64,000 nucleotides of DNA from Streptomyces sp. NBRC 110028 (lineage in GTDB: Bacteria > Actinomycetota > Actinomycetes > Streptomycetales > Streptomycetaceae). The notes under the pieces were generated by a model. It saw only the letters and a list, made by a program, of their open reading frames with translations. It did not search any database and was not told where the DNA came from. The stretch is taken from the NCBI RefSeq assembly GCF_001417735.1, contig NZ_BBUZ01000022.1:496001-560000 (forward strand), written 5' to 3'. The position numbers were made by a program, and so were the translations under genes. The first letter of the stretch is position 1; each line of letters begins with the position of its first letter. Below are positions 1 through 64,000 of this stretch, in pieces.

Positions 1-1
1 G

Positions 2-373
2 AACGCCGACATCGGGGCGGGCAACATCCGGTATGCGCTGGTGTTCACCAACAAGGGCAGGAGCGCCTGCACGCTGAACGGATTCCCCGGGGTGTCGCTG
101 CTCGCCAGGGACGGGCAGACGATCGGGAAGGCCGCCGTGCGCGAGGGGGCCCAGGGGAAGCCCGTCACGGTGGCCGCCGGGGGAAGCGCGCACGCCGTGC
201 TGCACACGATCAACGACGGCCTCTCGGACAAGCCGTGCTGGAAGAGCGCCTCCCTGGTGAAGGCCTACCCGCCCGGTTCGAAGGAGGCCATGACCGCGCG
301 GGTCGCCTCGGGGCTGCGGGTGTGCGGGGACGAGTTCACCGTCACGGCTGTCGCTGCCGGGGCCGGTGCGTAG
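2..373 (+). CDS. DUF4232 domain protein, C-terminal part
   Basis: The reading frame is open from the first bases of the window to the TAG at 371-373, so the N-terminus lies outside. The visible 123 residues contain the DUF4232 core: a GAGNIRYALVFTNKG segment, then a CTLNGFPGVSLL segment, and later a conserved cysteine pair (PCW and RVCG). In this family the domain usually follows a lipoprotein or secretion signal and is thought to be extracellular; the signal cannot be checked here. The only internal GTG (position 41) falls inside the domain, so it is not the start. Function is unknown. Confidence 0.8.
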   Translation, partial: NADIGAGNIRYALVFTNKGRSACTLNGFPGVSLLARDGQTIGKAAVREGAQGKPVTVAAGGSAHAVLHTINDGLSDKPCWKSASLVKAYPPGSKEAMTARVASGLRVCGDEFTVTAVAAGAGA

Positions 374-425
374 CCAGGGCCCCCGGGGCGTGGTGGGACC
401 GCCGCTGGAGCGCCGCGAGGAACGG

Positions 426-456
426 ATTTCCCTCAGCGGGGGGAATGACGTAGTGT
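426..456 (+). promoter_or_regulatory. possible promoter of the initiator tRNA
   Basis: TAGTGT at 451-456 is a reasonable -10 element, about 12 bases before the mature tRNA 5' end. A weak TTTCCC near 426-431 is the only -35-like element. This is an assignment by position; the -35 is poor. Confidence 0.3.
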
Positions 457-468
457 TGCATTCATCGA

Positions 469-542
469 CGCGGGGTGGAGCAGCTCGGTAGCTCGCTGGG
501 CTCATAACCCAGAGGTCGCAGGTTCAAATCCTGTCCCCGCTA
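469..542 (+). tRNA. initiator tRNA-fMet (CAT)
   Basis: A 74-base cloverleaf can be drawn. The acceptor 5' strand CGCGGGG pairs with CCCCGC but position 1 C faces T, the unpaired end typical of initiators. The anticodon stem CTGGG/CCCAG holds the three consecutive G-C pairs of initiator tRNAs around loop CTCATAA. The T arm is GCAGG-TTCAAAT-CCTGT. No CCA is encoded. A long palindromic terminator follows. Confidence 0.96.
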
Positions 543-548
543 CTTGAG

Positions 549-586
549 ACGAGGGCCCGGCACCAGATCTGGTGCCGGGCCCTCGT
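549..586 (+). terminator. 38-bp perfect palindrome, tRNA terminator
   Basis: Positions 549-567 (ACGAGGGCCCGGCACCAGA) are exactly the reverse complement of 568-586, so the transcript folds into one uninterrupted hairpin starting seven bases after the tRNA. It has no long T tract, as usual in Streptomyces. Placement directly behind the tRNA makes it the tRNA terminator. Confidence 0.85.
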
Positions 587-631
587 GCGTGCGCCGCGGT
601 GCGCGATTCCGGCCGTCGTGCCGTGATCCGT

Positions 632-1503
632 ATGACTGATGCTGCACCCGTCCGTCGCTTCTGGCAGGGGCTCGGGCTGCCCGGGATCATCGACGTGCAC
701 ACGCACTTCATGCCGAAGAACGTCCTGGACAAGGTCTGGGCGTACTTCGCGCCGTCGAGCCGCTGGTCGGCATCGAGTGGCCCCTCACCTATCGGGAGGA
801 CGAGGACGAACGCCTCGCGCTCATACGGGGGTTCGGGGTGCGGGCCTTCACCTCGATGGTCTATCCGCACAAGCCCGGTATGGCGGCGTGGCTGAACGAG
901 TGGGCGGCCGGGTTCGCCGCCCGTACGCCCGACTGTCTGCACACGGCGACCTTCTTCCCGGAGCCGGGCGTCGAGGAGTACGTGGGCGCGGCGCTGGACG
1001 GCGGGGCGCGGGTGGTCACGTCGCATGTGCAGGTGGGGGCGTACGACCCGGGCGACGCGCTGCTCGACCCGGTGTGGGGGATGCTCGCCGAGGCCGGGAC
1101 GCCCATCGTCATCCACTGCGGTTCGGGACCGGCGCCCGGCAAGCACACCGGACCCGAACCGGTGGCCCGGCTGCTGGCCCGGCACCCCCGGCTGCGGCTG
1201 GTCGTCGCGCACATGGGACTGCCGGAGTACGCGGACTTCCTGGGGCTCGCGGAGCGGTACGAGGGGGTGCACCTGGACACGACGATGGCCTTCACCGACT
1301 TCTCCGAGGCCCACTGGCCCTTTCCGCCGGAGGAGCGGGGACGGCTCGGTGCGCTGGGCGACCGGGTGCTGTTCGGGAGCGACTTCCCCAACATCCCGTA
1401 CGGGTACGGGCACGCCCTGGAGGCGCTGACCCGGCTGGACCAGGACGACGACTGGCTGCGGGGGGTCTGTCACGGGAACGCGGCGCGGCTGTTCGGCCTG
1501 TGA
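632..1503 (+). pseudogene. amidohydrolase family protein, frameshifted
   Basis: This is a TIM-barrel metal-dependent hydrolase of the amidohydrolase_2 type, split over two frames. From the ATG at 632 the first frame gives the N-terminal metal site (GIIDVHTHFMPKNV) up to VWAYF near 746. The remaining protein is in the frame ending at 1503, beginning AVEPLVGIEWP, with later motifs VVAHMG, FGSDFPNIPYGYG and the family-typical end GNAARLFGL. Restoring one base at about 746-748 (GC to GAC, giving YFDAVEPLVG) joins the halves without loss. Both halves look otherwise well preserved, so this is a recent mutation or a sequencing error. Substrate cannot be predicted. A GTG/ATG start inside the second frame (838) would give a barrel lacking the first metal-binding histidines. 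Confidence 0.8.
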
Positions 1504-1533
1504 CGCGCGTGAGCGGCCCCCCGCAGCGGCGCG

Positions 1534-2415
1534 TCAGCCGTTGCCGAGGGGGAGGGCTTCGGCCAGGGTGCGCCACTCCTGGTGGGGGAGGGTGGTGAAC
1601 GGGGCGGTGTTCACCACCTGGACCGCCAGGTGGTCCGCTCCCGCCGCCAGGAACGTGTCGACGCGGTGCCGGATCGCTTCCGCGTCGCCCAGGGCGAAGA
1701 CGCCCGACAGCAGGCGTTCGCTGCCGCCGTCCGCGAAGTCCTTCTCCTCGAAGCCCAGCCGCAGCAGGTTGTTGGTGTAGTTGGGCAGGGCCAGGTAGCG
1801 GGCCAGGTAGTCGCGGGCGATGGTGCGGGCGCGGTCGAGGTCCGGTTCGAGGACGACCTTGAGGTCCGGGGCGAGCAGCGCCTCGTCGCCCAGGATCTCC
1901 CGCGCCTGCGCCGTGAACTCCGGTGTGACCAGGTACGGATGGGCGCCGGCGGCGCGGTCGCGGGAGAGCTCGAGCATCTTCGGGCCGAGGGCGGCCAGGA
2001 TCCGGCGGGACGCGGGGACCGGGGTCGGGGCGGCGTCCAGGGCCGCCAGGTACTCCCGCATCGCGGAGTAGGGGCGCGCGTACCGCTCACCGGCGAGCGC
2101 GCTGTGACTGACCCCGAGGCCCAGCACGAAGCGCCCGCCGTGGGCCGCGTCGATGGCGGCGTACCGCTCGGCCACGAACGCCGGGTCGTGGTCCCAGATG
2201 CTGAGGATGCCGGTCGCGACGGTGATCCGGCCGGTGGCCTCCAGGAGCGCCCCGGCCTGGTCCGGGCTGGGGCTGCCGCCGAGCCAGAGGGTGCCGTACC
2301 CCAGCTCCTCCAGCTCGGCCGCCGCCTCGCCGACCTGCTGTGCCGATAGGGAGTCCGTGACCCGCAGGGCCGCGGTCCAGATGCCGATCTTGCCGAGGGC
2401 GGGTTGAGTAGCCAT
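1534..2415 (-). CDS. LLM-class F420-dependent oxidoreductase
   Basis: This 293-residue protein has the luciferase-like monooxygenase TIM-barrel pattern: LGKIGIWT at the N-terminus, ELEELGYGTLWLGGSP, an ATGILSIW strand, and GRFVLGLGVSHS. The length and motifs fit the subfamily of probable F420-dependent oxidoreductases found in actinobacteria (TIGR03620-like). It would be a soluble enzyme moving hydride to or from F420 or flavin; the substrate is unknown. It is convergent with the broken amidohydrolase and divergent from the response regulator at 2653. The ATG at 2415 is preceded by a short GGA. Confidence 0.85.
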   Translation of the reverse strand: MATQPALGKIGIWTAALRVTDSLSAQQVGEAAAELEELGYGTLWLGGSPSPDQAGALLEATGRITVATGILSIWDHDPAFVAERYAAIDAAHGGRFVLGLGVSHSALAGERYARPYSAMREYLAALDAAPTPVPASRRILAALGPKMLELSRDRAAGAHPYLVTPEFTAQAREILGDEALLAPDLKVVLEPDLDRARTIARDYLARYLALPNYTNNLLRLGFEEKDFADGGSERLLSGVFALGDAEAIRHRVDTFLAAGADHLAVQVVNTAPFTTLPHQEWRTLAEALPLGNG

Positions 2416-2495
2416 ATTCCTGCGAACCGGAGGGGGATTCCGCCTATTCCCGGGGCCGTCCCAAGGGCCATCCCGGGACCGGGGTCCGGGGCCAG

Positions 2496-2572
2496 GGTCG
2501 GCTCCGGGGCCGGGTTCGGGGCCGGGGCCAGGGGTCGGCTCCGGGGCCGGACCCGGAGCCGGGTTCGGGGCC
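2496..2572. repeat. G/C-rich direct repeat between divergent genes
   Basis: Two copies of a GGTCGGCTCCGGGGCCGG core (2496-2513 and 2533-2550) are each followed by GGGTTCGGGGCC-like sequence, in a wider run of CCGGGGCC words from about 2470 to 2585. The region separates the divergent starts at 2415 and 2653. It could form G-rich secondary structure. No clear promoter is seen inside it. Confidence 0.6.
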
Positions 2573-2652
2573 GTTTCGGGGCCATAGGATTCTCAGGTTA
2601 TTCACAGGTACCCGAAAGGAAGCTCTCAGACCGTCGCCGGAAGCTGACGTTC

Positions 2653-3390
2653 ATGATGGCGACCTCGCCCCATGGGCGTACCGAGCTGCTGCGACCGGAC
2701 GGGAGCCCCGTCCGGGTGCTGGTCGTGGACGACGAGTCGGCCCTCGCCGACCTGCTGTCGATGGCCCTGCGCTACGAGGGCTGGGAGGTGCGGACGGCGG
2801 GCGACGGTGCCGAGGCGATCCGTACGACCCGTGAGCTGCGCCCCGACGCGGTCGTCCTCGACGTCATGCTGCCCGACATGGACGGGCTCACCGTCCTGGG
2901 CCGGCTGCGCCGTGAGCTGCCCGAGGTGCCGGTGCTGTTCCTGACCGCCCGGGACGCCGTCGAGGACCGGATCGCCGGGCTGACGGCGGGCGGCGACGAC
3001 TACGTCACCAAGCCGTTCAGCCTGGAGGAGGTCGTCGCCCGGCTGCGCGGGCTGCTGCGCAGGTCGGGGGCGGCAGCCGCGCGCAGCGAATCGGTGCTGG
3101 CCGTCGGTGACCTGGTGCTGGACGAGGACAGCCACGAGGTGTCGCGGGCGGGGCAGGAGATCCACCTCACCGCGACCGAGTTCGAGCTGCTGCGCTATCT
3201 GATGCGCAACCCGCGCCGGGTGCTCAGCAAGGCGCAGATCCTGGACCGGGTGTGGAGTTACGACTTCGGCGGCCAGGCCAACGTCGTCGAGCTGTACATC
3301 TCCTACCTGCGGCGCAAGATCGACGCGGGCCGCAGCCCGATGATCCACACCCGGCGCGGCGCCGGGTATCTGATCAAGCCCGGGGAGTAG
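2653..3390 (+). CDS. OmpR/PhoB-type response regulator
   Basis: This 245-residue regulator has an N-terminal receiver (VRVLVVDDESAL acidic pair, phospho-acceptor Asp70 in LDVMLPDMDG, FLTARD, Lys120 in TKPF) and a C-terminal winged helix (ATEFELLRYLMRNP, YISYLRRKID, RRGAGYLIKP). It would be phosphorylated by the kinase encoded five bases downstream. I chose the ATG at 2653 because GGAAG lies nine bases before it and the upstream open frame is G/C-repeat translation. The targets are unknown; the two glycosyltransferase genes that follow are natural candidates because all four genes are packed together. Confidence 0.93.
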   Translation: MMATSPHGRTELLRPDGSPVRVLVVDDESALADLLSMALRYEGWEVRTAGDGAEAIRTTRELRPDAVVLDVMLPDMDGLTVLGRLRRELPEVPVLFLTARDAVEDRIAGLTAGGDDYVTKPFSLEEVVARLRGLLRRSGAAAARSESVLAVGDLVLDEDSHEVSRAGQEIHLTATEFELLRYLMRNPRRVLSKAQILDRVWSYDFGGQANVVELYISYLRRKIDAGRSPMIHTRRGAGYLIKPGE

Positions 3391-3395
3391 ACACC

Positions 3396-5240
3396 GTGGC
3401 GCACCCGAGCCCGCGCGGCGGGAACAACACCCGGGCCGCCGCCCGGCGGCCCTGGTCGCTGCGCACCCGCCTGGTCGTCTCTGCGGTGTCGCTGATCGCC
3501 GTGGTCTGCGCCGTGATCGGCACGGTCACGACGATCGCCCTGAAGTCGTATCTGGAGGGCCAGGTCGACAACAACCTGCGCTCCTCCGCGGCCGGCGCGA
3601 TGCGCAAGGCGAGCGAGCAGCCGAACTCGATCGATCCGCGCGGACCGGAGAGCATCTTCTTCCTCAACGGGCCCGGGCAGCCCATCGGAACGGCCGGGGC
3701 GCGCCTCGGGACGGACGGAAAGGTGATCAAGTCCGGCAAGAGCAACGACGAGCCGCTGCTGCCGGACTTCTCGAACGCCGCGCAGCGGGTCGACGAGCTG
3801 ACCAGCGGGCAGGAGAAGGCGCTCGCCTCGGTCCCCCGCGACGACACCGTGCACGTCGTCGATCTCCCCGGCCTCGGCAGCTATCGAGCCGTGGCCAAGT
3901 GGAACCCGAGGGACGGCGGGATCATCATGGGCTTCCCGCTCAACCAGACCGAGGACACCGTCAACACCCTCATCCTGGTCGAGGTCTGCGTCGCCGCCGC
4001 CGGGCTGGTCGCGGCCGGGCTCGCCGGGGCCACCATGGTCGGCATCTCGCTGCGCCCGCTGCGCCGGGTGGCCGCGACCGCGACCCGGGTCTCGGAGCTG
4101 CCGCTGCACAGCGGCGAGGTGGCGCTGCGGGAGCGGGTCCCGGCCTCCGAGGCCGATCCGCGGACCGAGGTCGGCCAAGTCGGGGCGGCGCTCAACCGCA
4201 TGCTGGGGCACATCGAATCGGCGCTGGCGGCCCGGCAGGAGAGCGAGACGCGGGTACGGCAGTTCGTCGCCGACGCCAGCCATGAGCTGCGGACCCCGCT
4301 CGCCTCGATCCGCGGCTACGCCGAGCTGACCCGGCGCGGCCGCGAGGAGATCGGGCCCGACACCCGGCATGCGCTGGGCCGCGTGGAGTCCGAGGCCGGG
4401 CGGATGACCGGGCTGGTGGAGGATCTGCTGCTGCTGGCCCGGCTGGACGCCGGGCGGCCCCTGGAGTACGCCGAGGTGGACCTGTCCCCGCTGGTGGTGG
4501 ACGCGGTCAGCGACGCGCGGGCGCTCGGGTCCGACCATCAGTGGCGGCTGGAGCTGCCGGACGAACCCGCGCTCGTCCACGGCGACTCGGCGCGGCTGCA
4601 CCAGGTCCTGGTCAACCTGCTGGGCAACGCCCGTCACCACACCCCGGCCGGGACGACCGTCACCGCGCGCGTGCTGTGGGGCGGCCCGCACACCGCGCCG
4701 CGCCCGTCGCCGTATCCGGCGCCGTACGGCATGGTGCACGGCCCGTCGCACGGACCCCGGAACCATCCGGGCGACGTCCACGGCTTCGGGCCCGGCTCGC
4801 CCCACGCCTTCGGCCACGGCCCAAGCCGGGACTCGCCGGGCCACGGCGCGCCGCCCGGCGGCGGCGGGTCCGGTTCGCTCTACGCGGCGCCGTACGGATC
4901 CCCGTACGCCATGGCGCGGGCGGCCGCGCACCCCGGCACCTCGGGGCCGCGGCGGCCGCCGTCGTACGTCTCGCTGCAGATCGAGGACGACGGCCCGGGC
5001 ATCCCGCCCGATCTGCTGCCGCACGTCTTCGAGCGCTTCGCGCGCGGTGACGCCTCGCGTTCGCGCACCGCGGGCAGCACCGGTCTGGGGCTGGCCATCG
5101 TGCACGCGGTGGTCGCCGCGCACGACGGACAGGTGACGGTGGACAGCGTGCCGGGGCGTACGGTGTTCGGCGTCCACCTCCCTGTTCACCAGGACGTTAC
5201 GCACTCACAGCCAGGTCACAGGCTGACCACACAGCCGTGA
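3396..5240 (+). CDS. membrane sensor histidine kinase with a His/Gly/Pro-rich insert
   Basis: This 614-residue kinase starts at a GTG eight bases after a GGGGAG site that overlaps the end of the regulator gene. It has a first membrane helix (about residues 25-47), an extracellular sensor of about 140 residues, a second helix (about 190-212), HAMP, and a dimerisation box with His296 (DASHELRTPLASI). In the ATPase domain, the N box (NLLGNARHH) and the G1 box (DDGPGIP) are separated by a low-complexity segment of about 95 residues (about 427-521) rich in G, P, S and Y and holding nine histidines. In most kinases this gap is 20-30 residues. The insert lies in the cytoplasm. The signal sensed is unknown. 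Confidence 0.92.
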   Translation: MAHPSPRGGNNTRAAARRPWSLRTRLVVSAVSLIAVVCAVIGTVTTIALKSYLEGQVDNNLRSSAAGAMRKASEQPNSIDPRGPESIFFLNGPGQPIGTAGARLGTDGKVIKSGKSNDEPLLPDFSNAAQRVDELTSGQEKALASVPRDDTVHVVDLPGLGSYRAVAKWNPRDGGIIMGFPLNQTEDTVNTLILVEVCVAAAGLVAAGLAGATMVGISLRPLRRVAATATRVSELPLHSGEVALRERVPASEADPRTEVGQVGAALNRMLGHIESALAARQESETRVRQFVADASHELRTPLASIRGYAELTRRGREEIGPDTRHALGRVESEAGRMTGLVEDLLLLARLDAGRPLEYAEVDLSPLVVDAVSDARALGSDHQWRLELPDEPALVHGDSARLHQVLVNLLGNARHHTPAGTTVTARVLWGGPHTAPRPSPYPAPYGMVHGPSHGPRNHPGDVHGFGPGSPHAFGHGPSRDSPGHGAPPGGGGSGSLYAAPYGSPYAMARAAAHPGTSGPRRPPSYVSLQIEDDGPGIPPDLLPHVFERFARGDASRSRTAGSTGLGLAIVHAVVAAHDGQVTVDSVPGRTVFGVHLPVHQDVTHSQPGHRLTTQP

Positions 5241-5265
5241 CAGCGCCGCTCGCGAATGTCGTTCC

Positions 5266-6564
5266 ATGCGAACCGACACCCCTCTCGAGGCGCCGCCCGA
5301 GACACCCCTGCAGACCTTGCCCGCGCGCCGGCACATCGCGGTCGACCGCAGCCGCCCGGTGCTCGACGTCGTGATCCCCGTCTACAACGAAGAGGCGGAC
5401 CTCGAGCGGTGTGTGCGCCGGCTGCACGACCATCTGACGCGCACCTTCCCCTACCGATTCCGGATCACCATCGCGGACAACGCCAGTACGGACCGCACGC
5501 CCCATGTGGCGGCCTACCTGGACGACACCGTCGAGGAGGTGACGGCGGTCCGGCTGGAGCAGAAGGGCCGCGGGCGGGCGCTGCGCACCGTATGGTCGCT
5601 GTCCGAGGCGCCGGTGCTGGCCTACATGGACGTCGATCTGTCCACCGACCTCAACGCGCTGCTGCCGCTGGTGGCCCCGCTGATCTCGGGCCACTCGGAC
5701 CTGGCGATCGGATCGCGGCTGGCGCGCAGCTCGCGCGTCGTGCGCGGCACCAAGCGGGAGTTCATCTCACGCGCCTACAACCTGATCCTGCGGGGCAGCC
5801 TGGCGGCCCGGTTCTCCGACGCCCAGTGTGGCTTCAAGGCGATCCGCAAGGACGTCGCGGAGCGGCTGCTGCCGATGGTCGAGGACACCGGCTGGTTCTT
5901 CGACACCGAGATGCTGGTGCTGGCCGAGCGGGCGGGGCTGCGCATCCACGAGGTGCCGGTGGACTGGGTCGACGACCCGAACAGCACCGTGCACATCGTG
6001 AAGACCGCCACCGACGACCTGAAGGGCGTCTGGCGGGTGGGGCGCGCACTGGCCACCGGCGCGCTCCCGCTGGACCGGCTGCGCCGCCCGTTCGGTGACG
6101 ATCCGCGTGACCGCGAACTGAGCGGGGTGCCGGGCGGACTGGCCCGCCAGCTCGTCGGGTTCTGCGTGGTGGGCGGGCTGTCCACGCTCGTCTATCTGGC
6201 GCTGTACACGCTCCTCCGGCTCGGTACGGGCCCGCAGGTGGCCAACGCGCTGGCGCTGCTGCTGTCCGCGCTCGGCAACACCGCGGCCAACCGGAGGCTC
6301 ACCTTCGGCGTCCGCGGACGGGACCGGGCCATCCGCCACCAGGCCCAGGGCCTGGTCGTCTTCGGCATCGGCCTCGTGCTGACCAGCGGCTCCCTGGCCG
6401 CCCTGGACACCGCCCCCGGCTCCCCCTCGCACGGCACCGAACTGGCCGTGCTCATCGCGGCCAACCTCGCCGCGACCGTTCTGCGCTTCCTGCTCTTCCG
6501 GGCCTGGGTCTTCCCGTCGGACAGCGGAGCCACCACCGACCACGACCCGAGGACCAACCGATGA
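5266..6564 (+). CDS. GT2 glycosyltransferase fused to a GtrA membrane domain
   Basis: Residues 28-270 are a family 2 glycosyltransferase of the polyprenyl-phosphate sugar synthase type: VIPVYNEEADLERC, ADNASTDRT, the DxD-containing MDVDLSTDL, and QCGFKAI. Residues about 290-425 form a four-helix GtrA-like domain (RQLVGFCVVGGLSTLVYLAL) that may flip or anchor lipid-linked sugar. The likely role is to load a sugar (mannose or glucose) onto polyprenyl phosphate for the membrane transferase encoded next; the two genes overlap by ATGA. It begins 25 bases after the kinase gene. Confidence 0.9.
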   Translation: MRTDTPLEAPPETPLQTLPARRHIAVDRSRPVLDVVIPVYNEEADLERCVRRLHDHLTRTFPYRFRITIADNASTDRTPHVAAYLDDTVEEVTAVRLEQKGRGRALRTVWSLSEAPVLAYMDVDLSTDLNALLPLVAPLISGHSDLAIGSRLARSSRVVRGTKREFISRAYNLILRGSLAARFSDAQCGFKAIRKDVAERLLPMVEDTGWFFDTEMLVLAERAGLRIHEVPVDWVDDPNSTVHIVKTATDDLKGVWRVGRALATGALPLDRLRRPFGDDPRDRELSGVPGGLARQLVGFCVVGGLSTLVYLALYTLLRLGTGPQVANALALLLSALGNTAANRRLTFGVRGRDRAIRHQAQGLVVFGIGLVLTSGSLAALDTAPGSPSHGTELAVLIAANLAATVLRFLLFRAWVFPSDSGATTDHDPRTNR

Positions 6565-8834
6565 CGACGTACGACCACGGCACCCGGGAAGCCGGTGCGC
6601 CGCCGCCCCTTCCCGCCGCCGCTGCCCCCATCGCGCCTGACGTCTCCGATGTCTCCGGCGGCTCGCGCCTGGCGCGGGCCTGGCGGGGCCGTCCGGAGGA
6701 CCCGCGCTGGGCGCGGCCCGCGCTGTGGGCCCTGCTCGCCGCGACCACCGTGCTCTACCTGTGGAGCCTGGGCGCCTCCGGTTACGCGAACCAGTTCTAC
6801 TCGGCCGCCGTGCAGGCGGGCAGCGAGAGCTGGAAGGCGTTCTTCTTCGGCTCCTCGGACGCCGCGAACTCCATCACCGTCGACAAGCCCCCGGCCGCGC
6901 TGTGGCCGATGGCCCTCTCGGTGCGCGTCTTCGGCCTCTCCTCCTGGGCGATCCTGATCCCCGAGGCGCTGATGGGCGTCGCGACGGTCGGGGTGCTGTA
7001 CGCGGCCGTACGCCGCCGGTTCAGCGCGGCCGCCGGGCTTATCGCGGGCGGCGCGCTCGCGGTGACCCCGGTCGCGGCGCTGATGTTCCGCTTCAACAAC
7101 CCCGACGCGCTGCTGTGCCTGCTGATGGTCGCGGCCGTCTACTGCGTGCTGCGCGCGCTGGAGGACGCCCGGACGAAGTGGCTGGTGCTGGCCGGAATCT
7201 GCTTCGGCCTCGGCTTCCTCACCAAGACGCTCCAGGCGTGGCTGATCCTGCCCCCGCTCGCGGTGGTGTACGCGGTGTGCGCCCCGGCCCGGCTGGGCCG
7301 GCGGATCGGGCAACTGCTGCTCGCGGGGCTCGCGATGGTGATCTCCGGCGGCTGGTGGGTCGCGATCGTCGAGCTGTGGCCCGCGGCGTCCCGGCCGTAC
7401 ATCGGCGGTTCGCAGAACAACAGCTTCCTGGAGCTGACCTTCGGCTACAACGGCCTGGGCCGCATCAACGGCAACGAGACCGGCAGCGTCGGCGGCGGTG
7501 GCGCGCGCGGCGGTGGCGGCGGGATGTGGGGCGAGAGCGGTATCGACCGGCTCTTCGGCTCCGACATGGGCGGTCAGATCGCCTGGCTGCTGCCCGCGGC
7601 GTTCATCCTGCTGGTGGCGGGGGTGTGGCTGACCTGGCGGGCCCGGCGGACGGACGCCCGGCGTGCCGCGTTCCTGGTCTGGGGCGGGGCGCTGCTGATG
7701 ACGTTCGCGACGTTCAGCTTCATGTCCGGGATCTTCCACCAGTACTACAACATCGCCCTCGCGCCGTACATCGCGGCGATCGTGGGCATGGGCGCGACGC
7801 TGCTGTGGGAGCGGCGGCAGGCCGGGGGCCGCGTCGGCACCGCGGTCTGCGTGGTGCTCGCGGTCACGGTCGCGGTCACGGCCTGGTGGTCGTACGTGCT
7901 GCTGGGCCGGTCCGCGGACTGGCACCCGTGGCTGCGCTGGGCGGTGCTGATCGCCGGTCTCGCGGCCGCGGCCGGGCTGCTGTTCGCGGCGCGGCTGGGG
8001 CGGACGCTCGCGCTGGGCGTGGCCGCGCTCGGTCTCGCGGCGGCGCTGGCCGGGCCGGTGGCGTACACGCTGAACACGGTGGAGACGCCGAAGAGCGGCT
8101 CGATCATCACGGCCGGTCCCACGGTGTCGGACGGCATGGGTGGCGGTCCCGGCGGCGGCCGCCCCGGCGGTGGGCGCATGGGCGGCCCGCCGTGGATGCA
8201 GGGCGGCCAGCAGGGCCAGGGTCAAGGTCAGCAGGGCATGCCGGGCGGTGGTCCCGGTGGCGGCTTCCCGGGCGGCGGGTGGCCGCAGCAGAACGGCACC
8301 GGCACCGGCAACGGCACCGGCACCGGCAACGCCCAAGGGCAGGGCAAGCAGGGCCAGCAGGGCCAGCAGGGGCAGGGCCGGAACGGTCAGCGGGGCATGT
8401 TCCCCGGCGCCATGGGCGAAGGCGGCCGACGCGGTATGGGCGGCGGCATGGTCGGGCTGCTCAACGGCGCGCAGGTCAACGCCAAGGTGAAGGCGAAGCT
8501 GGAGAAGAACGCCGACGACTACACCTGGACCGCGGCGGCCATCGGCTCGCAGAACGCCGCGAGCTACCAGCTCGCCACCCAGGACCCGGTGATGGCCATC
8601 GGCGGCTTCAACGGCAGCGACCCGTCGCCGACTCTCGCCCAGTTCAAGGACTATGTGAAGCAGGGGAAGATCCACTACTTCATCTCCTCGGGCACCGGCA
8701 TGGGCGGCGGCCCGGGCGGCGGTCGCAACGGCACCTCCTCCAAGATCACCACCTGGATCGAGGCGACCTACAAGAAGGTCACCGTGGGCAGCACCACGCT
8801 CTACGACCTGACGCAGAAGAAGTCCTCCAGCTGA
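6561..8834 (+). CDS. GT39/ArnT-type polytopic glycosyltransferase
   Basis: This 757-residue membrane protein has about eleven transmembrane helices and the start of a PMT/ArnT-like enzyme (SLGASGYANQFYSAAVQAG, then VDKPPAALW). Such enzymes move a sugar from a polyprenyl-phosphate donor to an acceptor outside the membrane. Two low-complexity insertions stand out: a glycine run near residues 310-325, and a long Gly/Gln/Pro/Met-rich stretch at about 525-640. The latter splits the extracytoplasmic C-terminal part, after which ordinary folded sequence resumes (AKVKAKLEKNADDYTW). It overlaps the GT2 gene by four bases, so the donor synthase and the transferase are probably co-translated. The acceptor (protein or wall polymer) is unknown. 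Confidence 0.88.
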   Translation: MTTYDHGTREAGAPPPLPAAAAPIAPDVSDVSGGSRLARAWRGRPEDPRWARPALWALLAATTVLYLWSLGASGYANQFYSAAVQAGSESWKAFFFGSSDAANSITVDKPPAALWPMALSVRVFGLSSWAILIPEALMGVATVGVLYAAVRRRFSAAAGLIAGGALAVTPVAALMFRFNNPDALLCLLMVAAVYCVLRALEDARTKWLVLAGICFGLGFLTKTLQAWLILPPLAVVYAVCAPARLGRRIGQLLLAGLAMVISGGWWVAIVELWPAASRPYIGGSQNNSFLELTFGYNGLGRINGNETGSVGGGGARGGGGGMWGESGIDRLFGSDMGGQIAWLLPAAFILLVAGVWLTWRARRTDARRAAFLVWGGALLMTFATFSFMSGIFHQYYNIALAPYIAAIVGMGATLLWERRQAGGRVGTAVCVVLAVTVAVTAWWSYVLLGRSADWHPWLRWAVLIAGLAAAAGLLFAARLGRTLALGVAALGLAAALAGPVAYTLNTVETPKSGSIITAGPTVSDGMGGGPGGGRPGGGRMGGPPWMQGGQQGQGQGQQGMPGGGPGGGFPGGGWPQQNGTGTGNGTGTGNAQGQGKQGQQGQQGQGRNGQRGMFPGAMGEGGRRGMGGGMVGLLNGAQVNAKVKAKLEKNADDYTWTAAAIGSQNAASYQLATQDPVMAIGGFNGSDPSPTLAQFKDYVKQGKIHYFISSGTGMGGGPGGGRNGTSSKITTWIEATYKKVTVGSTTLYDLTQKKSSS

Positions 8835-8852
8835 CGCCTACAGCCCCGCTTC

Positions 8853-8897
8853 GTACGGGCCGGTGGCCGGGTTCCCCCCGCGGCCACCGGCCCGTAC
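8853..8897 (+). terminator. 17-bp stem terminator of the envelope operon
   Basis: GTACGGGCCGGTGGCCG (8853-8869) pairs perfectly with 8881-8897 across an 11-base loop, starting 18 bases after the glycosyltransferase stop codon. Confidence 0.9.
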
Positions 8898-8903
8898 CCA
8901 TGT

Positions 8904-8939
8904 GGGCGAACAGGGCGAACAGGGCGAACGGGGCGAACA
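8904..8939. repeat. four 9-bp tandem repeats (GGGCGAACA)
   Basis: Units at 8904, 8913, 8922 and 8931 are identical except for an A-to-G change at the end of the third. They lie between the terminator and the promoter region of the efflux gene. No role is evident. Confidence 0.85.
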
Positions 8940-8966
8940 GGATGCGGCGCGGCGCGACGGAAATTC

Positions 8967-8983
8967 GCTGTACGCCGTACAGC
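8967..8983. promoter_or_regulatory. probable TetR operator
   Basis: GCTGTACGCCGTACAGC is a near-perfect dyad 65 bases before the efflux gene start. Related GTAC-containing words follow (TTGTACGGTGTATGG at 8989 and CCGTACATACACC at 9022). The spacing fits an operator for the TetR protein encoded downstream at 10653. This is inferred from position and symmetry. Confidence 0.55.
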
Positions 8984-9048
8984 GGCATTTGTACGGTGTA
9001 TGGCGAACGTCTGGCCACGCACCGTACATACACCTCCCTGGAGTCCCC

Positions 9049-10575
9049 ATGACGACCCCGACCGCCGATACCGGACCTGCCGCCCCGCCCGGCACCACCT
9101 CCGGCGGCCATCCGCAGCGCTGGCTGATCCTCGCCGTGATCTGCCTCGCCCAGCTCACCGTGTTGCTGGACAACACGATCCTCAACGTGGCGGTCCCCTC
9201 CCTCGCCCGGGAGATGGACGCGACCACCGCCGACATCCAGTGGATGATCAACGCCTATTCGCTGGTCCAGTCCGGACTGCTGCTCAGCGCGGGCAGCGCC
9301 GCCGACCGCTACGGGCGCAAGAAGATGCTGGTCGCGGGGCTCGCCCTGTTCGGCGTCGGCTCGCTGATCGCCTCGCTGGCGCAGGGGGCGGGTCAGCTCA
9401 TCGCCGCCCGCGCCGGAATGGGGGTCGGCGGCGCGCTGCTCATGACCACGACGCTCGCCGTCGTGGTGCAGATCTTCGACGACACCGAGCGGACCAAGGC
9501 GATCGGTGTGTGGGGCGCGGTCAGCTCGCTCGGCTTCGCCGCGGGGCCGCTCATCGGCGGCGGTCTGCTGGAGCACTTCTGGTGGGGGTCGATCTTCCTG
9601 ATCAACATCCCGGTCGCGCTGCTCGGCCTCGCCGCGGTGGTCCGGCTCGTCCCCGAGTCCAAGAATCCGGCCGGCGACCGGCCCGATCTGCTGGGCGCGC
9701 TGCTCTCCACGGTCGGCATGACCGGGATCGTCTACGCGATCATCGCCGGGCCCGAGCACGGCTGGACCTCGAACCGGGTGCTGCTGTCCGCCTTCGTCGG
9801 CGTCGCCGTGCTGGCCGGTTTCGCGCTGTGGGAGCGTCATATCCCCTATCCGATGCTGGACATGCACTTCTTCCGCAACCGCTCCTTCGTGGGCGCCGTC
9901 GCGGGCGGCATCCTTGTCGCCTTCGGCATGGGCGGCTCGCTCTTCCTGCTCACCCAGCATCTGCAGTTCGTGCTCGGCTACGACGCGCTGGACGCGGGGC
10001 TGCGCACCGCGCCGCTCGCGCTGGTGATCGTGGCGCTCAACCTCACCGGTGTCGGGGCCCGGCTGCTGCCGAAGCTCGGCACGCCGCTGACGATCGTCAC
10101 CGGCATGGGGATGCTCTCGCTGGGTCTCGCGCTGATCGCGGTCCTCGGTGCGGACGGCTACGGCGGGATGCTCCTGGGGCTGGTGGTGATGGGGGCCGGA
10201 ATCGCGTTCGCCATGCCCGCGATGGCGAACGCCATCATGTCGGCCATCCCGCCGGAGAAGGCGGGGGTGGGCGCGGGCGTCAACGGCACCCTGACCGAAT
10301 GCGGCAACGGGCTCGGCGTCGCGGTCCTGGGCGCGGTGCTGAACTCCCGCTTCGGCACGCTGCTGCCCGCGGCCGCCGCCGGAGCGGGCTCGCTCCCGGC
10401 CGCCCTCGCCACGGCCCGCACCCCCGAGGACCGGACGGCCGTCCTGGACGCCTTCGCCTCCGGGGTGGAGACCAGCCAGCTGGTGGGCGCGGCGGCCGTG
10501 CTCGCCGGTGGTGTGCTGGCCGCGCTGCTGCTGCGCCGGGCCGAACGATCTTCACCGGTGGCTCCGGCGGCATAG
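9049..10575 (+). CDS. MFS drug transporter, DHA2/EmrB type
   Basis: This 508-residue transporter has 14 predicted helices of the DHA2 family. The motif-A region reads GSAADRYGRKKML, the first helix carries LDNTILNVAVPSL, and motif C reads GFAAGPLIGGGL. It would export lipophilic drugs by proton antiport at the plasma membrane. ATG 9049 has GGAG five bases upstream; the longer upstream frame runs through the operator region and is not coding. The TetR gene follows in the same direction 77 bases later, so the pair probably forms a self-controlled resistance unit. Confidence 0.9.
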   Translation: MTTPTADTGPAAPPGTTSGGHPQRWLILAVICLAQLTVLLDNTILNVAVPSLAREMDATTADIQWMINAYSLVQSGLLLSAGSAADRYGRKKMLVAGLALFGVGSLIASLAQGAGQLIAARAGMGVGGALLMTTTLAVVVQIFDDTERTKAIGVWGAVSSLGFAAGPLIGGGLLEHFWWGSIFLINIPVALLGLAAVVRLVPESKNPAGDRPDLLGALLSTVGMTGIVYAIIAGPEHGWTSNRVLLSAFVGVAVLAGFALWERHIPYPMLDMHFFRNRSFVGAVAGGILVAFGMGGSLFLLTQHLQFVLGYDALDAGLRTAPLALVIVALNLTGVGARLLPKLGTPLTIVTGMGMLSLGLALIAVLGADGYGGMLLGLVVMGAGIAFAMPAMANAIMSAIPPEKAGVGAGVNGTLTECGNGLGVAVLGAVLNSRFGTLLPAAAAGAGSLPAALATARTPEDRTAVLDAFASGVETSQLVGAAAVLAGGVLAALLLRRAERSSPVAPAA

Positions 10576-10652
10576 CATCGGATATGTATGACCCGTCGCG
10601 CATCGTGTCCGCCTGATACGCGGCAGCAGCGCAGCGCAGAAGGAGAGCCGCC

Positions 10653-11441
10653 ATGGCAACCGGCAGCCGTGCCACCCACCCACGGTCCAGCGTCTGGCTC
10701 TCCGAGCGCAAGGCCCCCAAACGCAAGGGCGATCAGCAGCCGGTCGGTCTCGACCACGTGAAGATCATCGCGGCGACCGTCCGGCTGCTGGACGCCGAAG
10801 GGCTCGCGGGCTTCTCCATGCGCCGGCTGGCGGCGGATCTGGGCGTCACCGCCATGTCGGTCTACTGGTACGTGGAGACCAAGGACCAGCTGCTCGAACT
10901 CGCCCTCGACGCCTGCATGGGAGAGATCGTCCTTCCCGCGGAGGCCGCCCGGCCCGCCGGGGAGCCGGAACAGCCCGCCACCGACGAGGGCCGGGACTGG
11001 CGCGAGCAGCTGCGCCAACTCACCTTCGAATACCGCCAGGTGCTGGTGCGCCACCCCTGGCTGTCCCCGCTGCTGGGGGAGTACTTCAACATCGGGCCGA
11101 ACGCGATGGCCTTCTCCAGCGCCGCACAGCGGGTGATGCGCCACAGCGGACTGCCGGACGAGAAGATCACCAGCGCGCTCTCCCTCGTCTACCAGTTCGT
11201 CTACGGCTTCAGCACCATCGAGGGCCGCTACTCCGCCCTCTGCCGGACGCTGGGGGTGACCCAGGACGAGCTGTTCCGGGAGGTGATGGGCTCGCTGGAG
11301 GATCGCCCGGAGTTCGACGAATCGCGCAGGACCATGGAAGCGAGCCGCGGATACAGCGTCGAGGAGATGCGCGAGCGGGAGTTCACCCTGGCGCTGGACC
11401 TCGCGATCGCCGGTATCGAGGCCCTGCGGGACGCCCCGTAG
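10653..11441 (+). CDS. TetR/AcrR family regulator
   Basis: This 262-residue protein has an N-terminal TetR helix-turn-helix (ATVRLLDAEGLAGFSMRRLA, then LGVTAMSVYWYVETKDQLLE) and a long C-terminal ligand domain of the TetR_C type (EYRQVLVRHPWLSPLLGEYF). The start ATG follows AAGGAGAG. It is likely to repress the DHA2 transporter gene just upstream through the dyad at 8967. The gene is convergent with the YceI gene, with only 23 bases between their ends. Confidence 0.9.
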   Translation: MATGSRATHPRSSVWLSERKAPKRKGDQQPVGLDHVKIIAATVRLLDAEGLAGFSMRRLAADLGVTAMSVYWYVETKDQLLELALDACMGEIVLPAEAARPAGEPEQPATDEGRDWREQLRQLTFEYRQVLVRHPWLSPLLGEYFNIGPNAMAFSSAAQRVMRHSGLPDEKITSALSLVYQFVYGFSTIEGRYSALCRTLGVTQDELFREVMGSLEDRPEFDESRRTMEASRGYSVEEMREREFTLALDLAIAGIEALRDAP

Positions 11442-11464
11442 CCCACGGGCGGGCGCCGCGGCGG

Positions 11465-12337
11465 TCATACGGTCGCCGGAAGCTCCTCGCCCTGGACGGC
11501 CTGGTCCCCTTGAACTGCTTGAATGGCCAGCTCCACCCGCAAGGTGGTGCCGATCGCCGCGATGCCCGCCGCGACCACCTGGTTGTAGTTCATCGCGAAG
11601 TCCTCACGGCGCAGCTCCGCGGTCGCCCGGAAGGCCGCCCGCACCCCGCCCCAGGGGTCGGGGCCGGTGCCGAGATAGGTCAGGTCCAGGTCCACGTCCC
11701 GCACCACACCGTGCATGGACAGCTCCCCGTGCACCGTCCACCGGTCCGGGCCGGCCGCGCTCAGATGCGTGCTCGTGTAGGTGAGGACCGGGAACTGCTC
11801 CACGTTCAGGAAGTCGGGCGACTTCAGATGGCCGTCCCGCATCTCGTTGCCGGTGTCGATGCTGGCCGCCTGGATCACCGCCTCGACCCTCGACTTCTCG
11901 ATGTCCTCGGCGATCTCGATCCGCCCGCCGAAGTCCGTGAACCGCCCGTGCACGCTGGAGATGCCCAGATGCTGCGCGACGGCCCCCACCGTCGAATGCG
12001 CGGGATCCAGCGTCCACGCGCCGGGCGGCGGCAGCTCCACCCCGCCCTGCCGGGCCAGCACCAGCGTGCCCACATCGGCGCGCCCGGCAGCCGTGACGAT
12101 CGCCGTGGACGCCACCGGTGCGTACCCCACCGCCGTGGCGATGATCGTGTACGGGCCGGGGGGCAGCGGCTCCTCGCTGCGCACCGAACCGTCCTCGGTG
12201 GCCTGGGCGCGCAGCACCTGCCCGCCCGTCATATCGGTGACGGTCAGCACCGCGTGCTGCACCGCCCATCCGTCGCGGGTGAGGATCCGGGCCCGCAACC
12301 CCGCTCCCCCGCCTGCTCCTGCCCCAGTGGTCGTCAT
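11465..12337 (-). CDS. YceI family protein with an N-terminal carboxypeptidase-regulatory-like domain
   Basis: Residues about 10-95 form a prealbumin-like beta domain (RILTRDGWAVQHAVLTVTD, then LPPGPYTIIATAVGYAP). Residues about 105-280 are a YceI lipocalin-like barrel (WTLDPAHSTVGAVAQHLGIS, VHGRFTDFGGRIEIAED, MRDGHLKSPDFLNVEQFP). YceI barrels bind long lipids such as polyprenols. No signal peptide is visible, so this form is probably cytoplasmic. The same beta domain occurs three times in the transporter encoded next door. Confidence 0.88.
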   Translation of the reverse strand: MTTTGAGAGGGAGLRARILTRDGWAVQHAVLTVTDMTGGQVLRAQATEDGSVRSEEPLPPGPYTIIATAVGYAPVASTAIVTAAGRADVGTLVLARQGGVELPPPGAWTLDPAHSTVGAVAQHLGISSVHGRFTDFGGRIEIAEDIEKSRVEAVIQAASIDTGNEMRDGHLKSPDFLNVEQFPVLTYTSTHLSAAGPDRWTVHGELSMHGVVRDVDLDLTYLGTGPDPWGGVRAAFRATAELRREDFAMNYNQVVAAGIAAIGTTLRVELAIQAVQGDQAVQGEELPATV

Positions 12338-12389
12338 GCCGCGTGTCGTCTCCTGCTCCCGTGGTGCTGTGCTTCTTCCGCGCCCGGGC

Positions 12390-12439
12390 CCGGGCAGCGG
12401 TGTGAGGCCGTCCCCTGCCTGATGTACACCGCTGCCCGG
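12390..12439 (-). terminator. 14-bp stem terminator behind the MarR-MFS operon
   Basis: CCGGGCAGCGGTGT (12390-12403) is perfectly complementary to 12426-12439 across a 22-base loop. It lies about 90 bases past the MFS stop codon on the minus strand, before the YceI start. Confidence 0.75.
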
Positions 12440-12530
12440 ATCCGGGTTCCGGGTCCGGCGGAATCATCCGCCGCCCGGTCCGGGGCGGGGGCGCGTCTCC
12501 GCTCTGCGCACGCCCCGCGCCCCGGAGTTC

Positions 12531-15149
12531 TCAGTCGCCGGGGTGGGCGAGTTCGACGTCGTGTCCGTCGATCCCGTGCCCCGCGACCGTCAGGTTGCCC
12601 GCCACCGGCGGGTAGCCGCTCGCGATGACCGTGTAGTCGCCCGCGTCCAGGTCGGTGAAGGCGTACGCGCCGTCCTCCCCGGTGGTGGCGGTGGCGACCA
12701 CGTTCCCGGCCGCGTCGACCAGCGTGACCCGCGCGTCGGGCAGCGGGCGCCGGCCGGCCCCGGCCCGTACGGTGCCCTGCACCCGGGCACCTGCCTGCAG
12801 CGCGATCTCCAGCCGGGTCAGGCCCTGGGAGCCGACCTCGACGGGCAGCGCGGAGGGCCGGTAGCCGGGCGCGTTCACCGCGACCGTGAAGGTTCCGGCG
12901 ACCAGCTCCTCGAAGCTGAACTCGCCCTGCTCACCGGTTTTGCCGGTGGCCAGCACCTCACCGCGGACATCGGTGATCACGACCATGGCCGCGTTCACCG
13001 GCTGCCCGTCGTCGGCGCCGCGCACGGTGCCCACCAGTCCGCTGGTGGCCGACAGCACGATGTCGAAACCGAGCGGTTCGTCGCCGACGACGACCGTGGA
13101 GGCCTGCGGCTGGTGGCCGTCGGCGGCCGCGATCAGCACGTACGAGCCGGAGCCGGGGGCGTCCAGGGCGTACGAGCCGTCGGTGTGCGCCACCGAACGT
13201 CCGAGCTGCCGCCCGGCGAGCGAGATCAGCGTCACCGCGGCGCGCGGCACGGCGCCGCCCTCCGCGTTCCGCACGAAGCCGTGCACGCCCTGCCGGGGCT
13301 GGTGCCCGGATCCGCCGTCACCGGCCGAGGCGTACGCCGCCAGGCGCTGCGGGGCGACCGCGGCGGCCGGGGCGCGCCCGGAGTCCGACGTGGACAGGTC
13401 GGCGGCCGGGGCGCCCACCAGGGCGGGCTCCCGCTCCTCGGTCCGGCCGTGGCCGGTCTCCGCGGTGACCGTGGCGTTCGCGGGGGCCGCGTCGCCCGCC
13501 GGGGTGTCCTCGGCGGCCTGCAGCGAGCCCGTGTGGGTACGCAGCGCGACCTCCTTGATGAAGAGGGTGAGCAGGAAGGCGAGCAGCGCGGCCGGGGCGG
13601 CGAACAGGAAGACGTCGCCGATGCCGTGTCCGTAGGCGCTCTCCATGATCGTGCGCATGGGCTGCGGCAGCGCCTGCACATCGGGGATGCCCCCGCCGCC
13701 GGTGCCGCCGTGACCCATCGCCCGGCCCTTGGGACCGAGCTCGGCGAGACCGTCCTTGACGTAGTCGGTCACCCGGTTGGCGAGCACGGCGCCGAGCGCC
13801 GAGACACCGATCGCACCGCCCAGGGAGCGGAAGAAGGTGACGACGGAGCTGGCCGCGCCGAGGTCCTGCGGGGCCACCTGGTTCTGCGTGGCCAGGACCA
13901 GGTTCTGCATCATCATGCCGATGCCGAGGCCCATGAGCGCCATGTAGATCGCCATGTGCCAGTACGGGGTGTCGTACCGGATGGTGCCCAGCAGCCCGAG
14001 GCCCGCCGTCACCAGCGCACCGCCGGTGACCAGCCACGCCTTCCACCGACCGGTCTTGGTGATGATCTGACCGGAGATCGTCGAGGAGACGAACAGGCCG
14101 CCGATCATCGGGATGGTCATGACGCCGGACATCGTCGGCGTCTTGCCGCGCGCCAGCTGGAAGTACTGGCTGAAGAAGACGGTGCCGACGAACATCGAGA
14201 TACCGACGAAGAGGGAGGCCAACGAGGCGAGAGTGATCGTCTTGTTGCGGAACAGACGCAGCGGGATGATCGGCTCGCTCGCCTTGGACTCGATCAGGAC
14301 GAAGAGCAGGCCGAGGACGACCGCACCGCCGACCATCGCGTAGGTCTGCCAGGAGATCCAGTCGTACTTGTCACCGGCGAAGGTCACCCAGATCAGCAGC
14401 AGCGAGACCGCGGCGCTGATGAAGAACGCGCCGCCCCAGTCGACCTTGACGTCCCGCTTCACGACCGGGAGCTTCAGGGTCTTCTGCAGCACGACCAGCG
14501 CGATGACCGCGAACGGCACGCCGACGTAGAAGCACCAGCGCCAGCCCAGCCAGTCGGTGTCGGTGATCACGCCGCCCAGCAGCGGACCGCCGACCGTCGC
14601 GACGGCGAACGTCGCGCCGAGGTAGCCGCTGTAGCGGCCGCGCTCGCGCGGGGAGATCATCGCGGCCATGACGATCTGGGCGAGGGCGGACAGTCCGCCG
14701 ACGCCGACGCCCTGGACCACGCGGCAGGCGATCAGCATGCCGGGGTTCTGCGACAGACCGGCGACCACCGAGCCCGCGACGTAGATCAGCAGGGCTATCT
14801 GGACCAGCAGCTTCTTGCTGAAGAGGTCGGCCAGCTTGCCCCACAGCGGGGTGGTGGCCGTCATGGCCAGCAGGGTTGCGGTGACCACCCAGGTGTAGGA
14901 CGACTGGCTGCCGTTGAGGTCGGCGATGATCTTGGGTAGTGCGGCGGAGACGATGGTCGACGACAGGATCGCGACGAACATGCCCAGCAGCAGCCCGGAG
15001 AGCGCCTCCATGATCTGCCGGTGGGTCATCGGCGCCGCGGCGTCGGCACCCTGGCCCTGACGGCCGTGGTGTCCTCCTCCGCCGTGCTTGGCGTGGGCGG
15101 GGTGCCCCGCGGGTCCCCGCACACCGCCGTCCGGTGTGGTCGTTGCCAT
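12531..15149 (-). CDS. MFS transporter (DHA2) with three C-terminal prealbumin-like domains
   Basis: The first 560 residues are a 14-helix DHA2 drug transporter: GMFVAILSSTIVSAALP in the first helix, WGKLADLFSKKL as motif A, and AVATVGGPLLGGVI as motif C. After the last helix (about 545) and a linker, residues about 625-872 contain three carboxypeptidase-regulatory-like beta repeats of about 80 residues. Each has a DGSYAL, QGEFSF or DGAYAF turn and a GxYxxxAxGxxP ending (YVLIAAADGHQP; FTVAVNAPGYRP; YTVIASGYPP). With 14 helices the tail should be cytoplasmic. The N-terminus is His/Gly-rich. It follows the MarR gene by eight bases and should be co-transcribed with it. Confidence 0.92.
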   Translation of the reverse strand: MATTTPDGGVRGPAGHPAHAKHGGGGHHGRQGQGADAAAPMTHRQIMEALSGLLLGMFVAILSSTIVSAALPKIIADLNGSQSSYTWVVTATLLAMTATTPLWGKLADLFSKKLLVQIALLIYVAGSVVAGLSQNPGMLIACRVVQGVGVGGLSALAQIVMAAMISPRERGRYSGYLGATFAVATVGGPLLGGVITDTDWLGWRWCFYVGVPFAVIALVVLQKTLKLPVVKRDVKVDWGGAFFISAAVSLLLIWVTFAGDKYDWISWQTYAMVGGAVVLGLLFVLIESKASEPIIPLRLFRNKTITLASLASLFVGISMFVGTVFFSQYFQLARGKTPTMSGVMTIPMIGGLFVSSTISGQIITKTGRWKAWLVTGGALVTAGLGLLGTIRYDTPYWHMAIYMALMGLGIGMMMQNLVLATQNQVAPQDLGAASSVVTFFRSLGGAIGVSALGAVLANRVTDYVKDGLAELGPKGRAMGHGGTGGGGIPDVQALPQPMRTIMESAYGHGIGDVFLFAAPAALLAFLLTLFIKEVALRTHTGSLQAAEDTPAGDAAPANATVTAETGHGRTEEREPALVGAPAADLSTSDSGRAPAAAVAPQRLAAYASAGDGGSGHQPRQGVHGFVRNAEGGAVPRAAVTLISLAGRQLGRSVAHTDGSYALDAPGSGSYVLIAAADGHQPQASTVVVGDEPLGFDIVLSATSGLVGTVRGADDGQPVNAAMVVITDVRGEVLATGKTGEQGEFSFEELVAGTFTVAVNAPGYRPSALPVEVGSQGLTRLEIALQAGARVQGTVRAGAGRRPLPDARVTLVDAAGNVVATATTGEDGAYAFTDLDAGDYTVIASGYPPVAGNLTVAGHGIDGHDVELAHPGD

Positions 15150-15157
15150 GAATGTCC

Positions 15158-15643
15158 TTAACTTTGCGAAGGTGTACGGGTGGTGCTTTCGACCTGGTGC
15201 GGCAGGAGCCGGTGCCGGGTGTCACCGAAGCTCGACCGCAGCCGGGCGAGAAGTTCATTGAGGTGGCCGACGTCCTCGTCCGACCAGTCGTTCAGACAGT
15301 GCGCGAGCGCCTGCGTGTAGCGCTCCGACACCTGGCTGAGCAGAGTCGATCCGTTCGCGTTGATGCTCAGCAGCCGCGAGCGCCGGTCAAGCGGATCGGG
15401 CTTGCGGTCCACCCAGCCTCGATCGGCGACATGGGCCACATGGCGACTGGTGACCGACATGTCGATGCCGAGCAGCTCGGCGAGTTTGCTCATGCGCATC
15501 TCGCCGTAGCGGTCGAGGAGCATGAGGACGACGGCCGAGCCGGCCGGGCAGTCGGCTGGGAGGACGCGACCCAAACCGCGCTTGACGGTGCCGATGGCGC
15601 TGAGCTGACGGGCCAGCTCTTCGTACTGGCTCTGCGCTGCCAT
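15158..15643 (-). CDS. MarR family regulator
   Basis: This 161-residue winged-helix regulator has the MarR recognition region (MRMSKLAELLGIDMSVTSRH) and wing (DPLDRRSRLLSINANGSTLL). The start has a strong AGGAGGTGCG site. It is first in an operon with the MFS-fusion transporter, and two matching inverted repeats lie just upstream, so it very probably represses its own operon until an exported compound binds. Confidence 0.92.
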   Translation of the reverse strand: MAAQSQYEELARQLSAIGTVKRGLGRVLPADCPAGSAVVLMLLDRYGEMRMSKLAELLGIDMSVTSRHVAHVADRGWVDRKPDPLDRRSRLLSINANGSTLLSQVSERYTQALAHCLNDWSDEDVGHLNELLARLRSSFGDTRHRLLPHQVESTTRTPSQS

Positions 15644-15663
15644 CGCACCTCCTTGAGACTTTA

Positions 15664-15707
15664 GGTTGCTTTAGGCAACCATAGAGGAAGTTAGTTGCTA
15701 CAGGCAA
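15664..15707 (-). promoter_or_regulatory. two MarR operators
   Basis: GGTTGC-TTTAG-GCAACC (15664-15680) is a perfect 6-bp dyad with a 5-base spacer. A second copy, TTGC-TACAG-GCAA (15695-15707), has the same spacing; the centres are 29 bp apart. Both are within 65 bases upstream of the marR start, where an autorepressor would bind. Confidence 0.65.
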
Positions 15708-15845
15708 ATGACTGGGTGGCTTGAGGTAGTAAATTCCCCTTAAAGGCTTGTCCTCTTATCGGTCAAATGGGGTCACTGAGGTGGGAGGTGCCTGGAGTGA
15801 CCCAGGGGTGGGCGGGAATCCGCGCGTTCGCTAGGGTCTGGGCCC

Positions 15846-16046
15846 ATGGCGAACAACCCGCAGAGCCCCAGCGGCAACCACGACCCGGCCGGCTCCACCC
15901 AGATGTTCCGTGCGTTCGTCGACGACGGCGGACGGCAGCCGCAGACGGCCGCCACGTCGAGCCGCGGCTCGCGGGTCGGCGTGATCGTCGGCGTGGTCGC
16001 CGCGGTCGTCATCGTCGCAGCGGTGGCCTGGCTGGCCCTGGCCTGA
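15846..16046 (+). CDS. small single-helix membrane protein
   Basis: This 66-residue protein has a polar N-terminal half (NNPQSPSGNHDPAGSTQMFR) and one C-terminal helix of about 20 hydrophobic residues (VGVIVGVVAAVVIVAAVAWL). No Shine-Dalgarno is present, but TAGGGT at 15832-15837 sits eight bases before the ATG, which fits a leaderless transcript. It resembles small conserved Streptomyces tail-anchored proteins. Function is unknown. Confidence 0.65.
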   Translation: MANNPQSPSGNHDPAGSTQMFRAFVDDGGRQPQTAATSSRGSRVGVIVGVVAAVVIVAAVAWLALA

Positions 16047-16052
16047 TCCGCC

Positions 16053-16066
16053 GGTCCCTCGGGACC
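16053..16066. terminator. short hairpin between convergent genes
   Basis: GGTCC-CTCG-GGACC lies between the ends of the small membrane protein and the lipoprotein gene. It is the only hairpin in the 30-base gap, and it is weak for a terminator. Confidence 0.35.
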
Positions 16067-16076
16067 TGTCAGACCT

Positions 16077-16979
16077 TCAGGACGCCTCGGATGCCCCGGA
16101 CTTCCGGGGCTTCGGGGGCTCCCAGGGCTTCCAGTCGACCGAGACGTCCCGGGTCTCGATGTGCATCCCCAGGGGTACCCGCCAGGCGTCCACGCACACC
16201 TTCCAGGTCCGTACTCGCTTCTGGCCCGCGCCGATCGGCGCGGGCAGCTTCCGCTTCGACTCCAGCGTCGCCCAATCGAGGCCGAGCGCGTCGACGACAT
16301 GCGTCGAGAGCGTCACCTTGCCCGATACGACGGGCAGCCCACCGGTGTTGCGGAACTCGACGGTCACCTTCTCGCACCAGCGCTCGTCGGTCGCCGTGCG
16401 CTCCGGGTCGCCGACCTTCAGGGCGGCCGGTCCGGAGGGTGTGGAGGGCGCGGGAGACGTGCCGCCGGGTGGGGAGGAGGGTGCGGGCTCGTCGTCCGTA
16501 CGTCCGCCGGTGGAGCCCGAGCCGCCCGGGCCCGTATCGCCGTCGCCGCCTCGTTCGCCGCCCTGTTGGCCGCCCTGTTCGCCGCCCTGTTCGCCGGCGG
16601 AGCCGGTGCTCGGGGGCCGCGACGACGCCGACGCCGATGGACCGGGCGTACGCGTGCTGGACGCGGTGCTGGGGGGCGCGCCGCTCGTCTCTTCCGCGCC
16701 GGTCGTCCCCGGTGTCGTGCCCGGGGCGCTCTCGTCGTCCGTCCGGCGGCGCTCGCCGGAGTCGTCGCCCCGGTCCAGCGGCACCAGGTCGACGCCGCCT
16801 TCCGGGGGCACGGCCTTCGTCGGGGCCCGCCCGTCACCGGGACCGGCCGCCCCGGTGGCGACATGGCCCTGGCCGCTTCCGGCGCAGCCGCCGAGCAGCG
16901 CGCCCAGGCACAGCGCGACCGCCGAGGTGGCGAGTGCCGTGCCCCGGCGGCCCGTTGTCCGGCTCCCCGCGGGTCGCAT
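16077..16979 (-). CDS. putative lipoprotein with a disordered linker
   Basis: The N-terminus has a lipoprotein signal (a hydrophobic stretch ending in the lipobox LLGGC, Cys about 32). Residues about 35-190 are a Gly/Ser/Pro/Thr-rich low-complexity linker with repeats of the GEQGG type. The last 110 residues form a compact domain (VGDPERTATDERWCEKVTVE, then TWKVCVDAWRVPLGMHIETR) with a conserved cysteine pair, resembling a cellulose-binding or Ig-like beta sandwich. It is probably anchored outside the membrane with the domain held on a flexible tether. Function is unknown. Confidence 0.8.
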   Translation of the reverse strand: MRPAGSRTTGRRGTALATSAVALCLGALLGGCAGSGQGHVATGAAGPGDGRAPTKAVPPEGGVDLVPLDRGDDSGERRRTDDESAPGTTPGTTGAEETSGAPPSTASSTRTPGPSASASSRPPSTGSAGEQGGEQGGQQGGERGGDGDTGPGGSGSTGGRTDDEPAPSSPPGGTSPAPSTPSGPAALKVGDPERTATDERWCEKVTVEFRNTGGLPVVSGKVTLSTHVVDALGLDWATLESKRKLPAPIGAGQKRVRTWKVCVDAWRVPLGMHIETRDVSVDWKPWEPPKPRKSGASEAS

Positions 16980-17017
16980 CGGCCCAGTGTGGCTGACGGG
17001 CCGTCAGGAGTACAGGG

Positions 17018-17848
17018 TCAGTCCGCGATGAGTCCTTCGCGCAGCTGGGCCAGGGTCCGGGTGAGCAACCGGGAGACGTGCATCTGGGAGATCCCGACCT
17101 CCTCGCCGATCTGGGACTGCGTCATGTTGGCGAAGAAGCGGAGCATGATGATCTGGCGCTCGCGCGGGGGGAGTTTGGCGAGGAGCGGCTTCAGCGACTC
17201 GCGGTACTCCACGCCCTCCAGGGCGCTGTCCTCGTAGCCGAGCCGGTCGGCCAGGGAGCCCTCGCCGCCCTCGTCCTCCGGGGAGGGGGAGTCCAGCGAG
17301 GACGCGGTGTAGGCGTTGCCCACCGCGAGTCCGTCGACCACGTCCTCCTCGGAGACGCCGAGCGCCGTGGCCAGCTCGGTGACGGTCGGAGAACGGTCGA
17401 GGCTCTGGGCCAGCTCGTCGCTGGCCTTCGTCAGCGCCAGCCGCAGCTCCTGCAGCCGCCGTGGCACGCGCACCGACCAGCTGGTGTCGCGGAAGAAGCG
17501 CTTGATCTCGCCCACGACGGTCGGCATCGCGAAGGTCGGGAACTCCACGCCCCGTTCGCAGTCGAAACGGTCGATCGCCTTGATCAGTCCGATCGTGCCG
17601 ACCTGGACGATGTCCTCCATCGGCTCGTTGCGGCTGCGGAACCGGGCCGCCGCGTAACGCACCAGCGGAAGGTTCAGCTCGATGAGGGTGTCACGTACAT
17701 ACCCGGCTTCCTCGCTCTCCCGGTCGAGTGCGGAAAGCCGCAGGAACAGGGAGCGGGAGAGGGTGCGGGTGTCGATGGCGTCGCAGTCGTCAAGCACGTG
17801 CGGTGCGTCGTTGGTGAGCACCTTCGAGCTGCCCAGTTCTACGGACAT
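17018..17848 (-). CDS. sigN: SigB/SigF-type RNA polymerase sigma factor (SigN-like)
   Basis: This 276-residue sigma-70 group 3 factor has region 2 ([55 protein letters not shown]), region 3, and region 4 (LPPRERQIIMLRFFANMTQ, then [14 protein letters not shown]). In S. coelicolor (from memory) sigN and sigF lie side by side just before the tadA/upp region, and this gene has the sigN position. Such factors act in stress response and in development, and are usually held by anti-sigma kinases. The symbol rests on position and could be wrong; the family call is firm. Confidence 0.9.
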   Translation of the reverse strand: MSVELGSSKVLTNDAPHVLDDCDAIDTRTLSRSLFLRLSALDRESEEAGYVRDTLIELNLPLVRYAAARFRSRNEPMEDIVQVGTIGLIKAIDRFDCERGVEFPTFAMPTVVGEIKRFFRDTSWSVRVPRRLQELRLALTKASDELAQSLDRSPTVTELATALGVSEEDVVDGLAVGNAYTASSLDSPSPEDEGGEGSLADRLGYEDSALEGVEYRESLKPLLAKLPPRERQIIMLRFFANMTQSQIGEEVGISQMHVSRLLTRTLAQLREGLIAD

Positions 17849-17916
17849 GCCACCCCCTTGAGGTCGCGGACGGATCCCAGTTGCGCTCTGAAGCGTTCAA
17901 CGCAGCCTCCCCCTCA

Positions 17917-17942
17917 ATACCGGAGGTCGGGCCGCGGCAAAC
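17917..17942 (-). promoter_or_regulatory. candidate SigB-type promoter of sigN
   Basis: On the minus strand GTTT (17942-17939) and CGGTAT (17922-17917) are separated by 16 bases, close to the GTTT-N14-16-GGGTAT pattern used by SigB-family holoenzymes. It lies about 70 bases before the sigN start and would allow self-activation. One position of the -10 differs from consensus. Confidence 0.45.
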
Positions 17943-18031
17943 GCAACTCCTGCAGAATGTCACATGTCGGCAACACGCTGTAGCGCCATGTCGACATTAC
18001 GGCGCCGAAGGGCCGGGGAGGGGGTCCCCCG

Positions 18032-18886
18032 TCACGATGACGGTTCGATCCGATTCGCGGATCTCAGCCGGGCGAAGCTGCGGGACAGTAGCCGGGACAC
18101 ATGCATCTGCGAGACACCCAACTCGGCGCTGATCTGAGATTGCGTCAGATTGCTGTAGTAACGGAGCAAAAGGATACGCTGCTCGCGCTCGGGCAGTTGT
18201 ACGAGGAGGTGGCGCACCAGGTCGCGGTGTTCGACTCCGGCGAGCGCCGGGTCCTCGTAGCCGAGCCGGTCGACCAGCCCCGGCAGCCCGTCGCCCTCCT
18301 GGGCGGCCTCCAGGGAGGTGGCGTGGTACGAGCGCCCGGCCTCGATGCAGGCCAGCACCTCGTCCTCGCCCAGTCCCAGCCGTTCGGCGATCTCGGCGGT
18401 GGTGGGCGAGCGGCCGTGCAGTACCGTCAGGTCCTCGGTCGCGCCGTTGACCTGCACCCACAGCTCGTGCAGCCGGCGCGGTACGTGCACGGTGCGGACG
18501 TTGTCGCGGAAGTAGCGCTTGATCTCGCCGACCACGGTGGGCATCGCGAAGGTCGGGAACTGGACGCCGCGCTCCGGGTCGAACCGGTCGATCGCGTTGA
18601 TCAGGCCGATCGTGCCGACCTGGATCACGTCCTCCATGGGCTCGTTGCGGCTGCGGAAGCGGGCGGCGGCGTAGCGGACCAGCGGCAGATTGACCTCGAT
18701 CAGCGCATCGCGCACCCGGGTGTGCTCGGGGGTGCCGGGGGTGAGGCCGGACAGCTCGGCGAAGAGCACCTGGGTGAGGGCTCTGGCGTCAGCCCCGCGG
18801 CTTCTGCCGCTCTCGCTGCCGCCGTCGCCTCTGCCGTCATCGCCTCGGGACGGGGTTCTGGGCGCGGTACGGGCCGACACGGTCAC
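18032..18886 (-). CDS. sigF: SigF-like sporulation sigma factor
   Basis: This 284-residue paralogue of the neighbouring sigma factor has the same region 2 ([40 protein letters not shown]) and region 4 ([19 protein letters not shown]). Its N-terminus is an unrelated basic/acidic low-complexity segment of about 35 residues. The GTG start follows AAGGGGTGGC. Position beside sigN and the C-terminal sequence ([13 protein letters not shown]) fit SigF, which acts late in spores. The 183-base gap to sigN suggests separate transcription. In the 213 bases upstream I see only a GCCCC-N5-GGGGC dyad (18989-19003). Confidence 0.88.
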
Positions 18887-19099
18887 GCCACCCCTTCACG
18901 ATGTACTCACCCGGCAAAGCGGTCATAGCATCACAAGACATGTGCACTGTGTGCAAGCACCGCTTTACTACGTGTTGGTGGCGAAATTGCCCCATACTGG
19001 GGCGGCTGCTTCCCTCGGTGCGCGGCAGTCGGCACTCGGAAGGCGGAGCCCCTGATCACCCGGCTGCTGATACCCGGCCGCTCATCCCGGGCGACCGGT

Positions 19100-19264
19100 T
19101 CAGCTGACCAGTTCGCTCATGAACTCACCGACGCTCTTGGCGGCGTCCGATATGCCCTCGAACCCCACCTGGACGAGATCGGCTGCCCGCGCCGGGGTCT
19201 TGATGATCGTGTACAGCACGAAGACGATCAGCATGTAGAGAGCGATTTTCTTCGCCTGAGCCAT
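19100..19264 (-). CDS. small conserved membrane protein
   Basis: The ATG at 19264 follows a GAGAGG site and gives 54 residues: a basic start (MAQAKKIA), one hydrophobic helix (YMLIVFVLYTII), and an amphipathic tail (AADLVQVGFEGISDAAKSVG). The longer upstream frame is not conserved in composition. Proteins of this shape are widespread in Streptomyces. Function is unknown. Confidence 0.75.
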   Translation of the reverse strand: MAQAKKIALYMLIVFVLYTIIKTPARAADLVQVGFEGISDAAKSVGEFMSELVS

Positions 19265-19459
19265 CTCGTACTGCCTCTCGCGCTGTGTCCCCTGGTGCAA
19301 ACCGCGGCGGAGTCTATCCACACCGCGGAAGCATCAGTCTTATCAGTCCGATCATCCGGCAGGTGATCCACAGGTGCGGGCTTCGTGGAGTGGGCGCCCG
19401 GGCGACGATGGGTGGACTCTGGAGAGGGGCGGGATCGAAGGTCCTGGAGGGAGGCGGAG

Positions 19460-20485
19460 ATGCGTGTCGGGGTGCTGACCGGTGGTGGCGACTGCCCAGG
19501 GCTGAACGCGGCGATCCGCGCCATCGTCCGCAAGGGCGTCGAGGTGCACGGCCTCGACTTCGTCGGGGTGCGGGACGGCTGGCGCGGCGCCCTCGACGGC
19601 GGGATCGTGCCGCTGGACGTGCCGGCCGTGCGCGGCATCCTGCCCCGCGGCGGGACCATCCTCGGCTCCTCCCGCACCAACCCGCTGGCCGGCGAGGACG
19701 GGGTGCGCCGGGTCCGGGAGACGCTCGCCGACCATGATGTGGACGCCCTGATCGCCATCGGCGGCGAGGACACCCTCGGGGTCGCCGCGGCCCTCTCGGA
19801 CGAGGGGATCGACGTCGTCGGCGTGCCCAAGACCATCGACAACGACGTCGCGGGCACCGACAGCACCTTCGGCTTCGACACCGCGGTCAACATCGCCACC
19901 GAGGCCATCGACCGGCTGCACACCACCGCCGAGTCCCACACCCGCACCCTGGTCGTCGAGGTGATGGGCCGCCACGCGGGCTGGATCGCCCTGTACTCGG
20001 GCATCGCGGGCGGAGCCAACGTCATCCTCATACCCGAGCAGCCCTTCGACGTCGACCAGGTCTGCGGCTGGGTGGAGAACCGCTTCAAGATCAGGTATGC
20101 GCCGATCGTGGTGGTGGCGGAAGGGGCCGTGCCGAAGGAGGGGCAGATGGTGGTCAAGGACTCGGCGCTGGACGCGTTCGGCCATGTGCGGCTGTCCGGC
20201 GTCGGGGAGTGGCTGGCCCGGGAGATAGCCGACCGCACGGGCAAGGAGGCCCGCACGACCGTGCTCGGGCACATACAGCGCGGCGGCACGCCCAGCGCCT
20301 TCGACCGCTGGCTGGCCACCCGTTTCGGGCTGCGCGCGGTCGACACGGTGGTGGACCGGGAGTTCGGCGTCATGGTCGCGCTGCGCGGTACGGACGTCGT
20401 GCGCGTGCCGCTCGCCGAGGCCGCGGCCGGGATCAGGACCGTCGACCCCGCGCTCTACGCGGAGTTCGGCGTGTTCTTCGGATGA
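19460..20485 (+). CDS. pfkA: 6-phosphofructokinase
   Basis: This 341-residue enzyme phosphorylates fructose 6-phosphate in glycolysis. It shows the nucleotide/phosphate loop (TGGGDCPGLNAAIRA), the catalytic PKTIDNDVAGTD, MGRHAGWIA and GHIQRGGTPSAFDR. At the two positions often used to predict the donor it has GGEDT and PKTIDND. Both an ATP-dependent S. coelicolor enzyme and PPi-dependent actinobacterial enzymes share this combination, so the donor cannot be read from sequence. Start ATG 19460 follows GGAGGGAGGCGG. Confidence 0.93.
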   Translation: MRVGVLTGGGDCPGLNAAIRAIVRKGVEVHGLDFVGVRDGWRGALDGGIVPLDVPAVRGILPRGGTILGSSRTNPLAGEDGVRRVRETLADHDVDALIAIGGEDTLGVAAALSDEGIDVVGVPKTIDNDVAGTDSTFGFDTAVNIATEAIDRLHTTAESHTRTLVVEVMGRHAGWIALYSGIAGGANVILIPEQPFDVDQVCGWVENRFKIRYAPIVVVAEGAVPKEGQMVVKDSALDAFGHVRLSGVGEWLAREIADRTGKEARTTVLGHIQRGGTPSAFDRWLATRFGLRAVDTVVDREFGVMVALRGTDVVRVPLAEAAAGIRTVDPALYAEFGVFFG

Positions 20486-20605
20486 GGCGCGTGCTTCGCG
20501 GATTCGGAGCCGGATTCGGAGCCGGACTTCGGACGAGGGGGTGACGGCATGGGCTGACGGGGGGGTGAGGGCGTATGTCCGTGGTCCGGGTCAGGCTGTC
20601 CGTGG

Positions 20606-21484
20606 TCAGGCGGGGTGCGGTACGACGGCCACCGGGCAGTGCGCGTGGTGCAGTACCGCGTGCGCGACCGGGCCCAGGCGGCGCTCGGCCACCCGTGGGC
20701 TCGTGCGGCGCCCGACGACCAGCAGCCGGGCCCGCTCCGACGCCCGCACCAGCGCTTGCGCCGGACCCAGCAGCACCACGTCCGGCACCACCGGGACCTG
20801 CGGGTACCTCTCCCGCCATGCCCGCAGGGCGTCGGAGACCACCTGGCTCTCCTGGTCCTCCCACAGGCCGCGGTCCTCCTCCAGCACGGTCAGCATCCAG
20901 GCGGAGGGCGAGGCCGGGGGCAGCGCCCACGCGTGGACGACCCGCAGCAGGGCGTCCCGCTCCCGGGCGGCGCGGAAGGCGAAGCCGATCGTCTCGTCCG
21001 CCGGGTCGTGCGCGTTGACACCGGCCACCACCTCGTCGGCGTCCTGACCCATGGCGGACGGTCGCGCCGCCGTGTCGGGCACGGTCACGACGGGGCAGTC
21101 CGCGGCGGCCGCCACACACAGCGCCACCGACCCGACCGCGAGCCCGTCGAAGCCGCCCCAGCCGCGTGCCCCGACGACCAGCAGCGCGGCGTCCGCAGCG
21201 GCCGCGAGCAGGGCCTGCTCGGGTTCGGTGTCGGTGTGCACCCCCTCGACGTCGAGGCCGGGGTGGCGGCCCCTGAACTCGTCGGCCGTGCGCCGCAGCA
21301 TCTGCTCGCCCACGTGCTGCCACGCGGTCCATCCGGGCACCGGGGAGACCCTGCGCGGCAGCGGCGGACACGCATGCGTCAGCCGCAGCCCGACCCCTCG
21401 GCGGTGGGCCTCCCGCGCGCCCCACTCCGCCGCCGCCAGGCTGCGCTCCGAGCCGTCGACACCAGCGACGACAGGGCCGGTCAT
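20606..21484 (-). CDS. tandem universal stress protein
   Basis: This 292-residue protein consists of two UspA domains in tandem. The first runs from VVAGVDGSERSLAAAEWGAR to LLVVGARGWGGFDGLAVGSV; the second runs from VVAGVNAHDPADETIGFAFR to LLVVGRRTSPRVAERRLGPV, ending HCPVAVVPH. The GxxG-9x-G(S) nucleotide-binding pattern is clear in the first domain and partly kept in the second. ATG 21484 follows GGAGGGAGAAGG; the longer open frame upstream is not USP sequence. These proteins act in stress and dormancy. Confidence 0.9.
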   Translation of the reverse strand: MTGPVVAGVDGSERSLAAAEWGAREAHRRGVGLRLTHACPPLPRRVSPVPGWTAWQHVGEQMLRRTADEFRGRHPGLDVEGVHTDTEPEQALLAAAADAALLVVGARGWGGFDGLAVGSVALCVAAAADCPVVTVPDTAARPSAMGQDADEVVAGVNAHDPADETIGFAFRAARERDALLRVVHAWALPPASPSAWMLTVLEEDRGLWEDQESQVVSDALRAWRERYPQVPVVPDVVLLGPAQALVRASERARLLVVGRRTSPRVAERRLGPVAHAVLHHAHCPVAVVPHPA

Positions 21485-21521
21485 CGCCTTCTCCCTCCAG
21501 GAGCGTGGACGGGCTTTTGCG

Positions 21522-21532
21522 TTTAGTCTAAA
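21522..21532. promoter_or_regulatory. TTTAG-T-CTAAA palindrome upstream of the stress protein
   Basis: An 11-bp perfect dyad in an unusually AT-rich patch 38 bases before the universal stress protein start. It may be an operator or part of its promoter. Only symmetry and position support it. Confidence 0.35.
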
Positions 21533-21777
21533 GAGGAGGGGTATATCCGCGATGTGCCGTGATGTTCGGGGAATCCCTCCACAGAACCGCGAGGGGCAGC
21601 GGCCGCCCCCGGTCCGGGCCACCGGACCGGGGGCGGTTCTGCGTCGTGCCGGGTCCGGGTTCCGCGGATGGGGGAGGCGGGCCGGTCCCCCGAAGGTGGG
21701 GGCGGATGTCGGGGTTTCGGGGGACGCGGCGATCCGCGGGCCGAGCGCAGCATGGGGGCGAGGGAAGGGAAACGGAC

Positions 21778-23031
21778 ATGCGCTCGATCTCATGGCATCT
21801 CACCTCGCGCCGATCAGGACTTGCCGCCGGATCCGTCGCCGTCGTGTCCGCCGTGGCGGTCCTGGGGACGGTCACCCCCTCCGGGTGGGCCGCGACGGCG
21901 GAGTACCGCCGCGAACCGGTCGGGAAGACCTCGGTACCGGCGTTCACCTCCGCCGTCGGCCATGACCGCCGGCATGTGGTCTCGCCCTCCAACGGGGGCC
22001 GGGCCTTCCAGGGCGACACCCCCGGCCTCTACGCCGGGACCCCGGGCCGGCGGACCTGTGACCGGCAGGAGCTGATCCGCGACCTCAAGGCGGCCCCGAA
22101 GAAGGCCGCCGCCTGGAGCAAGGTCCAGCACATCCGGCCGGTGCGCATACGGGCGTATGCGCACCGGCTCTCCGGCGTCGTCCTGCGGTCGGACACCTAC
22201 GCCAGGACGTACGGCTACCAGGGCCGGGTGAAACCAGCGGCCACCGTTCTCCAGGCGGGCACCGCCGTGTTCGTCGACAGGAAGGGCATGCCGGTCGTGA
22301 AGTGCGCCTCCGGAAATCCCATCAGTGCGGCGGCCCCGAAGAAGGGCGCCGAGCTGACGTTCACCGGCCCCCAGTGGTCCGGCTTCTCCCGGAACGCGGT
22401 CACCGTCATCCGCCCGGCCCCGGACGCGGTCAAGCGGATCACCGTGGTGACGTCCGGCAAGTCGGAGCTGTTCCGGCGGGTGATCGGTGTGGCCAAGGGC
22501 AAGAAGGCGCGGGACGTGGTGCTGTCCCCGTCCCACTACCCGAAGTACCTGGCGATGCCCGGTGAGCAGAACGCCCCGAACCTGGCGGAGGCGCCGAAGA
22601 GGATCAAGCGTCACTCGCCGCTGGGCCTGGAGACGATCCGCCCGTCCGATACTCCGTCACTGGAGCCGTCCGAGCCGCCGGATCAGTCCCAGCAGCCCAC
22701 GGACCCGGGCCAGCAGCCCACGGACCCGGGCCAGCAGCCGTCGGACCCCGGGCAGCAGCCCACGGATCCCGGCCAACAGCCCACGGATCCCGGTCAGCAG
22801 CCGTCCGATCCGGGCCAGCAGCCGCCGCCCAACCAGCAGCCGTCCGATCCGGGGCAACAGAGCCAGCAGCCCCAGCAGCAGCCCCCGCCGCAGCAGCCGA
22901 CGGACCCGAACCAGCAGAACCAGCAGCAGCAACCCCCGCCGCCGCCTCCTCCGCAGCAGCCTCCGCCCCAGCAACCGCCCCCGCCACCTCCGCCGCAGCA
23001 GCCCCCGCCGCAGCAGCAGCCCCCGCAGTAA
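21778..23031 (+). CDS. secreted DUF6777-type protein with Pro/Gln repeats
   Basis: This 417-residue protein starts at ATG 21778 after AAGGGAAACGG. Residues 1-38 look like a signal peptide or membrane anchor (LAAGSVAVVSAVAVLGTVTP). Residues about 80-270 match the Streptomyces DUF6777 pattern: TPGLYAGTPGRRTCDRQELI, YAHRLSGVVLRSDT, VLQAGTAVFVDRKGMPVVKC, ASGNPISAAAPKK. The last 120 residues are DPGQQPT-type repeats passing into poly-Q/poly-P, probably an extended wall-spanning tail. Function is unknown. Confidence 0.75.
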   Translation: MRSISWHLTSRRSGLAAGSVAVVSAVAVLGTVTPSGWAATAEYRREPVGKTSVPAFTSAVGHDRRHVVSPSNGGRAFQGDTPGLYAGTPGRRTCDRQELIRDLKAAPKKAAAWSKVQHIRPVRIRAYAHRLSGVVLRSDTYARTYGYQGRVKPAATVLQAGTAVFVDRKGMPVVKCASGNPISAAAPKKGAELTFTGPQWSGFSRNAVTVIRPAPDAVKRITVVTSGKSELFRRVIGVAKGKKARDVVLSPSHYPKYLAMPGEQNAPNLAEAPKRIKRHSPLGLETIRPSDTPSLEPSEPPDQSQQPTDPGQQPTDPGQQPSDPGQQPTDPGQQPTDPGQQPSDPGQQPPPNQQPSDPGQQSQQPQQQPPPQQPTDPNQQNQQQQPPPPPPPQQPPPQQPPPPPPPQQPPPQQQPPQ

Positions 23032-23309
23032 CCCCCGGGGCCGTGTGCGCGGAAGCCGTCCCTGGTCCGGTCCTCCGGGCCGGGGATCGGTGCGCGACCG
23101 CCACCGCGCGGCAAGCGGCAAGAGGCCGGGGTTCCGGTTGCGGCATGCCAGGCGCGTGTCGGCCCCTGTCCCACGCGCGCTTCGCACTGCACATGGGCGG
23201 GGCCCGCGGCCGGCTCCAGGGGACGCTGGAGAAGTTGGACGCGGCGAACACGCCTCCGTCCTCCTGAGCGCCTCAGGCGGTGGTCTCCAGGGCCGTACCG
23301 CCGTACCGC

Positions 23310-23549
23310 CTAGAACGGCATGTGGCCCCGGGCGCGCCGGCCGGCGGAGCCGCTGCGGCCAACTGCCTTGGAGCTGCTGCGGAAGGGCTTGCTGAGGAGT
23401 CGGCCCAGGACGCCGGGGGCCTTGCCGCCGACGCGTGAACCGGCGCCCAGGGTGCGCTGGGTGCCCCGTTCGGGGTGGCGGGACAGGCGCGGCACGAGGA
23501 AGGCCAGCACGGCCAGAACGACACAGATGCCGACGATGGCGAAAATCAT
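23310..23549 (-). CDS. small membrane protein with basic tail
   Basis: This 79-residue protein has one N-terminal helix (MIFAIVGICVVLAVLAFLVP) followed by a basic Ser/Gly/Arg-rich tail (RLSRHPERGTQRTLGAG) ending RGHMPF. ATG 23549 follows GAGGAG. It matches a small family common in Streptomyces (possibly DUF6411). The 278 bases between the upstream DUF6777 gene and this one hold nothing recognisable. Confidence 0.7.
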   Translation of the reverse strand: MIFAIVGICVVLAVLAFLVPRLSRHPERGTQRTLGAGSRVGGKAPGVLGRLLSKPFRSSSKAVGRSGSAGRRARGHMPF

Positions 23550-23633
23550 GACGAAGCACTCCTCTGTGAGGTGTGCCTGCCGACTACCCGCCCTGCCCGA
23601 CAGCATGCCGCCCGCGCGCCCGGGCCCCACCGC

Positions 23634-24179
23634 TCATGCGGAGCCCTGCTCCGGCAGGGACCGTTGCAGGAGCATCGTGTCGACCCAGCGGCCGTGTTTG
23701 TGGCCGACGGCGGTCAGCCGGCCCGCTTCGCTGAACCCGAAGCGCCGGTGCAGCGCTGTCGAGGCGTCGCTGCCGGTGCCGTCGCCGCCGGTGTCCGCGA
23801 TGACCGCGATCATCCGCCGCTTCCCGGCCCGGGCGGTCTCGTCGATCAGGCCGCCCAGCAAGGCGGTGCCCAGCCCCTGGCCGGTGGCGTCGGGGGCGAG
23901 GTAGATCGTGTCCTCCACCGTGTACTGGTAGGCGGGCTTGGGGCGCCACGGAGCGGCGTACGCGTACCCGGCCACGGCGCCCGACAGTTCGGCGACCAGG
24001 AAGGGCAGACCCCGGACGGTGAGGGAGCCCAGCAACTGCTCCCAGTCGGTGGCGGAGCGGGGCGTCTCGTCGAAGGTGATCACGCTGTGGCGGACATAGT
24101 GCGTGTAGATGTCGGCCACGGCTTTCAGGTCGGCGTGGCTCGCTGGCCGGATGGCCGCTCCGGAAGGGGACATGTACAC
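23634..24179 (-). CDS. GNAT acetyltransferase, phosphinothricin-acetyltransferase-like
   Basis: This 181-residue protein has the pattern of the PAT/Bar branch of GNAT enzymes: IRPASHADLKAVADIYTHYV, ITFDETPRS, AGYAYAAPWRPKPAYQYTVE, and the acetyl-CoA loop ATGQGLGTALLGGL. These enzymes N-acetylate small amino compounds such as phosphinothricin or related phosphinates. The start may be GTG 24179 or ATG 24173. Whether this copy detoxifies anything cannot be read from sequence. Confidence 0.85.
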   Translation of the reverse strand: MYMSPSGAAIRPASHADLKAVADIYTHYVRHSVITFDETPRSATDWEQLLGSLTVRGLPFLVAELSGAVAGYAYAAPWRPKPAYQYTVEDTIYLAPDATGQGLGTALLGGLIDETARAGKRRMIAVIADTGGDGTGSDASTALHRRFGFSEAGRLTAVGHKHGRWVDTMLLQRSLPEQGSA

Positions 24180-24564
24180 ATCGTTTCACTGGGGAGGCAG
24201 TTGACGCGGTCGACGGGAACAACCGGTGCGCTCAGCGGGGCCGCGCGGCCGCGGGACCGCGGGGCCGGTGGGCCGTCCAGTCGGCGCCCTCTCCCCGGCG
24301 TGGGCAGTTCACCGGTAGCCGTGAGGGGAGGGGGCTGGCCGGTCGGGTGTCGCGTCGTCGTGGTGCGGGTGGTGGAGGCAGACGGGTCGTGGCCAGGCCA
24401 GGCCGGGGGAGTGCGGTCGGTGGCGCTGGAACAGGGCAGGTCAGGGCAGCTGCCCGGGGTGACCCACCGCCTAGAACGCCCTCATCTGCGCAGTTCGATC
24501 TTGCATTTTCATGTAGCACCACTGCTTCAGCTGCCCGGACGGCCGGTGATTAAAATCGTCTCTC
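24180..24564. other. intergenic region without a gene
   Basis: This 385-base divergent gap has no convincing coding frame. The last 90 bases before 24565 are AT-richer (GTGATTAAAATC and TTGCATTTTCATG) and probably hold the promoter of the next gene, which lacks an obvious ribosome binding site. Confidence 0.5.
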
Positions 24565-24924
24565 ATGTCGAAGCCTGACGAACTGCTCGTTGACGTCGCC
24601 GCCCTGGTGGAGTCCGGGCACAGCAATCAGATGTCTCTGACCGTGGTAGCGGGTGGTGCTGTCATCACGGGGCGGCTGGCTCCGGAAGCCGTGTGGAGGC
24701 AGCGGGTGTCGGAGGTTTTGGCGGACTCGGCCCGCCTGAGCGATTTCTCCGCCGTGTTCACCGCTGCGACGCGCGAGGCGGAACCGCCCACGCATCTGCA
24801 TTTCCATGTGGCGCGGATTCTGCAGGGCGCGGTGGGGATCCCGGAGACGGGTGGGATGTACCGGGTAGCGATCGAGGACGTCAGTGCCTGGACCATGGGC
24901 GACTTCAGCTACTCCGACCACTGA
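24565..24924 (+). CDS. GvpU-like gas vesicle accessory protein
   Basis: This 119-residue protein (VDVAALVESGHSNQMSLTVV, GGAVITGRLAPEAVWRQRVS, HLHFHVARILQGAVGIP) has the length and opening pattern of GvpU, an accessory protein in some gas vesicle clusters, where a short N-terminal beta unit reads like LxVxGGxVxGxL. No other gvp gene lies in the window, so the role here is doubtful; many Streptomyces carry such isolated copies. Confidence in the gene is high and in the name moderate. Confidence 0.6.
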   Translation: MSKPDELLVDVAALVESGHSNQMSLTVVAGGAVITGRLAPEAVWRQRVSEVLADSARLSDFSAVFTAATREAEPPTHLHFHVARILQGAVGIPETGGMYRVAIEDVSAWTMGDFSYSDH

Positions 24925-24954
24925 CCCACTGCCGCACCGAGAATCTCCCGTTAC

Positions 24955-24998
24955 GCGGTGAGGGTCCGACCGGCGCATTCCGGTCGGACCCTCACCGC
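24955..24998. terminator. 19-bp perfect stem, bidirectional terminator
   Basis: GCGGTGAGGGTCCGACCGG (24955-24973) pairs perfectly with 24980-24998 around the loop CGCATT. It lies between the convergent genes ending at 24924 and 25031 and can serve both. Confidence 0.92.
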
Positions 24999-25030
24999 TG
25001 CTTCGATGGCGGCTCACGCCCGCCCGTCGG

Positions 25031-25345
25031 TCAGATGGCCGCAGGGATGCCGAGCATCGCGGACGCCTGTTGGAGCGGGGTGAGAGCGCGTTTGGGCGCG
25101 GCGGCCCGGGGAGGAAGGCCGCGGCAGGTGAAGCCGAGCCGGGTCATGGCCCGGAGGACTTCGCCGGCACTGAAATCGCGGCGGTCCTGGCGTGTGATGA
25201 CCTGGCCGACCTGTTTGACGGGGTAGGTGCGGTGGCCGATGGTCACGGACTCGCCGAAGATTTCCTCGGGCTTGACGCCCTTCATGGATTCCAGGACGCC
25301 GCTTTTGGTGAGGTCGAAGGGGAAGCGGGCGATGACACAGCGCAT
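25031..25345 (-). CDS. SCO5918-family small protein
   Basis: This 104-residue protein begins MRCVIARFPFDLTKSGVLES and continues VKPEEIFGESVTIGHRTYPV, typical of a small conserved Streptomyces family that I recall as SCO5918. In that setting it lies beside a DEAD-box helicase and a cold shock protein gene, and both occur just upstream here (one damaged). The sequence has no recognisable catalytic motif. A link to RNA metabolism or cold response is an inference from neighbours. Confidence 0.8.
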   Translation of the reverse strand: MRCVIARFPFDLTKSGVLESMKGVKPEEIFGESVTIGHRTYPVKQVGQVITRQDRRDFSAGEVLRAMTRLGFTCRGLPPRAAAPKRALTPLQQASAMLGIPAAI

Positions 25346-25401
25346 GATGCCTCACAGGGAGAAGAACGGATGGGGGATGGTTCTGCCGCGGTTGAGGCGG
25401 T

Positions 25402-25806
25402 TCAGCGGGCAAGGGCGAGGATGCCCAAGGCGCTGCCGTGTTCGTCGACCACAGGCAGGGCATCGAGCTGGTGGTAGCGCATCGCGTGCTGGGCTTCGGT
25501 CATGGTGGTCACGGGAGAGGTGAACGGGCCGCGGTCGCCGAGGACGTCGCGCAGCTGGATCCGGTCTGTGTACGCGGAGCTGTCGCGGACTGCGGTGAGC
25601 TGGGCCTGGGTGAGCAGACCGGTGCACAGGCCGTCGTTGTCGCTGACGAGGAGGTGCACGGTGCGGGCGCTTGCCATGACGGACAGGGCGACCTCGATGG
25701 TCATGTCATCGCAGACCTGCGGTCCGGCGGTGTCCATGGCGTCGGCCACCGTCCTGCGCACGGGGGTGGCATTCGCCGAGCGGGGCTGCATCTGAATCAG
25801 CGTCAC
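25402..25806 (-). CDS. CBS-domain-pair protein
   Basis: GTG 25806 with AGGAGG upstream gives 134 residues forming two CBS motifs (VADAMDTAGPQVCDDMTIEV and VTTMTEAQHAMRYHQLDALP, closing VVDEHGSALGILAL). CBS pairs bind adenosine nucleotides and regulate partner proteins. It lies 56 bases upstream of the SCO5918-like gene, probably in the same transcript. A MITE sits only 46 bases before its start and may have changed its promoter. Confidence 0.85.
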   Translation of the reverse strand: MTLIQMQPRSANATPVRRTVADAMDTAGPQVCDDMTIEVALSVMASARTVHLLVSDNDGLCTGLLTQAQLTAVRDSSAYTDRIQLRDVLGDRGPFTSPVTTMTEAQHAMRYHQLDALPVVDEHGSALGILALAR

Positions 25807-25856
25807 AATGTGCCTCCTGTAGAGGTGGGTCATTTTCCTGATCACGAAGGTTCTAG

Positions 25857-26015
25857 TGCCGCGTCAGCCAAGGTTCACCCCGCTCGCCGCCCTGGCACGG
25901 CCATCTGCGGCGTTGCCGAATCGACCGAGTAGGCCCACTACGAGGCCGATCCGGCGCCTTGCATCTGACCGCACCAGGACGCCTCGCTACCGGGCAAACC
26001 TTGGCTGACGCGGCA
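25857..26015. mobile_element. 159-bp MITE, copy 1, flanked by CTAG
   Basis: The ends are perfect 19-bp inverted repeats (TGCCGCGTCAGCCAAGGTT at 25857-25875; its complement at 25997-26015). CTAG stands on both sides (25853-25856 and 26016-26019), as expected for a 4-bp target duplication of the CWAG kind used by IS5-group elements. The interior has no transposase frame. A second copy with a single mismatch lies at 49945-50103. The right-hand CTAG supplies the TAG stop of the helicase remnant. A full-length parent element must be elsewhere or lost. Confidence 0.92.
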
Positions 26016-26708
26016 CTAGGCAGCCGCGTCGAACGAGGACGTCCGCGCGGTCGCGCGCCGGGCGGCCGAAGCGGGGCTGCGTCGGCCGCGTGAGGCCGCG
26101 CTGTGCTCACGCCGCTCGGCCACCGGCGCGGTGATCGTCACGGGGATGCCGGAGGTCTGGGGCACGATGCCGCCGGCCGCCATGAGGCAGGTCATGTCGC
26201 GGCGCTGGTCGGGGGTGACCAGGGTGACGACGCTGCCGGACTCCCCGGCCCGCGCGGTACGGCCGCTGCGATCAAGGTAGTCCTTGCGGTCGGTCGGCGG
26301 GTCGACGTTGACGACGAGGTCGGGGTAGTCGACGTGGATGCCGCGGTCCGCGACGTTCGTGGCCACGAGCACGGTGACGTGCCCGGTCTTGAACTGGGCC
26401 AGGGTCCGGGTGCGCTGCGTCTGTGACGTGCCGCCGTGCGGGGTGGCGGCCCGGACACCGCTGTTCAGCAGATCCTGCGTCAGCCGGTCGACGGCGTGCT
26501 TGGTGTCCAGGAACATGATCACTCGGCCTTCGCGCGCTGCGATCTGCGTCGTCGTCCGGTGCTTGTCGGCGCCGTGGACGTGCGGCACGTGGTGCTCCAT
26601 CGTGGTGACCGCGCCTGCGGACGGGCCGACGGAGTGGACGACGGGGTCGGCGGGGCTGTCGGTCCGGCGGGGGCGGGAAATGCGGCCGTTCGTACGTGTG
26701 GGGTTCAT
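26016..26708 (-). pseudogene. DEAD-box RNA helicase lacking its ATP-binding domain
   Basis: The 230-residue frame has a short N-terminal tail (MNPTRTNGRISRPRRTDS) joined directly to the second RecA domain of a DEAD-box helicase (DPVVHSVGPSAGAVTTMEHH, GRVIMFLDTKHAVDRL, VTVLVATNVADRGIHVD, SGRTARAGESGSVV). Motifs Q, I (Walker A), Ia, II (DEAD) and III are missing. Motif VI reads DRSGRTARAG instead of HRxGRTxRxG, and the normal segment before GIPVTITAPV is shortened. The frame stays open, so this is an in-frame internal deletion of roughly 200 residues. The protein cannot hydrolyse ATP alone. It lies downstream of the cold shock gene, where an intact helicase is expected. Its TAG stop lies in the MITE target site. 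Confidence 0.8.
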
Positions 26709-26972
26709 TCAGAACCTTCCTTGACGCGGCACGCATCAAGGAATTCCCGCAGCAGAAGAGTGGCGCGGGGAATCACAAGAACGGACCGAATGGAGCGCGA
26801 AAGTGAATCTGGCTTGCGGCGAATCTGGTGCGGGCGCAGGCGATGAAATGTGTGACGTCATGGGGGCGTGAAATCCAGGACGTCGACCGGTATGGCTCCG
26901 AAGGGGCCCGCTCCCCGGAGCGGGGGCCACGGTCGGCGCCATCCCGCAGGTGAAACCTCGGAGGCTGCCCGT
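26709..26972 (-). other. leader region before the helicase remnant
   Basis: This region between the helicase remnant and the cold-shock terminator has no coding frame of its own. GGAATTCC (26739-26746) and a nearby GGGAATC word form weak dyads. The AT content is above average, suggesting a promoter and a long 5' leader such as cold-regulated helicase genes often have. Confidence 0.3.
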
Positions 26973-27010
26973 AGCTGGGGCCCGCGTCCCGAGGGATGCG
27001 GGCCCCAGCT
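26973..27010 (-). terminator. 13-bp stem terminator of the cold shock gene
   Basis: AGCTGGGGCCCGC (26973-26985) pairs perfectly with 26998-27010; the loop itself can pair TCCC with GGGA. It begins 12 bases beyond the csp stop codon. Confidence 0.9.
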
Positions 27011-27022
27011 GCAAAGCGCGCG

Positions 27023-27226
27023 TCAGGCGGGGACTATGTTCTCGGCCGTCGGACCCTTCTGGGTCGGCGCGATGTCGAAGGTAACCCGCTGGCCTTCGAG
27101 CAGCTCACGGAAGCCCTGCGCGGCGATGTTCGAGAAGTGGGCGAACACGTCGGGGCCGCCACCGTCCTGCTCGATGAAGCCGAAACCCTTGGCTGCGTTG
27201 AACCACTTCACGGTGCCTGACGTCAT
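27023..27226 (-). CDS. cold shock protein (CspA family)
   Basis: This 67-residue single cold shock domain protein has RNP1 (KGFGFIEQD) and RNP2 (VFAHFS) nucleic-acid-binding motifs and the usual start [21 protein letters not shown] 27226 follows AAAGGAGA. It binds single-stranded RNA or DNA as an RNA chaperone. The long AT-richer region upstream fits a structured cold-shock leader. The helicase remnant lies next in the same direction. Confidence 0.95.
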
Positions 27227-27807
27227 GCCATATCTCCTTTGGGGCAGTGCGCCGGGACCCGCGGTGCACGGATACCGGGTCGCCGCGATGATGCCCCGTC
27301 CGGAAAATGACCGGCAACACGAAGACGCTTCCGATGGCTGAAAATAGCGGCGAAGGCGCTTGAAGCTTTGGGAACCACAACTGCAACTGAGATCGACAGT
27401 AGCATGGAGTGGTGGCCCGTGTGCGGTATTTTTTTTCACTCTGTTAGTTGTGGTAAAAACGCTCCCCGCGCGGCGCGTTTAACCCTCATCTCGCGGTCAT
27501 AGATATTGGCTCACCCGGAGCGCAGCGTTTCAGGAAGAGCGGTCGCTGTTCACGCCCGTAGCCGGTCTCGACGGCAAGGCCTGCGCGGGGCAGCCGTGCC
27601 CTCCGAGGGCGGGTGGGAAGGCCGGGCAGCGCTGTTGTTCTCGGCCTGGGGCCCTTCTGGCCCTGGGCTCTCTCGCCGCTATGTGGACTCCGGCCCCTCG
27701 GTCCCACCGCGAATTGGGCCACCCGAAGCCGAGTAGATCGGCTGGCCGTGGGAACGATCAGGGCTTCCGAACGGGCATCTCCGCTCGCCTACCCGCAAGG
27801 ATCGCCG
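27227..27807. other. divergent intergenic region with an AT-rich patch
   Basis: This 580-base gap holds no supported gene. Positions about 27360-27500 are strikingly AT-rich for this genome (a run of eight T near 27430 and TGTGGTAAAAACG near 27450), probably the promoter and leader of the cold shock gene. The part from 27500 to 27800 is ordinary GC-rich sequence before the gene at 27808. Confidence 0.5.
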
Positions 27808-28368
27808 ATGCTTCCTGAGGTCCGTCCCCACGTATCCGCACCCCTCACAGACCAGTTGGAACACCAATTGGGCTTGGCTCCAGACCTCGAAGCCGGCCAC
27901 CTCGATGTGGAGCGCGTCGCAGGCATCGCCGTCGTCGCAGCTGCCCACTCCGGTGGCTACGCGGCCATCGGCCATCTCCTCGGACTGCTGGCCGCGCTAC
28001 CTGCCCCCACCAAGGCAGGCGAACGCTTCTGGTCGGACCTGTGGAGGTCCTCCGGCACCGCCTACCTGCTCCCCGCCAACATCAAGGCTGAGGTGCTGCA
28101 ATCCATGGCAGGTGAAGGAACCGCCCTGGCCCGGCAGATCCTCTCAGCCGTCGATGAGATGACCCCGCCCCAACGCTTCGCAGCCGGGGAGGTGATCGGT
28201 CAAGCCCTCGCCGAGTCCGACCATCTTCCCGATCTCAAGACACAGGTCATCGGAGAACTGTGGCTCCGAGATCTCGAACTCACCGCCTGGCGCGTCTTGC
28301 ACGCCGACCGCAGGTGGGACGACCCCGCTGGACGGAAAGCCTTCGTCGAAGCCTGGACGAGCGTCTGA
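27808..28368 (+). CDS. conserved protein of unknown function
   Basis: ATG 27808 with AAGGA upstream gives 186 residues, mostly predicted helical (VERVAGIAVVAAAHSGGYAA, GHLLGLLAALPAPTKAGERF, ALARQILSAVDEMTPPQRFA). No signal peptide, membrane helix or known motif is seen. Codon use is slightly less GC-biased than in its neighbours, which together with the position in a mixed region may mean acquisition. The upstream extension of the frame (from 27613) is not protein-like. Confidence 0.65.
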   Translation: MLPEVRPHVSAPLTDQLEHQLGLAPDLEAGHLDVERVAGIAVVAAAHSGGYAAIGHLLGLLAALPAPTKAGERFWSDLWRSSGTAYLLPANIKAEVLQSMAGEGTALARQILSAVDEMTPPQRFAAGEVIGQALAESDHLPDLKTQVIGELWLRDLELTAWRVLHADRRWDDPAGRKAFVEAWTSV

Positions 28369-28471
28369 ACGACTGCTCCTCCACCTACACGACAGCCGCA
28401 CAGAGCAAGCGGCACCCGAGCTTGAAGCGACCGACTTCCGGGGTCCACCGGTGCCCGGCGGGCGCACCGTC

Positions 28472-28816
28472 TCAGGCCGGGAGTGGCCGGCCGCTTCGGC
28501 GTGGCCGGACGCTTCGGCGGTATTCGGCGTTGAGGCGCTGGGCTTCTTCGAGCTGGTCTTCGAGGATGATGATGCGGCAGGCGGCCTCGATGGGGGTGCC
28601 CTGGTCGACGAGTTCACGCGCGCGGGCCGCGATGCGCAGTTGGTAGCGGGAGTAGCGGCGGTGCCCGCCCGCGGAGCGGAGCGGGGTGATCAGGCGGGCT
28701 TCGCCGATGGCGCGGAGGAAGCCCTGGGTGGTGCCGAGCATCTCGGCGGCCCGGCCCATGGTGTAGGCAGGGTAGTCGTCGTCGTCGAGACGGCTGTACA
28801 AGTCGTCTGCTGTCAT
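28472..28816 (-). CDS. MerR-type helix-turn-helix regulator
   Basis: ATG 28816 gives 114 residues: an acidic start (YSRLDDDDYPAYT), a MerR-like DNA-binding unit (MGRAAEMLGTTQGFLRAIGE, then GGHRRYSRYQL), and a coiled-coil helix (IIILEDQLEEAQRLNAEYRR) with a basic end. No effector domain is present, so it resembles the small MerR/BldC-like proteins common in Streptomyces. A 32-bp perfect palindrome lies 26 bases upstream and could be its operator or a hairpin in its leader. Confidence 0.85.
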   Translation of the reverse strand: MTADDLYSRLDDDDYPAYTMGRAAEMLGTTQGFLRAIGEARLITPLRSAGGHRRYSRYQLRIAARARELVDQGTPIEAACRIIILEDQLEEAQRLNAEYRRSVRPRRSGRPLPA

Positions 28817-28841
28817 CGCACCTCTCTGTGGAACGCGTGGA

Positions 28842-28873
28842 GGGGCCCTGGTGCCATATGGCACCAGGGCCCC
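28842..28873. promoter_or_regulatory. 32-bp perfect palindrome centred on CATATG
   Basis: Positions 28842-28857 (GGGGCCCTGGTGCCAT) are the exact reverse complement of 28858-28873. It lies just before the MerR-type gene. It may be a terminator or a regulator site; no gene end is close on the right side, which argues against a simple terminator. Confidence 0.55.
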
Positions 28874-29302
28874 GAAGGAACTGCTACACCATCTGCCGAC
28901 CCTGGTACTGCGCCGGCCTTCTGTTTTCGCAGACCCGACCTGAATGCTGTCGGGGGTGCGGGGATCGTGGTTGCTTGACCGGAGACCACCTCACTATCGA
29001 TGTCCCGCGGTACCCGGGTTCAAGACTTCCGCCCGGGCGATCCTGATGGCGCTCAACTCCTCCGTTCTTTCCCTCTGGATGAACTACTGACCAAACGGGT
29101 ACTGCACGGCGGCCCCTGATCACTGCGGGCCACCCGGTCCGGTCGTCAGCCTCGTCGCCGCCTTGAACAACTCTGGCTTCGAAGCTCCACCACCGCACCG
29201 TCCTGCGAACTGCAACTGCGTGTACTACTGCCCGGCAGTTCATCTCTGCCGGGCCCTGCTCGATCTCGGCTACGAGAGAAACCATAACCACACCACCACC
29301 CA
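28874..29302. other. intergenic region with one hairpin
   Basis: No supported gene is present. A hairpin GCCCGGCAG (29230-29238) / CTGCCGGGC (29246-29254) with a 7-base loop is the only clear structure, and it has no gene ending nearby. The AT content is above average. Confidence 0.45.
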
Positions 29303-29482
29303 ATGTCTACTCCGGCCGACGCAGATTTTCGTGCGCTTGCCAGAGAGGTAGTCGACCTCGAACACAGAGGGCGCGTGGTGGCCCCGCTCCACGGCCGAGG
29401 CTTCGTGCGGTTGCCGCGCCGCAGGCGGGGCACAAGGACCGGGCAGACAGGACAGGCATTGACGATCCAGAGACCAGGGTGA
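29303..29482 (+). CDS. possible 59-residue protein before the anti-sigma-like gene
   Basis: ATG 29303 to TGA 29480-29482 gives 59 residues (ADADFRALAREVVDLEHRGR, then a basic tail), ending four bases before the next gene, as in a coupled pair. There is no ribosome binding site and third codon positions are not strongly GC-biased, so coding is uncertain. Confidence 0.3.
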   Translation: MSTPADADFRALAREVVDLEHRGRVVAPLHGRGFVRLPRRRRGTRTGQTGQALTIQRPG

Positions 29483-29486
29483 CCTG

Positions 29487-29876
29487 ATGGACACGATGAG
29501 CGTCAACGTCGCAACCGTCCGCTCCGCGACATCCGTGGCAGGCGCACGCGAGAGCACTCGGGACTTCCTCGGCGGCCTTGTTCCGGCGATCGCGGCCGAG
29601 GCCGCCGACACCGTGGTCCTGGTCGTCTCGGAGCTCGTCACCAACGCCCTGTGCCACGGCGGCGGCACCTGTGCGCTGGACCTGACCGCGCACCCGGACA
29701 GCATCGAGGTGGCCGTGCATGACAGCAATCCGCGGGCACCGCGCATGCGCACCCCGGACCTGAACGGCGGCACGGGAGGGTTCGGCTGGCCCATGGTCAA
29801 CCGCCTCGCCCGCACCACGGCGGTGACCCGCCGGACGGCCGGCGGCAAGATCATCACCGCCCTTCTCGCCCGATAG
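29487..29876 (+). CDS. RsbW/SpoIIAB-like ATP-binding anti-sigma factor
   Basis: This 129-residue HATPase_c protein has the N box (VVSELVTNALCHGGG) and a G box region (GGFGWPMVNRLARTTAV), with no dimerisation or sensor domain. Such proteins are mostly anti-sigma factor kinases or their relatives, abundant in Streptomyces, and often control SigB/F-type sigma factors like those at 17-19 kb. A direct link to those sigma factors is only an inference. A second ATG at 29496 is an alternative start. Confidence 0.88.
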   Translation: MDTMSVNVATVRSATSVAGARESTRDFLGGLVPAIAAEAADTVVLVVSELVTNALCHGGGTCALDLTAHPDSIEVAVHDSNPRAPRMRTPDLNGGTGGFGWPMVNRLARTTAVTRRTAGGKIITALLAR

Positions 29877-30353
29877 CGCCCAAGCGCTGCTGGCCGGCAT
29901 GACGGGCGCCTCTCCGCGATCAATCGGTGAGAAGGTCAGGAGACCCCGACGTCAGACCTCGGACTCACGGCCGGAGTTCGCCGTCCAACAACCGATCGGT
30001 TAATGGACGCGCTCTCCCGACGGCAGTCAGCTGTCATGCTGGGCAGCTGAAATCCTGCCTCATCCCTTTGAGAGTCCCGTGGACCGGAGTGCCACCGGCG
30101 AACCTGTCATCGTGCAGGAGGACACCCAGATCACGTCGGCATCACCTACGCGCCTCCTGGCCGCGCCTGATAAGTCCTCGCCGCCGCGGTCGGCTTGTAG
30201 AGCGGCGGGAAGTCCAGTTTGTCCAGGCGGGACCCGCAGGGCCGGATCCCGCAGCAGGCCCGTCATCGACGGCCGTTCCAGCAGGCAGTTGGAGACAGGC
30301 GGGGGCACGTGCCAGGTCACGTCCACACAAGGAGCGGACGCGTCCACACGCAG
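29877..30353. other. intergenic region next to tRNA-Ser
   Basis: No supported gene is seen in 477 bases. Overlapping open frames on the minus strand run through the tRNA and lack coding character. Being next to a tRNA and at the edge of a mixed gene region, it could hold the remains of an integrated element, but I see no integrase or direct repeat of the tRNA end. Confidence 0.4.
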
Positions 30354-30394
30354 AACACCCCCTGCCCTGCGTTTCCGCGAGGTCAGGGGGTGTT
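30354..30394 (-). terminator. tRNA-Ser terminator
   Basis: AACACCCCCTG (30354-30364) pairs with CAGGGGGTGTT (30384-30394), directly beyond the 3' end of the minus-strand tRNA. Confidence 0.85.
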
Positions 30395-30399
30395 TCGAG

Positions 30400-30486
30400 C
30401 GGTAGCGGTGGGATTTGAACCCACGGAGGAGTTGCCCCCTCACGCGCTTTCGAGGCGCGCTCCTTCGGCCGCTCGGACACGCTACC
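30400..30486 (-). tRNA. tRNA-Ser (CGA)
   Basis: This is an 87-base class II tRNA on the minus strand. Acceptor GGTAGCG/CGCTACC with discriminator G, anticodon loop CTCGAAA (CGA), a long variable arm (GAGGGGGCAACTCCTC), and T loop TTCAAAT are all visible. No CCA is encoded. Confidence 0.96.
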
Positions 30487-30545
30487 GAGGCAGAGCCTAG
30501 CGGACGGAGGGCCGAGATCCGAAATCGGTTCCGGGTGGGGGTGGG

Positions 30546-31046
30546 TCAGGAGGTGCGGAAGAAGGCGGTGAGGGGGGCGGCGCACTCGTCGGGGAGGACG
30601 TCGTGGATGACCTCGGGGCGGTGGTTGAGGCGGCGGTCGCGGACGATGTCCCAGAGGGAGCCGACGGCGCCCGCCTTCTCGTCGATCGCGCCGTAGACCA
30701 CCCGGTCGAGCCGGGACAGCACGATGGCGCCGGCGCACATGGCGCACGGCTCCAGGGTCACCACCAGGGTGCAGCCGGTCAGCCGCCAGCCGCCGAGGCG
30801 GCGGGCCGCGGCGCGGAGGGCGAGGACCTCGGCGTGGGCCGTGGGGTCGCCGTGGGCCTCGCGCTCGTTGCGGCCGCGGCCGAGCACCGTGCCGTCCGGG
30901 CCCAGCACGACGGCGCCGACCGGTACGTCCCCCGTCTCGGGTGCCCGTACGGCCTCCTCCAGCGCGAGGCGCATCGGCGCGCGCCAGGGGTCACGCAGGG
31001 GGTCGGGGTCGGGTCCGGGCAGGATGCCGGTCAGCGGATCGGTCAT
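30546..31046 (-). CDS. tadA: tRNA adenosine(34) deaminase
   Basis: This 166-residue enzyme converts the wobble adenosine of tRNA-Arg(ACG) to inosine. The zinc site is His71-Ala-Glu73 and Cys101-x-x-Cys104 (HAEVLAL and EPCAMC), with the family features VPVGAVVLGPDG and GAVGSLWDIV. Length is normal. It lies 19 bases after the deaminase-associated protein gene and 59 bases before tRNA-Ser, the usual Streptomyces order. Confidence 0.95.
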   Translation of the reverse strand: MTDPLTGILPGPDPDPLRDPWRAPMRLALEEAVRAPETGDVPVGAVVLGPDGTVLGRGRNEREAHGDPTAHAEVLALRAAARRLGGWRLTGCTLVVTLEPCAMCAGAIVLSRLDRVVYGAIDEKAGAVGSLWDIVRDRRLNHRPEVIHDVLPDECAAPLTAFFRTS

Positions 31047-31065
31047 GTCACCAGTGTGGCGGCGG

Positions 31066-31602
31066 TCAGCGCACCGCCTCCAGGCCCTCCATGGAGCAGC
31101 CCAGCATGTCCGCGATCGATTCGAGCGCGTCCCCGTCGAGGGCCTTCAGCTCCTTCTCCTCCATGCCCAGGTCGGCCAGGATGTCGCCGTCCCCGAGCGG
31201 GCCCACGGGGACCGGTGCGTCGGGGTCGGTGTCGTCGGCCTCGTCGGGCTCGCCGTCCTCGGTGCCGTCCAGGTCGACGAGGCTGTCCAGGTCGTCGTCG
31301 GGATCCCGGCCGAGCAGTTCGTCGGTGAGCATCGAGCCGTACGAGGTGCGGGCGGCCGCGGCCGCGTCCGATACGTAGATGTGCGGGTCGTCCTCGCCGT
31401 CGACGCGGACGACGCCGAACCACGCGTCTTCGTGCTCGATGAAGGCCAGAACCGTGTCGTCGTCCTTGGCGGCCCCACGAGCCAGTTCGATCAAATCGGT
31501 CAGAGTCTCCACGTCATCGAGCTCTGTGTCGCTCGCTTCCCACCCTTCTGCGGTGCGCGCGAGCAATGCGGCGAAGTACACCGTGACTCTCCCACTGGTC
31601 AT
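31066..31602 (-). CDS. tRNA adenosine deaminase-associated protein
   Basis: ATG 31602 gives 178 residues (VTVYFAALLARTAEGWEASD, ETLTDLIELARGAAKDDDTV) with a very acidic middle (DDDLDSLVDLDGTEDGEPDE) and a helical end (ADMLGCSMEGLEAV). This actinobacterial family is named for its constant place in front of tadA (TIGR03941-like); a biochemical role is not established. The longer open frame upstream is not conserved in character. Confidence 0.85.
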   Translation of the reverse strand: MTSGRVTVYFAALLARTAEGWEASDTELDDVETLTDLIELARGAAKDDDTVLAFIEHEDAWFGVVRVDGEDDPHIYVSDAAAAARTSYGSMLTDELLGRDPDDDLDSLVDLDGTEDGEPDEADDTDPDAPVPVGPLGDGDILADLGMEEKELKALDGDALESIADMLGCSMEGLEAVR

Positions 31603-31790
31603 AGGCGTGCCGGGGCGGGCGGGACAGTGTCCAGCCCCAATCGGAATCGTGGCAGAAACCATCGCTTCGCGAGAGGTCTTCCGCGCTGCGTCGTGCACCA
31701 GTCCAAAGAGATGTGGCTCACGTGAAACGAAACGGACCGACCTGATCGCTCCATCGGCGGTGCGCCGGGTTCGGGTTCATCGGTGGAACA

Positions 31791-31988
31791 TCAGCGGAAC
31801 GTACGCAGCAGTATCGCCTCACGCATCCGGGCGGCGCGGGTCAGCCGCGGCCGTACGCGGTCGCGCACCTGCCGCGCCTCGTTCAGCGCGCGCAGGAAGC
31901 GCTCGCGACGGCGGCGGCGGTCCGCCGCGCTCTCGTGAGCGGACGCGGCGCCCATTGTCCTGCCGGTGGACATGTCGGTGTCGGCCAT
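31791..31988 (-). CDS. small conserved basic protein
   Basis: This 65-residue protein has a polar start and a highly basic helical body (RRRRRERFLRALNEARQVRD, then RAARMREAILLRTFR). ATG 31988 follows GAGGGGTGAGG. A small protein of this kind sits between the tadA block and upp in other Streptomyces as I recall. It may bind nucleic acid. The 188 bases to the next gene hold nothing clear. Confidence 0.65.
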   Translation of the reverse strand: MADTDMSTGRTMGAASAHESAADRRRRRERFLRALNEARQVRDRVRPRLTRAARMREAILLRTFR

Positions 31989-32141
31989 GGCCTCACCCCT
32001 CGGACCGAGGTCTTCGCCCGGACGTCGGCCCGGGCGCTCCTGCCCACTTTCCCCCGAAACAGCGCTTTGATGCCAGTACGGCGACAGACTGTCGTCGCGC
32101 GCCGGAGGTTACCGCCGGGAGCCGCGGCCCGAGGGCTCCGT

Positions 32142-32147
32142 TAGTGT
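32142..32147 (+). promoter_or_regulatory. -10 element of a probable leaderless upp transcript
   Basis: TAGTGT ends seven bases before the upp ATG, and no ribosome binding site is present, which fits leaderless transcription. No good -35 is seen. Confidence 0.4.
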
Positions 32148-32154
32148 CATTGCC

Positions 32155-32793
32155 ATGCGGATCCACGTCGTCGACCACCCGCTGGTGGCGCACAAACTCA
32201 CCACGTTGCGCGACAAGCGCACCGACTCCCCCACCTTCCGGCGGCTCGCCGACGAGCTGGTGACCCTGCTCGCGTACGAGGCCACCCGCGATGTGCGGAC
32301 CGAGCAGGTCGACATCGAGACCCCGGTGACGGCGACGACCGGGGTGCGGCTCTCGCATCCGCGCCCCCTGGTGGTGCCGATCCTGCGGGCGGGCCTCGGG
32401 ATGCTCGACGGGATGGTGCGGCTGCTGCCGACGGCCGAGGTGGGCTTCCTCGGCATGATCCGCGACGAGGAGACGCTCCAGGCGTCCACGTACGCCACCC
32501 GGATGCCCGACGACCTCTCCGGCCGTCAGGTGTACGTGCTGGACCCGATGCTGGCGACCGGCGGGACGCTCGTCGCGGCGATCCGCGAGCTCATATCGCG
32601 GGGCGCCGACGACGTCACCGCGCTGTGCCTGCTGGCGGCGCCCGAGGGCGTCGAGGTGATGGAGCGCGAGCTGGCGGGCACGCCCGTGACGGTGGTCACC
32701 GCGTCCATCGACGAGCGGCTCAACGAGCACGGCTACATCGTGCCGGGGCTCGGCGACGCGGGCGACCGGATGTACGGGACCGCGGGCCAGTAG
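32155..32793 (+). CDS. upp: uracil phosphoribosyltransferase
   Basis: This 212-residue enzyme makes UMP from uracil and PRPP in pyrimidine salvage. It has the PRPP-binding loop at residues 128-139 ([12 protein letters not shown]), the start [32 protein letters not shown], and the C-terminal uracil loop [17 protein letters not shown]. All are intact and the length is normal. It is divergent from the small basic protein gene and convergent with the LytR_C gene. Confidence 0.97.
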
Positions 32794-32809
32794 GGCCGAC
32801 CGGGCCCGC

Positions 32810-33484
32810 TCAGCAGGGCGAGCCCGAGGGGCGGGGCGAGGGCTTGGTCAGCGCGGTGAGCGCCTTGTCGGCGTCCTTCTGCCGGACCAGGTCCTTGAAC
32901 TCCGTGCCGATGATCAGATCGACGTCCTTGCCGCGGCGGGCGTCGTTCCTGGTCTCGGTCCCGGCCAGTTGGGTGCCGAGCACCCGGAAGGCCCCGTCGG
33001 CGGAGCCCGGCGCGCCCAGGAGCATCCCCGGGGCCTTGACCTTCTTGTCGTACGCGGTCGGGGCGTTCCCCACGTCCCCGATCGTGAAGCCGCGCTTCTT
33101 CAGCTCATCGGCGGTGTCCTTCGCGAGCCCGGAGCGCTTGGTCGCGTTGTAGACGTTGACGGTGATGTCGGAGGGCTTCGGCAGCTTCGCCGCCGCCGTA
33201 CGGGACGAGGTCCCGGAGCCCCGGTCGCGGCCGCCGCCCTTGCCGGGATCGCGCTTGCAGTCCGCGCTGCCGCGCGCCGCGCGCACCGTGTCGGCGCCCT
33301 TGCCGCCGCCGGAGAAGACGTCGATGAGCTGAAGCGTTCCCCAGCCGGCCAGGCCGAGCGCCACGACCGAGCCGAGGGCCGCGAACACCAGGCGACGGCG
33401 GCTCCGGGGCCGGCGCATGCGCGGGTAGCGGTCGCCCGTGATGCGGTACTTTCCGCCCATCCCAGGAGGGGTCAGCATGCTCAT
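32810..33484 (-). CDS. membrane-anchored LytR C-terminal domain protein
   Basis: ATG 33484 gives 224 residues: a basic cytoplasmic start, one membrane helix (RLVFAALGSVVALGLAGWGT, about 30-50), a Gly/Lys-rich linker, and a LytR_C domain (ITVNVYNATKRSGLAKDTAD, KKRGFTIGDVGN). The domain faces outside. It lacks the LCP catalytic domain, so it is an accessory or binding protein of the cell wall. ATG 33478 is an alternative start. Confidence 0.85.
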   Translation of the reverse strand: MSMLTPPGMGGKYRITGDRYPRMRRPRSRRRLVFAALGSVVALGLAGWGTLQLIDVFSGGGKGADTVRAARGSADCKRDPGKGGGRDRGSGTSSRTAAAKLPKPSDITVNVYNATKRSGLAKDTADELKKRGFTIGDVGNAPTAYDKKVKAPGMLLGAPGSADGAFRVLGTQLAGTETRNDARRGKDVDLIIGTEFKDLVRQKDADKALTALTKPSPRPSGSPC

Positions 33485-33598
33485 ATGCGCAGCGTAGTGC
33501 GACCTGGTGACGATGCCTACTAAATGATCAATCGTTGGTGTGCAGTCCAACCCGAAAGGGCCAATGCGAAGGCCCGGCCGCACCTGGCGGGGGCGGGG

Positions 33599-33895
33599 TC
33601 AGTCGAGCTCCAGGACGCGCGCGTGCAGCACCTGGCGCTGCTGGAGCGCGGCGCGCACCGCGCGGTGCAGCCCGTCCTCCAGATAGAGGTCGCCGTCCCA
33701 CTTCACGACGTGGGCGAAGAGGTCCCCGTAGAACGTCGAGTCCTCGGCGAGCAGCGTCTCCAGGTCGAGCTGCTGCTTCGTCGTGACCAGTTGGTCAAGA
33801 CGTACCGGGCGTGGGGCGACATCCGCCCACTGGCGGGTGCTTTCCCGGCCGTGGTCGGGGTAGGGCCGACCGTTTCCGATGCGCTTGAAGATCAC
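33599..33895 (-). CDS. small conserved protein with a ParB-like DGxHR motif
   Basis: This 98-residue protein starts at GTG 33895 (MIFKRIGNGRPYPDHGREST) and contains LEDGLHRAVRAALQQRQVLH. The DGxHR sequence is the phosphate-binding motif of the ParB/sulfiredoxin fold. The WADVAPRPVRLDQL segment is typical of a family conserved across Streptomyces. It has been labelled as an antitoxin in some annotations, but no toxin partner is nearby. Function is unknown. Confidence 0.75.
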   Translation of the reverse strand: MIFKRIGNGRPYPDHGRESTRQWADVAPRPVRLDQLVTTKQQLDLETLLAEDSTFYGDLFAHVVKWDGDLYLEDGLHRAVRAALQQRQVLHARVLELD

Positions 33896-34060
33896 ACGGA
33901 AAGCCTACCGGGCAAGCGCCTTCCGGCGCAGCCAAGGCGCGGGAGTACCAGGCCGGGGCCCGGGAAGAGGGCCGCCAGGACGCGCTGACAAAAGGGTGAA
34001 AAATTCTTGAAAGGGGACTAGTCGCCCAAGGGGGTCAGGAGTAACCTGAAAAGCAGCCTG

Positions 34061-34216
34061 CGGGGCGAGCGAGGGAGCTCGACCGGAGAGGCGCTCAGGA
34101 CAGAGGACTTTGGTTCTCCGGAACGTCTCGTTGATGGCCGGGCTGAGAGGCCGGAAGGTCGGGGAGACCGGAAGGCGACCTCCACAACCTGATCCGGACA
34201 ATGCCGGCGAAGGGAG
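34061..34216 (+). promoter_or_regulatory. TPP (thiamine pyrophosphate) riboswitch
   Basis: The 3' half matches the THI box closely: GGCTGAGAGG (34141-34150), then AACCTGATC (34186-34194), GGACAATGCCGG, and CGAAGGGA, corresponding to the consensus CTGAGA...ACCTGATCTGGATAATGCCAGCGTAGGGA. The 5' strand is probably GGGAGCTCG near 34073-34081, pairing GCTCG with CGGGC before CTGAGA, which leaves an unusually long P3 arm of about 50 bases. A CACCCG/CGGGTG hairpin at 34244-34264 could be the expression platform. It lies 75 bases before the next gene; no thiamine gene is present. Confidence 0.75.
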
Positions 34217-34290
34217 CCCACCTCGCAGGTTTCGCGCTGTCCGCACCCGGCCCGGTTGCGGGTGGCCTCCGTGCGTTCAAGCATGGCCGC

Positions 34291-35775
34291 ATGCGCTGTC
34301 TGGTCACCGGGGCCACCGGATACATCGGCGGCAGGCTCGTCCCCGAGCTGCTGTCCGAGGGGCACGCGGTGCGCTGCGTGGTCCGTTCCCCCGGGAAGCT
34401 GCGCGATCACCCCTGGGCGGGGCGGGTCGAGATCGTGCGCGGCGACGTGACCGACGAGGAGTCCGTCCGGGCGGCCATGGAGGGCGTGGACGTCGCGTAC
34501 TACCTGGTGCACGCGCTGGGCGGCGGGCCCGGCTTCGAGGAGACCGACCGGCGCGCCGCCCGCGTCTTCGGCGAGCGGGCGCGGGCCGCCGGGGTCCGGC
34601 GGATCGTCTACCTCGGCGGGCTGACCCCGGCCGGGGTCCCGGAGCGCGACCTCTCTCCCCATCTGCGCTCCCGCGCCGAAGTGGGCCGCGTGCTCCTGGA
34701 CTCGGGGGTGCCGACGGCGGTGCTCCGGGCCGGCATGATCATCGGGTCGGGCTCGGCGTCGTTCGAAATGCTGCGCTATCTGACCGAACGGCTACCGGTC
34801 ATGGTCACCCCGCGCTGGGTGCGCACCCGCACCCAGCCGATCGCCGTCCGCGATGTGCTCCGGCTGCTGCTCGGCTGCGCCGCACTGCCGTACGAGGTGA
34901 ACCGGGCCTTCGACATCGGCGGCCCCGACGTCCTCACCTACCGGGACATGATGCGCCGGTACGCGGCCGTCGCCGGGCTGCCCCGGCGCTGCATCCTGCC
35001 GCTGCCGGTGCTCAGCCCGCGGCTCTCCAGCCTCTGGGTCGGCCTGATCACCCCGGTCCCCAGCGCCCTCGCGCGGCCCCTCGTGGAGTCCCTGCGGCAC
35101 GAGGTGGTGTGCGCCGAACGGGACATCAGGCGTTACGTCCCCGATCCGCCGGGCGGCCTCCTCGGCGTGAACGGGGCCCTGGAGCTGGCCCTGCGGCGGA
35201 TCCGCGAGGCCGACGTGGCCACCCGCTGGTCCTCCGCCGCCACCCCCGGAGCGCCCAGCGACCCGCTGCTCACCGACCCCGACTGGGCGGGCGGCACCCT
35301 CTACACCGACCACCGCAGCCGCGCCGTGAACGCCACCCCGCAGGAGGTGTGGCGGGTGGTGGAGGGGATCGGCGGCGAGAACGGCTGGTACGCGTTCCCC
35401 CTCGCCTGGGCGCTGCGCGGCTGGATCGACACCCTGATCGGCGGCGTCGGCCTCCGCCGCGGCCGCCGCGACGCGACCCGGCTGCGGGTCGGGGACAGCC
35501 TGGACTTCTGGCGGGTCGAGGAGGTTCTGCCGCCCCGTCTGCTGCGGCTGCGGGCCGAGATGCGGCTGCCGGGGCTGGCGTGGCTGGAGATGCGGGTGGA
35601 CCGGGACGCGGAGGGCCGGACCGTCTTCCGTCAGCGCGCCGTCTTCCACCCGCACGGGCTGGCCGGGCACGTCTACTGGTGGGGCGTCTCGCCGTTCCAC
35701 GCGCTGGTGTTCGGCGGGATGGCCCGCAAGATCGCCGCGAAGTCGGAGTCGGTCAGCGCAGGTCTTCGAGGGTGA
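34291..35775 (+). CDS. NAD(P)-binding SDR-type protein with a DUF2867-like domain
   Basis: ATG 34291 gives 494 residues. The first 290 form an atypical short-chain dehydrogenase/NmrA-like Rossmann domain (MRCLVTGATGYIGGRLVPEL, RGDVTDEESVRAAMEGVDVA, YYLVHALGG, YLGGLTP). The catalytic YxxxK is absent. Residues about 325-490 match the DUF2867 SRPBCC-like domain (PQEVWRVVEGIGGENGWYAF, DFWRVEEVLPPRLLRLRAEM). Such two-domain proteins are common in actinobacteria and uncharacterised. The TPP-type riboswitch upstream suggests thiamine-dependent expression. Its 3' end overlaps the convergent P450 gene by 23 bases. Confidence 0.85.
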   Translation: MRCLVTGATGYIGGRLVPELLSEGHAVRCVVRSPGKLRDHPWAGRVEIVRGDVTDEESVRAAMEGVDVAYYLVHALGGGPGFEETDRRAARVFGERARAAGVRRIVYLGGLTPAGVPERDLSPHLRSRAEVGRVLLDSGVPTAVLRAGMIIGSGSASFEMLRYLTERLPVMVTPRWVRTRTQPIAVRDVLRLLLGCAALPYEVNRAFDIGGPDVLTYRDMMRRYAAVAGLPRRCILPLPVLSPRLSSLWVGLITPVPSALARPLVESLRHEVVCAERDIRRYVPDPPGGLLGVNGALELALRRIREADVATRWSSAATPGAPSDPLLTDPDWAGGTLYTDHRSRAVNATPQEVWRVVEGIGGENGWYAFPLAWALRGWIDTLIGGVGLRRGRRDATRLRVGDSLDFWRVEEVLPPRLLRLRAEMRLPGLAWLEMRVDRDAEGRTVFRQRAVFHPHGLAGHVYWWGVSPFHALVFGGMARKIAAKSESVSAGLRG

Positions 35776-37000
35776 TGGGGAGGTGGCGGGGGCCGCGGAG
35801 GACGGCGTTGCGGCGGTAGGGCGGCGGGTCCTCGACGAGACGGGGGTTCTCCAGGCGCCGGGCCAGCGCGGTCAGCGCCAGCTGGGCCTCCAGACGGGCC
35901 AGCGGGGCGCCGAAGCAGCTGTGGATGCCGCTGCCGAAGCCGAGGTGCTGGTTGTCGCGGCGCTGGGGGTCGAAGCGGTCGGGGTCGAGGAAGCGCTGCG
36001 GGTCGCGGTTGCCGGAGGCCAGGACGAGCCAGACGGGGGCGCCCCTGGGGATCGTCACCCCGGCGATGTCGATGTCCGAGAGCGGGGTGCGCTGGGGGAG
36101 CAGCTGGACGGGCGGGTCGTAGCGCAGCAGCTCCTCGACCAGGGGGACGGCCAGATGGGGCTTGGCGCGCAGCCGGGCCAGGACGTCGGGGTTGCGGAGC
36201 AGGGCGAGCATGCCGTTGGTGATCAGGTTGACGGTGGTCTCGTGGCCCGCGACCAGCAGCAGCGCGGCCGTGCTCAGCAGCTCCGTATGGCTCATCCGGC
36301 CGTCCGGACCGTCCTCGGTGACCAGGGCGGAGAGCATGTCGTCGCCGGGGGAGCGGCGGCGTTCCTCGATCAGTTCGGAGAGGTAGCGGCCGAGTTCGGC
36401 GCGCGCCTGGTGGGTGGCGCCGCGCCGCGTCGCGGCGTCCTGCCCGGGGTCCGGGTCGAGGCTCGCGGCGAGGGTGTCGGCCCAGGCGTGGAAGCGGGGC
36501 TCGTCCTCGCGCGGCACGCCCAGCAGCCGGCAGATGACGGTGACGGGGAAGGGGTACGAGAAGTCGTCGACGAGGTCGACGCGGTCCCGGTCCTGGAAGC
36601 CGTCGATCAGTTCGTTGACGATGCGGGACAGCTCGCCGCGCATGGCGTGGATCCGCCGGGGGGTGCGCGGGGGGCCGAAGGGGGTCATGGCCAGGCGGCG
36701 CAGCCGGTCGTGTTCGGGCGGGTCGAGCTTCAGGAAGGCGGGCGGCAGCCCCGGGTCGTCCTCCTCGGACTCGCTCTCGGCGTCGGCCGGTCCGCCCGCG
36801 GCCCGGGGGTCGAGGTTGCGCGCGTCGGAGCTGATGCGCGGGTCGTGCAGCAGGGCGTGGATCTCCCAGTAGGTGCTGACGATGTACGGGCCGTCCTCCT
36901 CGTGCACCACGGGTGTTTTGCGCAGTTCCGCGTAGACCGGGTACGGGTCGGCGCGGTTGGCGTAGTCGGTGATCTTCCGCAGGAGGGGGCCGTGGGCCAT
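35753..37000 (-). CDS. cytochrome P450
   Basis: This 415-residue P450 has the I-helix oxygen motif AGHETT (251-256), the ExxR pair Glu290-Arg293, and the heme loop FGSGIHSCFGAPLARLE with Cys362. It is soluble, class I, and should receive electrons from the ferredoxin and reductase encoded directly upstream. ATG 37000 is 65 bases past the reductase stop. The substrate is unknown; the sequence looks like a CYP105/107-type actinobacterial enzyme, but the family number cannot be given. Confidence 0.95.
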   Translation of the reverse strand: MAHGPLLRKITDYANRADPYPVYAELRKTPVVHEEDGPYIVSTYWEIHALLHDPRISSDARNLDPRAAGGPADAESESEEDDPGLPPAFLKLDPPEHDRLRRLAMTPFGPPRTPRRIHAMRGELSRIVNELIDGFQDRDRVDLVDDFSYPFPVTVICRLLGVPREDEPRFHAWADTLAASLDPDPGQDAATRRGATHQARAELGRYLSELIEERRRSPGDDMLSALVTEDGPDGRMSHTELLSTAALLLVAGHETTVNLITNGMLALLRNPDVLARLRAKPHLAVPLVEELLRYDPPVQLLPQRTPLSDIDIAGVTIPRGAPVWLVLASGNRDPQRFLDPDRFDPQRRDNQHLGFGSGIHSCFGAPLARLEAQLALTALARRLENPRLVEDPPPYRRNAVLRGPRHLPITLEDLR

Positions 37001-37065
37001 GGCGGAGTCCTTCCGGGGATCAGGGCCGGGGAGCGGGTCGGGGGCAGGGCCGGGATCGGGGGTGG

Positions 37066-38460
37066 TCAGATGCGTGGGGGAGTGAAGGCGATCCGCCGGT
37101 CGGCGGGCGAGTAGCCGCTGAGTGTGACGGTCGGACCGTGGGTGGGCAGCGTGGGGTCCGGGAAGTCGGCCGGGACCGGCCGCAGCCCTTCGGCGCGGCG
37201 GTCGACGGTGGTGAACGGCGGCGGGAAGGGGGCGGCGGTCTCGATCAGCCGCTGGTAGAACGCCAACCACTTGCCCTGGTCGAAGGTGACGGCGGCGATG
37301 ACGCGCCCCTGGTATCCGTAGACCGCCGTGAAGCGGCGCTCGGCGAGCGACCCCTGGGCGATCAGGACCTCCTCGCCCAGGGACGGCACCCCGACCGACT
37401 TGATGTTCACCCCGAACTGGGAGGACCAGAAGGCCGGGACCCACAGATGCGGCCGGCGGTCGGCGCTCGCGCTGATCATGTTGTGGGCGGCGATCTCGGC
37501 CTGGGCGGCCGCGTTGCCCCAGTGCTCCAGGGACAGGAACTGGTAGTTGAAGAGGGGGTGCGGGGAGCGGGCGACGTCCCCGGCCACGAAGATGTCGTCG
37601 GTGACGATGCCCGCCACGTCGAAGGCGCGGCAGCCCGCGTCGCAGGCGATGCCGCGGGGCCCGGCGCCGAGCCCGGACCCGGCCAGCCATTCGGTGTTGC
37701 GGGTGATGCCGAGGGAGACCACCGCCACATCGGTGTCGAGGGCGGTGCCGTCGGACAGATGGGCCCGCCGCAGCCGCCCGGCCGCGTCGCCCTCCAGCGC
37801 GGTGACCATGACGCCGCAGCGCAGATCGACGCCGTGGGCGCGCTGCAGGTCGGCGGCGACCGCGCCGAGCACCCCGCCGAGGGCGCCGACCAGGGGGGTG
37901 GGGCCGCGTTCGGCGACGGTGACCGGCAGCCCGCGTTCGCGGCAGGCGGAGGCGATCTCCGAACCGGTGAAGCCCCCGCCGATGACCAGCACCCGGCGTG
38001 GTCCGGCCGACAGCCGGCGGTGCAGCGCGGCCGCGTCCTCGCGGGTACGGAGCACGAAGACGCCGTCCAGCTCGGCCTCCAGGGGGTGCGGCCAGGGCCG
38101 GGCGCGCACCCCGGTGGTGATCATGAGCCGGTCGTAGCCGACCTCGTCGCCGTCGGCCAGCCGCACCCGCCCGGCCGTCATGTCCAGCCCGGTGGCGGCG
38201 ACGCCGAGCCGCCACGTGGCGTCCACCGCGCGGCGCCGGGGCAGCGCGGTGCGGTCGGCGGGGGCCCGGCCCAGCAGCACCTGCTTGGACAGCGGCGGCC
38301 GGTCGTACGGCTCATGGGGCTCGTCCCCGATCATCGTGAGCGCCCCGGCGAACCCCTCCTCGCGCAGCGTCTCGGCGGCCCGCAGCCCGGCCAGCGAGGC
38401 GCCCACGATCACGATGCGCCCCTCGCGCCGCAGGGTGTGCGGCGCGCCGTCAGCGGTCAC
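37066..38460 (-). CDS. ferredoxin reductase (FAD/NADH)
   Basis: GTG 38460 gives 464 residues; the start overlaps the end of the ferredoxin gene by 11 bases. Two dinucleotide folds are visible: FAD site GRIVIVGASLAGLRAAETLR and NAD site RRVLVIGGGFTGSEIASACR. The second FAD motif TDDIFVAGDVARSPHPLF is also present. It belongs to the rubredoxin/putidaredoxin reductase type and would pass electrons from NAD(P)H to the ferredoxin and then to the P450. Confidence 0.93.
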   Translation of the reverse strand: MTADGAPHTLRREGRIVIVGASLAGLRAAETLREEGFAGALTMIGDEPHEPYDRPPLSKQVLLGRAPADRTALPRRRAVDATWRLGVAATGLDMTAGRVRLADGDEVGYDRLMITTGVRARPWPHPLEAELDGVFVLRTREDAAALHRRLSAGPRRVLVIGGGFTGSEIASACRERGLPVTVAERGPTPLVGALGGVLGAVAADLQRAHGVDLRCGVMVTALEGDAAGRLRRAHLSDGTALDTDVAVVSLGITRNTEWLAGSGLGAGPRGIACDAGCRAFDVAGIVTDDIFVAGDVARSPHPLFNYQFLSLEHWGNAAAQAEIAAHNMISASADRRPHLWVPAFWSSQFGVNIKSVGVPSLGEEVLIAQGSLAERRFTAVYGYQGRVIAAVTFDQGKWLAFYQRLIETAAPFPPPFTTVDRRAEGLRPVPADFPDPTLPTHGPTVTLSGYSPADRRIAFTPPRI

Positions 38461-38659
38461 CGGACAGGTCCTCGTCGTCGACCAGGATGGCCTGGACCGG
38501 GCAGGCCGCCGCCGCGCGCGCCACGTTCCCCCGCTGGGACTCGTCCGCGTACGGCGTGTAGAGCAGCGCCTCCTCGCCGTGCAGGGCGAAGACGTCGGGG
38601 GCGAGGAACGCGCACTGCGCGTATCCCTGGCAGCGGTTGAGATCGACGACAAGCCTCAT
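38450..38659 (-). CDS. [3Fe-4S] ferredoxin, P450 partner
   Basis: This 69-residue ferredoxin has the cysteine pattern of P450-linked [3Fe-4S] proteins: Cys10 and Cys16 in RCQGYAQCAFLAPDVF, and Cys53-Pro in AAACPVQAI. It is the first gene of the ferredoxin-reductase-P450 operon and gives the full electron chain in one transcript. RBS AAGGGCAGGG precedes the ATG. Confidence 0.95.
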   Translation of the reverse strand: MRLVVDLNRCQGYAQCAFLAPDVFALHGEEALLYTPYADESQRGNVARAAAACPVQAILVDDEDLSGDR

Positions 38660-38978
38660 CGGGGCCCTGCCCTTCGCAACGCTCGGGTCGTCGGGTCACT
38701 CCCTCCGGGCCCCAGCATGGGCGAGGCGGCGGGTGCCCGCCCGCACAGCCGGGCCAAAGGGGCGACGGGCGGTTCACGGCCATGGGGGCGGCGGGTGCGG
38801 GGGCGCAGTGTGCCAGTGGCGGCGGGGGCGTGAACCGTCGTACGCAAGAGCTGAGCCATTCCGCCCGTGGCCCCGTGGGCGCCACTACCGTGCGGGGAAT
38901 GTTCCACTTCGCAGCCCTCTCCTCAACCCCACAAAGAGGCGGGATCGCCGCTGTCGGTTCCACGGGGCGGCGTATGTG

Positions 38979-40127
38979 ATGAACGTCTCGTCCTTACGTC
39001 GCGCGCGGCCCGCCCCCGCCCCCGCGCCCGCCTCCCCGGCCCCCGTCCCCGCCCTGCCCGCTCCCGCCGCTCCCGACGCTTCGAAGCAGCGTGACGCGTT
39101 CTTCGACAACGCCAAGTACCTGGCCATCGTGCTGGTCGCGATGGGGCACTCCTGGGAACCGCTGCGGGACGGCAGCAGGGCGGCGTCCGCCCTCTACCTG
39201 TTCGTCTACGCCTTCCACATGCCGGCGTTCATCCTCATCTCCGGCTACTTCTCGCGGAACCTCGACCTCCGGCCGGACCGGCTGAAGCGCCTCCTCACCG
39301 GGGTCGTCGTCCCGTACGTGATCTTCGAGACCGTCTACAGCCTCCTCAAGGGCTGGGCGGGCGGCGACGTCTCGTACCCGGTCAGCCTGCTCGACCCCTG
39401 GTATCTGACCTGGTTCCTGATCGCGCTCTTCGTCTGGCGGATCACCACCCCGGTGTGGCGGATCGTGCGCCATCCGGTGCCGCTCGCGCTCGCGATCGCC
39501 GCGCTCGCCTCGTGCTCGCCCGACATCGGCGACGATCTCGACCTCCAGCGCGTGCTGCAGTTCCTGCCTTTCTTCGTGGCCGGGGCGCACATGCGGCCGG
39601 AGCACTTCCGGATGGTGCGCCGCCGCGCGGTGCGGCTGCCGGCGGTGCCGGTGACGGCGGCCGCGCTGGTCTTCGCCTACTGGGCGGTGCCGCGCATGGA
39701 CGCCGGATGGTTCTACCACCGGGACAGCGCCCAGGAGCTGGGGGCGCCGTGGTGGAGCGGTGTGGTGATGACGTTCGCCCTGTTCGGCTGCTCCATGGTG
39801 CTGACCGCGTGCTTCTTCGCCTGGGTGCCCGGGCGGACGCTGTGGTTCACCGCGCTCGGCGCCGGAACGCTGTACGGGTACCTGCTGCACGGCCTGCTGA
39901 TCAAGGGCTCCCACGTCGCCGGCTGGTACGACCGGTCCTGGCCGCACACTCCTGCGGGCGCGATCGTGGTCACGGCGATCGCCGCGGTGGTGGTGACCGC
40001 GCTGTGCTCCCCGCTCGTCCAGCGGGTCTTCCGCTTCGCGATGGAGCCCCGGATGGAGTGGGCCTTCCGGCCCGCGAAGACGGCGCGGGCGGCCGTTCCG
40101 TCCCAGGCCACCAGATCGCCGCGCTAG
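38979..40127 (+). CDS. membrane acyltransferase (acyltransferase_3 family)
   Basis: ATG 38979 gives 382 residues with a Pro/Ala-rich start and ten predicted helices. The family opening is RDAFFDNAKYLAIVLVAMGH (His in helix 1), followed by YAFHMPAFILISGYFSRNLD. These enzymes O-acylate sugars or other wall and lipid components across the membrane. Nearest relatives are the fucose-4-O-acetylase-like proteins. It is followed by a long inverted-repeat terminator. No clear ribosome binding site is seen. Confidence 0.87.
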   Translation: MNVSSLRRARPAPAPAPASPAPVPALPAPAAPDASKQRDAFFDNAKYLAIVLVAMGHSWEPLRDGSRAASALYLFVYAFHMPAFILISGYFSRNLDLRPDRLKRLLTGVVVPYVIFETVYSLLKGWAGGDVSYPVSLLDPWYLTWFLIALFVWRITTPVWRIVRHPVPLALAIAALASCSPDIGDDLDLQRVLQFLPFFVAGAHMRPEHFRMVRRRAVRLPAVPVTAAALVFAYWAVPRMDAGWFYHRDSAQELGAPWWSGVVMTFALFGCSMVLTACFFAWVPGRTLWFTALGAGTLYGYLLHGLLIKGSHVAGWYDRSWPHTPAGAIVVTAIAAVVVTALCSPLVQRVFRFAMEPRMEWAFRPAKTARAAVPSQATRSPR

Positions 40128-40143
40128 TGCGTGAGCTGGTCCG

Positions 40144-40225
40144 TTCCGGCCCCGCCGCGGCCGTCCGTACCCCCGCGGCCGTCCGTACCGCCGCGGCCGT
40201 CCGTACCCCCGCGGCGGGGCCGGAA
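40144..40225 (+). terminator. 17-bp stem with three 18-bp tandem repeats in the loop
   Basis: TTCCGGCCCCGCCGCGG (40144-40160) pairs perfectly with 40209-40225. The 48-base loop contains tandem copies of CCGTCCGTACCCCCGCGG starting at 40161, 40179 and 40197; the second has one change (C to G) and the last runs into the right arm. It lies 16 bases past the acyltransferase stop. Confidence 0.85.
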
Positions 40226-40316
40226 ACGATCGCACGCTTATGTGACTCGCCGGGCGGTCGGATAGCCCGTCAGGACCCTGGGTAGAGCCGAGCCGATCAG
40301 CCCGGGGGCCCGCTGA

Positions 40317-42605
<2,289 letters not shown>

Positions 42606-42632
42606 GAGTCCGCGGGTGCTCAGGGCCCCGTC

Positions 42633-42956
42633 TTGTCCCCTCGGACAAGGCGGGGCCGCCGCCTGCTCACCGCGCGGGCCGCGCTGGCCGGGCTGGCGGC
42701 GGGGGAGGCCGTGGTGACGTGGCTGACGCTGGCCGAGATCGACGTACGGCACGTGAACGCCGGGCTGGTGGGGGTGGCGGTGAACGTGGCGGTGGCGCTG
42801 CTGGTGCAGCTGCTGTTCCCCCGCCCCGCCCCTTCCCGAACCGGGGACCGGCCCTGGGTCCCCCACCGGACCCCCGCCCCGGGTGCCTCGGCCCCCGGGC
42901 CCCACGCCGCCGCGGCCACCGCCCCGCGGAACCCCGACGAATCCCCCCGCGGATAA
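42633..42956 (+). pseudogene. possible C-terminal remnant of a sodium:solute symporter
   Basis: A 107-residue frame opens with TTG and contains two hydrophobic segments (ARAALAGLAAGEAVVTWLTL and NAGLVGVAVNVAVALLVQLL) joined by EIDVRHVNAG. This resembles the last helices of Na+/solute symporters. The rest is Pro/Ala-rich. No start signal is present and the remainder of a symporter is absent, so it is either a relic or a small membrane protein. The region 42957-43142 holds nothing else. Confidence 0.35.
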
Positions 42957-43142
42957 CCGCCCGCCGCGCCCCGATGCCGCCCACCCGCTCCCGGGAAGGC
43001 CGCCCGCCACACGCGCGGGCGGCCTTCCCGGCGGCGCCCCGCGCGTGGCGCGGCGGCAGCCCCGTGGAATCCAGGGGCCCGGCCCCTGGTTCGGGGCGGG
43101 GCGGGGTGGGGACAATTCGGCAATCTACGAGAGCGAGCAACC

Positions 43143-44615
43143 GTGACGGACCACAACGACGACCTCTGCTACCGCACCGCGCACGAGCTGAGCGCCCTGC
43201 TCCGGAGCCGTGAGCTGTCCGCCCGTGAGCTGCTGCGGGCGCATCTGGACCGGATCGAGCGGGTCAACCCCGGCGTCAACGCGATCGTCACCCTCGTCGC
43301 GGACCGCGCGCTCGACGCCGCCGCCGCGGCCGACGAGCGGATCGTCGCGGAGGGGGCGGACGCGGTGGGGGTGCTGCACGGGCTGCCCATCGCGCACAAG
43401 GACACCCACAACACCGCGGGCATCCGCACCAGTCACGGTTCGCCGCTGGCCGACGGCATACCGGACCAGGACGACCTGATCATCGAGCGGATCCGGGACG
43501 CCGGGGCGATCACCCTCGGCAAGACCAACGTGCCCGAGTTCGCCGCCGGTTCGCACACCTTCAACCCGATCTTCGGCGCCACCCACAACCCGTACGCCCC
43601 CGGCCGCAGCGCGGGCGGCAGCAGCGGGGGCGCGGCCGCCGCGCTGGCCAGCGGCATGATCCCGATCGCGGACGGCAGCGATACGGGCGGGTCGCTGCGC
43701 AATCCGGCCTCGTTCAACAACGTGGTGGGGCTGCGCCCGTCGCCCGGGCGCGTCCCGACCTGGCCCGCGGCGAACGCGTGGACCACGCTCTCGGTCAAGG
43801 GCCCGATGGCCCGTACCGTCGCGGACACCGCCCTGCTGCTGTCCGCGATGGCGGGCCCCGACGCCCGGTCGCCGATCGCGCTGGAGGAGCCGGGCGCCCG
43901 GTTCGCCAGGCCGCTGGACCGGGACCTGGCCGGGCTGCGGGTGGCCTGGTCACCGGATCTGGGCGGACTGGTGCCGGTGGAGCCGGAGGTGGCGGCGGTC
44001 GTGGAGTCGGCGGCGGGGGTGTTCGAGGACCTCGGGTGCGCGGTGGAGCGGGCGTGCCCGGACCTGACGGAGGGCGAGGAGGTGTTCCGTACGCAGCGGG
44101 CCGCGCTGTTCGAGGTCGCGTTCGGCCCGCTCATGGACCGTCACCCGGAGGAGCTGAAGCGGACGATCCGGGAGAACGCGGAGGCGGGGCGCCGCCTCAC
44201 CGGGCCCGACGTGGCCCGCGCCGAGGTGCTGCACACCGCGCTCTACCACCGCGTCCGCGCCTTCTTCGAGCGCTATGACGTGCTGCTGCTCCCGGTCAGC
44301 CAGGTGCCGCCCTTCGACATCGGCATCGAGTACCCGACCGAGGTGGCGGGGGTGGCGATGCGGGACTACCTGGAGTGGATGCGTTCGGCGTACCTGGTCA
44401 CGGCGACCGGCAGCCCCGCCCTGTCCGTCCCGGGCGGGTTCACCCCCGCCGGGCTGCCGGTGGGCGTCCAGATCGTGGGACCGCACCGGGCGGACTTCGC
44501 CGTCCTGCAGATCGGCCACGCCTTCGAACAGGCCACCGGGCACGGGCGGCGGCGCCCGCGGGCCATCGGGCAGGCCGCGGCCGGGGATGGCTGCCGGCCG
44601 CCCGCCCATGGATAA
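43143..44615 (+). CDS. amidase-signature hydrolase
   Basis: This 490-residue amidase has the Ser-cisSer-Lys triad: Lys86 (LPIAHKDTHN), Ser160/161 (SAGGSSGG), Ser184 (GSDTGGS). It hydrolyses an amide bond of unknown substrate in the cytoplasm. GTG 43143 is the start. The PucR regulator and DadA-like oxidase genes follow in the same direction, suggesting use of an amide or amino compound as a nutrient. Confidence 0.93.
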   Translation: MTDHNDDLCYRTAHELSALLRSRELSARELLRAHLDRIERVNPGVNAIVTLVADRALDAAAAADERIVAEGADAVGVLHGLPIAHKDTHNTAGIRTSHGSPLADGIPDQDDLIIERIRDAGAITLGKTNVPEFAAGSHTFNPIFGATHNPYAPGRSAGGSSGGAAAALASGMIPIADGSDTGGSLRNPASFNNVVGLRPSPGRVPTWPAANAWTTLSVKGPMARTVADTALLLSAMAGPDARSPIALEEPGARFARPLDRDLAGLRVAWSPDLGGLVPVEPEVAAVVESAAGVFEDLGCAVERACPDLTEGEEVFRTQRAALFEVAFGPLMDRHPEELKRTIRENAEAGRRLTGPDVARAEVLHTALYHRVRAFFERYDVLLLPVSQVPPFDIGIEYPTEVAGVAMRDYLEWMRSAYLVTATGSPALSVPGGFTPAGLPVGVQIVGPHRADFAVLQIGHAFEQATGHGRRRPRAIGQAAAGDGCRPPAHG

Positions 44616-44695
44616 TCTCCGCCTCGGAGCGTCGACACGGTCGGCCCGGGTAGGCGCCCCGCGGAACCGGCGGCGCGCCCATGAGCGGAGGAGCG

Positions 44696-45880
44696 ATGTA
44701 CGACGACTCCCCGGACGGCCTCCTCGCCCTGGCGGGCAGGATCGCCGGGCTGGTCGGCGCGCCGGTCACCATCGAGGACGACGCCTCGGAGCTGATCACC
44801 TACTCGCCCGGCCAGGAGAACTCCGACGACGCCCGCGTCGCGATGATCCTCAACCGCCGGGTGCCCGACCGGTACCGGCCGCTGCTGCGCGACGAACGGC
44901 TGGACGTGCGGCTGGCGGGCTCGTCCGCCCCGCTGTACGCGGACTTCCGCGCGTCCGGGGTGCTGCCGCGGGCGATCATGCCGATCCGGGTGGACGACCT
45001 GTCCGTGGGGTCCATCTGGGCGATCGTGCCGAACGCGCCCTCCCGGGAGCAGCGGGCGGCGCTGGAGGAGTCGGCCGCGCTGGCCGCCCCGGTGCTGGCC
45101 CGGCAGATCGCGCGGCGGCGCGGGGAGGAGGCGCGGCGCGCCGCGGTCGTACGGGCCCTCCTGGGCGGTGGCCCTGAGGCCGTCGAGGCCGCCGCCGAAC
45201 TGCCGCTGGCCCCCGGTCCGCTGGCCGTCGTCGCGCTGCGGCCGGTCGCCCCGGCGCCCTCCGGCGAGCCGCTGCGGCGCGCGCTCGCCGGGCTCGACGC
45301 GCTGGCCGTCCCGGCCGGGACGGCGCACGGCGGCGTGCACGCGGAGGCCGACGGCGCGGGCTACGCCGTCGTGCCGGTGCGCGACGAACAGTGGCTGGCG
45401 CGCGTGGTCCGCGAGCTCCAGGCGCGGGCCGGGCTGGTGGCCGGGGTGGGCCGTACCGTCCCCGGCCCCGGCGAACTGGACCGCTCCCGGGCCGACGCCG
45501 ACCTGGTCGTCCGGCTGCTCACCCGGCTGGGCGGCGGCGCGGGCGGCGCGGCCGCCCACATCCGCGACGTCCACCTGGACGCCCTGCTCATGCAGACGGC
45601 CGACCTGGCCGACGCGGCCGGGCACGATCCGCTGGGCGCGATCGCCGACCTGGAGCGCTACGACCGCGAGCGCGGCACGGAACTGCTCGACAGCCTGGCC
45701 CACTACCTGGCCGCCGGTGAGGACGCCCGGCTGGCCGCCCGGCGGCTGCACATCCACCCCAACACCCTGCGCTACCGCCTGCGGCGGGCGCACGAGATCG
45801 CGGGCCTCGACCTCGCCGACCCGGCCGCCAAGTTCGAGATCCAGCTCCGTCTGCGCCTTCGCGCGCTACGTCTCACCTGA
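44696..45880 (+). CDS. PucR/CdaR family regulator
   Basis: ATG 44696 follows GGAGGAG by five bases, so it is preferred over ATG 44681. The 394-residue protein has an N-terminal sensor-like part (GLVGAPVTIEDDASELITYS) and the C-terminal PucR helix-turn-helix (LAARRLHIHPNTLRYRLRRA). Members of this family often sense nitrogen or amino compounds and activate neighbouring catabolic genes. The inverted repeat at 45971-45998 before the next gene is a likely target. Confidence 0.9.
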   Translation: MYDDSPDGLLALAGRIAGLVGAPVTIEDDASELITYSPGQENSDDARVAMILNRRVPDRYRPLLRDERLDVRLAGSSAPLYADFRASGVLPRAIMPIRVDDLSVGSIWAIVPNAPSREQRAALEESAALAAPVLARQIARRRGEEARRAAVVRALLGGGPEAVEAAAELPLAPGPLAVVALRPVAPAPSGEPLRRALAGLDALAVPAGTAHGGVHAEADGAGYAVVPVRDEQWLARVVRELQARAGLVAGVGRTVPGPGELDRSRADADLVVRLLTRLGGGAGGAAAHIRDVHLDALLMQTADLADAAGHDPLGAIADLERYDRERGTELLDSLAHYLAAGEDARLAARRLHIHPNTLRYRLRRAHEIAGLDLADPAAKFEIQLRLRLRALRLT

Positions 45881-45970
45881 CCCGCGCCCGGCGTGCGGCT
45901 TGTTCCGCGCGACAACACCCGCCCCGCGCAATCGGCCACGCGGACAGTGCGGCGCGCGCCCCCGGCCGCC

Positions 45971-45998
45971 GATGATGCGTTACGCAGCGCGCATCATC
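45971..45998. promoter_or_regulatory. inverted repeat before the DadA-like oxidase
   Basis: GATGATGCG (45971-45979) and CGCATCATC (45990-45998) form a 9-bp dyad with a 10-base spacer. Inside is a second palindrome, TGCGT-T-ACGCA (45976-45986). It lies 21 bases before the oxidase start, between it and the PucR gene. Confidence 0.55.
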
Positions 45999-46018
45999 CG
46001 GGGAAGGGGAACGCCACC

Positions 46019-47263
46019 GTGTCCACACCACGCAGCGCCGTCGTCGTCGGGGCCGGGATCGTCGGGCTCGCCACCGCCTGGGCCCTGCAGGGCCGTGGCA
46101 TCGAGGTCACCGTCGCCGAGCGGCGGCGGCCGGCGGCCGGGGCCTCGTGGGGGAACGCGGGGTGGCTGACGCCGGCGCTCGCCATGCCGCTGCCCGAGCC
46201 CGCCGCGCTCCGGTACGGGGTGCGCAGCCTGGTCACACCGACCTCGCCCGTCTACATCCCGCCGCGGGCCGATCCGCGGCTGGCGCGGTTCCTGCTGTCG
46301 TTCACCCGGCACTGCACCCCGCGCCGCTGGCGGGTGCTGGCCACCACGTTCGCCGCGCTGAACCGGCACGCGCTCGCGGCGTACGACGACCTCGCGGCGG
46401 GCGGGGTCGCCGAGCCGACCGTCCCCGTGGACCCGATGCTGCTCGCCTTCGGCACGGCGGCCGAGCGCGCGGGGATGGTGGAGGAACTGGAGCACGCCCG
46501 GGCGGCCGGTTACGAGATTCCGTACGACCTCGTCGACGGCTACCGGGCGCGTTCCCTGGAGCCGGTGCTCAGCGACGCGGTCGGCGCGGGCATCGCGCTG
46601 CACGGGCAGCGGCGGCTGAACCCCGGGAACTTCGTGCGGGCGCTGGCGGACGCGGTGCGCGAGCGCGGCGGGAAGGTCGTGGAGCGGGCCGAGGTGTCGG
46701 GCATCCGCGACCTGGGCACGGGCGTCGCGGTCGGCACGCCCCAGGGCGAACTGCGCGCCGACGTCGCCGTCGTCGCCACCGGGACATGGCTGAACCGGCT
46801 GGTCCGCCCGTTCGGGGTGCGGGTGCCCGTCCAGTCCGGGCGCGGCTACAGCTTCAGCGTGCCCGCCGCGGGCGCACCGGCGCGCCCGACGTACCTGGCC
46901 GCGCGGAAGGTGGTGTGCACCCCGCTGGGCGGCGGCCGGGTGCGGGTCGCCGGGATGATGGAGCTGGCGCCCCCGGAGCGGCCGGTCGATCCGCGCCGCA
47001 TCCAGGCGATCATCGCCGCGGCCCGTCCGCTGCTGCGGGACGTCGACTGGGACGCCCGCCGGGACGAATGGGTCGGCTCGCGCCCGTGCACCGCCGACGG
47101 GCTGCCGCTGGTCGGCCCGACCGGCTCGCCGCGGGTGTACGTCAACGGCGGCCACGGCATGTGGGGTGTGGCCCTCGGCCCCCTCACCGGCCGGCTGCTG
47201 GCCGACGCCATCGCGACCGGCACCGCCCCCGCCGAACTGGCCGCGCTGCACCCGCTGCGATGA
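46019..47263 (+). CDS. FAD-dependent D-amino-acid dehydrogenase-like oxidase
   Basis: GTG 46019 gives 414 residues of the DAO/DadA fold: RSAVVVGAGIVGLATAWALQ (FAD site), GASWGNAGWLTPALAMPLPE, QSGRGYSFSV, and the C-terminal CTADGLPLVGPT and NGGHGMWGVALGPLTGRLLA. It oxidises an amino acid or amine and passes electrons to a quinone or oxygen. It follows the PucR gene and fits an amide-to-amino-acid breakdown unit with the amidase; the substrate is not defined. Confidence 0.9.
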   Translation: MSTPRSAVVVGAGIVGLATAWALQGRGIEVTVAERRRPAAGASWGNAGWLTPALAMPLPEPAALRYGVRSLVTPTSPVYIPPRADPRLARFLLSFTRHCTPRRWRVLATTFAALNRHALAAYDDLAAGGVAEPTVPVDPMLLAFGTAAERAGMVEELEHARAAGYEIPYDLVDGYRARSLEPVLSDAVGAGIALHGQRRLNPGNFVRALADAVRERGGKVVERAEVSGIRDLGTGVAVGTPQGELRADVAVVATGTWLNRLVRPFGVRVPVQSGRGYSFSVPAAGAPARPTYLAARKVVCTPLGGGRVRVAGMMELAPPERPVDPRRIQAIIAAARPLLRDVDWDARRDEWVGSRPCTADGLPLVGPTGSPRVYVNGGHGMWGVALGPLTGRLLADAIATGTAPAELAALHPLR

Positions 47264-47348
47264 CGCCGGGCGATCACGCCTCGTGCTGACGTTTTACGGG
47301 CGCGCGGCCGGTTACCCGGTGCGGTGACCACGTCGAAAGGAGTCACCG

Positions 47349-47807
47349 ATGAGCACCGTGCGGGAGACCGTCGAGGTTGAGGTTCCGCTGCGGACGGCCT
47401 ACAACCAGTGGACGCAGTTCACCGAGTTCCCGCGGTTCATGGAAGGCGTGGACCAGGTGACGCAGGTGGACGACCGGCGCAACCACTGGTCGACTTCCAT
47501 CGCCGGTGTGCACCGTGAGTTCGACACCGAGATCGTCGATCAGCTGCCCGATGAGCGCATCGCCTGGCGCACGACCTCGGGCGAGGTGCGGCAGCAGGGC
47601 CTGGTGACCTTCCGGCCCCTGGACGACAGCCACACCGAGGTCAACCTGGCCATGGTGTTCGAGCCGAGCGGACTGGCGGAGAAGGCCGCGGACATGACCG
47701 GGACGCTCGACCGCCGCATCAAGGGCGATCTGCACCGGTTCAAGGACTTCATCGAGCACCGGGGCCAGGAAGAGGGCGGCTGGCGGGGCCGCATCAGCCC
47801 CGGCTGA
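47349..47807 (+). CDS. SRPBCC (START-like) protein
   Basis: This 152-residue protein has the polyketide-cyclase/START pattern: ETVEVEVPLRTAYNQWTQFT, EFPRFMEGVDQVTQVDD, GVHREFDTEIVDQLPDERIA. The fold binds hydrophobic ligands in a deep pocket. Start ATG 47349 follows AAAGGAG. No polyketide genes are nearby. Function is unknown. Confidence 0.9.
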   Translation: MSTVRETVEVEVPLRTAYNQWTQFTEFPRFMEGVDQVTQVDDRRNHWSTSIAGVHREFDTEIVDQLPDERIAWRTTSGEVRQQGLVTFRPLDDSHTEVNLAMVFEPSGLAEKAADMTGTLDRRIKGDLHRFKDFIEHRGQEEGGWRGRISPG

Positions 47808-47826
47808 CCCTCCCCACCCCGCCGCC

Positions 47827-47865
47827 GAGGGCGCCGGCCACCTCCAGAGGGTGGCCGGCGCCCTC
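47827..47865 (+). terminator. 16-bp stem terminator
   Basis: GAGGGCGCCGGCCACC (47827-47842) pairs perfectly with 47850-47865 around a 7-base loop, 19 bases past the SRPBCC stop. Confidence 0.9.
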
Positions 47866-47929
47866 GCCATGCGCCCGGAGCGTCGCGCAGGCCCTTGCCC
47901 GGCCGCCGTACCGGGCGCAAGCTGGTCAT

Positions 47930-48697
47930 ATGGGTACTCCAGGAGGCCCTACGCTCATCACCTCCGTGCAGCGAGCCTTCCGCCTGATGGAGGCCGTGGG
48001 CGCACATGAGGGCGGTGCGCCGGCGAAACAGCTGGCACGGGAGGCGGGGCTGCCCCTGGCCACCACCTACCACCTGCTGCGGACGCTGGTCCACGACGGC
48101 TATGTGCACCGGCTGCCCGACGGCGGCTTCGTCGTCGGCGACAAGCTGCACACGCTCCAGGCCGGCAGCCGTGGGCAGGCGCTGCTCAACCGGGTGCGGC
48201 CGACGCTGGCCGCGCTGCGGGACGAGCTGTCGGCGGCCGCGTACCTGACCTTCTACGAGGACGGCGAGATCCGGGTCGCGGAGATCGTCGACAGCCCCCG
48301 GGCGCCGCGGGTGGACCTGTGGGTGGGGTTCGAGGACGCCGGGCACGCCACCGCGCTCGGCAAGTGCGTGCTGCGCCAGCTGGACGACGAGGCCCGCGGC
48401 GAGTATCTGTCCCGGCATCCGCTCGCCGACCTCACGCCCCGCACCGTCACCAGCTCCGCCGAGCTGCTGCGGCGGCTGGACGCCTTCACCGACGACGCGC
48501 CGGTCACCGACCTGGAGGAGTACGCGCTGGGCACGGTCTGCTTCGCGGTGCCCGTGTACAGCGGGGACCGGCTCGGCTCGCTCGGAGTCTCGCTTCAGGC
48601 CGGCCGCGCGGCCCGGGACGCGCGGCCGGAGGAGATACGGGACCGGCTGCTGCCCACGGCCGACCGCGTGACCAGGCGCCTTTCGCTCACTATCTGA
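47930..48697 (+). CDS. IclR family regulator
   Basis: This 255-residue protein has an N-terminal winged helix (TSVQRAFRLMEAVGAHEGGA, LPLATTYHLLRTLVHDGYVH) and an IclR effector domain (ATALGKCVLRQLDDEARGEY, LGTVCFAVPVYSGDRLGSLG). It starts 65 bases after a strong terminator and precedes the phosphatase gene by 95 bases. Its targets are not evident. Confidence 0.92.
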   Translation: MGTPGGPTLITSVQRAFRLMEAVGAHEGGAPAKQLAREAGLPLATTYHLLRTLVHDGYVHRLPDGGFVVGDKLHTLQAGSRGQALLNRVRPTLAALRDELSAAAYLTFYEDGEIRVAEIVDSPRAPRVDLWVGFEDAGHATALGKCVLRQLDDEARGEYLSRHPLADLTPRTVTSSAELLRRLDAFTDDAPVTDLEEYALGTVCFAVPVYSGDRLGSLGVSLQAGRAARDARPEEIRDRLLPTADRVTRRLSLTI

Positions 48698-48792
48698 AAT
48701 TCCGGCCCTTGTGGCCCACCGCGAACCATTGGTTCTCTGGACGTAACGGACAGGGCGTCGTGGACGTCGTAGCGCCCGGAGAAACGGGCTGA

Positions 48793-49944
48793 GTGAACGA
48801 GAGAGCAGTCGACCCGGACATGATCCAGGCCCGCACCCATCTGGACCAGCCCTATCCCCCCGCGCCGTTCGCGGCCGGAGTGCCCGTGCTCATCCTGGGA
48901 GCGGTCGCGGTCATCGCCTTCGTCACCGGAGACGGATCGAGCTGGCTGCCGCTGCTCGCCGTCGGCCCGGCGCTGGCCGCCGCCGCGTGCCGCCCGTGGA
49001 CGGTGCTGCGGATCGGCTTCCTCGCCGTCGCGCTGGGCGCGCTGCTCGGCGCCTGGCTGGACGCGCCGCTCCACGGGCGGGCCGTCGTGCTGTCCACGAT
49101 CGTCGCCGTGACCCTGGCCAGCGGCCTGTCCGGTGTGCTGCGCAGGCGCCGGGAACGGGTGCTGGCCGCGGTCCGCTCGGTCGCCGAGGCCGCGCAGAAC
49201 GCGCTGCTGCGGCCGGTGCCCGCCCGGGTCGGCCAGTTCCAGGTGGCGGTCCGCTACAGCGCCGCCGCGGCGGAGGCCCGGGTGGGCGGCGACCTGTACG
49301 CCCTGGTGTCCACCCCGTACGGGGTCCGGCTGATCGTCGGCGACGTGCGCGGCAAGGGACTGCCCGCGGTGTCCACCGCCGCGCTGGTGCTGGGGGTGTT
49401 CCGGGAGGCCGCGTACGACGAACCGCACCTGCTGGACGTGGTCGGCCGGATCGAGCGCAGCCTCGCCCGCAATCTCGCTCCCGACGACTTCGTCACCGCC
49501 GTCGTCGCCGGATACCCCCGCGAGGGGCGCATGGAGATCGTCAACTGCGGACACGCGCCGCCGCTCCTGATCGGCCCGGCCGGTGCGGTCGTGCCCGTCG
49601 AGCCGGTGCGCCCGGCGCCGCCGCTGGGCCTGGCCTCGCTGGGCGGCGAGGCGCCGAGCCTGCACGTGGTGCCGTTCGCCGACGACGACCAGATGCTGCT
49701 GTACACCGACGGCGTCATCGAGGCGCGCGACCACGGCCGGGCGTACTTCCCGCTGGCCGAGCGGGTGCCCGGGCACGTGTGCGACGACCCGTCACGGACC
49801 CTCGCCGGGCTGCACGACGAACTGCTGGCCCATGTGGGCGGGCGGCTGCACGACGACGCGGCGCTCCTGCTGCTGCGCAAGCCCGCCGCGGACCGGGCGG
49901 AGCGGACGGCCGACCCCACCCGGCCCGCCCGTACCGGCACCTAG
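48793..49944 (+). CDS. membrane SpoIIE-type PP2C phosphatase
   Basis: This 383-residue protein has three to four N-terminal membrane helices (AGVPVLILGAVAVIAFVTGD to about residue 115) and a cytoplasmic PP2C/SpoIIE domain with metal-binding sites: GGDLYALV, GDVRGKGLPAVS, NCGHAPPLLI, YTDGVIEARD, HDDAALLLLR. Such enzymes dephosphorylate anti-anti-sigma factors and so activate SigB/F-type sigma factors. GTG 48793 is the start. Its TAG stop lies in the CTAG target site of MITE copy 2. Confidence 0.92.
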   Translation: MNERAVDPDMIQARTHLDQPYPPAPFAAGVPVLILGAVAVIAFVTGDGSSWLPLLAVGPALAAAACRPWTVLRIGFLAVALGALLGAWLDAPLHGRAVVLSTIVAVTLASGLSGVLRRRRERVLAAVRSVAEAAQNALLRPVPARVGQFQVAVRYSAAAAEARVGGDLYALVSTPYGVRLIVGDVRGKGLPAVSTAALVLGVFREAAYDEPHLLDVVGRIERSLARNLAPDDFVTAVVAGYPREGRMEIVNCGHAPPLLIGPAGAVVPVEPVRPAPPLGLASLGGEAPSLHVVPFADDDQMLLYTDGVIEARDHGRAYFPLAERVPGHVCDDPSRTLAGLHDELLAHVGGRLHDDAALLLLRKPAADRAERTADPTRPARTGT

Positions 49945-50103
49945 TGCCGCGTCAGCCAAGGTTCACCCCGCTCGCCGTCCTGGCACGGCCATCTGCGGCG
50001 TTGCCGAATCGACCGAGTAGGCCCACTACGAGGCCGATCCGGCGCCTTGCATCTGACCGCACCAGGACGCCTCGCTACCGGGCAAACCTTGGCTGACGCG
50101 GCA
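49945..50103. mobile_element. 159-bp MITE, copy 2, flanked by CTAG
   Basis: It is identical to 25857-26015 except for one base (T instead of C in the CTCGCCGxCCTGGC segment). It has the same perfect 19-bp inverted ends and CTAG on both sides (49941-49944 and 50104-50107). The left CTAG supplies the stop of the phosphatase gene; the right one gives a TAG on the minus strand. The near-identity of the copies means recent movement or gene conversion. Confidence 0.92.
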
Positions 50104-50518
50104 CTAGCCGAAGTCGGCGATCGGCTCATGGAAGAGATCGTGCACGGCCTGGTCGGACGTACACAGGGACAGCTGGACCGGGATGGTCGGACGCGCCCAG
50201 GTCCGCGCCGACCGCGCTGACCGGCGTCAGGACGCGGACTCGATCTCGCCGATGACCCGCGGCCGCACCGCCCCGCAGGCGCTGCGCCCCCGCCCGGCGC
50301 AGCACGGCGGCGACGAGTCGTACGTCATGGAGTCGCCGCGCTCGGACCGTACGGGCGTGATCAGCACGCCGCAACCCGGATACGGCCATTCCGGCGCCTG
50401 CCACCCGGGTGGATCCCGGCGGGCCGCTGGCGTGGTGCGGACCAGGGCGGGCGGTGGGTTCCTAATGTCGGGGTCACGGCAATGGGCCGACCGTCCAGAA
50501 ACCACAGGTGGGTGTGGA
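50104..50518 (-). other. possible gene end on the minus strand, then upstream region of the NHL gene
   Basis: Reading the minus strand to the TAG at 50106-50104, the last 30 codons look protein-like (RPTIPVQLSLCTSDQAVHDL, then FHEPIADFG), but the frame is stopped at 50227-50229 and no start is seen. It may be the 3' end of a lost gene. The rest up to 50518 contains only overlapping frames without clear coding character. Confidence 0.3.
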
Positions 50519-51790
50519 ATGAGACGCTTTCCCGTACGGCACCGACTGACCGCGCTGGCAGGAATCCTGACGCTGTGTGCGGCCGGACTCGTCTCCGGTA
50601 TCGCCTCGGCGGCCGCCGCCACGGCCGCTCCCGCACCCGCACCGCATGTCGCGCAGCTGTACGTGTCGGACTACACCGACAACACGGTGCTGAAGGCCGC
50701 CACCGACGGCAGCGGCCAGAGCACCGTCCCCACCACCGGTCTCACCCGCCCCACCGGCCTCGCCCTCGACGACGACGGCGACCTCTACATCTCCGACACC
50801 GGCAACAACCGGGTGGTGGAGGTCCCCGCGGACGGCAGCGGCCAGAGCACGGTCCCCGCCACCGGCCTCTCCCGCCCGATCGGCCTGGCCCTCGGAAAGG
50901 CCGATGAAGGCGACGGCGGGGTTGAAGGCGATGAAGGCGACGACGAACTGTTCATCGCCGACAGCTTCAACAACCGCGTGGTGAGGCTCCCCCTGGAAGG
51001 CGGTCCGCAGACCACCGTGCCCGCCACCGGCCTGCTCCACCCGGACGGCCTCGCGCTCGACGCCCGCCGCAACCTCTACATCGCCGACTTCGTCAACGAC
51101 CGCGTCGTCGTGGTGCCCGCGGACGGCGGGCCGCAGCGCACCGTGCCCACGGCGGGGCTGTCCGAGCCCACCGGGCTCGCCTTCGACCGGGCCGGGAACC
51201 TGTACGTCGCCGACTCGGGCAACGACCGCGTGGTGAAGCTGCCCCGGGGCGGCGGCTCGCAGACGACCGTTCCCGCGACCGGCCTGAACACCCCGCAGGG
51301 GCTGGCGGTCGACGCGTACGGCGACCTGTTCATCGCCGACTTCGGCAACGACCGCGTCGTGGAGATCCCCGCGGACGGCGGCGGTCAGACCACCGTGCCC
51401 ATCGCCGGGCTGAGCAGCCCGGTCGGGCTGGCCATCCCGCCGTCGCACCCCGAGGCCACCCGTCTCAAGGCGAGCGCGGCCACCGTGGAACGGCACACCT
51501 CGCCCGCGTCCCTGCGGGTCAAGGGACTGTCCGCCACTCTGACCACCGCCGACGGCGCACCGCTGCCCGGGGAAAGGGTGACGTTCACCGACTCCACCGG
51601 AGCCCACAAGCTGTGCGCCGCGATCACGAACACCCGGGGCAGGGCACGGTGCGACGCCACCCTCCGCACCGGATCGCGCGCCCGATACGACGACCTGCGC
51701 CAGCTCGGCTACCGCGCCACGTACATGGGCACCGCCCCGTACCGGCCCAGCTCGGCCGCCGGCCACCTACGGGCCGCGCGCCGGTCCTGA
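50519..51790 (+). CDS. secreted NHL-repeat beta-propeller protein
   Basis: ATG 50519 gives 423 residues. The first 38 are a signal peptide (basic start, LTALAGILTLCAAGLVSG, Ala-rich cleavage region). Residues about 42-320 contain six NHL-type blades, each with a GLALDxxGxLYIADxxNNRVV pattern and spacing of about 45 residues. Blade three carries an acidic insert (ADEGDGGVEGDEGDD). Residues about 330-423 form an Ig-like domain (ASLRVKGLSATLTTADGAPL, GERVTFTDSTGAHKLCAAIT). It is an extracellular binding or scaffold protein; its ligand is unknown. Confidence 0.88.
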   Translation: MRRFPVRHRLTALAGILTLCAAGLVSGIASAAAATAAPAPAPHVAQLYVSDYTDNTVLKAATDGSGQSTVPTTGLTRPTGLALDDDGDLYISDTGNNRVVEVPADGSGQSTVPATGLSRPIGLALGKADEGDGGVEGDEGDDELFIADSFNNRVVRLPLEGGPQTTVPATGLLHPDGLALDARRNLYIADFVNDRVVVVPADGGPQRTVPTAGLSEPTGLAFDRAGNLYVADSGNDRVVKLPRGGGSQTTVPATGLNTPQGLAVDAYGDLFIADFGNDRVVEIPADGGGQTTVPIAGLSSPVGLAIPPSHPEATRLKASAATVERHTSPASLRVKGLSATLTTADGAPLPGERVTFTDSTGAHKLCAAITNTRGRARCDATLRTGSRARYDDLRQLGYRATYMGTAPYRPSSAAGHLRAARRS

Positions 51791-51860
51791 GGTCCCTGCC
51801 ACCGACGCGGAACCTCTTCGTCAGGTCGCCTCGCGTGGCCCCTCACCCGGCCGATCCACG

Positions 51861-51995
51861 TCACGGGCGCCGCGCCCGTCCCCGCGCTCCGGTTCCGTGC
51901 GGCGGAGCGGGCTGGGGCGGGCAGACCGCGAGCACATCGACCTCGACAAGAAGCCGGCCGCCGACTTCCGCGGCGAGCGCGGCCCGGGAACGCGT
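51861..51995 (-). pseudogene. 3' remnant of a RidA-family gene
   Basis: The minus-strand frame ending at TGA (51863-51861) reads RAALAAEVGGRLLVEVDVLA, which resembles the closing strand and helix of RidA/YjgF proteins. The N-terminal part is absent: the frame runs straight into the end of the reductase gene at 51998. This looks like a leftover from a deletion. Confidence 0.4.
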
Positions 51996-51997
51996 GA

Positions 51998-52612
51998 CTA
52001 CGCCTCGTTCTGCGGCAGATGCGCCTTGGCGTCGTCGTACGTGGCGTCCCCTGGCGCCTCGGCCGGGGCGTAGACCAGGTGCAGCACCCCCGTGCTGAAC
52101 GTCTTGGACGACAGCAGCCGCAGCGGGAGCGTGGTCTCGCTCTCGTCGAACAGCCGCATCCCCTTGCGCACGGCGATCGGATGCACCAGCAGGTGCAACT
52201 CGTCCAGCAGCCCGTGCGCCAGCAGCTGCCGGACGACCGAGACCGAACCGCTCATCGCGATGTCCTTGCCCGGTTCTCTCTTCAGCGCGGCGACGGCGTC
52301 GGCCAGCCCGCCCTTGAGCTGCTCGGTGTTCCGCCAGGTGAACGACAGATCCTGACGCGACACGACGATCTTGCGCGCGTCGCCGAGCTTCTTCGCGAAG
52401 TCGGCGTCCTCACCCCCGGCCGCCTCCCGCTCCGGCCACGCCCCGGCGAAGCTGTCGTAGGTCTTGCGGCCCAGGAGGAGGGTATCGGCCGCGCTGAACG
52501 TCGCGTCGACGGCGGCGCCCATCTCGTCGTCGAAGTAGGGGAAGTGCCACTGGTCGGGCGCCTCCACGACCCCGTCGAGCGAGATGAACAAACTGGCGAT
52601 GATCTTCCGCAT
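51998..52612 (-). CDS. dihydrofolate-reductase-like protein (RibD C-terminal family)
   Basis: ATG 52612 with GGAGG gives 204 residues of the RibD_C/YyaP family: MRKIIASLFISLDGVVEAPD, TLLLGRKTYDSFAGAWPE, DIAMSGSVSVVRQLLAHGLL, DELHLLVHPIAVRKGMRLF. It is a probable NADPH-dependent reductase of unknown substrate; resemblance to folate or riboflavin enzymes does not define its reaction. Confidence 0.9.
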   Translation of the reverse strand: MRKIIASLFISLDGVVEAPDQWHFPYFDDEMGAAVDATFSAADTLLLGRKTYDSFAGAWPEREAAGGEDADFAKKLGDARKIVVSRQDLSFTWRNTEQLKGGLADAVAALKREPGKDIAMSGSVSVVRQLLAHGLLDELHLLVHPIAVRKGMRLFDESETTLPLRLLSSKTFSTGVLHLVYAPAEAPGDATYDDAKAHLPQNEA

Positions 52613-52784
52613 GATGCCCTCCACGCGAGTGCGGTGAACTCTTCCTCCCCTCGGACGGCCGCCGCCGCGAAAACTCATCGGCCGCGCCAGGGGCGATGCG
52701 GGGCCGGGCCGTACGCTGTGGACGCAGCCGGCGCCGTCCCCTGACGGGGGAGGGCCCGGCCGTAGCTCAGCCGAAGGAGTTCCC

Positions 52785-53882
52785 ATGTCGATGGTCGGCA
52801 ACCTCCGGAAAGTGGCGCGCCTGGCCCGTCGGCGCCGCCGCGTCGATCTCAACCACCCCGCCCGCTCGCCGCTCGGCACGTCGGTGGTGAACTGCGTGGC
52901 GTACGTCGACGGGAAGCGGCAGCCCGGTGACTGCCCGGTGGAGGAGGCGATCGAGCGGGTGCGCCGCGCCGGGCGCGGCTTCGTGTGGATCGGGCTGCAC
53001 GAACCCGCCGAGCGGGAGCTGTCCGGGATCGCCGAGCTGTTCGCGCTCCACCCGCTGGCCGTCGAGGACGCCGTCCATGCTCATCAGCGGCCAAAACTGG
53101 AGACGTACGACGACACGCTGTTCACCGTCTTCAAGACGGTCCGGTACGTCGATCACGACGAGCTGTCCACGACGAGCGAGGTCGTGGACACCGGCGAGGT
53201 CATGGTCTTCACCGGGCCCGATTTCGTCGTCACCGTACGGCACGGCCGCCACGGATCGCTCGGCCCGCTGCGCGAGGAGCTGGAGGCGGACCCGGACCAG
53301 CTGGCCAAGGGCCCCTCCGCGGTGCTGCACGCCATCGCCGACCATGTGGTCGAGGACTACCTTGCCGTCGCCGACGCGGTGCAGGACGACCTCGACCAGG
53401 TCGAGACCGAGGTCTTCGCCCCCGAACCCGCCCACCGAACCGACGTGGGCGGCCGGATCTACCAGCTCAAGCGCGAGCTGCTGGAGCTGAAGCGCGCCGT
53501 GGCGCCCCTGGGCCGCCCGATGGAACGGCTCTCCACCCAGCGCCTCTCCGCGGTCGACCTCGACATGCGGAAGTACTTCCGCGACGTCGCCGACCACCTC
53601 GCCCGGGTCACCGAGCAGATCGCCGCCTTCGACGACCTGCTGAACTCCATACTCCAGGCCCACCTCGCCCAGGTGACCGTCGCCCAGAACGAGGACATGC
53701 GCAAGATCACCGCCTGGGCGGCGATCATCGCGGTGCCCACCATGGTGTGCGGTGTCTACGGCATGAACTTCGACCACATGCCCGAGCTGCGCTGGCGCTT
53801 CGGCTACCCGCTGATCATCGCCGTCATCGCCGCCGCCTGTTTCGCGATGCACCGGGGCTTCCGCCGCAACGGCTGGCTGTGA
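52785..53882 (+). CDS. CorA-family magnesium/cobalt channel
   Basis: This 365-residue protein has the large cytoplasmic funnel domain of CorA and two C-terminal helices. The first helix ends in the selectivity motif YGMNF (PTMVCGVYGMNFDHMPE). The tail is basic (RRNGWL), as in CorA. It forms a pentameric divalent cation channel in the plasma membrane. AAGGAG precedes ATG 52785. It stands alone between divergent and convergent genes. Confidence 0.93.
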   Translation: MSMVGNLRKVARLARRRRRVDLNHPARSPLGTSVVNCVAYVDGKRQPGDCPVEEAIERVRRAGRGFVWIGLHEPAERELSGIAELFALHPLAVEDAVHAHQRPKLETYDDTLFTVFKTVRYVDHDELSTTSEVVDTGEVMVFTGPDFVVTVRHGRHGSLGPLREELEADPDQLAKGPSAVLHAIADHVVEDYLAVADAVQDDLDQVETEVFAPEPAHRTDVGGRIYQLKRELLELKRAVAPLGRPMERLSTQRLSAVDLDMRKYFRDVADHLARVTEQIAAFDDLLNSILQAHLAQVTVAQNEDMRKITAWAAIIAVPTMVCGVYGMNFDHMPELRWRFGYPLIIAVIAAACFAMHRGFRRNGWL

Positions 53883-53918
53883 CCGCCGCCCCGTGACCAT
53901 GCCCTGAGCGTTCCCCGG

Positions 53919-54941
53919 TCACCGGAGGGCGGTGGCGTTGGCGGGAGATCCGACACCGCCGGTGAGATTCAGGGGCTTGACGGTCAGGAGGCTGCTCCAG
54001 CGGCTCGTGGCCCGGCAGTCGGCGGCGAGTCCGTCGAGGTTCCACAGCTCGCCCAGGGGCAGGCCGAGTTTGGCGATCAGCTCCTGGTGCATCATGCCGT
54101 CGTCCTCCGGCGCGCTGTCGTGGAAGTCGCTCCCGGGCACCACGGGGAGGACTTCGACGGCGAAGGTGTCCGTGGCCAGCAGCGCGATGCGGTGGTCCCA
54201 GCACCAGGCGGCGACGTCCCGGGACTGGACGAACCCGGTGGCGCGCCGCTCGGCGCGGACTGCGGCCCGTTCGCCGGGGTCGGCGGTGAGGTACCAGTGG
54301 GCCCAGCCGGTGTGGACGAGCACCAGATCGCCGGGTTCGACGCGGCAGCGCTGTGCGTCGAGTGCCGCGTCGAGCAGATCGGGGCCGAGGGCGGGGCCGG
54401 TCGCGTGGTCGAGCGGGGTGCCGCGGTCGCGGAGGAGACCGTCGATGTCGATGAGGAGCGCGCGTCCGGCCAGCGGGGTCTCGGCCCACAACTGCACCCC
54501 GAGGCGGGGGCTTCGCGGCGCGATCTCATCGTCGGGTACGGCGTTGTAGAAACCGTGCCCGGACGCGCGGCGGTGGCGCAGACCGTCGATCTGGGTGCTC
54601 GCCTGGAGGAAGAACTCCTCCAGCACGTCGTCGCGGGCCTGGTCGTGTTTGGCGGTGATGCGGTGGCGGGGGATGCCACGGGCCCGGGACATGGGCGGGT
54701 CGAAGGCGTCAAGGGCGTAGTCCAGGTTGAAGGCGCGACCATCGCGGACCTCGTGTGCCGCCCTCCGGACCTGTTCGGGGCCCGCGAAGTTGGCCATGCC
54801 GCGCTCGGGCTGGTCGGCGAAGAGGTACCAGCTGGAGCCGGGCGGGGCGTCGGTGCGCCGCAGCAACTCGTCGTAGGTGGGGTGAGGCAAGGGGAGAGGC
54901 CCTTTCTGGTCAGGAGCTTCTGTGACTTCCAAGGACGTCAA
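53919..54941 (-). CDS. cyclase-family metal hydrolase (kynurenine formamidase-like)
   Basis: This 340-residue member of the cyclase family (PF04199 type) has the metal-site region as the variant STQIDGLRHRRASGHGFYN in place of HxGTHxDxxxH, and later LVLVHTGWAHWYL. These enzymes open or close cyclic amides, esters or lactones. It starts at TTG 54941, seven bases after the IclR stop, so translation is probably coupled; a TTG at codon 18 is an alternative. It is the last gene of a minus-strand unit with a regulator, a permease and a dehydrogenase-RraA fusion. Confidence 0.82.
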   Translation of the reverse strand: MTSLEVTEAPDQKGPLPLPHPTYDELLRRTDAPPGSSWYLFADQPERGMANFAGPEQVRRAAHEVRDGRAFNLDYALDAFDPPMSRARGIPRHRITAKHDQARDDVLEEFFLQASTQIDGLRHRRASGHGFYNAVPDDEIAPRSPRLGVQLWAETPLAGRALLIDIDGLLRDRGTPLDHATGPALGPDLLDAALDAQRCRVEPGDLVLVHTGWAHWYLTADPGERAAVRAERRATGFVQSRDVAAWCWDHRIALLATDTFAVEVLPVVPGSDFHDSAPEDDGMMHQELIAKLGLPLGELWNLDGLAADCRATSRWSSLLTVKPLNLTGGVGSPANATALR

Positions 54942-54947
54942 GGACTT

Positions 54948-55697
54948 TCAGGGACAGCGTGCGGCGATGGCGCCGGCTGCCCGGCGTACTTCGGTGATGA
55001 CGCGCGGGTGGTCGGCGGCCGGCAGGTCGCTGCTGGGACCGGCGACGCTGAGCGCTCCGAGGACCTGGTCACCGCGGTGGATGGTGGCGCTGAAGGCGGT
55101 GACGTCCAGGACGCGTTCGCTGAGGGAGACGGCGTAACCGTTCTCCTTGACGCACCGCAGCTCGCCGCGCAGGTCGTCGGCGCTGACGCGTTCGCCGGAG
55201 ATCCGGGTGAAGGGGGTGACGCTGTCGACGTAGGCGTCGAGTTCCTCCTCGGGCAGCCAGGCGGCCAGGGATTTCCCGGCGCCCAGGTGCAGGGGGAGCT
55301 TCTCGCCGATGGGCAGTTGGTAACGGAGCGGATTGAGGCCCTCGACGCGGGCGATCAGCACCCGGGAGAGGCCGACGCGTACGTACAGGGTGGATGTCAT
55401 GCCGGTGGTCGCGGCCAGTTCCTGCAGGACGGGCAGGGCGACCTGGCTGAGCCGGTTGTTGACCAGGAAGGCGTGGGCGGTGGCCACGGAGGCCGGGCCC
55501 GCGACATAGCCGGGCTCTTCCTTGACGGCGTAACCGCGGTCGATGAGGACGTTCAGAATGCGCTGGGCGGTGGCCACGTGGAGCTCGGAGCGGCGCGCGA
55601 TCTCGCTCAGCCGCAGCGGGTGACGGGCGTCCTCCAGCACGGACAGCACGTCGAAGGCTCGGTCGACCGAGCGCATCGGGGAGGCGGGGGTGGCCAT
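54948..55697 (-). CDS. IclR family regulator
   Basis: ATG 55697 with CAGGAG gives 249 residues: winged helix (MRSVDRAFDVLSVLEDARHP, LHVATAQRILNVLIDRGYAV) and an IclR effector domain (HLGAGKSLAAWLPEEELDAY, FSATIHRGDQVLGALSVAGP). A perfect 17-bp dyad 40 bases upstream is its likely operator. It should control the adjacent permease, fusion enzyme and cyclase genes in response to their substrate. Confidence 0.92.
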   Translation of the reverse strand: MATPASPMRSVDRAFDVLSVLEDARHPLRLSEIARRSELHVATAQRILNVLIDRGYAVKEEPGYVAGPASVATAHAFLVNNRLSQVALPVLQELAATTGMTSTLYVRVGLSRVLIARVEGLNPLRYQLPIGEKLPLHLGAGKSLAAWLPEEELDAYVDSVTPFTRISGERVSADDLRGELRCVKENGYAVSLSERVLDVTAFSATIHRGDQVLGALSVAGPSSDLPAADHPRVITEVRRAAGAIAARCP

Positions 55698-55736
55698 GGG
55701 TCGGCTCCTGGGTGGTCTGCTCGGCTGCGGAATTTC

Positions 55737-55753
55737 CTGATAAGTGTTATCAG
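55737..55753. promoter_or_regulatory. IclR operator candidate CTGATAA-GTG-TTATCAG
   Basis: A perfect 7-bp dyad with a 3-base centre, AT-rich in a GC-rich genome, located 40 bases before the iclR start. The remaining sequence to the next gene (55754-55824) is AT-richer but shows no clear promoter. Confidence 0.6.
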
Positions 55754-55824
55754 CATGCGAGCAGCGGCGTGGTGCGCACAAGATCCACCCGGAGCGGTAC
55801 GCCGTCTTGTTTCGGTTGGCCGTC

Positions 55825-56106
55825 TTATTCGGGTTGTGACGCGACCTCGGCGGGCCGCGCCTCGGGTGCGGCCTCCGCGACCGGTTCCGGGTCGCCGGGA
55901 GCGGCGTACGACAGCACGTAGGCGAGCAGGCCGGTGACGCCGGCGGTGATGAAGGTCGGGGGCCCGGCGGCGGTGGCGACATCGTTGACCCAGGCGGCGT
56001 CGCCGAGCACCAGTCCCAGCATTTGGCCCATGACGATGCAGAGGCCGCCGAGCAGGAAGCCGAGGACGCCGAGGCGGAAGAGGATTTTGATCACGTGGAG
56101 GGGCAT
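55825..56106 (-). CDS. small two-helix membrane protein next to the permease
   Basis: ATG 56106 gives 93 residues with two hydrophobic segments (LFRLGVLGFLLGGLCIVMGQ and PTFITAGVTGLLAYVLSYAA) and a Pro/Ala/Glu tail. It begins 26 bases after the DctM-like permease gene and probably forms a subunit or partner of it. It is smaller than a classical DctQ (four helices). Confidence 0.75.
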   Translation of the reverse strand: MPLHVIKILFRLGVLGFLLGGLCIVMGQMLGLVLGDAAWVNDVATAAGPPTFITAGVTGLLAYVLSYAAPGDPEPVAEAAPEARPAEVASQPE

Positions 56107-56132
56107 GGCACGACCTCGTACGGAAGAGCGGA

Positions 56133-57470
56133 TCAGACGGGCAGTACGCCGGTGGCCACCGCGGCGCCGATCAGCAGGATGGGCAGGCAGTAGTAGCCGA
56201 CGAGGGGAGCGAAGGTGCGGGCCGGATTGACTCCGGCGATGCCGCTGGCCACGTAGATCGGCGCTCCGGAGGGCGGCGAGGCGCCCTCCGTGGAGGCGAA
56301 GATCAGGACCGCGACGCACGCGGTGGCGGCCGGCACCCCGGCCTCGGCCAGGGACGAGACGGCGACGGGGCCGATGGCGGCCATGGTGGCACTCGCGGTG
56401 AGCGGGATGGCCACGGCGACGACGATCAGTCCCACGATCAGGGTCATGGCCCACTTCGGTGCGTGCAGCTGCGTCAGCACGTCGGTGAGTTGTTGCGGCA
56501 GGCCCAGCTCACCGAGGACGTTCGAGGCGGAGAAGGCGGCCACGATCGTGACGCCGATGACCCCGAACTGCGGCGCCGCCCCCTCCAGCAGTCGCCACCA
56601 CCCCCGTCCGGCGCGGGGCAGCTGGCGGCGGCCCAGGAACAGCACGATCGCGATGAGCAGGACCGGTATCCAGGTGATCAGGCTGATCGCGTCCGACATC
56701 ACGACTCCGACGTAACGGCCCAGCTCACCGCCGGTCGGTCCGCGGGTCAGCAGCAGGGGAACGATCATCCCGGCGAACAGGAACAGGCTGGTCCACCCCG
56801 CGCCCAGGCTGGCCCGGAGCGGCAGCAGATCGGCCCGGTCCATGGGCTGGATCCTGTGGCGGCGGATCATCCAGAACGCCGCCAGCAGGCGGTAACCCAG
56901 ACACCACAGGCCGCCCATGAACAGCGGCAGCACGATGTCGTCCTTGGAGACCAGCGCCGCCACCCCGGCCGATCCCATCAGGATGAACATGGTGGAGCTG
57001 AACGGGAAGGTGACCCCCATGCCCGCCCCACCGGCGGCGACGGTGGCGGCGAGTTCACCGCTGACCTTGGAGCGCTTCATCCACGGGATGGTCACCGAAC
57101 CGACGGCGGCGGTGACGGCCGCGCCGACGTGGGCGATGGCGCCGAAGATGCCCGCGGCGACGGTCGAGGTGTACACCGGCCCGCCCCGCAGCCGCCCGAG
57201 GAGCGAGTTGAGGATGTTCAGCAACTGGTCCAGGACCGGCGTACGGCTCAGCAGGTAGCTCATGAACACGAAGGCGAGGGCGGCGAACGTGACCTCCTCC
57301 TGCATCGCCTCGGCGAACCCCTGCCACATCACGTGGCCGATGTCGCCGCCCGCGAACAGGCCGGTCACCACGAAGCCGACGAGAAGGGACTCGCCGATGT
57401 TCCTCTTCAGGACGGCGTTCCAGACGATGATGGCCGTCATGTAGCAGACCAGGGCCCATATCGCGATCAT
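56133..57470 (-). CDS. DctM-like large permease (TRAP/IT superfamily)
   Basis: This 445-residue protein has about twelve hydrophobic helices. Features of the TRAP large-subunit/ion-transporter superfamily are FGAIAHVGAAVTAAVGSVTI, MGVTFPFSSTMFILMGSAGV and the near-C-terminal FASTEGASPPSGAPIYVASG. It would import an organic acid. No DctP-type binding protein is encoded nearby, so either it works without one or uses a distant one. It overlaps the upstream fusion gene by ATGA. Confidence 0.78.
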   Translation of the reverse strand: MIAIWALVCYMTAIIVWNAVLKRNIGESLLVGFVVTGLFAGGDIGHVMWQGFAEAMQEEVTFAALAFVFMSYLLSRTPVLDQLLNILNSLLGRLRGGPVYTSTVAAGIFGAIAHVGAAVTAAVGSVTIPWMKRSKVSGELAATVAAGGAGMGVTFPFSSTMFILMGSAGVAALVSKDDIVLPLFMGGLWCLGYRLLAAFWMIRRHRIQPMDRADLLPLRASLGAGWTSLFLFAGMIVPLLLTRGPTGGELGRYVGVVMSDAISLITWIPVLLIAIVLFLGRRQLPRAGRGWWRLLEGAAPQFGVIGVTIVAAFSASNVLGELGLPQQLTDVLTQLHAPKWAMTLIVGLIVVAVAIPLTASATMAAIGPVAVSSLAEAGVPAATACVAVLIFASTEGASPPSGAPIYVASGIAGVNPARTFAPLVGYYCLPILLIGAAVATGVLPV

Positions 57471-58915
57471 GCTGCTTCTCCTGCCGGTGTGCCCGCGGCC
57501 GTTCCGCCCGCGGCCGGTCCAGCCTGCCTGGACCCTCCAGCCCCTCCAGCCCCTCGGCTTCGGATGCTGCTGCGGCGGCGGGCCTCGTCGGCCTCGATCT
57601 CACGCGCCGCGACCAGTGTCGACTCTGCCTCCTCGGCGGGCACGACGGCGACCCCGTCGCCGTCCGCGACGACCAGGTCACCCGGCCCGCACACCGCGCC
57701 CCCGACGGCGACGGCGACGTTCACCCTGCCGGGGCCGTCCTTGTACGGCCCGGCGGGCGTGACCGCGCGCGCCCAGACCGGGAAGCCGATCTCCTCCAGG
57801 ACCTCCACGTCGCGGGCGGCGCCGTCGAGCACCATCCCGATCACGCCACGGGCTCGGGCGCGTTCGGCGATCAGCTCACCGATCAGGGCACGGGAGGTGT
57901 CCCCCTGCCCGTCGACCACGATCAGATCACCGGGCCCGGCCACCCGCAACGCTTCGTGCAGGGCCCGGTTGTCCCCGGCCCGCGTCAGCACCGTCACCGC
58001 CCGGCCCACCGCGCGGGCACCGGCCCACAGCGGGCTGATGCCGGAGTCGACCAGCCCCAGCCGGTCGCGCGCGTCGCCGATGTTGGCGGTCGGCAGCCCC
58101 TCGTAGGCCGCCAGCAGTTCGTCGGTCACCAGCGGTGCGGCGCGCAATCCGTCCGGCCGGGCGGCCAGGGCGTGCAGCCTGCTGATGCCGTCGGCCAGCG
58201 CCGCGTCCAGGCCGAGTTCCGCCATCAGCCCGGCCGCGGCGGCCACCTCACCGGCCCGCCGCAGCCCGTGCTTGAACGTTCCTGCATACAGCCGTTCCAA
58301 CGTGGCCTCACCGTCGGCCAGCTCCCGCATGATCTGCTCGCGCACCCACGGCTCGTCCCCGGCGGCACGGCCCGCTTCCACCGTCTGCACGATGACCGCG
58401 CCCAGCCCCTTCATGAAGAGGCTGCGCAGCAGCTTCCGCGCCGATGCCGCTCCGGGCTCCCCACCCAGGTCCTCCACCGGCGCCCCCAGCGCCCCGAAGT
58501 GCTCCGCCACCGCCGAGGCCCCCCGACCGCTGGCCACCAGCGCCGTACGGTGCCGGAACTTGGGCACCGAACCGATCACCGACACATCCGCGAAGACCGC
58601 CCGCCCACCCTCACCGACGATGCCGTCGATCGTCCGCTTGAGCTCCGGCGCTCCGGCGTTCATGTCCGCGAAGACGACACCGTCCCGCAGATGGGGTGCG
58701 GCCTCCGCCGCCACCCCCGCAGCCGCCGCGGCCCCCGTCAGCCCCAGTACAAGCTCGGCCCCCGCGACCGCCTCCGCCACACTCCCCGCCCGCCGAACAC
58801 CGTCCGGCGTCGGCACATCGCCGGGGTCATACCCCACCACCGACCAGCCACTTTCCGCGAACCCAGCGGCGTACAACGCCCCGGCCTCGCCCAGTCCAAG
58901 GATCCCTACACGCAT
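57467..58915 (-). CDS. dehydrogenase-DUF1932-RraA fusion enzyme
   Basis: ATG 58915 gives 482 residues. Residues 1-165 are a 6-phosphogluconate/hydroxyisobutyrate dehydrogenase-type NAD domain (MRVGILGLGEAGALYAAGFA, VFADMNAGAPELKRTID). Residues about 180-255 are the DUF1932 helical domain (SARKLLRSLFMKGLGAVIVQ). Residues about 275-455 are RraA-like, with the aldolase Arg-Asp pair in VLDGAARDVEVLEEIGFPVW and GPGDLIVVDGQGDTSRALI. RraA-fold enzymes include 4-hydroxy-4-methyl-2-oxoglutarate aldolases. The fusion suggests two consecutive steps on a hydroxy- or oxo-acid imported by the adjacent permease. Confidence 0.87.
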   Translation of the reverse strand: MRVGILGLGEAGALYAAGFAESGWSVVGYDPGDVPTPDGVRRAGSVAEAVAGAELVLGLTGAAAAAGVAAEAAPHLRDGVVFADMNAGAPELKRTIDGIVGEGGRAVFADVSVIGSVPKFRHRTALVASGRGASAVAEHFGALGAPVEDLGGEPGAASARKLLRSLFMKGLGAVIVQTVEAGRAAGDEPWVREQIMRELADGEATLERLYAGTFKHGLRRAGEVAAAAGLMAELGLDAALADGISRLHALAARPDGLRAAPLVTDELLAAYEGLPTANIGDARDRLGLVDSGISPLWAGARAVGRAVTVLTRAGDNRALHEALRVAGPGDLIVVDGQGDTSRALIGELIAERARARGVIGMVLDGAARDVEVLEEIGFPVWARAVTPAGPYKDGPGRVNVAVAVGGAVCGPGDLVVADGDGVAVVPAEEAESTLVAAREIEADEARRRSSIRSRGAGGAGGSRQAGPAAGGTAAGTPAGEAA

Positions 58916-58938
58916 CGACACCCTCGCTCTTCTCATAC

Positions 58939-58957
58939 TGTGATATCTTTTCTCACA
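58939..58957. promoter_or_regulatory. TGTGA-N9-TCACA dyad between divergent genes
   Basis: TGTGA (58939-58943) and TCACA (58953-58957) frame an AT-rich centre, 24 bases before the fusion gene and at the very start of the plus-strand gene. It could be the operator for the catabolic unit. Confidence 0.45.
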
Positions 58958-59505
58958 TGAGGTGGGAGGATGGTGCCCACGCGAGAACCCCACGTCAAGG
59001 GGTGAGAACCCACGAGCTTGACCCCGAGGCGGCCCCCGCGCGCTGCGGAACCCGGGCGCGAGGGCCCGCGCTCATCTGGCATGCTCAGCGTCGAGGGGAA
59101 GTCGCGGCACTGCCACGCAAGGGCGCACGGCGCCTCGTCGTCGACGGCACGCCCTACCGCTGGCACCTGCGACACAGGCCGACCTACTGCCGGGGCCTGG
59201 CCTGGTCACCGTGCACGTTCGCGGTCGAGCACGCAGACGCCCCCAGGACCACGCTCGTCGTCACGACCAGCCGGCCACATCCGAGCAACTGTCTCGGCTA
59301 TGAGCCCAAGCCCGTACTGCCATCCGGCGTCGCCGAGATCATCCAGCCGGCCCTCCGTAAGGGCTGGACCCCCACTGCTCCGGGCTCCCCCTTCCACCTG
59401 GACCTACCGCCTGCGCCTGTCCCGGCAAGTGCGCCGCGGGCTTCAGCTCCAGCTCACGCTCTGCGCCAAGCGCTGAGCAGTTCCTCAGGGCCGTACACCG
59501 CCTGA
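58957..59505 (+). CDS. conserved protein of unknown function
   Basis: The conserved part is residues about 50-150: LPRKGARRLVVDGTPYRWHL, RHRPTYCRGLAWSPCTFAVE, and IIQPALRKGWTPTAPGSPFH. It matches a small uncharacterised family frequent in Streptomyces. The start is uncertain: ATG 58957 overlaps the dyad, and GTG 59002 is possible. Neither has a clear ribosome binding site, and the first 45 residues look non-conserved. The Pro/Ala tail overlaps the convergent ATPase gene by 52 bases. Confidence 0.55.
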   Translation: MRWEDGAHARTPRQGVRTHELDPEAAPARCGTRARGPALIWHAQRRGEVAALPRKGARRLVVDGTPYRWHLRHRPTYCRGLAWSPCTFAVEHADAPRTTLVVTTSRPHPSNCLGYEPKPVLPSGVAEIIQPALRKGWTPTAPGSPFHLDLPPAPVPASAPRASAPAHALRQALSSSSGPYTA

Positions 59506-60875
59506 AGGCCGGAGCAACCGACCCCGCTACGGGAGACCGCGACGAGCGGTACCGGCTCGTCGGTGAGCGCCGCCCGGTGCTTCTGCAGCGCGGCCAGGTC
59601 GTGGCTGTCGAACGCGGAGTTCTCCAGCCACTTGACCGAGCCGAGGAAAAGCAACTGTTTGGCCACCGGCTGCCGGTCGGCGCCCACCAGGTCGATTTCG
59701 ATGTCGTTGCTGCGGGTCCAGTACCCGCCGATCGCCGGGGCGGCGGGCAGGGACCCGTGCGGCAGGAGGCGGGCGAGGGATTCCCGGATCAGGGGCTCGA
59801 TCGCGCGGCCACGCCAGCTCGTCCACCGCTCCTTGATCCGGCCCAGCGTGAGATCTCCCCGCATCCGCTCGATCTCCGCCATGTGCGGATCCAGAAACGA
59901 GAGCCAGAAACGCAGGTAGGGGTCGGCCACCCGGTAGCGGCGTTCCTTCGACGGCCTGAGTGAGAGCGGCAGCTCGGCGGCCACGACCCGTTTTTCCGTC
60001 AGGACGTCAGTGGCTCGGGTGAGAGTGGTGTGGGCGATGCCGCCGGCCGCACGAGCGATGTTGGTGAAGGTGCGCTCCCCCGATCCGATGGCCCGCAGGA
60101 CCTCCCTGCTCATCGCCTGCGGTGGAAACTCCGCGGCCAGTGAGCGCTCGGCGGAGACCAGCAGTGCCGAGATCGGGTTGTCCAGCGAGTCGCGCAGGAA
60201 CTCCCAGACCTCCGCTCCGGGCCGCCACTCGGCGCAGACCAGGGGGAGACCTCCTGTGACCAGAGCGGCGTCGAACGCGGCTGCCGGCGACAGGCCGAGC
60301 ATCTCGCCGATGTCGGCCGGGTTCAGCGGCCCCACGATCATTTCCCGGCCCCGCTGGTGAAAGGGACGGTCGTAGTCGTTCAGCGCCTCCATCATCGACA
60401 GATCGGATCCGACCAGGAGGAGAAGTACCGGCTTGCGGCTGAGTAGCCGGTCCCAGGCCCGCTGGAGCATGCCCTCGAAGGCATCGACGCGGTCCATGAG
60501 ATACGGAACCTCGTCGATGACGACGACGCTGGGAGAGTCGTCGGGCAGGATCTCCGCAAGCAGCCTGAGCGCTGCGTTCCACTGATCGGGGCTTTCCTCG
60601 CGGAACAGTCCCCGCTCCGGCAGGGTGGACCTGGCGACGGCGTCGAGCAGCTCCGTCAGCTCGTCCTCCGCAGTGCCGCCCGCCGCGGTGAAGAAGAGGT
60701 GCGGCATCCCGGTGCGCCGGAGGAACTCCTCGACAAGGCTGGACTTGCCCACCCGCCGTCGTCCCCGCATGAGGATGCACTGCCCCGGCTTCCCCGACCC
60801 GGCGGCATCCTGAACCGCCTGCAAGGCGTTGCGGAGGACGTTCAGCTCGCGGTCCCGCCCGATGAAACGACGCAC
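59454..60875 (-). CDS. AAA/STAND-type ATPase with a DUF234-like end
   Basis: GTG 60875, with GGGAGG six bases upstream, gives 473 residues. It begins FIGRDRELNVLRNALQAVQD, followed by Walker A MRGRRRVGKSSLVEEFLRRT (GRRRVGKS), Walker B VVVIDEVPYL, and a sensor-like LLVGSDLSMM. After a winged helix (TNIARAAGGIAHTTLTRATD) comes a C-terminal DUF234/PD-(D/E)XK-like part (EPLIRESLARLLP; NDIEIDLVGADR). This architecture is that of the archaeal-type ATPases, often stress or defence related. A large inverted repeat covers its leader. Confidence 0.88.
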   Translation of the reverse strand: MRRFIGRDRELNVLRNALQAVQDAAGSGKPGQCILMRGRRRVGKSSLVEEFLRRTGMPHLFFTAAGGTAEDELTELLDAVARSTLPERGLFREESPDQWNAALRLLAEILPDDSPSVVVIDEVPYLMDRVDAFEGMLQRAWDRLLSRKPVLLLLVGSDLSMMEALNDYDRPFHQRGREMIVGPLNPADIGEMLGLSPAAAFDAALVTGGLPLVCAEWRPGAEVWEFLRDSLDNPISALLVSAERSLAAEFPPQAMSREVLRAIGSGERTFTNIARAAGGIAHTTLTRATDVLTEKRVVAAELPLSLRPSKERRYRVADPYLRFWLSFLDPHMAEIERMRGDLTLGRIKERWTSWRGRAIEPLIRESLARLLPHGSLPAAPAIGGYWTRSNDIEIDLVGADRQPVAKQLLFLGSVKWLENSAFDSHDLAALQKHRAALTDEPVPLVAVSRSGVGCSGLQAVYGPEELLSAWRRA

Positions 60876-60886
60876 GGCAAGCCTCC

Positions 60887-60924
60887 CGCTGGAGATAGTC
60901 TCATCGCAGATACTATCTCCAGCG
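60887..60924. promoter_or_regulatory. 13-bp inverted repeat in the ATPase leader
   Basis: CGCTGGAGATAGT (60887-60899) is exactly complementary to ACTATCTCCAGCG (60912-60924), with a 12-base spacer. It begins 12 bases before the GTG start of the ATPase gene, so it may bind a repressor or form a hairpin covering the ribosome binding site. No similar site was noticed elsewhere in the window. Confidence 0.7.
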
Positions 60925-60993
60925 ATACCAATCTGCACGCCCGTGCCGAGTGGTCGACGGCGCGGTCGGCAGCTGGGGCAAAGAGGTCAATGG

Positions 60994-61467
60994 TCAGTCG
61001 CGGGTGGCGCCCTTCGGCCAGATCACCCGGGTGGGGACGTCGGCGCGTTCGGCGTAGGCCACGACGTCGGCGGTGCCGCCGTAGCCGCGGGCCGGTCGGC
61101 CGTCCCAGACGGCGATCAGCTCGTCCGCGAGGCCGACCAGGATTTCGCTCCCGGTCATATGGGCTTGCGAGTCGGACGCGACCAGGCCCGTGCGGTGAAC
61201 CTCGGTCGCCTGCTTGAGGAGGCGGTCGTAGCTCTCGTGGTGCTCCTCCGGCAGACCCTCGCGGTACTTTTCTGCGGGCACCACGACCTCAAGGCGGCCA
61301 CCGGCCTTCAACACCAGCTCGGCGAACCAGGCGTCCGGGCCATCGGCGATGCATGAGATCCCGGTCAGATCGGGGGTGTGGCGGGAGACTTCGTCTGCGA
61401 GGGCCAAGTGAACCAGGTGCTCCGTCTCCGGGGACAGCCCTCGGTGGCCGGTGATGCCCAGTCGCAT
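60994..61467 (-). CDS. SLOG-superfamily protein
   Basis: ATG 61467 gives 157 residues beginning MRLGITGHRGLSPETEHLVH, with CIADGPDAWFAELVLKAGGR and ELIAVWDGRPARGYGGTADV. This is the Rossmann-like SLOG fold (DprA/LOG relatives) that binds or processes nucleotide-derived ligands. In Streptomyces such genes often follow an XRE/TPR regulator; here only the end of such a regulator is left, 17 bases upstream. Confidence 0.82.
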   Translation of the reverse strand: MRLGITGHRGLSPETEHLVHLALADEVSRHTPDLTGISCIADGPDAWFAELVLKAGGRLEVVVPAEKYREGLPEEHHESYDRLLKQATEVHRTGLVASDSQAHMTGSEILVGLADELIAVWDGRPARGYGGTADVVAYAERADVPTRVIWPKGATRD

Positions 61468-61484
61468 CAGGTGTCCTTTCGCGA

Positions 61485-61853
61485 TCACAGGTAGATGCCG
61501 TGCAGACGGTCGTCGACGTCGCGGACGACCCTGGAGGGAGTGGGCGACGCATACGCTCGCCGGAGCCCACGGGCGCGTTCGATGATCCGGCCCGATCGGT
61601 ACCGCACGCCGGTCTCCAGCGCTCGGGTGACCAGGGCGAACGCACCGTCCAGTCGGCCGCTCGTGAGATGCGCGCCGGCGAGGTCGAGCGTCAGTAGCGC
61701 GCGTTGTTTCTCGTGGCTCGATGTCAGTGCGGCAGCCGCTGTGTCTTGGGAGGTAGTCACCCACCGGGGAAGCCCGAGCCGGGCGCCACAGGTCAGTCGG
61801 GCTGCTGCGACCTCGAACACCCAGGGCCACGGGGGCGTTTGGCCGTCCGCCAA
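61485..61853 (-). pseudogene. C-terminal remnant of an XRE/TPR regulator
   Basis: The 122 residues (PWPWVFEVAAARLTCGARLG, LALTLDLAG-like segment LLTLDLAGAHLTSGRLDGAF, VTRALETGVRYRSGRIIERA, VVRDVDDRLHGIYL) correspond to the last TPR part of large Streptomyces XRE-type regulators of about 400 residues. The helix-turn-helix and most TPRs are missing, and the divergent gene at 61898 occupies their place. It is therefore decapitated, though an ATG at 61853 could still start it. Confidence 0.65.
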
Positions 61854-61897
61854 GGCGTCCGTGTGGTGGGTGCTACCCGTAATGGCGAAGGAGACGC

Positions 61898-62290
61898 ATG
61901 ACGACCAATGACGACGTAGAGCTGATTCGAGTGGGGCTGTACTGGGACGCGGTGATGGCCCCTGCGGACATCGGCGAGCGCGCGTTGAAGGTGCTGGCCG
62001 ATGCGACTGGCGCCGTTATCGCCGACTACAGCCTTATGTACTGGCTCATTGGTCCGGGCAGTGCTCAGTACTGGCGGGCGCTGCGGCGGGTGCAGGCACT
62101 TGGTGCGCATCGCGCCGATGTCCCTTACATGGGTGTTCCGCCGGCCACGCACGCCACGGGCCCGCGTCTGCACTGGCGCTTCCCAGTGGGGCCCGGTCGA
62201 TACCTCACCGATGCGAACCGGCTCCACGAAGCCCTGGCTCAGGCGGTCGTCGACCAGATCAGCTCCACCGAGGAGGCGACGGCCAGGTGA
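61898..62290 (+). CDS. uncharacterised Streptomyces protein
   Basis: This 130-residue protein (DDVELIRVGLYWDAVMAPAD, GAVIADYSLMYWLIGPGSAQ, GPRLHWRFPVGPGRYLTDAN) has no recognised domain. It follows GGAGACGC and overlaps the next start by one base (TGATG), so it is translationally coupled to the Zn-ribbon-like frame. Relatives lie in accessory cassettes with XRE regulators as far as I recall. Confidence 0.65.
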   Translation: MTTNDDVELIRVGLYWDAVMAPADIGERALKVLADATGAVIADYSLMYWLIGPGSAQYWRALRRVQALGAHRADVPYMGVPPATHATGPRLHWRFPVGPGRYLTDANRLHEALAQAVVDQISSTEEATAR

Positions 62291-62706
62291 TGTCCCAGGT
62301 CTGCGCCCGCTGTGTCGAAACGACGAGCGAGCCGGTCGTGGTCGCGATCGAGCACGGCGCGAGCGTCGGCGGCCGCACCGTCCACGCCTGCCCCGGCACG
62401 TGTGCCGCCAGCTTCCCGCCGCAGCGCGATCCGTTCGACGGGACGGTCCTCGCCCGCTGCGACCCGCCGCAGCGGCCCCCGCGTCACCCAGACCGTCGGC
62501 ACCGTCGCCTTCGGCCAGACCGTCACCGGGCTGACCTTCATCAACGGGCGGCTCGTCACCGCCGGCACCAGCATGCCGACGATCCGGCCGATCGAAGCGA
62601 TCGTCACACTTCCCGCCGAGTCGAGCCTGTCGGTCGTCACCACCTCGGCCGACACCACCATCCGGGGCAAGCTCGCACGCCTCACAGTCCACTCGGTATC
62701 CGGTGA
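62290..62706 (+). pseudogene. Zn-ribbon-like small protein whose stop has been lost
   Basis: The first 55-57 codons are convincing: MSQVCARCVETTSEPVVVAI, then GRTVHACPGTCAASFPPQRD, with CxxC and CPxxC pairs suggesting a zinc ribbon. After FDGTVLA the frame continues as Arg/His/Pro-rich sequence that is the out-of-frame image of the DUF4097-like gene. The natural stop seems to have been removed together with the start of the next gene around 62455-62490. Confidence 0.5.
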
Positions 62707-63004
62707 CGTGACCGCCATGACGGCCCACGTCCTGGAAGCCCACACCACCTCCGGCGACATCAAGGCCGAGACCGTGACCGGCGAGCTGCTCGCGCGCAGC
62801 GTCTCGGGGGATGTGCGGGTCCTGTCCTACCGGGGCGACACCGCCAACGCCACGACCACCAGCGGCGACGTTCACCTGACCGCCCACCCGGAGGCGACGG
62901 GCTTCATCACCGCCTCCTCCGTCTCCGGCGACGTGAAGGTCACCGGCGCCCGGCACCTCAACCCCCGGGTCCGCAGCGTCAGCGGCTACGCCCTGACCCA
63001 CTGA
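62312..63004 (+). CDS. DUF4097-like beta-repeat protein, start lost or unclear
   Basis: From about 62480 the frame encodes a repetitive right-handed beta structure: VTGLTFINGRLVTAGTSMPT, then SVSGDVTA, HTTSGDIKAETVTGELLARS, TTSGDVHLTAHPEATG, SVSGDVKVTG. This is the SGDV repeat pattern of DUF4097/adhesin-like proteins. The first 55 codons from GTG 62312 are only the shadow of the preceding gene, and no ATG/GTG stands near the true domain start (VTQTVGTVAFGQTV). The N-terminus is thus truncated or mis-joined. Function is unknown. Confidence 0.6.
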   Translation: MSKRRASRSWSRSSTARASAAAPSTPAPARVPPASRRSAIRSTGRSSPAATRRSGPRVTQTVGTVAFGQTVTGLTFINGRLVTAGTSMPTIRPIEAIVTLPAESSLSVVTTSADTTIRGKLARLTVHSVSGDVTAMTAHVLEAHTTSGDIKAETVTGELLARSVSGDVRVLSYRGDTANATTTSGDVHLTAHPEATGFITASSVSGDVKVTGARHLNPRVRSVSGYALTH

Positions 63005-63023
63005 CCCCTTCCCTGCACCGCCC

Positions 63024-63069
63024 GCCGGGGCGGCTGGCCTCCGACCAAGAGACAGCCCGCCGCCCCGGC
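63024..63069 (+). terminator. 11-bp stem hairpin after the DUF4097-like gene
   Basis: GCCGGGGCGGC (63024-63034) pairs with GCCGCCCCGGC (63059-63069) across a 24-base loop, 20 bases past the stop. Confidence 0.6.
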
Positions 63070-63105
63070 CTTTCCCTGCCCATCCGACGACTTCGGAGCC
63101 TCACC

Positions 63106-63237
63106 ATGAAGAGCTTCATCGGCCACCACCAGGTGGCCACGGACACCGGGCGGGACCCCGCCAAAAGATCCCGCCCCGTCTTCACTGGGTCATGCAGCAA
63201 TGGGCCATTCGACCGGGCTCAGAAACGGTCCGGGTGA
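63106..63237 (+). CDS. possible 43-residue frame, perhaps a truncated gene start
   Basis: ATG 63106 to TGA 63235-63237 reads MKSFIGHHQVATDTGRDPAK and then an unrelated-looking tail that overlaps the hydrolase end by 19 bases. It could be the beginning of a gene cut off by rearrangement. There is no clear ribosome binding site. Confidence 0.3.
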   Translation: MKSFIGHHQVATDTGRDPAKRSRPVFTGSCSNGPFDRAQKRSG

Positions 63238-64000
63238 CGCTCGGGGAGCGGAGACCCGGGGAGCGCATCCCGCTTCTGGTTCTTCCGCGCCTCCGCGTTC
63301 GAGTCGGCCGTCGCCTGGCAGGTCACGTCCTTCGCCGGAAGCTTGCCGGTGAGCAGGTAGTCGTTGACCGTGCCGTCCGTGCACGCGTTGCCGTTCGGGT
63401 AGACACCGTGGCCCTCGCCGCGGAGGACGGTGACCATTTTCGAGCCCTCCAGTTCGGCGTGCAGGACCTGGGCGCTGGGCAGCGGGGTCTGCGAGTCCCA
63501 CTCGTTCTGGACGATCAGGGAGCCGACCTTGTTGTTCACCCTGGTTGCCGGTTCCACGGACTTGTCCCAGAACGCACAGGGCTTGATGCTGGACGCGAAG
63601 TCACCGTAGAGCGGGTAACGGCCCTTGTCCTCGATGGCGTCCCGCCGGTAGCTCTCAGGATCGCGGGACCACGCGGCCGAGTTGTCGCCGCACACCACGG
63701 CCCAGAAACTCGCCGTCGGGTTGTCGGACGGCACCTCGGCGGTATCGGCAGCGGCGCCTGCCGTGCCGGTCCCCTCAGCTCCGGCGAACGCCGCGAGCTT
63801 CTTCGCGGAGGCGGGCTCGCCGGCCGCGGCCTTCTTCAGCTCCACGATCCCCTCAGTGGCGTCCTGCGGGGTGAAGACCGCCCCGCGCATACCGCTTCGG
63901 ACGTCGTCACCGGTGTTCGGCCGCCCATCCACCTCGATGGGCTTCTCATCGGCCTGCGCGACCAGGTCCCAGAAGGTCCGGTCGACCTCCTTCGGGGTGT
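63219..64000 (-). CDS. TAP-like alpha/beta hydrolase, C-terminal part
   Basis: The frame is open to the window edge (before VDGRPNTGDD it reads FWDLVAQADEKPIE), so the N-terminus with the nucleophile serine is outside. The visible 260 residues include the TAP C-terminal domain: LIVQNEWDSQTPLPSAQVLH with the catalytic Asp, and VTVLRGEGHGVYPNGNACTD with the catalytic His, then NDYLLTGKLPAKDVTC. Relatives are secreted tripeptidyl aminopeptidases of Streptomyces that trim extracellular proteins. The GTG at 63932 is internal. Confidence 0.88.
   Translation of the reverse strand, partial: TPKEVDRTFWDLVAQADEKPIEVDGRPNTGDDVRSGMRGAVFTPQDATEGIVELKKAAAGEPASAKKLAAFAGAEGTGTAGAAADTAEVPSDNPTASFWAVVCGDNSAAWSRDPESYRRDAIEDKGRYPLYGDFASSIKPCAFWDKSVEPATRVNNKVGSLIVQNEWDSQTPLPSAQVLHAELEGSKMVTVLRGEGHGVYPNGNACTDGTVNDYLLTGKLPAKDVTCQATADSNAEARKNQKRDALPGSPLPERHPDRF

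Follow-up and report, generated by a model that had tools for sequence, protein, structure and literature searches.

Two copies of a small MITE in the 64,000-nt window analysed here each coincide with the stop codon of a gene. The locus raises the question of why a mobile element should lie exactly at the ends of its host genes, and whether a preference for the tetranucleotide CTAG is enough to bring it there. Feature coordinates are positions in this window, and the 161-bp MITE is referred to as family A.

Structure of the element

Family A is a multicopy MITE of 161 bp that contains no transposase gene. Both window copies have perfect 20-bp terminal inverted repeats and CTAG on either side, as a first-pass annotation of this DNA had described. 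That annotation gave a length of 159 bp between the CTAG flanks; the flanks stand, and the mobile unit is most likely 161 bp long and bordered by a duplicated TA. The features of the two copies and of their host genes are the following.

25856-26016, + strand: MITE copy 1, mobile unit of 161 bp from G to C
25853-25856 and 26016-26019: CTAG flanks of copy 1
25854-25855: left TA of copy 1, probable duplicated target; host C at 25853
26017-26018: right TA of copy 1, probable duplicated target; host G at 26019
25856-25875, + strand: left terminal inverted repeat of copy 1, 20 bp
25997-26016, - strand: right terminal inverted repeat of copy 1, 20 bp
25894-25979, + strand: core palindrome, common to MITEs with other ends
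26016-26708, - strand: Helicase_C-domain ORF, 230 aa; stop TAG at 26018-26016, third base from MITE copy 1
49944-50104, + strand: MITE copy 2, 161 bp; target TA at 49942-49943 and 50105-50106
49941-49944 and 50104-50107: CTAG flanks of copy 2
48793-49944, + strand: SpoIIE-domain ORF, 383 aa; stop TAG at 49942-49944, third base from MITE copy 2

Just upstream of the helicase ORF, the sequence at 26713-26731 also resembles the MITE end, from which it differs by 3 mismatches; it is perhaps a decayed older end.

Preservation of the stop codon

The element presents a G at both ends. TA followed by this G gives TAG, so a stop is restored regardless of which end faces the gene, and TAG and TAA stops are both preserved. 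At copy 1 the MITE provides the third base of the stop, and the claim that insertion at TAG left the protein of the helicase remnant unaltered holds. The same pattern had been claimed for both window copies, and copy 2 likewise lies on a stop, that of the SpoIIE-domain ORF. In the strain's own genome, stops are called on both strands at the CTAG of five copies, and both are preserved. One copy (L056) has the target ATAA. The MITE of another family, family C, begins with A, and TA followed by A would give TAA.

Several of 10 host proteins have Pfam domains that reach nearly to the protein end. For the host gene at L046, 80 loci were found; in the 20 relatives compared the end codon is identical, but the flanks are too diverged to show the junction, and no empty allele of a close relative showing it was found. 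The nearest named relatives of one host protein are from Streptomyces, with 98% in S. hygroscopicus.

Copy number

The 19-base end was searched against the strain's own genome, which comprises 8.9 Mb in 96 contigs. It gives 52 forward and 52 reverse matches, 104 ends within 3 mismatches, and the reversed-pattern control gives 0. Pairing of the ends on the DNA examined around them, with a spurious long pair (L038) and a lone match (L042) set aside, yields at least 51 copies of family A; BLAST with the element scored 40. The distance between the CTAG flanks is 159 bases in 43 of the 51 copies, 160 in one, 185-187 in five and 48-49 in two. Twenty-six of 43 copies are near-identical, agreeing at 160 or 161 of 161 bases.

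The 100 ends listed of the 104 revealed no autonomous element with identical ends; apart from the match at window 26713, all of them pair into elements shorter than 200 bases. In a genus search of 295 genomes, this one included, 11 contain a MITE end within 1 mismatch. Four of the 30 genus loci inspected are one-ended, and a protein search of these four gave no IS630 match. Rfam searches of 8 loci returned a single match, far under the gathering score.

Target site

The first-pass annotation considered CTAG to be rare in the coding DNA of GC-rich Streptomyces. It is rare in this GC-rich genome, and the window contains 10 CTAG sites, against 71 expected from shuffles. The annotation would have taken flanks other than CTAG as evidence against its reading. 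Such copies exist but are few: 44 of the 50 targets reconstructed in the strain's own genome are CTAG, and the other six are CTAA (2), ATAA (1), TTAG (1) and decayed sequences (2).

In some copies the bases outside the TA are not the same on the left and on the right, with ATA...TAA at L056, TTA...TAG at L061 and CTA...TAA at L044. A 4-bp duplication of CTAG would need mutations in these copies, so TA is the simplest reading, and other MITE ends that are occupied by family A carry a single TA when free. Judging from these junctions, the duplicated target is most likely TA and not CTAG. An IS481-type insertion with a 6-bp direct repeat NCTAGN was rejected, as the outer bases differ (second copy at L031, and L056).

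At L040, L061, L189 and L190, family A has inserted into the end, CTAG or TTAG, of a MITE of another family, and the copy at L071 adjoins a B-type end. Nesting in the end of an older MITE means that one stop codon can be struck repeatedly.

A candidate IS630 partner

The strain's own genome contains one IS630 between CTAG flanks (L116:847-2078), which encodes a 390-aa transposase. The ORF matches NCBIfam transpos_IS630 at 151 bits (cut-off 100) and PF13358 at 41 bits (cut-off 28.6). The first-pass annotation had suggested looking for a full-length IS with the same ends. None with identical ends was found; the nearest is this IS630, one end of which agrees with that of the MITE in 17 of 20 positions. 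In another genome of the genus (G228), a 205-bp element (L205:3334-3538) combines one MITE-type end with one IS-type end, a sign that both end types belong to one system. A plasmid search with one end gave 14 records, one of which has an annotated IS630 transposase at the end. At E<=0.001, 242 of the 295 genomes contain a match to the transposase, whether close or distant.

IS630 relatives were reconstructed at 23 of 30 loci, the other 7 being without an end pair, with preference given to pairs with TA on both sides. All 23 insertions are at CTAG and 12 of them are on a stop. By the similarity of its ends and target, family A is a non-autonomous MITE of the IS630/Tc1-mariner type, most likely mobilised by an IS630 transposase. 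IS701 (PF13546, DDE_5) was discarded as partner: it has 4 matches in the strain's own genome, none with MITE ends in the flanks examined.

The IS630 copies at L122-L151 have apparent lengths of 1.2 to 2.5 kb, so many may hold passenger DNA beside the transposase. On a Streptomyces flavofungini plasmid (L114:2501-4405), an IS630 transposase and an annotated aminoglycoside-phosphotransferase-family gene lie within one CTAG-flanked end pair.

Related MITE families

A scan of the family A loci for inverted ends of any sequence flanked by TA gave 69 candidates, of which 61 are family A. Six of the 8 others form three further families, and 5 of these 6 are at CTAG. MITE families B and C, whose ends differ from those of family A, occupy a stop in 5 of 10 and 6 of 8 cases (11/18) among the matches listed; these are pairs found on the DNA examined, with 100 of 234 matches listed, mostly chance, and with L228 (contig end) and L233 (decayed flank) counted as non-stop. 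The core palindrome is common to families A, B and C. Element or core matches at E<=0.001 occur in 166 of the 295 genomes, with two candidates scored per genome. The core (window 25894-25979) is also seen in copies without family A ends, at loci L081-L109.

Excess of stop codons at occupied sites

For the comparison of occupied and free CTAG sites, elements were removed in silico and both kinds of site were classed on the same sequence. Genes were called by a purpose-written codon-score caller, whose rough starts feed the distance bins. In the tabulation that the first-pass annotation had proposed, a stop codon is found at 41 of 50 occupied sites in the strain's own genome and at 37 of 118 free CTAG sites, so the association is well above that of CTAG in general. 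The corresponding values are 19/26 and 16/75 in the genus member G069, and 7/11 and 12/38 in G228 (p 0.08 alone). The three genomes pooled give a Mantel-Haenszel odds ratio (OR) of 8.5 (p 1.6e-14), against a free-site background drawn from stretches chosen for holding a copy.

The occupied counts take in non-CTAG and decayed targets (6/50, 5/26 and 1/11 in the three genomes); for CTAG targets only, 38/44, 17/21 and 6/10 are on stops. Fifty of the 51 copies are counted, as the TA-aware pair finder missed L079, itself a stop in an earlier classing. The 26 and 11 sites of G069 and G228 are end pairs on the DNA examined, which leave out one-ended copies (e.g. L204, L211, L215) and some 3-mismatch ends.

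The effect persists after controls for GC, start distance, -10-like sequence, gene-caller settings and neighbouring bases. A logistic model with coding, start distance, flank GC, TAGNNT and genome gives a stop OR of 7.0 (p 6.7e-6, n 306). When 2 free sites within tRNA genes are left out, along with 17 that coincide with the ends of other MITEs (11 of these 17 being stops), the OR is 9.8, and it ranges from 9.3 to 11.5 across four gene-caller settings. Against GC-matched intergenic sites it is 5.8-12.6. With neighbouring-base context in the model it is 9.4; sites at the ends of other MITEs, 9 of them occupied and 17 free, were excluded from this analysis. The 2 free CTAG sites inside tRNA/tmRNA genes were placed by ARAGORN (L031-L080, L182-L221, excised coordinates).

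A simple explanation is the one in the first-pass annotation, that CTAG-specific insertion is sufficient because CTAG is mostly found at stops. Consistent with it, the window contains few CTAG sites and almost all insertions are at CTAG. The free sites contradict it: stops make up only 65 of the 231 free CTAG sites in the three genomes and 7 of 37 in further stretches, which had been picked without regard to family A, 16 of them for other MITEs and 4 freely. With only 19-31% of free CTAG sites being stops, CTAG preference alone is insufficient and a second factor is needed. The stop excess is real and the sufficiency of CTAG is refuted; we give this explanation almost no credence.

Origin of the stop-codon excess

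We think it likely that an IS630-type MITE inserts into the TA of CTAG, that the stop is rebuilt, and that purifying selection then causes the excess; selection would probably supply the part that goes beyond CTAG preference. An IS630-family transposase, acting in trans, would excise the MITE at its 20-bp ends, and the MITE would enter the TA of a CTAG, with duplication of the TA. A gene reading into the element from the TA of its TAG or TAA stop would meet TA followed by G, leaving the protein unchanged. Insertions within or between genes would be harmful more often and would be lost, while those at stops would have a low cost and hence be retained. Two observations point to selection: older copies are on stops in 16 of 17 cases and younger ones in 19 of 26 (raw counts), and longer IS copies with the same CTAG target also lie in convergent gaps (5/23).

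The signs expected from selection against promoter damage are weak. In the model, occupancy is predicted neither by TAGNNT (OR 1.3, p 0.56) nor by a start codon close by (OR 0.61, p 0.17). TAGNNT fits 5 of 14 occupied non-stop CTAG sites and 60 of 145 free intergenic ones, and the occupancy of far versus near intergenic CTAG gives p 0.078. Occupied stops are hardly depleted within 50 bp of the next gene (6/67, compared with 9/65 free stops). CTAG sites in a 3'-UTR-like position are occupied less than stops (5/25 vs 67/121, OR 5.0, p 0.0017); they should be almost as harmless as a stop, and their under-use counts against selection acting alone.

The preference for stops even over 3'-UTR-like CTAG and at matched GC, together with the weak signs of selection, would be expected if a transposase or host factor preferred stops or gene ends beyond CTAG, for example through a DNA structure linked to transcription. 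We regard such active targeting as possible but rather unlikely. Among stops, the sequence within 2-6 bases of CTAG weakly predicts occupancy (cross-validated AUC 0.66-0.68, equalled by 0-1 of 100 permutations), which indicates some target preference beyond CTAG. The stop effect stays with this context in the model, so the context does not give the mechanism. Dyad symmetry and the folding of +-40 bases are alike at occupied and free stops, which speaks against targeting. Over the 60 bases downstream, folding is slightly stronger at occupied than at free stops (p 0.022, uncorrected). The related IS630 copies have a lower stop share (12/23), and we know of no mechanism for the targeting of stop codons. 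In its specific form, to which we give the same minor weight, the IS630-type transposase of the group, alone or with a host factor, would be guided to stops, and the terminal purine (G or A) of the MITE families would always rebuild the stop. If this were true, the stop codon would be a common, reusable landing pad for selfish DNA.

Copies could also be kept by positive selection, if the hairpin were useful after genes as a terminator or mRNA stabiliser. The RNA fold of the whole element is very stable (-97.8 kcal/mol, z -8.5 vs shuffles), and a comparison of 22 core sequences shows 10 of 20 predicted pairs changed on both sides with pairing kept. The arms of a palindrome may, however, keep their pairing by template switching. 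There is also no marked orientation to the gene (18 vs 13 of 31 single-stop copies, raw counts), the near-identity of 26 of 43 copies is as after a recent burst, and the core is found without these ends as well. A selected function of the hairpin therefore appears very improbable. Insertion at CTAG followed by purifying selection is the reading that we prefer.

Relation to known systems

Tenzen and Ohtsubo reportedly found in 1991 that IS630 of Shigella sonnei prefers the TA in CTAG. This element belongs to the family of the candidate partner and has a like target; it is autonomous, whereas the MITE is not, and a preference for stop codons did not appear in the accessible material on it.

The comparisons that follow refer to the accessible parts of the papers cited. 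Elements of the IS630/Tc1-mariner group duplicate TA (PMC2170065). Among them, ISY100 resembles family A in its TA duplication by cut-and-paste, but is autonomous and has a general TA target (PMC2170065). RUP of Streptococcus pneumoniae is a MITE of ~100 bp with a TA target, thought to be moved by IS630-Spn1 (PMC3049150, PMC2229807). It comes from another organism and has another sequence, and is like family A by type alone. An excess of pneumococcal RUP and IS elements between convergent genes was ascribed to selection by the authors (PMC3049150); CTAG or stop-codon landing of RUP is not mentioned in the accessible parts of PMC3049150 and PMC2229807.

In Rhodococcus equi, the CTAG target of TnRErm46 supplies the TAG stop of some genes, which are left uninterrupted (PMC6794481). 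TnRErm46 differs from family A as a 6.9-kb IS481-family transposon with the direct repeat NCTAGN, described in that text as single cases without a comparison to the CTAG background, and its IS481 ends look different from the MITE ends by eye (PMC6794481). MITEPsy1 of Pseudomonas syringae is, like family A, a short MITE (100 nt) found at CTAG or YTAA, but it has a 4-nt duplication and ends that its authors relate to ISPsy2, not IS630 (PMC3189936).

A literature search, largely of papers outside subscription and in part of excerpts, gave no description of family A and no counted stop-codon preference. A CTAG-preferring IS630, TA-duplicating MITEs and stop-sparing insertion at CTAG (TnRErm46) are already known.

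Implications

Selfish DNA in compact bacterial genomes needs harmless landing places, and a CTAG target together with a terminal G makes the stop codon such a place. About one in five CTAG stops of the strain's own genome is occupied, with 41 found and ~170 free (a rough extrapolation from 7 in 0.37 Mb). The pattern is measurable and present in three MITE families, and selection and targeting can be directly tested against each other. A mini-IS630 of the family A type could be used to tag the 3' ends of genes with the protein unaltered.
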